From: Acidobacteria bacterium RIFCSPLOWO2_02_FULL_67_21
GTDB taxonomy: Bacteria > Acidobacteriota > Vicinamibacteria > Vicinamibacterales > UBA2999
Direction of reading: 5' to 3'
Assembly: GCA_001767195.1 (NCBI GenBank)
Contig: MEKU01000004.1
Coordinates: 24,736 to 59,193, forward strand
DNA length: 34,458 nucleotides
Of the stretch, positions 1-34,458 are shown piece after piece. Under the pieces are notes generated by a model. That model was not told where the DNA came from, did not search any database, and saw only the letters and a program-made list of their open reading frames with translations. The position numbers and the translations under genes were made by a program. Numbering within the stretch: the stretch's first letter is position 1; every line of letters begins with the position of its first letter.

Positions 1-60
1 CAGGTACGCGCCGAGCCGTGCCGCGGCGTCCCGAGCGGGGGAGAACGTCAGGAGCTTCAT
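1..60 (-). CDS. Fumarylacetoacetate hydrolase family protein (5' end only)
   Basis: Only the first 20 codons lie in the window; the rest runs off the left edge. The reading begins MKLLTFSPARDAAARLGAYL, which resembles the usual N-terminus of fumarylacetoacetate hydrolase (FAH) family enzymes, where a short MKL(V/L)TF strand is followed by an arginine-leucine-glycine segment. FAH-family enzymes cleave or hydrate C-C bonds in late steps of aromatic catabolism. The ATG overlaps the TGA of the upstream alpha/beta hydrolase as ATGA, so the two are probably translationally coupled and share an operon. The assignment rests on a short N-terminus plus context and could be wrong. Confidence 0.5.
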   Translation of the reverse strand, partial: MKLLTFSPARDAAARLGAYL

Positions 61-857
61 GGCAGCGACTCCAGAAACTCGTCGAGAGCCAGGTTGTACG
101 CGGTCGGGTTCTCGAGGCTGCTGACGTGGCCCGTGTCCTGAATGACACGCAGGTGCGAGCCTCTGATGGCGCGGTTGAGCGCCGGCCCTGCGCCGGACGG
201 AATGAACCCATCGTCGCTTCCGGTCGTGATCAACGTCGGCACGTCGATGGATCCCAGCACGGCGGTCTCGTCCGCCCTTGCCGCCATCGCCTCGAGCGTC
301 GCGGCGTTGGCGTCCGCGCTGACCGTCAGGTTCATCATCGTGACCGCGTCGAGCACCCAGGGGCGGCGCTCGAGGGTCCGGGGCGATAGTCGCTTCGGCG
401 CGCCCGTGCGGACGAACTCGGCCAGCCCATGCTGCCGGATCGCGGCGATCTGGGCGCGGCGGCGCGCCACGATCTCGTCCGAGTCGTGCTCGGCCTTGGT
501 GTTGCTGAGCACGAGCGCTCCGATCCACGAGGCGTCGCGGGCCCACATCCGCAGCGCGAGGTAGCCGCCCATCGAGATGCCGGCGACGATCGCGCGCTGC
601 AGTCCCAGCTGGGCGAACAGCTCGAGATAGGACTCCGCGATGCGATCGACGGTGTGCGCCCCGGGCTCGAACGTCGAGTCCCCATGGCCCGGCATGTCGG
701 GTGCGACGACCCGGTAGCCCTTCTCGAGGCAGTGCGTGAGCTGCGGAAACCACATGGCCTTGGTATGGCCGAAGCTGTGGAGAAAGACGATGGGGCGCCC
801 GGCGCCGCTGTCGTAGTAGGCGATCTCGACGCCGCTGGAGACGCGCCGCCTGTTCAC
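57..857 (-). CDS. Alpha/beta hydrolase
   Basis: A 266-residue alpha/beta-hydrolase-fold enzyme with no signal peptide, so probably cytoplasmic. The oxyanion-side HSFGHTKAMW segment follows strand 3. The nucleophile elbow is GISMGG (Ser of GxSxG), the acid is probably Asp in TTGSDDGF, and the base is His in DTGHVSSLE. The layout resembles 3-oxoadipate enol-lactonase and meta-cleavage-product hydrolases, but the substrate cannot be read from sequence. The ORF track begins at a TTG at 902. I prefer the GTG at 857 because GGGAG lies five bases upstream and homology-like sequence starts there. The gene overlaps the FAH-like gene by four bases and is divergent from a decarboxylase-like gene, which together suggest an aromatic-catabolism role. 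Confidence 0.85.
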   Translation of the reverse strand: MNRRRVSSGVEIAYYDSGAGRPIVFLHSFGHTKAMWFPQLTHCLEKGYRVVAPDMPGHGDSTFEPGAHTVDRIAESYLELFAQLGLQRAIVAGISMGGYLALRMWARDASWIGALVLSNTKAEHDSDEIVARRRAQIAAIRQHGLAEFVRTGAPKRLSPRTLERRPWVLDAVTMMNLTVSADANAATLEAMAARADETAVLGSIDVPTLITTGSDDGFIPSGAGPALNRAIRGSHLRVIQDTGHVSSLENPTAYNLALDEFLESLP

Positions 858-920
858 GCGCGCTCCCGGGTCTTCTGTGGTCCGTGGTACAAGATTCGTC
901 AATTATGCGTGAACTCAATT

Positions 921-975
921 CTCTTGCCCCCTTCTCCCCTCGCCCCCTTGCCCCCTTGCCCCCTCGCCCCCTTCG
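921..975. repeat. C-rich low-complexity repeat (CCCCTTG type)
   Basis: Iterated CCCCTTG / CCCCTCG units lie between the divergent hydrolase and decarboxylase-like genes. The complementary strand has at least four runs of four or five G separated by short linkers, the pattern of a G-quadruplex-forming sequence. A second tract of the same composition and orientation lies just after the decarboxylase-like gene. Confidence 0.8.
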
Positions 976-987
976 CGCGGAGCTCCC

Positions 988-1983
988 ATGTCCAGACTGC
1001 CATTGAGCTTTGCCTGCGGCCCGTACGACCGCATGGAGGCGTTGCGGTACGGCCAGATCGAGGTCGAGGGGATCGACCTGCGATTCATCCCGATCCAGGC
1101 GCCCCGCGAGATCTTCGATCGGATGGTCGGCGGGCGGGAGTTCGACGTCTCCGAGCTGTCGCTGGCCGAGTATGTCAGCCTCGAGGCCGGGGGCGACAAT
1201 CCGTTCATCGCCATCCCGGTGTTTCCGTCCAAGGCGTTTCGCCACAGCTTCATCTGCATCAACCGGCAGGCGGGCATACAGGGCCCCAAGGACCTGGCGG
1301 GCAAGCGGATCGGCACGCCGCTCTACACGATGACGGCGGCCATCTGGATTCGCGGCGACATGGAGAACATCTACGGCGTCGATCTGTCGGGCGTGCGGTG
1401 GGTTCAGGGAGCGATGGAGAAGCCGGGCACGCACGGCCGGCCGCCGGCGCCGCCGAAACTGCTCAAGCCGATTGCCATCACGCCGAACACATCGGACAAA
1501 TCACTGTCCGACATGCTGGCCGACGGCGAGATCGACGCGGTGCTCGGCTCGCGGATGCCGGAGTCGGTCCGCACGCATCCCGACAAGGTGACGCACCTGT
1601 TTCCGAATTTCCGGGAGGAAGAGAAGCGGTACTACCAGCAGTACCGGATCCATCCGATCATGCACCTCGTCGTGATCCGGAAGGACGTCTACCGGCAGCA
1701 CCCGTGGATTGCGCAGAGCCTGTTCAAGGCGTTCGTGGCGGCGAAGGACTGGGCGGTGCAGATGATGTATTTCTCGGGGGCCCAGCGCTACATGCTGCCG
1801 TGGCTGTTCGACGACCTGCGGGAGGTCGACGAGATCTTTGGAGGCGATCCGTGGCCGTACGGCCTGGAGGAGAACCGCCCGACGCTGGCCGCCTTCATGC
1901 GGTACATGCGGCAGCAGGGGTTCATCCGCGAGGAGCTGCCGCTCGAAAGCCTCTTCGCGCCGCTTCATGGGCGCGTGACGTGA
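988..1983 (+). CDS. 4,5-dihydroxyphthalate decarboxylase-like protein
   Basis: A 331-residue protein opening with LSFACGPYDRMEAL, then EGIDLRF and a PREIFDRM segment. These are characteristic of the 4,5-dihydroxyphthalate decarboxylase (Pht5-like) branch of the periplasmic-binding-protein fold, and the length matches that family (about 330). Known members convert 4,5-dihydroxyphthalate to protocatechuate. There is no signal peptide, which favours a cytoplasmic enzyme over a transporter binding protein of the NMT1/TauA type. It starts at ATG with GGAG about six bases upstream. It is divergent from an alpha/beta hydrolase and FAH-like gene and flanked on both sides by C-rich repeats. The substrate is uncertain because many homologues in soil bacteria are uncharacterised. 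Confidence 0.75.
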   Translation: MSRLPLSFACGPYDRMEALRYGQIEVEGIDLRFIPIQAPREIFDRMVGGREFDVSELSLAEYVSLEAGGDNPFIAIPVFPSKAFRHSFICINRQAGIQGPKDLAGKRIGTPLYTMTAAIWIRGDMENIYGVDLSGVRWVQGAMEKPGTHGRPPAPPKLLKPIAITPNTSDKSLSDMLADGEIDAVLGSRMPESVRTHPDKVTHLFPNFREEEKRYYQQYRIHPIMHLVVIRKDVYRQHPWIAQSLFKAFVAAKDWAVQMMYFSGAQRYMLPWLFDDLREVDEIFGGDPWPYGLEENRPTLAAFMRYMRQQGFIREELPLESLFAPLHGRVT

Positions 1984-1988
1984 CGCTG

Positions 1989-2026
1989 TTCCCCTTGCCC
2001 CTTGCCCCCCGCCCCTTGCCCCCTCG
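1989..2026. repeat. C-rich low-complexity repeat, second copy
   Basis: CCCCTTGCCCCTTGCCCC-type sequence lies directly after the decarboxylase-like gene and three bases before the stop of the convergent CHRD gene. It has the same unit and orientation as the tract at 921-975. The opposite strand again has four or more G-runs with short loops. Confidence 0.75.
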
Positions 2027-2028
2027 AC

Positions 2029-2493
2029 CTACTGGACGCGCGTGAGCTGCCCGCGCGCGAAGCCGCCGGGATTGAGCGGTGAGTGCACGTTGAAGTAATA
2101 GCCCGCGGGGTTGGCCGTAATCGCCTGCACGAGCGCGGCATCCGCCGGTACGCTCGCCTTGAACTCGACCGTGCCGTCCGCCAGCGCCACTGGTGCGGCG
2201 CTGACGATTCCGGTGCTCAGGACCACCGGCCCATTGACACCGGCGGCTCCGGGGTGAATGTGCGCGCCGACAATCCTGGTGTCAGCCGGGAAGTTGGTGA
2301 GCTGGAAGTAGAAATGCGCGGTGCTGCCGTCGAACGCGATCTGCGCGGCGCCGCGTCCCGTCGATTCCGCGTTGCCGACCGGCGGCACTTCGTTGGATGG
2401 GCTGAGCACCGCAGAGAAGACGAGCGGCGGCGTCGAAGGGCTCGCCGGATTGTCGTCGCAGCCGCCGCAGAACACCGCCAGGGCCAACACCAT
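2029..2493 (-). CDS. CHRD domain lipoprotein
   Basis: A protein of about 154 residues. The N-terminus MVLALAVFCGGCDDNPAS looks like a short lipoprotein signal ending at a Cys, followed by a low-complexity linker. The remainder is a CHRD domain: LSPSNEVPPV, then AHFYFQLTNF, AHIHPGAAGVNGPVV and a final PGGFARGQL. CHRD domains occur in chordin and in many bacterial exported proteins; their biochemical role is unknown. The signal is oddly short and uncharged if it starts at the ATG at 2493. A GTG at 2523, inside the adjacent palindromic repeat, would add MLGFSRAPAT and supply an arginine. The start is therefore unsettled. The long ORF in the track extends through the DinB gene and is mostly a shadow. 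Confidence 0.75.
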   Translation of the reverse strand: MVLALAVFCGGCDDNPASPSTPPLVFSAVLSPSNEVPPVGNAESTGRGAAQIAFDGSTAHFYFQLTNFPADTRIVGAHIHPGAAGVNGPVVLSTGIVSAAPVALADGTVEFKASVPADAALVQAITANPAGYYFNVHSPLNPGGFARGQLTRVQ

Positions 2494-2503
2494 CGTCGCC
2501 GGG

Positions 2504-2584
2504 GCTCGGCTGAAGCCGAGCACTACGTACGCGTGCGGTACGGAGTACGCGGGCAGTACGTAGTGCCCGGCTTCAGCCGGGCCC
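2504..2584. repeat. Paired palindromic repeat (CGTAGTGCCCGGC family, copy 1)
   Basis: Two hairpins face each other: GCTCGGCTGAAGCCGAGC on the left and GCCCGGCTTCAGCCGGGC on the right. Each is bordered on its inner side by ACTACGTAC or its complement, with a roughly 25-base spacer rich in GTAC. The left hairpin differs from the right at both members of one base pair, so pairing is kept. It lies between the stop of the DinB gene and the start of the CHRD gene on the minus strand. Confidence 0.85.
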
Positions 2585-2585
2585 G

Positions 2586-3116
2586 TTACGGCCGCTGACT
2601 GGCCGGCGGCACCAGGCCGTTCAGACGCAGGTACACCACCATCTGGCCGTAGATGTCCTGCGAGTGCGCGATGGCGAAATACGCAATGCGCGCGCGCGTC
2701 GCCTGGCCCATGAAGCGCGGCCCCATCACCGCCTCCGCCAGCTGCTGATCGCTGAACTCCTTGAGCGCCGCGGCGCCGAAGTCGAACGACTGCTCGAGCG
2801 CCCGCAGCGCGCCGGCCTTGTCGGTCGCCTTGGTATTGACCGCGGGGGCCGTCGTCTTGGCACCCAGCGTGCCGAGCAGCCCGAGGTTCACCCCGGCGAC
2901 GTGCGTGATCTGCTCCGCATAGCTGCGCTGGGCCGGGGTCGCCTTGAAGCCGAACTTGTCCTCCGGCATCTCGGCGGCAATCTTCATCATGAGATCCTTC
3001 TGCGCCGCCCAGTCCTTCTGGAGGTCGCCGGCCAGCGTGACGCCCTGAGCGGACGGCCGCGCGAGCGACGCAAGGACCAAGGCCACACCGAACAACATCC
3101 GACATCCAAGCTTCAT
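2586..3116 (-). CDS. Exported DinB-like protein
   Basis: A 176-residue protein with a signal peptide (MKLGCRMLFGVALVLASLARPSAQG) and then a DinB four-helix domain. Family features are the first-helix pattern LAGDLQKDWAAQKDLMMKIAAEMPEDKFGFKATP, the QITHVAGVN segment and the C-terminal YGQMVVYLRLNGLVPPAS. DinB proteins usually bind a metal through three histidines, two of them in H-x-x-x-H-Y-G. Here that motif reads HSQDIYG, so one expected histidine is isoleucine and metal binding may be lost or altered. The start at 3116 has a strong GGGAGG five bases upstream, which is better than the ORF-track start at 3155. Its role is unknown; export of a DinB domain is common in acidobacterial gene sets as I know them. 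Confidence 0.82.
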   Translation of the reverse strand: MKLGCRMLFGVALVLASLARPSAQGVTLAGDLQKDWAAQKDLMMKIAAEMPEDKFGFKATPAQRSYAEQITHVAGVNLGLLGTLGAKTTAPAVNTKATDKAGALRALEQSFDFGAAALKEFSDQQLAEAVMGPRFMGQATRARIAYFAIAHSQDIYGQMVVYLRLNGLVPPASQRP

Positions 3117-3239
3117 CAAGTCCTCCCGAGAAACAGGTGTGACGACAACCGTCAATCCGACGGATCATACCCTGAGACGCCTCGCCGCAGCTGCAGCCGG
3201 CAGGGTAGTCTTGATGCGCACGTTCAGGAGGCGACGCGC

Positions 3240-4091
3240 ATGACACATGTGTTCCACCCCACGGATTTTTCCCCGGCAAGCGATGTGGCGTTCGCCCACG
3301 CGCTCAAGCTGGCGCTCGTCAGCGTCGGGGCGCTGACGGTCTTTCACTACGCGCACCGCGACGAGGCGGAGCAGGAGCAGCATGAATTTCCAGCCGTCCG
3401 CGACACGCTGACGCAGTGGGGCCTGCTGCCGCCGGACAGCCCGCGGACCGCCGTGGGGGCGACGCTCGGGATTCACGTCCGCAAGGTGGCCATTGGCGGG
3501 GACGACCCCATCGACGCGATCTCGAGCTACATCGACAGGCACCCGGCTGACCTGATTGTGCTCGCCACGCATCAGCGAAGCGGCGTCGCCCGCTGGCTGT
3601 ACCGCGAGGTGGCGGCGCCGCTCGCGCGCCGCCTCCAGGTGCCGGCGCTCTTCGTCCCTCCAGACGTGGACGGATTCGTGGACATCAAGACCGGCACCGT
3701 GCGCCTGCGCCGCATCGTCGTCCCGGTCGACAGGCACCCGAACCCCGGCACCGTGATCGACGCGCTGCCCGGATTCATCGCTTCGCTCTCGGCCGGCCCG
3801 GTCAGCGTGGACCTCGTGCACGTCGGCACCGCCGCGACGATGCCGCATCTCCGCCTTCCGGAGGAGGGCGGCAACATCACCTGGACGACGCGCGTGGCGG
3901 AGGGACCGGTGCTGGAGGAGATCCTGCGCTCCGCGGCGGTACCGCCGGCGGATCTGGTGGTGATGTCTACCGAAGGCCGCCGCGGCTTCCTGGACGCCCT
4001 GCGCGGCAGCACGACCGAGCAGGTCGTGCGGACGGCGGGCTGTCCGGTGCTCGCGATCCCGGCGGCCGCGGTGGAAGCCGCTCCTGTGTGA
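3240..4091 (+). CDS. Tandem universal stress protein (UspA family)
   Basis: A 283-residue protein made of two Usp domains. Domain 1 (about 1-140) starts MTHVFHPTDFSPASDVAF and ends LARRLQVPALFVP. Domain 2 (about 155-278) starts LRRIVVPVDRHP and ends with GRRGFLDALRGSTTEQV and AGCPVLAIP, the usual glycine-rich nucleotide-binding signature of UspA. Domain 1 has HQRSGVARWLYREVAAPLARR in the same place and lacks the Gly-Ser pair, so only domain 2 may bind ATP. It is a cytoplasmic stress-response factor. The ATG at 3240 is preceded by AGGAGG eight bases away; the ORF track starts about 580 bases too early. It is divergent from the DinB gene and convergent with the NHL gene. Confidence 0.9.
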   Translation: MTHVFHPTDFSPASDVAFAHALKLALVSVGALTVFHYAHRDEAEQEQHEFPAVRDTLTQWGLLPPDSPRTAVGATLGIHVRKVAIGGDDPIDAISSYIDRHPADLIVLATHQRSGVARWLYREVAAPLARRLQVPALFVPPDVDGFVDIKTGTVRLRRIVVPVDRHPNPGTVIDALPGFIASLSAGPVSVDLVHVGTAATMPHLRLPEEGGNITWTTRVAEGPVLEEILRSAAVPPADLVVMSTEGRRGFLDALRGSTTEQVVRTAGCPVLAIPAAAVEAAPV

Positions 4092-4106
4092 TCGTCGCTT
4101 CCACGT

Positions 4107-4177
4107 TGCCACAGAGTCACAGAGACACAGAGAAAAATTGGACTCAAGAATCTCTGTGGCTCTGTGTCTCTGTGGCC
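4107..4177. repeat. CACAGAG hairpin repeat, copy 1 (probable bidirectional terminator)
   Basis: GCCACAGAGTCACAGAGACACAGAGA is followed by an A/T-rich loop and then by TCTCTGTGGCTCTGTGTCTCTGTGGC, giving a long near-perfect stem. It lies between two convergent genes (the Usp gene and the NHL gene), where it could end transcription from both sides. A second copy occurs at 27039-27097. Confidence 0.8.
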
Positions 4178-4190
4178 CGTCACGTTTTGA

Positions 4191-5342
4191 CTACGGGCGC
4201 GGGGGCGGCAGCAGTGCGCCCCTCGGCGCGCCCATGCCCTTGACGACGAACCGCTGGAACCGCCGGCCGTCAAAGTTCTCGCCCACGTAGAGGTTCCCGC
4301 GGCTGTCGGCCGCCAGCGCGTGCGGCACGTTCAGGAACCCGCCGAAGATCCCCTGCTGGCCGATGCGGTCGACCACCTCCAGCGTGTCGCGGCGGAGGAT
4401 CCAGACGTGATGGTTGGCGCCGTCGATCACGTACAGGAAGCGCTGGTCGGGCGAGAAGGCGAGCCCTGACGCGGCGCCGGCCAGCAGCGTCCTCCGCGCG
4501 ATGAACCCCTCGCGTACGAACGCGCCGTCGGTCTTGAAGACCTGAATGCGGTTGTTCGGGCGATCGGCGACGTACACGAATCCGTCCTTCGAGACCGCCA
4601 CATTGTGGGGCAGCCGGAATTGCCGGGCCGGGGGTGCATCCGGATTGTAGGGACCCAGGTCGGTGTCGTCCGGCGCGTTGCCGTACGCGCCCCAGAGACG
4701 TTTGACGGCCAGCGTGTCGATGTCGAGCACGATCACGCGGCGGTTCCGGTAGCCGTCGGCGACGTAGAGCTCGTTGGCGGCGGGATCGACCGTCAGATTC
4801 GCCGGGCCGCCGAGATTCTCGCGATCGGCGCTCCCCTTGCCGCGGCCCTGTCGCCCGAACTGCGCGAGGAACCTGCCCTGCCGGGTGAACTTGAGGACAT
4901 GGGCGTCTTTCGCGCCGCTGCCGCCGATCCAGACGTTGTCCTTGTGGTCCACGACGATGCCATGTTCGATCTGCGGCCATTCGTAGCCGTCGCCCGGGCC
5001 GCCCCACGACGCGACGAGCGTGCCGGCCTGATCGAACTCGAGCACGGGCGGCGCCGGGATGCAGCAGTCCGCTTTCGGCGGCGTGTCGTCCGCTCCAGCG
5101 AACCGTTCGTTCGCCTGCAGCGGGGCAGGCCGATGCAGCACCCAGATGTGATCGCGGCCGTCGACGGCCATCCCGCCGATGGCGCCGATCGCCCACTGCG
5201 CGGGCAGCGGCTGCGGAAACGTCGGGTCGTACTGGAACGTCGGCACGCTCGCGCGTGATGGCGCCTGCGTGAAGAGAACCGCCTGCGATGCGATCGCCGC
5301 CGCCGCGATCGTCACCGCTCGAAGCACACGGGATCGGGGCAT
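4191..5342 (-). CDS. Exported NHL-repeat beta-propeller protein
   Basis: About 383 residues with an N-terminal signal (MPRSRVLRAVTIAAAAIASQAVLFTQAPS) and six or so NHL/peptidyl-glycine-lyase-like blades. Repeated blade signatures are GGMAVDGRDHIWVLHRP, HGIVVDHKDNVWIGGS, NLTVDPAANELYVADGYRNRRVIV, NVAVSKDGFVYVADRPNNRIQVF, GLAFSPDQRFLYVIDGANHHVWI and ALAADSRGNLYVGEN. It is probably a secreted or periplasmic binding or scaffolding protein; no catalytic residues can be named. The start was chosen at the second of two adjacent ATGs (5345 and 5342) because AAGGAG sits seven bases before it. It is preceded by mscL on the same strand, with about 40 bases between them. Confidence 0.85.
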   Translation of the reverse strand: MPRSRVLRAVTIAAAAIASQAVLFTQAPSRASVPTFQYDPTFPQPLPAQWAIGAIGGMAVDGRDHIWVLHRPAPLQANERFAGADDTPPKADCCIPAPPVLEFDQAGTLVASWGGPGDGYEWPQIEHGIVVDHKDNVWIGGSGAKDAHVLKFTRQGRFLAQFGRQGRGKGSADRENLGGPANLTVDPAANELYVADGYRNRRVIVLDIDTLAVKRLWGAYGNAPDDTDLGPYNPDAPPARQFRLPHNVAVSKDGFVYVADRPNNRIQVFKTDGAFVREGFIARRTLLAGAASGLAFSPDQRFLYVIDGANHHVWILRRDTLEVVDRIGQQGIFGGFLNVPHALAADSRGNLYVGENFDGRRFQRFVVKGMGAPRGALLPPPRP

Positions 5343-5385
5343 CATCCGTCTCCTTGTCTGCCGGCTCATTGTAGGCGCGTGTCCA

Positions 5386-5841
5386 TCAGCGACCGGCTGA
5401 CGCCTGGAGGTCCGACGTGCAGTGCGGGCACCGCGTCGCCTTGACCGGGATCGTGGTCGCGCAGAACGGGCAGTCCCGGCTCGTCGGCGCCGCCGGCGGC
5501 TCGCGTGCGCTCATGATGCGGTTGACCGGCTTCACCATGAGAAAGACGCTGAAGCCCACGATCACGAAGCCGATCGCCTCGTTGATGAACTGACCGTACG
5601 CGATGACGGGAATCCCCTGCGCCTTCGCTTCGGCCAGCGAGGCGGGGATGCCCTTCGAGGCATCGAGCACGTGAAACAGGCTCGAGAAATCGACCCGGCC
5701 CGTGATCAGGCCGATGGGCGGCATCAGGATCCCGTCGACCAGCGTCGACACGATCCGGCCGAACGCCGCGCCCATGATGACGGCGACCGCCAGGTCCATC
5801 ACGTTGCCGCGGGCGATGAATGCACGGAACTCTTTCAACAT
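5386..5841 (-). CDS. mscL: Large-conductance mechanosensitive channel MscL with C-terminal zinc ribbon
   Basis: A 151-residue MscL. The N-terminal helix is MLKEFRAFIARGNVMDLAVAVIMGAAFGRIV, with TM1 at about residues 15-40, a periplasmic loop with GRVDFSSLF, and TM2 at about 85-107 (GQFINEAIGFVIVGFSVFLMVK). MscL opens under membrane tension to release solutes on osmotic downshift. After TM2 the usual short cytoplasmic helix is replaced or followed by a Cys4 zinc-ribbon: CPFC (124-127), ten residues, CPHC (138-141). E. coli MscL (136 residues) lacks this. The ATG at 5841 has GGAGG five bases upstream; the 230-residue ORF in the track starts too early, running through the repeat. Confidence 0.93.
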   Translation of the reverse strand: MLKEFRAFIARGNVMDLAVAVIMGAAFGRIVSTLVDGILMPPIGLITGRVDFSSLFHVLDASKGIPASLAEAKAQGIPVIAYGQFINEAIGFVIVGFSVFLMVKPVNRIMSAREPPAAPTSRDCPFCATTIPVKATRCPHCTSDLQASAGR

Positions 5842-5860
5842 CGATGCCTCCAGGGCAGGA

Positions 5861-5887
5861 GCCCGGCTAAAGCCGGGCACTACGGTA
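5861..5887. repeat. Palindromic repeat (CGTAGTGCCCGGC family, copy 2, short)
   Basis: GCCCGGCTAAAGCCGGGCACTACGG is a single-hairpin version of the family, placed between the divergent mscL and the unknown gene at 5919. It could affect transcription in both directions. Confidence 0.75.
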
Positions 5888-5918
5888 TCGAAGCCGGTGT
5901 GCGGGAGTTTATGCTTAG

Positions 5919-6581
5919 ATGCGGAACATGGCACGTCGATCTGTCTGGGTGAAGGTCCTCGTCTTCGCCGCGGTGCTCGCGGTGCTGGTGTTTCTGTTCC
6001 TCCGATCCGTGCGGACGACGCGGACGGCGCCGTTCGTCGTCGAGCGGGGCATGCTGACCGGCTGGACGCTCGCGGCACGGCCGGGTGGCGACGCCGCGAC
6101 GGCGTGGCTCGGGCTCGGCGCCCCGGAGCGCCTGGCGCCGCCGCTCGGGCGGGAGATCTTCGGGCGCACCGCCGAGTCGCTCGCGTTTCCGTCGGAGCCG
6201 GTGATACCGCTGCTGCTGCAGGCGGAGTTCGACGCCGCGTTTGACGGCCCCGGGATGCCTGACACGATCCTGCGGCTCGCGCGGGATGCCGGGCTCGAGT
6301 CGGGCGTCTGGACGCCGCGCTGCATGGGGTACCGCCGGATCAGCGAGCCCGGCGGGACGAGAAGCGTGTACTTCCTGCTGTTCGAGGGGACGCGGTTCGA
6401 GCGCTTCCGGGATCGGCTGGCGGATCTGCTGCGCGCCGAAGGGCGCGACGCCTCGCGCTTCGATCCGCGGGGGCTCTCACCGGTATTGATGGTGGCGGGC
6501 GGCGACGGCGACTTCGGCCGCTGGATCCCGCTGCGGGCGGATCCAGCGACCGACTGCCTGGCGCCGGTTGAGGTGGAGTAA
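5919..6581 (+). CDS. Unknown membrane-anchored protein
   Basis: A protein of about 220 residues that I do not recognise. The N-terminus is basic (MRNMARRSVWVK), followed by one hydrophobic stretch (VLVFAAVLAVLVFLFL, about residues 14-29), so it is anchored to the membrane or has an uncleaved signal. The rest is soluble, with TAPFVVERGMLTGWTLAARP near the membrane end and a compact region containing RCMGYRRISEPGGTRSVYFLLFEGTRFERFRDRLADLL. The reading frame fits the local GC-rich codon pattern and there is no competing ORF on the other strand. An internal ATG at 5928 is an alternative start; neither has a strong ribosome-binding site. It is convergent with the Vgb-like gene. Confidence 0.7.
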   Translation: MRNMARRSVWVKVLVFAAVLAVLVFLFLRSVRTTRTAPFVVERGMLTGWTLAARPGGDAATAWLGLGAPERLAPPLGREIFGRTAESLAFPSEPVIPLLLQAEFDAAFDGPGMPDTILRLARDAGLESGVWTPRCMGYRRISEPGGTRSVYFLLFEGTRFERFRDRLADLLRAEGRDASRFDPRGLSPVLMVAGGDGDFGRWIPLRADPATDCLAPVEVE

Positions 6582-6601
6582 GGCGGGCCTGAAGGCCCGC
6601 C
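6582..6601. terminator. GC-rich hairpin between convergent genes
   Basis: A perfect 8-bp stem (GGCGGGCC / GGCCCGCC) with a TGAA loop starts at the base after the stop codon of the unknown plus-strand gene and lies about 20 bases from the end of the minus-strand gene. It lacks a T-run, so it may be a dispersed hairpin repeat that serves as a terminator rather than a classical intrinsic terminator. Confidence 0.6.
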
Positions 6602-6622
6602 TCTACGGATTATCTCAGGACG

Positions 6623-8413
6623 TTATCTAAACTCGACCTTGGCGATCTTCTGCGTGCCCGTGTACGGGATCCAGAGCACGGGACGCGCGCCGCTGCTGTC
6701 CACGACCATGTGCCGGCTGTTGGTGCCGCGCGACGGCAGCGGATAGCGCGTGAACTGCTCGGTCTCCGGGTTGAACTTGAAGAACACGTCGCCGTTGGCG
6801 GCCGTGACATACGCCATGTGATTCTTGTCGACGACGATCTTGTACGGGTGGATGTAGCGGCCATCGGGCAGGTCGTACTCCTTCAGCTGCCGCGTGCGGA
6901 TGTGGGTGCGCGCAATCTTCCCTGCCCAGTAGTAGCCGCTGTACATGTAGTCGCCGTTGGGGTCGACGCCCATCCGCCGCGGCCCCTTCTGGTACAGCGA
7001 GGCCACCATGTTCCAGCCGCCGCCCGCCCGCTTGTCGTTCTGCGCGTCGGCCGGCAGCATCGGCTCGTCCAGCGGTGCAAGCCGGATCTCGCTGATGTCG
7101 TCGGTGCGTGAGTCGACGATCCCGATGCGGTCCGCGCCGAGCTGGTGGAACCAGACCCGTTCTTCGCGGTCGATCACCATGTCGTACGTGCGGCCGTACG
7201 GCGTGACCGCGCGGTACTCCTTGTACTCGCCCGTCTTCGGGTCGACGCGGAAGAGGCCGTTCGGCTGCGATCCCCAGAGGAAGCCCTTCGAATCGACCTG
7301 CTTTCCGTTGGCAAACCCACCCCCGAGCCCCTGCGGCCTGGGGTAGAAGCGGAGCTTCTGCGTCGCAATATCGAGCCGGTAGAGGGTGCCGAACCAGATG
7401 GCGCCGCTCGGGTCGTTGGTCGAGCCGATGCCCGAGTAGTAGATGTTGCCGTCGCTGCCGAGCGCGACGTCGTGGATCGTGCCGCCTTCCTGTTCGTCCG
7501 ACCGGGTGGCCAGGAACCAGTCGGCGCCGCTGCGGTACTCGTTATACGGCGGCGGCGTTTCCTCGACGATCGTTTCTCCGTTCCGGTACGAATACCGCTG
7601 CGTCCTGCCGGTGCGAGGATCGAGGCGCCCCACCTCCGCCCGGTCTCCGGTGACGTCGTATTCGGTCACCACAATGCGCGTCGCCTCGCCGGTCGGCCGC
7701 GGGAACGGCTTCGGCGTCATGGCCAGCGGCTCGGGTCCCGCCACCCGCGTCAGATACGAAATGATGTCCTGCTTCCGGTGCTCGAAGAGCTGCTGCTGCA
7801 CGCCCATCGGCTTGCCGCTGGCGTCGAGCACCGGCGGGTCGTACTTGCCGCCGCCGGGCCTCTCGGGCGGATCGCCCGCCGCAATGAGCCTGCCCATGTG
7901 GTTGACGATGATCTCCCAGCCGGCGCGGTCGAACCGCTTTTCCAGCACGAAGCCGGGCTGATGACACGTGCTGCACGTGTTGATGAGAATCCGCTTCATC
8001 CGGCCCGGCACGCCGCGATCTTCCGGCGTCAGATCGGGAAGGCTGTTCAGCCACTCCACGTCCGAGAGCTGCCGGACGTAGTTCTGGACCGGCTTCATCG
8101 TGAAGTCGCGCTGCGCCTTCTGCCCCGACATGAGCGGCTGCTCGCCGGCCTCGCGTGCAAAGCCGACCGCCTGCGCCCAGACGCGGTATTTTCCGTTCGG
8201 GAGCTGGGGAAACGCGTACTGGCCGGTGCGGTCGGTCCAGACCGATGTCGTGATCGTCGACCCCTCGGCTTTCGCCGAGATCGTGACCCCCTCCATCGGC
8301 TGGCCGTCGGCGCCTTTGACCGTGCCGGTCAGGACGCCGCCGGACGGAGTCTGGGACGCCGCCACCACGCCGAATGAGAGGACGGCCGCAAGGATGATGA
8401 ATGGATGTCTCAC
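6623..8413 (-). CDS. Three-part exported protein: carboxypeptidase-regulatory domain, c-type heme domain, Vgb-like propeller
   Basis: 596 residues. There is a signal peptide (about 1-21), a carboxypeptidase-regulatory-like domain (GVLTGTVKGADGQPMEGVTISA to about residue 108), and a small heme domain with CSTCH (Cys147, Cys150, His151) and a possible distal Met in VNHMGRL. A long C-terminal beta-propeller resembles virginiamycin B lyase (Vgb), with repeated blades such as WGSQPNGLFRVDPKTGEYKEY and RIGIVDSRTDDISEIRL. Real Vgb enzymes linearise streptogramin B; whether the lyase residues remain here cannot be told by eye, so the function is more likely redox or binding. The start is a GTG with GAGGAG seven bases before it. 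It follows the cytochrome gene by 12 bases. A paralogue is at 30429-32102. Confidence 0.83.
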   Translation of the reverse strand: MRHPFIILAAVLSFGVVAASQTPSGGVLTGTVKGADGQPMEGVTISAKAEGSTITTSVWTDRTGQYAFPQLPNGKYRVWAQAVGFAREAGEQPLMSGQKAQRDFTMKPVQNYVRQLSDVEWLNSLPDLTPEDRGVPGRMKRILINTCSTCHQPGFVLEKRFDRAGWEIIVNHMGRLIAAGDPPERPGGGKYDPPVLDASGKPMGVQQQLFEHRKQDIISYLTRVAGPEPLAMTPKPFPRPTGEATRIVVTEYDVTGDRAEVGRLDPRTGRTQRYSYRNGETIVEETPPPYNEYRSGADWFLATRSDEQEGGTIHDVALGSDGNIYYSGIGSTNDPSGAIWFGTLYRLDIATQKLRFYPRPQGLGGGFANGKQVDSKGFLWGSQPNGLFRVDPKTGEYKEYRAVTPYGRTYDMVIDREERVWFHQLGADRIGIVDSRTDDISEIRLAPLDEPMLPADAQNDKRAGGGWNMVASLYQKGPRRMGVDPNGDYMYSGYYWAGKIARTHIRTRQLKEYDLPDGRYIHPYKIVVDKNHMAYVTAANGDVFFKFNPETEQFTRYPLPSRGTNSRHMVVDSSGARPVLWIPYTGTQKIAKVEFR

Positions 8414-8425
8414 GTGCGTTCTCCT

Positions 8426-8785
8426 CTACCGGACTTTCAGGTAGGCGATGAGATCGTCGAGATCTCCGCCGGTAATGCTGTAACGGAAGGCCGGCATCAG
8501 CCCCGGAATCCCTTCCTGGACCGTACGCCGCACGGTGGCTTCGTTTGCAGTCGGCCTCTTGAAGAAACCGACCAGATCCGTGGACGCCTGAATGCCTTGT
8601 GCCTTCTTCTGGCCCGACGGGACGTGGCAGAGCGGACACCGCTGCAGGAACAGCGCCTCGCCCTTCTTCTGCTGATCGGTCAAAGTGGGAACGGTCGGCG
8701 ATCCGGCCTGCGCGGCAAGCGAGGCGGGCGCGGCAAGCGTGCCGGCCAGCAGGGCGACGAGAACGACACGACGGACGTTGGGCAT
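8426..8785 (-). CDS. Small exported c-type cytochrome
   Basis: 119 residues. The signal peptide is MPNVRRVVLVALLAGTLAAPASLAAQ; a single c-type heme site CPLCH (Cys50, Cys53, His54) follows TDQQKKGEALFLQR, and the likely sixth ligand is Met in GLMPAFRYSITGGDLDDLIAYL, the classic cytochrome-c C-terminal helix. It is a periplasmic electron carrier, probably for the heme/Vgb-propeller protein encoded 12 bases downstream in the same operon. The ATG at 8785 has AAGGAG five bases upstream. The ORF track extends to 9076, but the added 97 residues look non-coding. Confidence 0.9.
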   Translation of the reverse strand: MPNVRRVVLVALLAGTLAAPASLAAQAGSPTVPTLTDQQKKGEALFLQRCPLCHVPSGQKKAQGIQASTDLVGFFKRPTANEATVRRTVQEGIPGLMPAFRYSITGGDLDDLIAYLKVR

Positions 8786-9414
8786 ACCTGCTCCTTGGAA
8801 CCCGGGTGCCTGGGACGCCTGTATATGGCGTGCCGGCGGCGCCGAGTCAACAGGAAAATGCGGGCCGCCAGGGGGCGTCCCCTCGGCGTGGTATTGCATC
8901 CCGAACTCGTCTGTGCTGAAAGTGAGGAAGGATGCGACACGGAGCGCCGCGGACGTGACAGGGGTTCCATGGACGGTCGGGTGGACGATTGGCGGGAGCA
9001 TCCTTGTCCGGCCGTTGCGCACGGGGGCTGCAACTGTGGCTCGCGCCGTGCGGGAGGTCGCCCCACGCCGCCGCATTCGCGTGTCACCGATGAGCGGCGA
9101 GTGGCTGCGCCAGCATCAGGCCAACGAGCCGAAACATCCCCGGGACGGCGGCTGACCCTTCATCACGTGAGGCATTGACGCTCGGGTACCGCTTCCGATC
9201 GCGTCGTGTCCTGTCGTTGCCGTACCCGCGATGCGCGCGTGAACCTCGACCGTGGGTTACGGCGCGGGTAACTGCTTACCAGGCTCGCAGAGGGCCGCGA
9301 GACGACTCCTTCGAGACGCGCGGAATCCACGCGCGACACGGTATTGACCGGCGGGTACCATCCTTGCCCAGCGCCGCGCGTGAGGAGCCGTCACTGGTCT
9401 CCGGCGAGGTGCTC
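8786..9414. other. Gene-poor stretch, 629 bases
   Basis: No convincing gene lies here. The track ORFs crossing it (8405-9178, 8685-9155, minus 8426-9076) have arginine-, proline- and glycine-heavy translations without domain signatures or ribosome-binding sites. An open frame from a GTG at 8913 to 9155 could encode 80 residues with a weak hydrophobic stretch, but nothing supports it. A small palindrome GTTAC-GGCGCGG-GTAAC is at 9256-9272. The interval separates the divergent cytochrome and cupredoxin genes and so must hold both promoters. Confidence 0.6.
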
Positions 9415-9849
9415 ATGTTTCATTGGACCGGGCTCGCCACCGCTGCGGCCGCGGCGCTCGCGCTGGCGGCGTGCGGTGGCGACGGGAACTCCAGCACGCC
9501 GACCGCTCCATCGACGGACGGTGGCGTGGGCGCCACGGTCGTAATTACCGCAAGCGGCGTCAGCGGCTCGACGCCGCGAGTCGGGCTCGGCCAGCGCATT
9601 CGGTTCACCAATAACGATTCGCGGCCGCACCAGCTGCTCTCGACGCCCCACGGCAGTCACACCGATTGTCCGGCGCTCAACGAGATCGATCTGCTCTCAC
9701 CGGGGCAGAGCCGGGACTCCGGCGTTCTCAACGTCCGGCGTGGATGCGGATTCCACGACCATCTGAATCCGGACGACCAGCGCTTTCGCGGGCAGGTGCT
9801 GGTGGGACTGAGCGAGAACGATCCCGTTCCGCCGGATCCGGATTACTGA
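9415..9849 (+). CDS. Cupredoxin-like lipoprotein
   Basis: 144 residues. The N-terminus MFHWTGLATAAAAALALAACGGDG has a clear lipobox (LAAC), so it is a lipoprotein. After a Ser/Thr/Pro-rich linker comes a plastocyanin-like domain: GATVVITASGVSGSTPRVGLGQRIRFTNNDSRPHQL, then CPALNEIDLLSPGQS and RRGCGFHDHLNP. The PHQL histidine, the GCGFH cysteine and the following histidines sit where type-1 copper ligands normally are; the distal Met is not obvious. It may bind copper or act as an electron carrier at the membrane. The ATG at 9415 has GAGG five bases upstream; the longer track ORF from 9175 lacks coding features before this point. Confidence 0.75.
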   Translation: MFHWTGLATAAAAALALAACGGDGNSSTPTAPSTDGGVGATVVITASGVSGSTPRVGLGQRIRFTNNDSRPHQLLSTPHGSHTDCPALNEIDLLSPGQSRDSGVLNVRRGCGFHDHLNPDDQRFRGQVLVGLSENDPVPPDPDY

Positions 9850-9855
9850 ACCAGC

Positions 9856-9899
9856 GTAGTGCCCGGCTTCAGCCGGGCTGAAGCCCGGCGCCACGTACG
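9856..9899. repeat. Palindromic repeat (CGTAGTGCCCGGC family, copy 3)
   Basis: GTAGTGCCCGGCTTCAGCCGGGCTGAAGCCCGGCGCCACGTACG has two overlapping hairpins within one larger palindrome. It fills the gap between the convergent cupredoxin and transglycosylase genes, where it probably ends transcription from both. Confidence 0.85.
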
Positions 9900-9904
9900 A
9901 AACG

Positions 9905-11449
9905 TCAGTCTGTGGCCGCGGACGTCGCCGCGTTCGAAGCACGGAAGGCATCCCACTCGCGCTTCCCGCGCTCGAACAGGCGCAGGATCCGGTCGCTGCC
10001 GCGGAACTCGGCGAGGATGGCGGCCTGGCGGCTCGCGCGCTGCGTGACCAGCACGTAGCCGAGCGTCGTCGCCATGATGGTGCCCTCCTCGGTCCTGGTG
10101 GCCTCGAACTTCGAGCGGAAGTCGCGAAGGACCGCGTCGAAGGCCGGCCGGTCCCATTCCTCGAGCGGGACGTCCAGCCGCAGGAAGTCGTTCAGCACCT
10201 GCGCGTACTCCGCGCTGGGCGGCAGGTGCCAGAACGCGATGTCGGGGCCGAGTGCGGCCACGTGGGACGGAAGGTAGATCGCCGCGCCGGCGGGCACCCG
10301 CTGTTTCAGCGCGGGATTGTAGCGGCGCACCTCGTCGGTCGAGAGCTTCGCGGCGCGAACGACCTCGGTCAACGTGACCGCGCGGCGCGCGCGCATCCCA
10401 TAGATCCGCTCCTGGGGCGTCGTGGCGATCAGCTGGGCGACATTGGCCGCGTTGCCGAAGACCATCTCGGCATAGAGCGCGGAGCGCACGCCGTAGGTGC
10501 CGTACACGTCACGGAAGGTCCTGGGCGACAGCTGGCGGAGATCGCGGGCGAACGCGGACCCGAGAAAATACCGTTCGCGGTTGTCGGCGCCGCCGAGCCG
10601 CTCGCCGTTGATCAGCACGCGGCCGACGTTGGTGCCGCCGGTGTGATGCTCCGACAGCGCCGGCACGAAGCTGCCGTACTTGGTGGCCAGAATCGAGAGA
10701 TAGGCGGCGCAGTACGGCGCCTGGGTCGTCTGGTTGTAGCCCTCGATGGCGTGGGGTGCCAGCCGCTTCATGACGTTCCAGTTCCGCAGCAGCCACTGGC
10801 AGAAGCCGAGCGCGCGCGCCTCCGAGCGCACGGTGCCGTTGAGGCCCGACTCGACGATGGCCTGTGCCAGCCCGACTTCCGCGGGCACGCCGAATCGCTC
10901 GTAGATGGCGCCCCACTCGGCGAGGAACGCGCCGTACCGCCGCGCATTGGGCCGCAGCGACAGCCCGCGCGTGGCGTTCTGGATCAGCGGGCCGACGGAC
11001 GGCTCCAGCAGCCGCGCGAGCTCATCCCGCCGCTGTTCCAGGCGGGCCGGCAGGCGCCGTCCGTCCAGGAGCGGGGCGAGCGACGGATCTTCCCATGCGG
11101 CCTCGCGCGACCAGTTGCCCCTGGCGGGCACGGTGACGATCAGCCGTCCGTCCACCCCACTGCCGAACGCGATCAGGCCGTCCGGAATGGTGAAGATATG
11201 GCGCCAGAAGCGGAACGCCGGCCGGAAGCGCTGCAGGGTCTCGAAGTCGATCGTGAGGCGAGCGGTCGCGTGCTCCCGCACCAGGGTGGCAAACGAGGGC
11301 GACGCGGCGGGAGTTTCAGCCAGCCCCGCGAGAGCCTGCCGGCGCCCCGCAACGGGCTCACTGGTCTGCGCCGCTGGCAGCTCGATGGCTGCGCCCAGGA
11401 CGCACGCAGCCATCGCCGTAAGCGCCAAGCGTGTCGTCGTCGTTCTCAC
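9905..11449 (-). CDS. Exported lytic transglycosylase with LysM domain (MltD-like)
   Basis: 514 residues from the GTG at 11449, which has GGAG seven bases upstream (the track start at 11467 is another GTG). The signal peptide is MRTTTTRLALTAMAACVLGAAIELPAAQ. The central SLT-like domain has AIYERFGVPAEVGLAQAIVESGLN, with the catalytic Glu at about residue 200 in the IVES motif, then ARALGFCQWLLRNW and YCAAYLSILATKYG. A LysM-like domain (about 355-395) has TLTEVVRAAKLSTDEVRRYNPAL and GAAIYLPS. Such enzymes cut peptidoglycan glycan strands in the periplasm to form anhydromuropeptides. The C-terminal 120 residues, including GTIMATTLGYVLVTQRAS, are not recognised. The gene stands alone, downstream of the sugar ABC operon by about 80 bases on the same strand. 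Confidence 0.85.
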   Translation of the reverse strand: MRTTTTRLALTAMAACVLGAAIELPAAQTSEPVAGRRQALAGLAETPAASPSFATLVREHATARLTIDFETLQRFRPAFRFWRHIFTIPDGLIAFGSGVDGRLIVTVPARGNWSREAAWEDPSLAPLLDGRRLPARLEQRRDELARLLEPSVGPLIQNATRGLSLRPNARRYGAFLAEWGAIYERFGVPAEVGLAQAIVESGLNGTVRSEARALGFCQWLLRNWNVMKRLAPHAIEGYNQTTQAPYCAAYLSILATKYGSFVPALSEHHTGGTNVGRVLINGERLGGADNRERYFLGSAFARDLRQLSPRTFRDVYGTYGVRSALYAEMVFGNAANVAQLIATTPQERIYGMRARRAVTLTEVVRAAKLSTDEVRRYNPALKQRVPAGAAIYLPSHVAALGPDIAFWHLPPSAEYAQVLNDFLRLDVPLEEWDRPAFDAVLRDFRSKFEATRTEEGTIMATTLGYVLVTQRASRQAAILAEFRGSDRILRLFERGKREWDAFRASNAATSAATD

Positions 11450-11527
11450 GATGAATCTCCGCGGCACGCCGTCTGGGCCACGGCGCCCTAAATAGCGCTT
11501 TCGATTATGCGGGAGTGATCCAGGATG

Positions 11528-12550
11528 TCAAGCGCCGCCATCCAGGCGGCGGCCGTTCCCCTCGTCGAACAGGTGCAGCCGCTCGCGCGGGAGCGCCACC
11601 GCGACGTCGGCGCCGACCGGCGGCGGTCGATCGGGCACGAGTGCGAGAAGAACCGGGGCGCCGGGCGCCGACAGGCGCAGATGGACGAGGCTGTCGTGGC
11701 CTCGGGGCTCCACCACGTCGACCGTGGCACGCAGCGGGCCTTGGGCGCCGAGTACCACATCCTGAGGCCGGATCCCCGCAAGGACCCCGGGACGCGCGCC
11801 GGCCATCAGGATCGGCGCCGGCAGCAGGTTCATCGGCGGCGCCCCGATGAAGCGCGCGACGAAGGCATTGGCGGGCCGGTGGTACACGTCGAGCGGCGGC
11901 GCCGCCTGCTCGATCGCACCGTCGCGCATCACCACGACCCGGCTGCCGAGCGTCATGGCCTCTTCCTGATCGTGCGTCACGTGAACGATCGTCGCGCCGA
12001 TCGTCCGATGCAACCGGCGGAGCTCGGCACGCGCCTGCGCCCGCAGTGAAGGATCGAGATTGGAGAGCGGCTCGTCCAGCAGGAAGGCCTTCGGTTTGCG
12101 CACGATCGCCCGTCCGAGCGCCACGCGCTGCCGCTGGCCGCCCGAAAGCTGCGCCGGCCGACGGCCCAGCAGCTCCGTAATGGCCAGCGCCGCCGCCACA
12201 GCCTCCACCTCGCGCACGATGATCGCGCGCGCCACGCCGCGCGCGCGCAGCCCGTAGGCCAGATTCTCACGGACCGTCATGTGCGGGTACAGCGCATAGG
12301 TCTGGAAGACCATCGCGACGTCGCGGTCCTGCGGCGGCAGCCCGGTGACGTCGGTGCCGCCGATGGTGATGGCCCCGGCCGTGAGCGGTTCGAGCCCCGC
12401 AATCAGCCGGAGCAGCGTGCTCTTGCCGCATCCGGACGGACCGACGAGCACGAGGAACTCGCCATCGGCCACGTCGAGGTCGACGCCCGCCACGGCCACG
12501 TGCCCGTTGGGGAACGTCTTGGCGACCCGGTGCAGGCGAATCTCGGCCAT
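11528..12550 (-). CDS. Sugar ABC transporter ATP-binding protein (MalK/UgpC family)
   Basis: 340 residues. The nucleotide-binding domain has Walker A GPSGCGKST, Q-loop in MVFQTYALYPHMTVRENL, signature LSGGQRQRVALGRAI, Walker B AFLLDEPLSNLD and the switch His in VTHDQEEAMTLG. After about residue 235 there is a TOBE/OB-type regulatory domain (GIRPQDVVL to LHLFDEGNGRRL), typical of CUT1 ATPases. It powers the importer encoded by the three upstream genes. The ATG at 12550 is five bases after the stop of the second permease; the 635-residue track ORF includes out-of-frame permease sequence. Confidence 0.93.
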   Translation of the reverse strand: MAEIRLHRVAKTFPNGHVAVAGVDLDVADGEFLVLVGPSGCGKSTLLRLIAGLEPLTAGAITIGGTDVTGLPPQDRDVAMVFQTYALYPHMTVRENLAYGLRARGVARAIIVREVEAVAAALAITELLGRRPAQLSGGQRQRVALGRAIVRKPKAFLLDEPLSNLDPSLRAQARAELRRLHRTIGATIVHVTHDQEEAMTLGSRVVVMRDGAIEQAAPPLDVYHRPANAFVARFIGAPPMNLLPAPILMAGARPGVLAGIRPQDVVLGAQGPLRATVDVVEPRGHDSLVHLRLSAPGAPVLLALVPDRPPPVGADVAVALPRERLHLFDEGNGRRLDGGA

Positions 12551-12555
12551 CGCTG

Positions 12556-13374
12556 CTATCCCTTGGTGGCGCCGGCCGTCAGGCCTGCAACGATCCGCCG
12601 CTGCAGCGCGAGCACGATCAGTACCGCCGGAGCCGTGGCGAGCGCCGCCGCGGCCATCACCTGTCCCCACGGCACCTGATAGCGGCCACGGAACAGCGCC
12701 ACGGCCACCGGCACCGTGTGGTGCTCCGGCCCGAGCATGAACGAGAGCGCGAACAGGAACTCGTTCCAGCAGTACAGGAACGTCAGGATGGCGGTGGCGC
12801 CGAGGGCTGGCGCGGCCAGCGGCAGCACGACGGTCCGGAGTACGCGCAGGCGCGACGCGCCGTCCAGCATCGCGGCCTCCTCGATGTCGCGCGGCAGCTG
12901 GCGGAGAAAGGCGGTGAGCATCCAGACCGCCAGCGGTGTCGAAAAAGTCAGGTACGGCAGCACCAGTCCTGGATAGGTGTCGAGCAGGCGCAGCTCGCGC
13001 AGCACCAGATACAGCGGCGGCACGATCGAGATCTGCGGAAACATCGACACCGCCAGGATGAACGCCAGCAAGAGGGATTTGCCTCGCACCCGGAGGCGTG
13101 CGAGCGGATAGGCACAGAGTGCCGCAACCGGCACGGCCAGAAGCGTGGTCGCCCCGGCCACGAGCAGCGAGTTCCGAATCGGGATCAGGAAATCGCGTTC
13201 GCCGACCAGCGCCCGGTAATGCTCGAGCGAGAGGGCCGTCGGCACGAGCGGACGGGCGCCAAAGAGCTGTGCCTCCGGCGTCAGCGCCGCCGTCGCGATC
13301 CAGTAGATCGGGAACAGCAGGACGCCCAGCAGGGCCAGCTGTGCCGCGCGCATCGCCGCGGTGCGCCCCGTCAT
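12556..13374 (-). CDS. Sugar ABC transporter permease (MalG/UgpE type)
   Basis: 272 residues with six predicted membrane helices, the first near residues 12-32 (LALLGVLLFPIYWIATAAL). The EAA loop, which contacts the ATPase, reads EEAAMLDGASRLRVLRTVVLPLAAP. The segment PIRNSLLVAGATTLLAVPVAALCAYPLARL is typical of the MalG branch. With the neighbouring MalF-type permease it forms the inner-membrane channel of a CUT1 importer. The ATG overlaps the TGA of the upstream permease by four bases, with AAGGAG five bases ahead. Confidence 0.92.
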   Translation of the reverse strand: MTGRTAAMRAAQLALLGVLLFPIYWIATAALTPEAQLFGARPLVPTALSLEHYRALVGERDFLIPIRNSLLVAGATTLLAVPVAALCAYPLARLRVRGKSLLLAFILAVSMFPQISIVPPLYLVLRELRLLDTYPGLVLPYLTFSTPLAVWMLTAFLRQLPRDIEEAAMLDGASRLRVLRTVVLPLAAPALGATAILTFLYCWNEFLFALSFMLGPEHHTVPVAVALFRGRYQVPWGQVMAAAALATAPAVLIVLALQRRIVAGLTAGATKG

Positions 13375-14285
13375 GCCGGCTCCTTCTCGACGAGCGAGCG
13401 GCCGAGCGCGCGTACCCAGACGAGCGCGAACGCAAACGTCAGCAGAAACACGGAGATCGACAGGGCGGCGCCGTAGCCGAACCGCAGCCGCTGCATCACG
13501 GTCGCGAACGCGTAGAGCGACAACGGTTCGGTGGCCGTTCCCGGGCCGCCGCCGGTGAGCACGTACGCGAGATCGAAGATCCGCAGGGCGTCGAGCATCC
13601 GGAACGCGGCGGCGACGACGACGGCGGGCGCCAGGAGCGGCAGCGTAATCGTGAACAGCCGCCGCGCTGCTCCGGCGCCATCCACGCGCGCCGCTTCGTC
13701 GAGCGAGGGATCGATCGCCTGGAGACCGGCCAGCAGCAGGAGCGCGACAAAAGGGGTCGTCTTCCAGATGTCGGCGACGACGATCGGTACCCAGGCGGCC
13801 CAGGGATGCACGAACCAGTCAAAGGAAGCGGCCACGACGCCGGCATCCCGAAGAGTCGTCGACACGAGCCCTCCCTGGGACTCGAAGAGGAAGCGCCAGA
13901 CGAGCGCCGCGACGACCGTGGGCACGGCCCACGGCAGCAGCACCATGGCGCGGATGGGACCACGTCCCCGCGTGACGGAGTGCATCAACAGCGCAAAAGC
14001 GACGCCGAGCACCAGCTCGAACGCGACGCTCACGATGGCAAAGCCGAGCGTGTGGACGACGGCGCCGCGGAAACGCGCGTCCTGCGCCGCTTCCACGAAA
14101 TTGTCCAGGCCGCTGAACGGCCGGCCGAGCCACGGCAGCCGCAGGTCGTGGACGTGCAGCGCTTCCCAGGCCGTCATGCCGATCGGAACGATGGCCACCA
14201 CGATCATCACGAGGAATGCAGGGGCCATGAGCAGCCACGCCACACGCGCGTCCGTGCGATCGAGCCGGCCGGCCGGACGGTTCAT
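13371..14285 (-). CDS. Sugar ABC transporter permease (MalF/UgpA type)
   Basis: 304 residues with six membrane helices, the first at about residues 17-40 (LLMAPAFLVMIVVAIVPIG). The EAA loop is DEAARVDGAGAARRLFTITLPLLAP, and the conserved GGGPGTATEPLSLYAF segment of this permease class is present. It pairs with the MalG-type permease. Its ATG overlaps the binding-protein gene's stop by four bases, so the binding protein, both permeases and the ATPase are one operon with translational coupling. Confidence 0.92.
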   Translation of the reverse strand: MNRPAGRLDRTDARVAWLLMAPAFLVMIVVAIVPIGMTAWEALHVHDLRLPWLGRPFSGLDNFVEAAQDARFRGAVVHTLGFAIVSVAFELVLGVAFALLMHSVTRGRGPIRAMVLLPWAVPTVVAALVWRFLFESQGGLVSTTLRDAGVVAASFDWFVHPWAAWVPIVVADIWKTTPFVALLLLAGLQAIDPSLDEAARVDGAGAARRLFTITLPLLAPAVVVAAAFRMLDALRIFDLAYVLTGGGPGTATEPLSLYAFATVMQRLRFGYGAALSISVFLLTFAFALVWVRALGRSLVEKEPA

Positions 14286-15553
14286 GGCGCAGTGCCCGGG
14301 GCGGCCAGCCCGCTGCGGGCCAGGAGCATCCGGATCTCCGCTGCCGCGTCGCGCAGCGCGGTGGCCGGCGTCTCTTGGCCGCTCAGCGCGCGATGGAGGT
14401 GCACCTGCAGGATCTCGGACAGCTCGCTGTAGACGGGCGTCACTGGCCGCGGCCGCGCCGCGGCCAGTGCGGCCCGCACCTGGTCGAGGGGGAGCGGCAG
14501 GGCGTCGGCCAGTGCCGGAGCCTCGTAGAGCGACTGCCGCGCGGGGAGCTGGCTGACGAATCGGGCGCGTTCGAGCATCTGCTCGGGAGCCGTGAGGAAT
14601 GCGACCAGATCGCGCGCGAGCGAGGGGTTCGCGCTGTGCGCGTTCACGGCGAGCTGCGCCCCGCCGAGGGCTGCCGTGATCTCTCCTCCGGCGGCCGAAG
14701 GGAATGGCGCAATGGAGTACCGGCCCGCCACGCGGGAACGCGCCGAGTCCGCCAGCAAGGTCCAGGCATAGGGCCAGTTGCGCATGAACATCGCGTCACC
14801 ATTCTGAAACGCGAACCGCACCTGTTCTTCCTGCCACGTCAGCGCCGACGGCGGGACGAACCCCCGGGGGCCGAGCGCATCGCGCATGAAGGTGAGCGCC
14901 CTCACGGCGGCCGGCTCGTCGACGGTGACACGGCCGTCGGGTGCGAGTATGCGGCCGCCGAACGCGCCGAGGTGTTCGAGAAAGACGGTCACCAGCCCTT
15001 CGTAGCGCGCTCCCTGCCAGACGAGCCCGAAGGGCACGGCGCCGGTGCTGACGGCGTGGCGCGCCGCGTCACCCAGCTCAGGCAGCGATCGCGGCGCCTC
15101 AGGCAGCAGATCGGTCCGCCAGTAGAGCAGGCCGACGTCGACAAACCAGGGCGCCGCGTACAGCCCGCCGTTCCACTGCGCGGCCGCGAGGGCCGCCGGG
15201 AGAAAGTCGCCGACGTCGGGCAGCGCGTCATCGAGCGACATGATCCAGCCCGCGGCGGCGAACTCGGCCGTCCAGATCACATCGAGCTGCAGGACATCGG
15301 GGTGCCGTACGCGCGCGTTGAGCCACTGAACGTACAGCTGGTGGCGCTGGTCGGCCGCATCGGGCGTCACCCGAAGCTCGACGCGGACGCCGGGGTGCCG
15401 CTCCTCGAATCGCGCGAGCTGACTGCGCACGAGGGTGCCTTCGGTCCCGAGGGCGCTGCCCGAGAACGTCAGCGGCTCGGGCCCCTCTGGGAGACTGCAC
15501 GCCGCGCCTGCGCACGCGAGGAGCAGAAGCAGCCGCACCGATCGCGAGGACAT
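14282..15553 (-). CDS. Sugar ABC transporter substrate-binding lipoprotein
   Basis: 423 residues, family-1 extracellular solute-binding protein. The N-terminus MSSRSVRLLLLLACAGAACSLPEG carries a lipobox ending at Cys19. Features include FEERHPGVRVELRVTP, PDVLQLDVIWTAEFAAAGWIMSLDD and FQNGDAMFMRNWPYAW, found in binding proteins for trehalose, maltose and related alpha-glucosides (LpqY/ThuE-like). A disaccharide ligand is thus plausible but inferred. It is the first gene of the operon and divergent from the gluconolactonase-like gene with 87 bases between starts. No strong ribosome-binding site is visible before the ATG. Confidence 0.9.
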   Translation of the reverse strand: MSSRSVRLLLLLACAGAACSLPEGPEPLTFSGSALGTEGTLVRSQLARFEERHPGVRVELRVTPDAADQRHQLYVQWLNARVRHPDVLQLDVIWTAEFAAAGWIMSLDDALPDVGDFLPAALAAAQWNGGLYAAPWFVDVGLLYWRTDLLPEAPRSLPELGDAARHAVSTGAVPFGLVWQGARYEGLVTVFLEHLGAFGGRILAPDGRVTVDEPAAVRALTFMRDALGPRGFVPPSALTWQEEQVRFAFQNGDAMFMRNWPYAWTLLADSARSRVAGRYSIAPFPSAAGGEITAALGGAQLAVNAHSANPSLARDLVAFLTAPEQMLERARFVSQLPARQSLYEAPALADALPLPLDQVRAALAAARPRPVTPVYSELSEILQVHLHRALSGQETPATALRDAAAEIRMLLARSGLAAPGTAP

Positions 15554-15589
15554 CGGTCAATGATGCGCGCAGCGGCGCCGATTGCCAAT

Positions 15590-15618
15590 TTGACAACCAT
15601 AACCGGGTGCAGCATTCT
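15590..15618 (+). promoter_or_regulatory. Possible sigma-70-type promoter
   Basis: TTGACA, 17 bases, then CATTCT, about 23 bases before the ATG of the gluconolactonase-like gene. The -35 box matches consensus exactly; the -10 box matches only three of six positions, so this is tentative. It lies in the 87-base divergent interval shared with the ABC importer operon. Confidence 0.35.
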
Positions 15619-15640
15619 TCGGCTCTGGCGAGGAGGGAAT

Positions 15641-16651
15641 ATGCAGTCGAGATGGGCGATCGCAGGAGTGCTTTGTTTGGCCTCGAGCGTGGCGCTGTCG
15701 GGTCAGGGGCAAGGAGGTCGGGGCGCGGCAGCCCCTCAGGCGCCGCTCAAGGAAACCGTCGCTCCTGATATTCCAGGCGTCGTCAAGGGCGGCACACCGG
15801 TGCAGATCGTCAAGACCGGCTTCGCGGCAACGGAGGGGCCGATTGCCATGGCGGACGGAAGCCTCCTGCTGACCGAGGCTGCGGCCAACCGGGTCAACAA
15901 GATCGACAGGGACGGCAACGTCACCGCCTTTCTCGAGAACACGAATGGCACCAACGCCCTGGCCTTCGACGCCAAAGGGCGGCTGATCAGCGTCGACCGG
16001 GCGCCGGGGAAGATGCAGATTGCCGTCATCTATCCCCGCGGCAGCGAGGCCGTGCTGGTGAACGGTTATGAAGGGCGTCCGTTCGGCGGGCCGAACGACC
16101 TGGTCGTGGATCGGCGCGGCGGCGTCTACTTCACCGAGCCGGGGCCGGGCGGCGGCAGGGGCGCGGCGCCACCACCAGAGCCCCCGCTGCCGTCGAGCGT
16201 CTACTACGTGCCGGCGGGACGCAACGCGGCCGTCAAAGTGGCCGACGGGTTCCGCCCGAATGGTATCCAGCTCAGCCCGGACGAGAAGACGCTGTATGTC
16301 AACGACACGGGCGGCGAGTACCTGCTCGCGTTCGACGTCCGTCCCGACGGGACCGTCGGAAGTCAGCGGCAGTTTGCGAAGTACGAAGGGGTCCGCAAGA
16401 CCGAGACCGGGTTTGCCAGCGGCGCCGACGGCCTGGCCGTCGACAGCGAGGGCCGGGTCTACATTGCGGTGCCCGTCGGCGTGCAGGTCGTCAGTCCGAA
16501 GGGGATGACGCTTGGGGTCATCCCGCTGCCCGGTTCCCCGCAGAACCTGGCGTTCGCCGGGCCGGACAAGAAGACGCTCTACGTGGTCGGCCGCGGCAAC
16601 GTGTACAAGATTCAGATGCAGGCGCAGGGCTACAAGGGACGCGCGAAGTAG
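15641..16651 (+). CDS. Exported SMP-30/gluconolactonase-like beta-propeller
   Basis: 336 residues. The signal peptide is MQSRWAIAGVLCLASSVALSGQG. The body has the SMP-30/gluconolactonase layout: TEGPIAMADGSLLLTEAAANRVNKID, TNALAFDAKGRLISVDR, the metal-site-like GGPNDLVVDRRGGVYFTEPG, RPNGIQLSPDEKTLYVNDTGGEYLLAFDV and SGADGLAVDSEGRVYIAV. Family enzymes hydrolyse sugar lactones using a divalent metal held by Glu, Asn and Asp; TEGP, GPNDL and GADGL carry these residues. A strong AGGAGGGAAT precedes the ATG. The next gene follows seven bases after the stop, so the two are an operon. The track ORF starts 1.2 kb too early through the binding-protein gene. Confidence 0.88.
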   Translation: MQSRWAIAGVLCLASSVALSGQGQGGRGAAAPQAPLKETVAPDIPGVVKGGTPVQIVKTGFAATEGPIAMADGSLLLTEAAANRVNKIDRDGNVTAFLENTNGTNALAFDAKGRLISVDRAPGKMQIAVIYPRGSEAVLVNGYEGRPFGGPNDLVVDRRGGVYFTEPGPGGGRGAAPPPEPPLPSSVYYVPAGRNAAVKVADGFRPNGIQLSPDEKTLYVNDTGGEYLLAFDVRPDGTVGSQRQFAKYEGVRKTETGFASGADGLAVDSEGRVYIAVPVGVQVVSPKGMTLGVIPLPGSPQNLAFAGPDKKTLYVVGRGNVYKIQMQAQGYKGRAK

Positions 16652-16658
16652 GGAGCAT

Positions 16659-18515
16659 ATGGAGCGTCGCAAGAAGAAAATCAGCCGCCGCGCGTTTGTC
16701 GGCCGGGCGGGGCTTGGCGCCGCCGCGTTCGCCGGCGTGGGCGCGATTGGCGAACCCGCAGAGGCGCAGGCGCCGCGGAGCAGCGCCGGGTCGCCGATTC
16801 CCGCGAAATGGGATCTCGAGGCCGATGTTGTCGTGATCGGGTCGGGCGCATGCGGCCTGCCGGCGGCCATCCGCGCGGCCGACCAGGGCGCGTCGGTCGT
16901 TGTCGTCGAGGCGAACTACGACATCGGCGGTCACGGCATTCTCAACGGCGGACAGGTGCCGCTCGGCGGCGGCACCAGCGCCCAGAAGAAGCACGGCATC
17001 GTGGATTCTCCCGAGGTCCTGTTCAAGGACCTGACCGACTGGTCGGTCGTGGAGATCAACGGGATGCCGGAGTACCGGTACAACGACCGCGCCGTGCAGC
17101 GCGCGCTCGCCGATCGCGAGGCGCAGGCGTACGAGTTCCTGGTCGAGAACGGGGTGGTGTTCGATCCGGATCGGGCCCCGGGCGTGAGCGGTGGGCATGC
17201 GATCGGCATCTCGGCGCCGCGGGAGCACTACGCGGCGCGCTGGACCAAAGGACAGGGCGCGGAAAGTCCCGCCGGCGCGGCGGGCACCAACATTTATCGG
17301 CCGCTCGAGAACAGCGCGAAGAAGAAGGGTGTGCGCTTCCTGCTCAACTACCACATGGATGCGGTCGTCCGCGAAGCGCCCTCGTCCGGCCGCGTGCTGG
17401 GGGTCACCGCGAGCTACACGCCAAAGCTCCAGCCCGGCAGCACGACCCCGATGCGGCCGTTCCGGTCCGACGGTGTGATCCAGATGGCGGCCGCGACGGT
17501 GACGGTGAAGGCACGGAAAGCGGTGATCATCGCCACCGGCGGCAGCAGCAGCAACGTGAACTTCCGCCGCATGTTCGACAGCCGTCTGACCGACGTCTAC
17601 CCGGTCGCCGGAGAGCCGTACTCCGCGCAGGATGCCAGCGGCGAGCTCGCCGGGATGGCGATCGGCGCCTCGCTCTGGGGGACGGCCAACCAGACGCTCG
17701 AGCGGAACGGCGCGTTCCGCAAGCGGCCTGTCATCGGCGCGCAGTACATCTATCCGGTCTGGAGGCCCTCGAGCCCCATCTTCCCGTTCGCGCGGGCGAG
17801 CGGGCTGCAGGTGGCCGACTGGCAGGACGTGATTCTGGTCAACCAGGTCGGCAGGCGCTTCTACAACGAGCTGGCTGAGGGATGGCCCTACGGCACGCAT
17901 CACGGGTTCCTGGATCCGTACGTCCAGGGTGACTGGCGCAACATGCGCCGGATCACCTACAAACCGGACGGCTTCCTCGACGCCGTGCTCGCGCCGAACG
18001 AGGGCTCGCACCCGCCCGACTTCGAGGCTGGTCCGATCTGGGCGATCTTCGACGCCGACGCGATCCGCCGCGAGAAGTGGGAGCCGACGCCGCCACATAT
18101 CGATCCGAAGTTCTTCTTCAGCGCGCAGACGCTTGGCGAGCTGGCACGCGCCATCCGCGGGAACCCGTATCAGCGGGTCGATATGCCCCCGGCCGGCCTC
18201 GAGGCCACCGTCGCGCGCTACAACACCATCGTCGACTTCGGCTTCGACCCCGACTTCGAGCGGCCCAATCCGACACACACGATTCAGACGCCGCCGTTCT
18301 ATGCGGCGTGGGCGACGCCGGTCGTGCACGATACGTATGCGGGGCTGCGGATCAACATGAAGTGCCAGGTCGTCGACATCAAGGGCCAGGTGATTCCGGG
18401 CCTGTACTGCGGCGGCGAGTCGGCCGGCGGCTGCAGCCAGCATGGCCAGGGGCGCTGCATCACGCAGGGGTACATTGCCGGCACCGAAGCCGCGGGAGAG
18501 CGGAGCTGGACGTAG
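16659..18515 (+). CDS. Tat-exported FAD-dependent oxidoreductase (fumarate reductase flavoprotein family)
   Basis: 618 residues. The N-terminus MERRKKKISRRAFVGRAGLGAAAFAGV is a twin-arginine signal (SRRAF), so the protein is folded with its flavin before export. The FAD-binding motif ADVVVIGSGACGLPAAIRAADQGASVVVVEA starts the catalytic domain. Later landmarks are KAVIIATGGSSSN, and the C-terminal FAD region VIPGLYCGGESAGGC with QGRCITQGYIAGTEAA. The family includes fumarate and urocanate reductases and 3-ketosteroid dehydrogenases; the substrate is not readable here. No heme or cytochrome domain is fused. The ATG is seven bases after the lactonase-like gene, with GGGAG just before it. Confidence 0.85.
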   Translation: MERRKKKISRRAFVGRAGLGAAAFAGVGAIGEPAEAQAPRSSAGSPIPAKWDLEADVVVIGSGACGLPAAIRAADQGASVVVVEANYDIGGHGILNGGQVPLGGGTSAQKKHGIVDSPEVLFKDLTDWSVVEINGMPEYRYNDRAVQRALADREAQAYEFLVENGVVFDPDRAPGVSGGHAIGISAPREHYAARWTKGQGAESPAGAAGTNIYRPLENSAKKKGVRFLLNYHMDAVVREAPSSGRVLGVTASYTPKLQPGSTTPMRPFRSDGVIQMAAATVTVKARKAVIIATGGSSSNVNFRRMFDSRLTDVYPVAGEPYSAQDASGELAGMAIGASLWGTANQTLERNGAFRKRPVIGAQYIYPVWRPSSPIFPFARASGLQVADWQDVILVNQVGRRFYNELAEGWPYGTHHGFLDPYVQGDWRNMRRITYKPDGFLDAVLAPNEGSHPPDFEAGPIWAIFDADAIRREKWEPTPPHIDPKFFFSAQTLGELARAIRGNPYQRVDMPPAGLEATVARYNTIVDFGFDPDFERPNPTHTIQTPPFYAAWATPVVHDTYAGLRINMKCQVVDIKGQVIPGLYCGGESAGGCSQHGQGRCITQGYIAGTEAAGERSWT

Positions 18516-18527
18516 ACCGTTGTGTCT

Positions 18528-18572
18528 CGTAGTGCCCGGCTTCAGCCGGGCTGAAGCCGGGCGCCACGTACG
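18528..18572. repeat. Palindromic repeat (CGTAGTGCCCGGC family, copy 4)
   Basis: CGTAGTGCCCGGCTTCAGCCGGGCTGAAGCCGGGCGCCACGTACG is almost identical to copy 3 (one base differs over the hairpin core). It lies between two co-oriented genes and could reduce read-through or stabilise the upstream message. Confidence 0.85.
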
Positions 18573-18601
18573 AGAATTGCGAAGAATCCAGGAGACGCGA
18601 A

Positions 18602-20137
18602 ATGCGCAGACACGTGCTGTTGGTGACTTTGGGGCTGCTGGCGTTCTGGGCCGCCGGGGCTCTGCAGGCGCAGGTTGACGATCCGCTACCGAATCACGTC
18701 GAGAAGCGCGGTCTGGTGGTCGAGGTTCAGGACCTCGCACGCCTGCCCGACTCGCGCGGCCGGCATCCCGCCGATCAGGATGTGGCGCCGGCGGCATGGG
18801 CGCGCGTCAGCTACGTGCGCGACCTGCCCGACGGCCGCCGCTTCGCCAACGATTCCCGCGGCACGCTGTACCTGCTGGACGCGAACAACCGTCCGTCGCC
18901 GTATCTGGACTTCGGCGCGGCGTTTCCGCTCACCGTCTACAACCGGCTCGAGAGCGGGTTCATCGGGTTCGCCTTCCATCCCGAGTTTGCGAAGAACGGA
19001 CTGCTCTACACCGTGCACGGTGAGCGCGGCCCGGGCAACCCCGGAACGGTGAACTTCATCCCGCCCGGCTTCACGCTGAACCAGGTCACGTACCACAACG
19101 TGATCACCGAGTGGCATGCGGCCAATCCGGCGGCGGACACGTTCCAGGGCACCCGGCGCGAGCTGCTGCGCGTCGGCCACATCGTGCAGAACCTCACGCA
19201 TCCGATGGGGCACCTCGATTTCAATCCGACCGCGAAGCCTGGATCACCGGACTACGGCCTGCTGTACACGAGCGGCAGCGATCTCGGCTTCAGCAACGGC
19301 GGCGGCCCGCACGCGAGCAACCCGGGCCAGACGCAGCGGCTCGACACGGTCGTCACCGCGATCCTTCGGATCGATCCGCGCAGTCCCTCGGCGTCTGGCG
19401 GGACCAAAGGGCTCGGCGACTACACGATTCCGGCGATCAACAAGTTCCAGGCCGACGGGGACCCGAAGACGCTTGGCGAGATCTACGCCTACGGCTTCCG
19501 CAACGCCCACCGGCTCTCCTGGGATCTCACGACCGGCACGATGTACGCCTCTGACATCGGGATGAACCAGATCGAGGAGGTCAATATCGTCCGCGAAGGC
19601 GAGAACTACGGCTGGATGCGCCGCGAGGGCTTCTTCGAGAACGGCGTCACGCGGCCCGGCGGCGCGCTCAACCAGCTCTTTGCGCTGCCCGCGGACGTGC
19701 TGTCGGGGAAGACGAAGGACGAATTCACGTATCCGGTGGCGGTCTACGACCACCACGACGGACAGGCCATCACCGACGGCTTTGCGTACTACGGCCGCAT
19801 CCAGGCGCTGCGCGGCAAGTTCGTCTTCGGCGACATCACGCGCGGCCGCATCTTTGCCGCGGACCTGGCCGCCATGAAGGCGGCTGACGACGGTGTGCCG
19901 CAGACGGTGGCGCCGATCGAGGAAGTGCAGCTCTACGTGCGCGGGCCGAACGGCACCCGCGTCTACATGACGTTCCGCGAGCTGATCGAGAAGACGATGG
20001 GGATGACGATCCTGCGCGCGGACCTCCACATCAGCCGCACGCGCGACGGCGAGCTGCTGATTCATTCCCGCCAGGACGGGACGATCCGGATGCTCGTCCC
20101 CGACTCGGGCGGTGCCGCCACCGCGTCGCTGCGCTAA
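18602..20137 (+). CDS. Exported PQQ-dependent sugar dehydrogenase-like protein (GSDH/sorbosone family)
   Basis: 511 residues. The signal peptide is MRRHVLLVTLGLLAFWAAGALQAQ. The six-blade soluble-glucose-dehydrogenase propeller is marked by ESGFIGFAFHPEFAKNGLLYTVH, LRIDPRSP, GEIYAYGFRNAHRLSWD and YASDIGMNQIEEVNIVREGENYGWMRREG. It continues through KFVFGDITRGRIFA to the C-terminus. Relatives bind PQQ and calcium and oxidise aldoses; not all members retain activity. It is periplasmic. The ATG is preceded by AGGAG seven bases away. It follows the FAD oxidoreductase with a palindromic repeat between them, and its TAA directly abuts the next ATG. Confidence 0.85.
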   Translation: MRRHVLLVTLGLLAFWAAGALQAQVDDPLPNHVEKRGLVVEVQDLARLPDSRGRHPADQDVAPAAWARVSYVRDLPDGRRFANDSRGTLYLLDANNRPSPYLDFGAAFPLTVYNRLESGFIGFAFHPEFAKNGLLYTVHGERGPGNPGTVNFIPPGFTLNQVTYHNVITEWHAANPAADTFQGTRRELLRVGHIVQNLTHPMGHLDFNPTAKPGSPDYGLLYTSGSDLGFSNGGGPHASNPGQTQRLDTVVTAILRIDPRSPSASGGTKGLGDYTIPAINKFQADGDPKTLGEIYAYGFRNAHRLSWDLTTGTMYASDIGMNQIEEVNIVREGENYGWMRREGFFENGVTRPGGALNQLFALPADVLSGKTKDEFTYPVAVYDHHDGQAITDGFAYYGRIQALRGKFVFGDITRGRIFAADLAAMKAADDGVPQTVAPIEEVQLYVRGPNGTRVYMTFRELIEKTMGMTILRADLHISRTRDGELLIHSRQDGTIRMLVPDSGGAATASLR

Positions 20138-20170
20138 ATGGGTTCGACCTCCGACCCCATTTATCCGCTT
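20136..20170. repeat. GACCCCAT palindrome, copy 1
   Basis: AAATGGGTTCGACCTCCGACCCCATTT followed by ATCCGCT. The arms AAATGGGTTCG and CGACCCCATTT pair with one mismatch. The last base of the preceding stop codon and the ATG of the next gene are part of the palindrome. A second copy is at 23091-23130. Confidence 0.75.
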
Positions 20171-20632
20171 CGCGCTCACCTGGTCCGGATGCTCGACTGG
20201 GACGAGGCGCACGTCGGGTTCGACAAGGCGGTCGCCGGTCTTCCGCCCGATCGGCGCGGCGCCCGGCCGGCCGGGTTCGACCGCTCGCCGTGGCAGCTCC
20301 TGGAGCACATGCGAATCGCGCAGGAGGACATCCTCGACTTCTGCGTGAACGATCGCTATGTGCACCGCCGGAAGTGGCCGGACGACTACTGGCCGGCGGC
20401 GCCCGCTCCACCGGGCGCCGGAGCGTGGGACGCCAGCATCGCCGCCTTCAAGGCCGATCGGGAGAAGCTGAAGGAGCTGGCGCGCGACGAGCGCATCCCT
20501 CTGTTCTCGACCGTTCCAACCGGCAGCGGACAGCAGACGTACCTGCGCGCGCTGCTGCTCGTCCTGGACCACAACTCCTATCATCTGGGCCAGCTCATCG
20601 CTGTCCGCCGCGCACTCGGGCGCTGGCCGTAG
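20138..20632 (+). CDS. DinB family protein
   Basis: 164 residues without a signal peptide. DinB features are LRAHLVRMLDWDEAHVGFDKAVAGLP (helix 1), SPWQLLEHMRIAQEDILDF with the first metal histidine, and LDHNSYHLGQLIAVRRALGRWP with the H-N-S-Y-H pair, so the three metal-binding histidines are kept, unlike in the DinB gene at 2586. Relatives include thiol-dependent transferases and uncharacterised stress proteins. The ATG follows the preceding TAA without a gap (TAAATG). The first residues MGSTSDPIYP are encoded by a palindromic repeat; no ribosome-binding site is visible. An internal ATG at 20189 would cut into helix 1, so it is less likely. egtB and egtD lie just downstream, possibly cotranscribed. 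Confidence 0.82.
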   Translation: MGSTSDPIYPLRAHLVRMLDWDEAHVGFDKAVAGLPPDRRGARPAGFDRSPWQLLEHMRIAQEDILDFCVNDRYVHRRKWPDDYWPAAPAPPGAGAWDASIAAFKADREKLKELARDERIPLFSTVPTGSGQQTYLRALLLVLDHNSYHLGQLIAVRRALGRWP

Positions 20633-20731
20633 GGACGGCGGGTCCAGGGCTCGATGTTTTCCGACTCACCCTGGAGCCGCCCCACATACGCCGGCTTGGC
20701 TGCCGGGGCATTTCGCGGGAGGATAGGCTCG

Positions 20732-22078
20732 ATGCCAGGGCGACCGATGCCTGCCGTGGACCGTGCACCCCTCGTCAGCCGGTTTCTGCAACTCCGCGAA
20801 CGCTCGCGCCGGCTGTTCGATCTGCTGACGCCGGACGCGTACTACATCCGTCCGATCGCGCTCCGCCACCCGATCGTCTTCTATGAAGGCCATCTGGCCG
20901 CGTTCAGCTTCAACACCGTCGTCAAACGGGCGCTAGGCCAACCGGGAATCGACGCGCACCTCGAGCAGCTGTTCGCCCGCGGGATCGATCCGGAAGACGT
21001 CCACGCGCCGGCCGCATCGAAGGAACGATCCGGCTGGCCGTCGCGGGAGCAGGTACGCGCCTTCGTGGACGAAGCCGATCGGCGTGTGCTCGAGGCGCTC
21101 TCCACGGGGCCGATCGAACAGCCTGGACATCCGCTCCTCGATCGCGCACAGGCGGTCCATGCGATTCTGGAGCACGAGGCGATGCACCAGGAAACGATGC
21201 TGTACATGTGGCACCAGCTCGCGCACGAGCAGAAGCGGCCGCCGGCCGGTGCCGCGATAAAGATCGGCGGCCCGCCGCCGCCGCAGGAGAGCATTGCGGT
21301 TCCGGAAGGCCGCACGACGCTCGGCGCGAGGCGCGGAGAGATCCCGTTCGGGTGGGACAACGAATTCGAAGCCGTCGACGTCGAGGTGCCGGCGTTCGTC
21401 ATCGACCGGCACAACGTGACGAACGCCGCGTTGCTCGAGTTTGTCGAGGAGGGCGGCTATCACGACCCGCAGTGGTGGACGCCTGAGGCCTATGCGTGGC
21501 TCCGCGCCGAAAGGATGGAACACCCGCGATTCTGGATATCGGACGAGGGGCGGTGGTGGTGGCGTGGGATGTTTCAGCGGGTGGCGCTTCCGGAGGCGTG
21601 GCCGGTCTATGTGAGCCACAGCGAAGCGTCTGCCTACGCGCGATGGCGCGGCGGACGGCTGCCGACGGAGGCAGAGTATTGCCGGGCGGCGTACGGGACA
21701 CCGGCCGGCGTCGAGCGCCCGTATCCGTGGGGCGACGATCCGCCTGACGCCGCCCGCGGCCACTTCGATTTCGCCGGCTGGGATCCGCACCCGGTGGGGG
21801 AGCACCCCGCGGGACGCAGCGCGTGGGGCATCGACGATCTGGTCGGCAACGGATGGGAATGGACCTCGACGGTCTTTGCGCCCCTTCCCGGATTCACGCC
21901 GCTGGCGTCGTATCCTGAATACTCGGCCGACTTCTTCGACGGCCGCCACTACGTGATGCGAGGCGCTTCGTGCGCCACCTCACGCGATCTGGTGCGCCGC
22001 AGCTTCCGCAACTGGTTCCGGCCGCTGTACCCCCATGTCTACGCGGCGTTCCGCTGCGTATCGGACCGAGCCGCATGA
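20732..22078 (+). CDS. egtB: Ergothioneine biosynthesis protein EgtB (iron-dependent sulfoxide synthase)
   Basis: 448 residues. The N-terminal DinB-like domain (about 1-165) has the iron ligands: His54 in FYEGHLAAFSFN, and His148 and His152 in HEAMHQETMLYMWHQL. The C-terminal formylglycine-generating-enzyme-like domain (about 180-448) has GGRLPTEAEYCRAAYG, GNGWEWTSTVF, VMRGASCAT and the end YAAFRC. EgtB joins a sulfur donor to trimethylhistidine with O2, the central step of ergothioneine synthesis in the cytoplasm. The ATG at 20732 has GGGAGG upstream; the track start at 20654 adds residues with no support. It overlaps egtD by four bases. No egtA or egtC is nearby, which fits use of free cysteine. 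Selenoneine synthase SenA and OvoA are related alternatives, but the egtD partner favours EgtB. Confidence 0.9.
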   Translation: MPGRPMPAVDRAPLVSRFLQLRERSRRLFDLLTPDAYYIRPIALRHPIVFYEGHLAAFSFNTVVKRALGQPGIDAHLEQLFARGIDPEDVHAPAASKERSGWPSREQVRAFVDEADRRVLEALSTGPIEQPGHPLLDRAQAVHAILEHEAMHQETMLYMWHQLAHEQKRPPAGAAIKIGGPPPPQESIAVPEGRTTLGARRGEIPFGWDNEFEAVDVEVPAFVIDRHNVTNAALLEFVEEGGYHDPQWWTPEAYAWLRAERMEHPRFWISDEGRWWWRGMFQRVALPEAWPVYVSHSEASAYARWRGGRLPTEAEYCRAAYGTPAGVERPYPWGDDPPDAARGHFDFAGWDPHPVGEHPAGRSAWGIDDLVGNGWEWTSTVFAPLPGFTPLASYPEYSADFFDGRHYVMRGASCATSRDLVRRSFRNWFRPLYPHVYAAFRCVSDRAA

Positions 22079-23046
22079 CGCCCGGGACGCGGCTCGCGCC
22101 GGGCCGGACGCTCACCGATCGCGACATCGAGGAGATTCACTACTACCTGGCGCAGACGCCGCGGCAGTTGCCCTCGCGCCTGCTGTACGACGCGCTCGGG
22201 TCGACGCTCTTCGAGGCCATTTGCCTGCTGCCGTGGTACCGGATCACGCGCGCGGAGAAGGCTTTGCTGGCCCGGCATGGTGCGGCCATCGCCAGGCGGA
22301 CCCCGCCGACCGAGCTGGTGGAGCTGGGATGCGGCAACGGACAGAAGCTCGTCACGCTGCTGCGCGCGCTGGGCTGGCCGCCTGCCGACGTGCACCTGAT
22401 CGATGTGTCGCGCGAGGCGCTCGACCGGACCACCCAGATGGTGGCGGCCGAGGGCCCCTCCCGGGTGCACGCCGTTCACGCGTCCTACGAAGAGGGGCTC
22501 ATGCACCTGCCGTCCACACCGGACGGCGGTTGTCGTCTCGTGCTGTTCCTGGGATCGAACATCGGCAACTTCGACCCCCCGGCCGGGGCCGCGTTCCTTC
22601 ATCTCGTCCGACGAGCGCTCGGTCCGAGCGACGCGCTGCTGCTCGGCGTCGACCTGGTGAAGCCGCACGACGATCTGATGCTCGCCTACGACGATCCGCT
22701 GGGTGTGACGGCGGCCTTCAACAAGAACCTGCTTCAGCGCCTCAATTCCGAAATCGGCGCCACGTTCGATCTCGACGAGTTCGAGCACCTGGTCCACTGG
22801 AATGCCGGCGCGTCGAGAATCGAGATGCACCTGGTCAGCCGCCGGCGACAGGACGTTCGTGTGCCGGGAGTCACCGGACCGCTGGCGTTCACGCTCGAGC
22901 CGGGCGAGTCGATCTGGACGGAGAGCTCGTACAAATACGAGCCAGACGCCGTCCGGACGCTCGTCGAGTCCGCCGGTTTCGACCTGCGCGCGCGCTGGAT
23001 CGACGACGAGGCGCGCTTTCTGCTCGCGCTCTGCGAGGGGCGGTAG
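22075..23046 (+). CDS. egtD: L-histidine N-alpha-methyltransferase EgtD
   Basis: 323 residues. EgtD trimethylates the histidine amino group with S-adenosylmethionine, giving hercynine, the substrate of EgtB. Family landmarks are SRLLYDALGSTLFEAICLLPWYRITRAEKALL at the N-terminus, the SAM-binding TELVELGCGNGQK (80-91), VHLIDVSREALD, the LVLFLGSNIGNFDP signature, and the substrate-side ESIWTESSYKYEPD near the C-terminus. Length matches the family (about 320). Its ATG overlaps the egtB TGA (ATGA), so the two are coupled. The track ORF starts 105 bases too early in another frame of egtB. Confidence 0.93.
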   Translation: MTPGTRLAPGRTLTDRDIEEIHYYLAQTPRQLPSRLLYDALGSTLFEAICLLPWYRITRAEKALLARHGAAIARRTPPTELVELGCGNGQKLVTLLRALGWPPADVHLIDVSREALDRTTQMVAAEGPSRVHAVHASYEEGLMHLPSTPDGGCRLVLFLGSNIGNFDPPAGAAFLHLVRRALGPSDALLLGVDLVKPHDDLMLAYDDPLGVTAAFNKNLLQRLNSEIGATFDLDEFEHLVHWNAGASRIEMHLVSRRRQDVRVPGVTGPLAFTLEPGESIWTESSYKYEPDAVRTLVESAGFDLRARWIDDEARFLLALCEGR

Positions 23047-23090
23047 GAGGAAGACGACGAAATGAGGAACCGCTTCGCGACCCCCGTCCG

Positions 23091-23130
23091 AAATAGATGG
23101 GGTCGGGACTCCCGACCCCATCTAATCCGC
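23091..23130. repeat. GACCCCAT palindrome, copy 2
   Basis: AGATGGGGTCGGGA-C-TCCCGACCCCATCT is a perfect 14-bp inverted repeat around one base, followed by AATCCGCT. It matches copy 1 at 20136 in the core (GACCCCAT) and in the trailing TCCGCT. It lies between egtD and the tannase gene and may act as a terminator. Confidence 0.85.
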
Positions 23131-23145
23131 TCGCTGGAGGCGTTC

Positions 23146-24666
23146 ATGGCGGGCATCGTCCTTTCCCGCGGCAGGCTGCTGTCGGCTGCCGCCGTTCTCC
23201 TCGCTGCGCCCGCTCTGGCAGGCGCGCAGACCTGCGAGTCGATCTCGTCGCTGCGGCTGCCGTCCACCACCATCACGTCCGCAGCGTCGGTTGCGGCCGG
23301 CGCGCTCGGCCGGGCCGCGGCCGCCCTGCAGAATCTCCCCGCGTTCTGTCGCGTGGAGATGACCATTGCACCGACGCCCGACTCCGACATCACAGTGGAA
23401 GTCTGGATGCCGGCGAGCGGCTGGAACGGCAAGTTCCTGGCGGTCGGCAATGGCGGCTGGGCCGGCAGCCTCAACACCGCGGGGCTCGCCGCCGGGATCC
23501 GGCGCGGGTATGCCACCGCGAGCACCGACACGGGCCACACCGCCGGAGCGGGCGGTGGCGGCGGACCGTGGATGCAGAACCGCGAGAAGCGCGTCGACTT
23601 CGGCTACCGCGCCGTCCATGAAACAGCCGAGAAGGGCAAGGCGGTCGTCAGGACGTTCTACGGGAGCGCCGCCCGGCTGGCGTACTTCGACGGGTGCTCG
23701 GGCGGCGGCCGTCAGGGCCTGAAGGCGGCGCAGCGATTTCCGGCAGATTTCGACGGGATCGTCGCCGGCGCGCCCGCGCTCAACGCGACCGGCCGCGCCG
23801 CCTTCGCGATGTCGATTGCGCAGACCGTCCACGCCGACGCCGCCAGCTTCATACCGAGCTCGAAGTTTCTCCTCATTCACAAGGCCGTGCTCGACGCCTG
23901 CGACGCGCGCGACGGCGTCGCCGACGGCGTGCTCGAGAATCCGAAGGCCTGCGCCTTCGATCCCGCCGTCTTGCAGTGCACGGCGGGCGACGGCGCGGCG
24001 TGCCTGACGCCGGCCCAGGTGGCCTCGACGCGGGCGATGTACGCGCCGCTCGCGCACGCGCGATCGAAGGACCGCCTCTTCCCGGGCCTCTCGCCCGGCA
24101 GCGAGCTCGGATGGACGACATTCGCCGGGCCCGAGCCGTTCGAGATCGCCCGACAGATGTACGAGTTCATGGTCTTCAACGATCCCGAATGGAACTTCAA
24201 GGCGCTCAATTTCGATTCCGACATGGACCGTGTCCGGACGATCGAAGCCGGCGTCATCGACGCCAGGGACCCGAACCTCGCGCCGTTCGCCGCCCGCGGC
24301 GGCAAGCTGATTCAGTACCACGGGTGGGCCGATCCGCAGATCCCGGCGCTCAGCAGCGTCGAGTACTACGAGTCGGTCGTGAAGACGAGGGGCGGCACAG
24401 GCCGGGTGCACGACGCGTATCGGTTGTTCATGGTGCCCGGCATGGGCCACTGCGGCGGCGGCAGCGGGACGTCGACCTTCGACATGCTCGGCGCGCTGGA
24501 GCGCTGGGTCGAGCAGCGGCAGCCCCCGGATCGCATTCCGGCTGCACGGATTCTGAAGGGCGTGACCGACCGCACGCGCCCGCTCTGTCCGTATCCGCAG
24601 GTCGCCCGCTACACGGGGACGGGCAACACTGACGACGCGGCGAATTTTTCGTGTGGGCCACCATAA
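23146..24666 (+). CDS. Exported tannase/feruloyl esterase family protein
   Basis: 506 residues. The signal peptide is MAGIVLSRGRLLSAAAVLLAAPALAGAQ. The alpha/beta-hydrolase domain has the CS-D-HC arrangement of tannases and feruloyl esterases: Cys184-Ser185 in FDGCSGGGRQ, Asp396 in YHGWADPQIP and His435-Cys436 in PGMGHCGGG, with the two cysteines expected to form a disulfide beside the active site. The lid has DARDGVADGVLENPKAC, which looks like the calcium-binding loop of this family. It probably hydrolyses phenolic esters such as galloyl or feruloyl esters outside the cytoplasm; the exact substrate is unknown. The ATG at 23146 has GGAGG five bases upstream. The track start at 23062 runs through a palindromic repeat and is rejected. 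Confidence 0.9.
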   Translation: MAGIVLSRGRLLSAAAVLLAAPALAGAQTCESISSLRLPSTTITSAASVAAGALGRAAAALQNLPAFCRVEMTIAPTPDSDITVEVWMPASGWNGKFLAVGNGGWAGSLNTAGLAAGIRRGYATASTDTGHTAGAGGGGGPWMQNREKRVDFGYRAVHETAEKGKAVVRTFYGSAARLAYFDGCSGGGRQGLKAAQRFPADFDGIVAGAPALNATGRAAFAMSIAQTVHADAASFIPSSKFLLIHKAVLDACDARDGVADGVLENPKACAFDPAVLQCTAGDGAACLTPAQVASTRAMYAPLAHARSKDRLFPGLSPGSELGWTTFAGPEPFEIARQMYEFMVFNDPEWNFKALNFDSDMDRVRTIEAGVIDARDPNLAPFAARGGKLIQYHGWADPQIPALSSVEYYESVVKTRGGTGRVHDAYRLFMVPGMGHCGGGSGTSTFDMLGALERWVEQRQPPDRIPAARILKGVTDRTRPLCPYPQVARYTGTGNTDDAANFSCGPP

Positions 24667-24757
24667 CGTGAGGGAAGCTCTCGATGACCGAAACCGGCTG
24701 ACCCGTCGTATACTCCCTCAGCTGCGGTCAGAGACTGTAGGAGCCGTTTCATGCACT

Positions 24758-24850
24758 CGTAGTGCCCGGCTGTAGCCGGGCTGACCACCTTCGCCAAGGC
24801 TACGGTGGTCCGCCGAAGCTTCACGCGAAGGCGGAAGCCCGGCACTACGT
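24758..24850. repeat. Compound palindromic repeat (CGTAGTGCCCGGC family, copy 5, with inner hairpin)
   Basis: The outer ends are CGTAGTGCCCGGC and AAGCCCGGCACTACGT. Inside are a GCCCGGCTGTAGCCGGGC hairpin and a further block ACCACCTTCGCCAAGGCTACGGTGGT followed by CCGCCGAAGCTTCACGCGAAGGCGG. The whole can fold into a branched structure. It lies in the 205-base gap before the PQQ dehydrogenase gene, ending about 20 bases before its start. Confidence 0.8.
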
Positions 24851-24871
24851 TGCGAATTAATGGAGGAGACG

Positions 24872-27013
<2,142 letters not shown>

Positions 27014-27015
27014 AC

Positions 27016-27474
27016 GTGAAAACAGACACCCGAGACGGGCCACAGAGGCACAGAGGCACAGAGAAAATCTGGCTCTGTGTCTCGGTGTCTCTGTGGCTTC
27101 TGATCGGCACCGTGGCGATCGGTCAAACCGTGTGGGACGGCGTGTACACCGAGGCCCAGGCCACGCGCGGAGAGGCGACCTACAACGAGCGCTGCTCGGC
27201 CTGCCACGGCACGGAGCTCGAAGGGGGCGACATGACGCCGGGATTGACGACCGGCATGTTCACGTCGAACTGGAACGAGTTGACCGTCGGCGATCTGTTC
27301 GAGCGTATCCGCATTACGATGCCCCTTGACAATCCCAGTTCGCTGTCGCGCCAGCAGGTGGCCGACGTCGTCGCCTTCCTTCTCAAGGCCAACAAGTGGC
27401 CGGCGGGGGAGAGCGAACTGCCGCGCGAGACGTTCGCGCTCAAAGAAATTAAGATTCTGAGCCTCAAGCCGTAG
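27016..27474 (+). CDS. Exported c-type cytochrome with repeat-derived signal peptide
   Basis: 152 residues from a GTG two bases after the PQQ dehydrogenase stop. One heme site CSACH (Cys60, Cys63, His64) sits in ATRGEATYNERCSACHGTELEGGDM; a likely distal Met is in IRITMPLDNPSSLS, and QQVADVVAFLLKANKWPAG is the C-terminal helix. The mature part begins near QTVWDGVYTEAQ. The N-terminal region is basic (QRHRGTEK) and then hydrophobic (IWLCVSVSLWLLIGTVAIG), which is good for a signal peptide. It is encoded almost exactly by the CACAGAG hairpin repeat: the left arm gives the basic part and the right arm the hydrophobic part. It probably takes electrons from the upstream quinoprotein. No clear ribosome-binding site is visible, so translation is probably coupled. 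The track start at 26650 lies inside the upstream gene. Confidence 0.82.
   Translation: MKTDTRDGPQRHRGTEKIWLCVSVSLWLLIGTVAIGQTVWDGVYTEAQATRGEATYNERCSACHGTELEGGDMTPGLTTGMFTSNWNELTVGDLFERIRITMPLDNPSSLSRQQVADVVAFLLKANKWPAGESELPRETFALKEIKILSLKP
27039..27097. repeat. CACAGAG hairpin repeat, copy 2, inside coding sequence
   Basis: GCCACAGAGGCACAGAGGCACAGAGA, a short loop, then CTCTGTGTCTCGGTGTCTCTGTGGC. It has the same design as copy 1 at 4107-4177 with a shorter loop. It lies fully within the 5' coding part of the cytochrome gene. Confidence 0.85.
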
Positions 27475-27518
27475 TCCGGCGGCATTCAGCCGCCCAGCGC
27501 ACTGGGAGTAGATTCGTC

Positions 27519-27953
27519 ATGAAGTCGATTATTCGATTCGTTGTCCAGATCGCACTGCTCACCGCCGTGCTCGCGGGGCTGCCAGCGGCCGGCTACGCGC
27601 AGGAAGCCACGATGAGCGGCACCGTGAGCGATTCAACCGGCGGCGTGCTGCCGGGGGTTACCATCACGGCCGTGCACGAGGCGTCCGGCAATACCTTCGA
27701 AACGGCGACCGATGAGCGCGGAATCTACCGGATTCCGCTCCGCATTGGCGGGTATCGCGTGACCGCCGCGCTCGCAGGCTTCGCGACCGTGACGCGCACC
27801 GGGCTCGAAGTCCTCGTAGGGCAGCAGACGACGGTGAACCTGCAGATGGCCCCCTCGTCGCTGCAGGAATCGGTGACGGTGACGGCCGAAGCGCCGCTGG
27901 TGGACGTGTCGCAGTCGCGCGCGAGCGGTAACGTCGGCTCACGCCAGATGTGA
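27519..27953 (+). CDS. TonB-dependent receptor, N-terminal part (split by apparent frameshift)
   Basis: 144 residues: signal peptide MKSIIRFVVQIALLTAVLAGLPAAGYAQ, then a carboxypeptidase-regulatory-like domain (EATMSGTVSDSTGGVLPGVTITAVHEASGN to VNLQMAPSSLQE) and the start of the plug-side linker SVTVTAEAPLVDVSQSRASGNVGSRQM. In intact receptors of this class the text continues as RQM-x-ELPVNGRNW. Here TGA follows Met, but skipping one T gives ATG-(T)-GAGGAGCTGCCGGTGAACGGC, which restores EELPVNGRNW in the next frame. It is therefore the 5' part of one gene with the ORF at 27964. GGGAG lies ten bases before the ATG. Confidence 0.85.
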   Translation: MKSIIRFVVQIALLTAVLAGLPAAGYAQEATMSGTVSDSTGGVLPGVTITAVHEASGNTFETATDERGIYRIPLRIGGYRVTAALAGFATVTRTGLEVLVGQQTTVNLQMAPSSLQESVTVTAEAPLVDVSQSRASGNVGSRQM

Positions 27954-27963
27954 GGAGCTGCCG

Positions 27964-30417
27964 GTGAACGGCCGCAACTGGCAGGATCTGGCGCTGCTCG
28001 CGCCTGGCGCGCGGGTGAATGCGGTCGTGCAGGTGGCCGTGTCCGGCAACGGCATGCAGGGCAACTACCACGTCAACCTGGACGGCCAGCAGGTGACCCA
28101 GAACACCGGCGGCGGGCTCGGTGCCTTCGGGCAGCCCCGGTTCAGCCGCGATTCGATCGCGGAGTTCGAGTTCGTCGCCAACCGGTTCGACGCCACGCAG
28201 GGCCGGTCGGCCGGCGTGCAGGTGAACGCCATCACGAAGTCGGGCACGAACGCGTTTGCCGGAACGGCATCCGGGTACTTCCGGGACGATCGGTTCAGGG
28301 CTGAAGACTTCATCCAGCGCCGCGTGCTGCCGTATTCGGACCAGCAGTACAGTTTCACCGGCGGCGGGCCGATCGTCCGCGACAAGTTTCATTTCTTCGC
28401 CAACTACGAGTACGAGCGCGAGCCGCAGACGCTCACCTCGTCCAGCCCGTTTCCGAGCTTCAACATCGATCTGAGCAGCGTGAGGACGGTCGATCTGAGC
28501 GGCCTGCGGCTCGACAACCAGTTCTCGCCGCGTATGCGCTATTCCATGCGTGCGTCCCACTACGAGGAAGTGATTCCCAACGAGAGCGCCGGCGGGGCGG
28601 TGCGTCATCCGTCGACCGGCCTGATGCGGAAGCTGTCGGGCGATCAGATCATCAACACGTTCACGCAGGTGCTCAGCAACCGGTCCGTGAACGAACTCCG
28701 GGCGGGGTGGCTTGGCTACACGTGGCGCCTGGAAACCATGCTCGACGTGCCGAACCCCATCTATCAGGTGCCCGGCCTGGAAGACCAGGTCGGCCCACCC
28801 GTGATTCAGCTGCGCGGCTACACGATCGGCGGCGGCAATGCGAACACGCCGGAGCGGATGGGGAACAACACCTGGTCGATTCGCGACGACTTCACGCGAT
28901 CCTTCGATCTCGGCGGACGCATGGACGTGAAGCTCGGCGGCGAGTACCTGTTCGTCGATCACTATATCTATCTGTGCCGGTTCTGCATGGGCGTACTCGA
29001 CGTCCAGAACGGTCCGATTCCGGCCAACATCGAGTCGCTGTTCCCGGTGTGGAACGATCCCTCCACGTGGAACATCAACGCGCTGTCGCCCCTCTCCCGC
29101 CGGTTCCAGATGGGGATCGGTAACTTCCAGTTCTACCCGCCACGGCACGTAGGCGCGTTCTGGGTGCAGGACGACTGGGCGATCTCACCGAAGGTGACGC
29201 TGAATCTCGGCGTCCGTTACGACGTCGCAAAGGGCATCTGGGGCGAGGATTACGAACTGCTGCCATTTGTGAAGAAAGGCGCTCCGATCGACAAGAACAA
29301 CATCGGTCCGCGCGTCGGCATGGCGTACAGCCTGGACGATCGCACCGTCATTCGCGGCGGCTGGGGCAAGTACTTCGGCGACATGAGCGACCAGCCGACC
29401 CACGGCCTCGTGGGCTATGTCGAGAGCTTCGTGCCCGAAGTGAATTACGACCGCCGGGCCGACTTCGCGATCAATCCCTTCAACGGTCCGACACCGAGCT
29501 ACCAGGAGATCGCGCAACGGCAGTGCCCGGTGAACCCGGCGCCGAACTGCGTGCGCCAGAACCTGCTGTCGCACATGGTCGGGCCGGTCAACGAAACGAC
29601 CTACAGCTATCAGACGTCGATTGGCGTGCAGCGTCAGCTCGCCGCGTCGATGGCGGTCGAGGCGGACTACGTCTCCACCCGGAGTCGCGCGGAGGTCTAC
29701 ACGCACAATATCAATCTGAGCTACAACCCCGCGACCGGTGTGAACTATCCGTTCACCGACATCAGCCGGCGTCCCTTCCCCGACTGGGGCGTCGTGGAGC
29801 CGTACTATCCGGACGGCTGGACGAACTACCAGGCACTGCAGATGGCGTTCTCGAAGCGCTTCAGCAACCGCTGGCAGGCGTCGGCCACCTACCTCCTGTC
29901 GTCCACGAAGGACGGCACGCCGCCTCCCCGCACAGGCCTGTACGATGTTGTGACGTTCCCGGTAGCGGAGGACCTGGGCGGTGAGTACACCTACGCCGGC
30001 TCCGATCAGCGGCACCGGGCCGTCTTCAACGGCATCTGGGACATGGGATACGGCTTCCAACTGAGCGGCGTCTACTTCTACGGCTCCGGTCTCCGTTACG
30101 GAACGACATACGGCGGCGACCTCCGCGCCTACGGGACCGGACGTGGTGCCCGTCTGCGCCCGAACGGGACGATCGTGCCGCGGAATGATCTTGTCGGCGA
30201 GCCGAACCATCGCATGGACATGCGGGTGCAGCGGCGCTTCGGTATCCGCCGCGTGCGGGTCGACGGGATTCTCGAAGTGTTCAACGTGTTCAACCGTGAG
30301 AACTATGGCTCGTACACGACGCAGGAGAGCAGTGCCAGCTACGGGCGCCCCTCGCAGAATCTGAACGTGGCGTACCAGCCGCGGATGCTGCAGCTCGGTT
30401 TCCGTGTGGCGTTCTGA
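27964..30417 (+). CDS. TonB-dependent receptor, plug and beta-barrel part (split by apparent frameshift)
   Basis: 817 residues, opening MNGRNWQDLALLAPGARVNAV and continuing through the plug (GNYHVNLDGQQVTQNTG, DSIAEFEFVANRFDATQGRSAGVQVNAITKSGTNAFAGTASGYFRDDRF) into a large outer-membrane barrel. It ends LQLGFRVAF with the terminal phenylalanine needed for barrel assembly. This is the Oar/CarboxypepD_reg type of receptor that takes large substrates across the outer membrane using TonB energy. On its own it lacks a signal peptide. A GAGGAG six bases before its GTG could allow reinitiation, but the product could not be exported, so it is either a frameshifted gene or a base-call error. Vgb-like gene follows 11 bases later. 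Confidence 0.87.
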   Translation: MNGRNWQDLALLAPGARVNAVVQVAVSGNGMQGNYHVNLDGQQVTQNTGGGLGAFGQPRFSRDSIAEFEFVANRFDATQGRSAGVQVNAITKSGTNAFAGTASGYFRDDRFRAEDFIQRRVLPYSDQQYSFTGGGPIVRDKFHFFANYEYEREPQTLTSSSPFPSFNIDLSSVRTVDLSGLRLDNQFSPRMRYSMRASHYEEVIPNESAGGAVRHPSTGLMRKLSGDQIINTFTQVLSNRSVNELRAGWLGYTWRLETMLDVPNPIYQVPGLEDQVGPPVIQLRGYTIGGGNANTPERMGNNTWSIRDDFTRSFDLGGRMDVKLGGEYLFVDHYIYLCRFCMGVLDVQNGPIPANIESLFPVWNDPSTWNINALSPLSRRFQMGIGNFQFYPPRHVGAFWVQDDWAISPKVTLNLGVRYDVAKGIWGEDYELLPFVKKGAPIDKNNIGPRVGMAYSLDDRTVIRGGWGKYFGDMSDQPTHGLVGYVESFVPEVNYDRRADFAINPFNGPTPSYQEIAQRQCPVNPAPNCVRQNLLSHMVGPVNETTYSYQTSIGVQRQLAASMAVEADYVSTRSRAEVYTHNINLSYNPATGVNYPFTDISRRPFPDWGVVEPYYPDGWTNYQALQMAFSKRFSNRWQASATYLLSSTKDGTPPPRTGLYDVVTFPVAEDLGGEYTYAGSDQRHRAVFNGIWDMGYGFQLSGVYFYGSGLRYGTTYGGDLRAYGTGRGARLRPNGTIVPRNDLVGEPNHRMDMRVQRRFGIRRVRVDGILEVFNVFNRENYGSYTTQESSASYGRPSQNLNVAYQPRMLQLGFRVAF

Positions 30418-30428
30418 GGGAGATTGAT

Positions 30429-32102
30429 ATGCGTATCGTAACCGTCGCACTGTCGCTGGGCATCGCCGTGCTGTGTGCCTCGGTCCGGCCTCAGGCCGCC
30501 GATGCCGTGATCCGTGGAGTGGTGGCCGATTCGGCCGGCAAGCCGATCGCCGGCGCGCTCGTCAAGGCGACGCTCGGCAGCAAGAGCGTGTCGCGCTACA
30601 CGGGCGCGGACGGCCGCTACGAGCTGACCGTCGCCCCCGGGACGTACGCGCTCGTCGCGGAGGCGTTCGGGTACGCCACCGAGCGGCGCTCGCGGGACTC
30701 CGCGGCCGATGGCCCCGCGAACTTCTCCCTCGGATCGAGCTGGAGCGTGACGCAGTTTACCGGCGCCGACATCGACCGGCTGATCCCGGACGATCACGCG
30801 CCGGCTCAGCTGCTCAAGTCGACGTGCATCAACTGCCACGCGCTCGACGTGATGCTGCGGCGGCGCGGCTCGACGGCCGCGCAGTGGCGGGCCTACGTCG
30901 AGAAGCAGATGCCGCTCCGCTACGGCCGAAACTTCGGCGCGAGCGAGGCGGAATGGAAAGTCATCACCGGCGAGCTGGAGCGCTGGTTCGGGCCCAAGGG
31001 CCAGTATTTCGGGCCCGGCGCCGAGCCGCCGAAGCCGGAGCAGGTCCGCCGTCCGACGATGGCCCCCGAAGTGGCCCGCGCGACCTTCCTTGAATACACG
31101 CTGCCGAACCCGCGGAGCATGCCGCACAGCCTCGCGGTCGACCAGGCCGGACGCGTCTGGATTGCCGGTTGGGACAATCCGACCAACGCGGTGCTTCGCT
31201 TCGATATCGCGACGGAGCAGTTCAAGACGTACCCGGTGCCGACGCCGAATGCAGTGCCGCATACACCGTGCGTCACGCGGGACGGCCGCGTCTGGATGGC
31301 GCTCAACGCCCGCGGCACCGCGAAGGTGGCGCTCATCGACCCGAAGACCGATCAGCTCGTGGAATTGAAATGGGACGCCAAGGGGCCTGGCACGCACAGC
31401 TGCCAGGAAGACAGGGAGGGCAACGTCTGGTTCTCCTCGCTCGGTGAAAGCGACGAGGGATTCTACGTATACAACCCGAAGACGTCGCAGTTCCGGAGCT
31501 ACAAGTACCGCCTGCCGAGCGCCTATCCGGCCGGGTCGAAGGCGCTGCGCGATACCGCCGAAGGGGACGCCCCGCCGCAGCAGGTGCGCGCAGGGATGTA
31601 CGACGTGGACGTCGATTCGGGCGGCGCCGGGTGGGGCGGCGCGTACTCGATGGGCATGATCGTGCGGGTGGATCCGAAGACCGGCGATACGAAGGAGTAC
31701 TACCCGCCCGATACGCCGCAGATCCGCGGGGTGTTCGTCGATTCGCAGGACACCGTCTGGTTCGCCGCCTTCGACAGCCACAAGATCGGCAAGCTCAACC
31801 CGAAGACGGGCGAAATGAAGTTCTACCAGCCGCCGACCGAGAAGGCCGCGCCGTACAGCTTCGTGGAAGACCGGCGCCGCGGCGTTCTCTGGTTCGGCGA
31901 CCTGAACGGCAACAATCTCACGCGATTCGACCCACGGACGGAGACGTTCATCGAGTATCCGTTCCCGAGCCGCAACGTCAACCCGCGGCTCGGCATCGGC
32001 ATCGACCCGCAGGGCCGGATCTGGTTCACGGAGTTCCTCAACGGCCGGATTGGCGTGCTCGATCCGGGCGACCTGCCGCGCACAGCGGTGATCGCTCGGT
32101 AA
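30429..32102 (+). CDS. Three-part exported protein: carboxypeptidase-regulatory domain, c-type heme domain, Vgb-like propeller (second copy)
   Basis: 557 residues and a paralogue of the protein at 6623-8413. The signal peptide is MRIVTVALSLGIAVLCASVRPQAA; the regulatory-like domain is AVIRGVVADSAGKPIAGALVKATLG to about residue 102; the heme site is CINCH (Cys133, Cys136, His137) with a possible Met ligand in EKQMPLRYG. The Vgb-like propeller follows from about residue 215, with blades such as SLAVDQAGRVWIAGWDN, VTRDGRVWMALN, REGNVWFSSLGE and IDPQGRIWFTEFLNGRIGVLD. It is periplasmic, probably redox-linked. The ATG is preceded by GGGAG six bases away and lies 11 bases after the TonB receptor, so it is the last gene of that operon. 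Streptogramin lyase activity is not implied. Confidence 0.85.
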   Translation: MRIVTVALSLGIAVLCASVRPQAADAVIRGVVADSAGKPIAGALVKATLGSKSVSRYTGADGRYELTVAPGTYALVAEAFGYATERRSRDSAADGPANFSLGSSWSVTQFTGADIDRLIPDDHAPAQLLKSTCINCHALDVMLRRRGSTAAQWRAYVEKQMPLRYGRNFGASEAEWKVITGELERWFGPKGQYFGPGAEPPKPEQVRRPTMAPEVARATFLEYTLPNPRSMPHSLAVDQAGRVWIAGWDNPTNAVLRFDIATEQFKTYPVPTPNAVPHTPCVTRDGRVWMALNARGTAKVALIDPKTDQLVELKWDAKGPGTHSCQEDREGNVWFSSLGESDEGFYVYNPKTSQFRSYKYRLPSAYPAGSKALRDTAEGDAPPQQVRAGMYDVDVDSGGAGWGGAYSMGMIVRVDPKTGDTKEYYPPDTPQIRGVFVDSQDTVWFAAFDSHKIGKLNPKTGEMKFYQPPTEKAAPYSFVEDRRRGVLWFGDLNGNNLTRFDPRTETFIEYPFPSRNVNPRLGIGIDPQGRIWFTEFLNGRIGVLDPGDLPRTAVIAR

Positions 32103-32119
32103 ACGATATCGCGCCCCGC

Positions 32120-32326
32120 CTACCGCTTGATGCTCTTGCCCACGTCCTCGATCGAACGGCCCACGCGCCGGCGCGCGCGGCCGAAGCCCTCGCGCAGACG
32201 GCCCTTCGCCTCGTCGACCTCACCCTCGGCCCTCATCCGTTCATCGTCGGTCAGGTCGCCGACCGCCTGCCGCACCTTCCCGCGCAGCTGCTCGCCGCGC
32301 CCTTTCAGCTCATCGCGGTTCCTCAT
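32120..32326 (-). CDS. CsbD-like stress protein
   Basis: A 68-residue, highly charged helical protein: MRNRDELKGRGEQLRGKVRQAVGDLTDDERMRAEGEVDEAKGRL is a clear CsbD family pattern. The C-terminal tail (RRVGRSIEDVGKSIKR) is basic. CsbD proteins are small, abundant general-stress proteins of unknown mechanism. The ATG at 32326 has GGAGG five bases upstream, so the track start at 32344 is six codons too early. It is convergent with the Vgb-like gene, with only 17 bases between stops. Confidence 0.9.
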   Translation of the reverse strand: MRNRDELKGRGEQLRGKVRQAVGDLTDDERMRAEGEVDEAKGRLREGFGRARRRVGRSIEDVGKSIKR

Positions 32327-32382
32327 GTGTTCCTCCATGTTCACGAGCTGAAAGAGCAGGATGCGTGCCTCAAACGGACCGG

Positions 32383-32428
32383 CGTAGTGCCCGGCTTTAA
32401 GCCGGGCTGAAGCCCGGCACTACGTACG
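32383..32428. repeat. Palindromic repeat (CGTAGTGCCCGGC family, copy 6)
   Basis: CGTAGTGCCCGGCTTTAAGCCGGGCTGAAGCCCGGCACTACGTACG is a nearly complete long palindrome in which the outer CGTAGTGCC pairs with GGCACTACG. It lies in the 238-base interval between the divergent csbD-like and FHA genes. Confidence 0.85.
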
Positions 32429-32564
32429 AACTCACGCGGCTGGATCCAAGGCAAATAACGACTCGGTTCGGACACGAGCGGACTTGAGCGGTCGCGGACC
32501 CTCTGGAACGAAAATCGCTATAGCAAAGCGTGAAAAACCACCCTATATTGTGGTCGCGCGAGCT

Positions 32565-33014
32565 ATGACCCCAATACTCGCCAGACTGGTCGCCCTGACG
32601 GATGAGGCCCAGACCGCGCTCGGCGGGCGCCGGGAAGTCCCCGTCTCCCGGTGGCCATTCAGGGTCGGTCGGCACCGGCGCCAATTGGTCGACGGGGATG
32701 CTGCCGTCGGCCAGGAGCGCCGAGGTGACAGCGAGCCAGCGGAGAACGACTTGTACCTCCGGGAAACCAACGGAGGCCATTCTCTGCACATCTCCGGCAC
32801 CCATTTCCAGATAGGGCTGGAAAGCGACGGCTTCGTGCTCGTCGATCGCGGCAGCGCGTGCGGGACGATCGTGGCGGGGCGCCGGGTTGGCGGCCACCGG
32901 CGCGGCGGATTCGCCAGGCTCCGCGACGGTGACGAAGTGGTCGTCGGCACCAGCAAGTCGCCCTACGTGTTTCGCTTCGCGGTGGACGATCCCGCCGGGC
33001 TCGGGCACGCCTGA
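32565..33014 (+). CDS. FHA domain protein
   Basis: 149 residues. After an N-terminal part (MTPILARLVALTDEAQTALGG) comes an FHA-like domain: WPFRVGRHRRQLVD, NDLYLRETNGGHSLHISGTHFQIG, GFVLVDRGSACGTIVAGRRVGG and LRDGDEVVVGTSKSPYVFRF. FHA domains bind phosphothreonine peptides; the R (GR), S/H (ISGTHF) and the glycine-rich turn are in place, although the usual N-G after SxxH is G-T. It probably senses Ser/Thr kinase signals; no kinase is in the window. The ATG at 32565 has a weak ribosome-binding site and follows an AT-rich TATATT (32544-32549), so a short leader is possible. The track start at 32484 lies upstream of this. Confidence 0.78.
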   Translation: MTPILARLVALTDEAQTALGGRREVPVSRWPFRVGRHRRQLVDGDAAVGQERRGDSEPAENDLYLRETNGGHSLHISGTHFQIGLESDGFVLVDRGSACGTIVAGRRVGGHRRGGFARLRDGDEVVVGTSKSPYVFRFAVDDPAGLGHA

Positions 33015-33072
33015 GTTCAGCGGACCACCTGCCGGTTCAGTGTCGCCCCGCTTCTTCGTATAATCGCGTCCG

Positions 33073-34242
33073 ATGGCTCGCCTTCGTGTCAGGCATGCCG
33101 GATGGCCGCTTGCGGCGGCCCTCGTCTGGCTGGTGGCCGCGGCCGCCCGTGGCGGCCCCGCCGGGACCGCCCCTCCGGAGCGGCCGGAGTCCCGGGCCCA
33201 GTTCGCAGTAGATCCTCGTCCCGTCGAGCCGGCCACCCCGTGGAATCCGGAGACCGTCGACGCGGCGGCACAGTCGCTCCCCCGGCTGCACAGTCTGCTC
33301 GTCAGCCGCGGCGGCGAGCTTGTGTTCGAACGCTACTACAACGGCGCTCGCCGCGACCGGCCGGCCAACATCAAGTCGGCATCGAAGAGCGTCATGTCGG
33401 CCCTGGTCGGGATAGCGATCGACCGCGGGCTCATCCCCTCGCTCGAGACGCCCATCGTGCGCTACTTCCCCGAGCTGGCGCAGGATCCGGACTCGCGCAA
33501 GCGCGCGATCACGGTCGAGCATCTCCTGGCCATGCGGCCGGGTCTCGAAGGGACGAGCAACCGGAACTATGGCGCCTGGGTGACGAGCCGCAACTGGGTG
33601 CGGCATGCGCTCGCCCGTCCGATGTTTGCCGCTCCGGGCGAGGAGATGGAGTACAGCACGGGCAACACGCACCTGCTCTCGGCGATCCTCACCAAAGCCA
33701 CCGGCCGGAGTACGTGGGAGTTCGCCAACGAAGCGCTGGCGCGCCCCCTCGGGTTCTCGCTGCCGCAATGGCCCCGCGATCCGCAGGGCATTTACTTCGG
33801 CGGGAACGACATGCTGATGACGCCGCGCCAGATGCTGGCGTTTGGCGAGCTGTATCTGAACGGTGGACGCGGCGGAGCGGGCGCCGCGGCCGCGCAGATC
33901 GTACCGGAGGCATGGGTGGAGCGGTCGTGTGAAGGTCGCACGCGCACCCGTCGCCCCGGGAATCCTGTCTTCGACGCGGGCCGCGGCTTCGATCCGATGC
34001 GCGACCGCCGGTACGGGCATGGATGGTGGGTGCACGACATCCGCGACCGGGAGACCTGCTTTGCGTGGGGCTACGGCGGGCAGTACATCTTCGTGATGCC
34101 CGCGCTCGATCTGGTCATGGTGACGACCTCGTCGCCCGACGTCAGCGACGAGCGCCGGGGCCACCGGCGGGTCGTGTTCGAGATTCTCGACCAGATGGTG
34201 GTGGCGCCCCTCGCCACACGCACGCCGGGCCAGACGAATTAG
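33073..34242 (+). CDS. Serine hydrolase of the beta-lactamase/class C fold
   Basis: 389 residues. A hydrophobic N-terminus (WPLAAALVWLVAAAARGG) marks export. The nucleophile motif SASK (Ser102, Lys105) sits in ANIKSASKSVMSALVGIAIDRG, followed by the family's LETPIVRYFPEL and ITVEHLLAMRPGL. The second motif is in EMEYSTGNTHLLSAILTKATG (Tyr in the YxN position), and GHGWWVHD and FAWGYGGQYIFVMPALDLVMV contain the third-motif region. The family includes esterases and D-aminopeptidases as well as class C beta-lactamases; it should not be read as antibiotic resistance. The start ATG has no strong ribosome-binding site. Its TAG overlaps the TAA of the convergent gene by three bases. Confidence 0.88.
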   Translation: MARLRVRHAGWPLAAALVWLVAAAARGGPAGTAPPERPESRAQFAVDPRPVEPATPWNPETVDAAAQSLPRLHSLLVSRGGELVFERYYNGARRDRPANIKSASKSVMSALVGIAIDRGLIPSLETPIVRYFPELAQDPDSRKRAITVEHLLAMRPGLEGTSNRNYGAWVTSRNWVRHALARPMFAAPGEEMEYSTGNTHLLSAILTKATGRSTWEFANEALARPLGFSLPQWPRDPQGIYFGGNDMLMTPRQMLAFGELYLNGGRGGAGAAAAQIVPEAWVERSCEGRTRTRRPGNPVFDAGRGFDPMRDRRYGHGWWVHDIRDRETCFAWGYGGQYIFVMPALDLVMVTTSSPDVSDERRGHRRVVFEILDQMVVAPLATRTPGQTN

Positions 34243-34458
34243 CTGGCGATTCGTAGGAACCACCGTTCGATCAGGACGTGGCGCGTGAACGCCCGCGATC
34301 GCAGCAGAGCCCGGCCGGCGGCCCTGACGGCGGCCGCGAGCGGCTTCGGCGCCGGTCGTGCCGCAGGATAGCGCCTCCGCAGCTCGGATTCGTATTCACC
34401 AAGGTCTTCAACCCGGACGCGGCCGCCTGCCGCGGCCAGCGTCTCCGCGGCGAGCCGG
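34239..34458 (-). CDS. C-terminus of a probable FAD-dependent oxidoreductase (partial)
   Basis: The last 72 residues and the TAA are in the window; the rest lies beyond the right edge. The translation reads RLAAETLAAAGGRVRVEDLGEYESELRRRYP and then an Arg/Ala-rich helix ending RHVLIERWFLRIAS. The RLAAETL followed by a Y-E-x-x-L-R-R helix resembles the C-terminal part of geranylgeranyl-reductase/UbiH-like flavoproteins, after their GEGIxxAxxSGRLAAE motif. The assignment is tentative. It is not in the ORF track because the start is missing. Its stop overlaps the stop of the convergent serine hydrolase gene. Confidence 0.45.
   Translation of the reverse strand, partial: RLAAETLAAAGGRVRVEDLGEYESELRRRYPAARPAPKPLAAAVRAAGRALLRSRAFTRHVLIERWFLRIAS

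Follow-up and report, generated by a model that had tools for sequence, protein, structure and literature searches.

A TonB-dependent receptor gene split by one extra base in a draft genome of an Acidobacteria bacterium

A gene for a TonB-dependent receptor in Acidobacteria bacterium RIFCSPLOWO2_02_FULL_67_21 is open in two successive frames and not in one, and this raises the question of whether the gene has recently been lost, has been misread in the draft sequence, or still yields a working product by some regulated route. The window analysed here is the whole 34,458-nucleotide stretch of DNA that carries the gene. The first-pass annotation had proposed a single-base frameshift and offered four explanations, namely sequencing error, recent inactivation, a phase-variation-type switch, and recoding. 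We find that the frameshift stands and that recent inactivation accounts for it best; sequencing error persists as a rival, and phase variation and recoding fare poorly.

The two pieces of the receptor gene

The features that bear on the question are as follows, all on the forward (+) strand. The signal peptide and TonB box were identified by eye.

24860–27013, +, PQQ-dependent dehydrogenase, upstream of the receptor (PF01011, E=5e-173)
27016–27474, +, cytochrome c, between the dehydrogenase and the receptor (PF13442)
27519–27953, +, 5' piece of the receptor gene, with signal peptide MKSIIRFVVQIALLTAVLAGLPAAGYA, CarboxypepD_reg domain (PF13620, E=4e-19), TonB-box-like SVTVTAEAPLVDV, and the end ...SRQM-TGA where homologues continue in frame
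27951–27954, +, the lesion, TGAG, at which the frame change exposes a TGA
27952–27966, +, Shine-Dalgarno-like GAGGAG-CTGCCG-GTG
27955–30417, +, 3' piece, a TonB-dependent receptor plug and beta-barrel, complete to the terminal Phe (PF25183, E=6e-85; PF00593)
30429–32102, +, protein with a CarboxypepD_reg domain and a Vgb-lyase-like propeller, downstream of the receptor (PF24684, PF13620)

The 5' frame runs from an ATG at 27519 through 144 aa, the last of them ...GNVGSRQM, to a TGA at 27951–27953, and the ORF reading agrees with the first-pass annotation in both the position and the residues of this frame end. The downstream frame reads GAG (27952), GAG (27955), CTG, CCG, GTG (27964), AAC and onwards to a TGA at 30415–30417, ending ...LGFRVAF; homologues aligned across both halves bear out the proposal that ELPVNGR follows QM in this frame. 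The same homologues are matched first by one half and then, directly adjoining, by the other (for example, 69% identity over 120 aa and then 53% over 824 aa), and the arrangement is therefore the split of one gene and more than chance. In all 33 homologues that align with both halves, exactly one residue (3 nt) separates the M of QM from the residue preceding LP, and the window has 4 nt at this place; the lesion is thus an insertion of one base (+1) and not a loss of two (-2), which rules out a two-base deletion.

An N-terminal CarboxypepD_reg domain and a receptor barrel ending in Phe are both recognizable, from Pfam matches above cut-off, Foldseek matches and the terminal VAF, and the ancestral gene would have encoded an ordinary large TonB-dependent receptor of the CarboxypepD_reg type. 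The Foldseek matches listed for the 3' piece are TonB-dependent or SusC-type receptors (YddB at 3e-19, FusA, PqqU and FptA), although the AlphaFold model behind them is modest (pLDDT 60, pTM 0.64) and poor in the plug region; a sequence search of solved structures with the receptor gave no match. The gene lacks the one continuous reading frame of a receptor and carries a disabling lesion that is not seen in homologues, at a site where the break is not conserved, as in a pseudogene. On both sides of this lesion the coding sequence is otherwise intact, as had been claimed: it keeps 151 of 154 near-invariant residues, as intact members do, there is no second lesion within the 2.9 kb of the gene, and its end branch (0.51) is like that of other lineages that stand alone in the tree. 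Because the sequence is so pristine on either side, the break must date from very recently if it is real at all.

The receptor lies in a same-strand run (23062–32102) consisting of a tannase/feruloyl esterase-family protein, the PQQ dehydrogenase, the cytochrome c, the split receptor, and the Vgb-like propeller with its CarboxypepD domain. Given these neighbours, one might guess that the former receptor served in uptake of a plant-derived compound.

The break site in homologues

A scan of all loci sampled identified 58 distinct intact homologous sites of the form (R/Q/K)Qxxx(L/I)PxxGR(N/D), and all of them read through in one frame, which is the comparison with relatives that the first-pass annotation had called for. 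The homologues in the order, collected from 59 and then 162 genomes, are nearly all single open frames, mostly of ~950–1100 aa. The same genome contains two intact paralogues, on contigs C7 and C67, with 73% and 70% DNA identity to the gene over its 5' region. Since the homologues and both paralogues read through, the stop is not conserved, and nor is the frame change. No orthologue from the same genus was present in the genome contigs searched (the best match has 47% identity), and the exact site sequence had no match in viral contigs.

Among 22 receptor loci in the sampled stretches of relatives none is split, and broken receptor copies with different lesions do occur in relatives. One (G087:C126:15703–18548, L232) is broken across the same junction of extension and plug by an out-of-frame deletion of ~25–40 residues, and another (G092:C10:54864–57656, L227) has an in-frame TAG in its N-terminal CarboxypepD domain. 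Single in-frame TAG codons are also seen in receptor frames at G013:C21:10584, G017:C85:5273, G092:C55:2827 and G092:C42:6245, and these four may be nonsense pseudogenes.

Recent loss and sequence error

As every intact relative lacks the extra base, the gene is most likely an ordinary one that is freshly broken. We put at roughly 0.6 the probability that it is a pseudogene made by one recent indel, in a receptor repertoire that is redundant and in decay, and favour this over an error in the sequence. The extra base would then be truly in the chromosome, where its insertion at the junction of the N-terminal extension and the plug would have inactivated the receptor. Ribosomes would halt at the new TGA and release a 144-residue exported Ig-like domain; any plug and barrel made by reinitiation at the GTG at 27964 would lack both signal peptide and TonB box and could not reach the outer membrane, so that no functional product is expected from the gene.

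Some 25 or more such receptors are encoded in the genome. Two of these are intact and close in sequence to the split one, and others are visibly decaying. Loss of one receptor would be tolerated because of this redundancy. The decayed copies include a receptor broken by an out-of-frame internal deletion of ~76 residues (G000:C37:29673–31842; L044, L075), a short remnant close to an intact paralogue (G000:C7:92873–93360, L072), and a remnant of a shorter receptor with a large internal deletion and several frame changes (G000:C5:141752–142788, L172), of which an intact homologue is found in another genome (G011:C41, L094).

A less likely account is that the extra base is a sequencing or assembly (consensus) error and that the organism itself has an unbroken gene from which a full receptor is made. 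One lesion, in a gene that is fully conserved elsewhere and has an ordinary branch, is just the look of an intact gene plus an error, the assembly is a draft of 107 contigs, and error is the general expectation for singleton frameshifts (PMC3711429). Against this, the site is not a homopolymer, in agreement with the first-pass annotation, and the damage in other receptors of the genome exceeds what base-calling errors could produce. There is also no comparable break in the remainder of the genome that was tested: a comparison of 808 kb with relatives' proteins gave 214 ORFs whose in-frame homology spans 80 aa or more, and after inspection none of the ~205 that are not receptors contained a frame break, which rules out a generally poor assembly. 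By the rule of three the error rate in this sample is roughly below 1 per 70 kb, a bound that is compatible with one error in the 34-kb window. Four candidate breaks were set aside on inspection, one whose frames lie opposite real genes, on the other strand (C19:49397), one in a masked stretch of N (C19:61876), and two that, judged from coordinates only, reflect a fused query aligned with tandem genes (C67:9034 and C5:113478).

Broken loci thus number at least 4 of ~11 sampled receptor loci and 0 of ~205 other ORFs (~4e-6 by a hand-computed hypergeometric count), a strong contrast with two caveats: receptors are the easier genes to test, having more homologues, and the C37 locus was found by a different look. 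This difference points to birth-and-death turnover in the large receptor repertoires of bacteria of this sort. The single site carries little weight, frameshifted receptor genes being common, and it is the wider pattern of broken receptors among intact ORFs that is of modest interest.

Regulated readings and known systems

Receptors are surface-exposed and often variable, and the broken allele could in principle be one of two in the population, whether as a strain polymorphism or through low-frequency switching on and off, and be the one that the consensus happened to capture. We regard this as improbable: the site contains no tandem repeat or homopolymer, the only inverted arm is a chance one of 12 nt lying 385 nt away, and within the same genome there is no invertible or duplicate cassette and no near-identical second copy (the best has 73% DNA identity). 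A similarly slight chance attaches to a composite reading in which a population-level on/off polymorphism, or a split coupled by reinitiation at the extension–plug junction, occurs in a receptor repertoire turning over by repeated breakage.

More doubtful still is a working two-piece protein made by translational coupling. As the first-pass annotation had noted, GAGGAG (27952–27957) precedes an in-frame GTG (27964–27966), which is at near-ideal spacing 6 nt past AGGAG and lies 10 nt past the stop. However, conserved residues account for the motif, and a Shine-Dalgarno-like run 4–9 nt before a GTG is present inside the unbroken frame of 4 of the 58 intact homologues; it is explained as a by-product of the conserved (Q/E)ELPV codons, and such a signal after a stop should be treated with caution, since it can arise in this way. 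The GTG-started product was also correctly predicted to lack a signal peptide, so the plug and barrel would stay cytoplasmic, and no relative is split in such a way. No promoter or terminator was found at the break site.

Programmed +1 recoding to a full receptor is the least probable of the readings: although the gene is otherwise conserved and the change needed is a +1 shift at a UGA, in relatives neither a stop nor a change of frame is seen at this base (the one broken at the same junction, G087:C126, carries a deletion instead), a tRNA paired with AUG in the P site cannot shift by one base and re-pair on UGU, and the downstream RNA structure is no more stable than shuffled sequences (z -0.45). 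The same +1 change at an in-frame UGA is found in prfB (release factor 2), but prfB has a CUU-UGA slip, a conserved stop and an upstream Shine-Dalgarno stimulator, and the receptor gene has none of these.

Returning to recent inactivation, the closest known relatives of the gene are the CarboxypepD_reg-type TonB-dependent receptors with an OMP_b-brl_4 barrel (PF13620 and PF25183), of which there are many copies in this order of Acidobacteria-like genomes. The gene has the same domain order, the plug-start motif (x)xLPVNGRNW and a barrel with terminal Phe, and is ~45–56% identical to intact members, but differs from them in being split after the N-terminal extension by one extra base. As a frame transition it fits the GeneTack scheme, in which non-conserved transitions supported by homology are filed as pseudogene or error (PMC3711429), and it resembles the singleton frameshifts and hypothetical pseudogenes of that study in its homology and Pfam support, its non-conserved site and its lack of a stimulatory motif. 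In that study, on older genomes, a BLAST-validated singleton was expected to reflect a sequencing error more often than a true indel (PMC3711429), whereas here error is weighed against indel by means of the background count of breaks and the lesions that sister genes in this genome carry.
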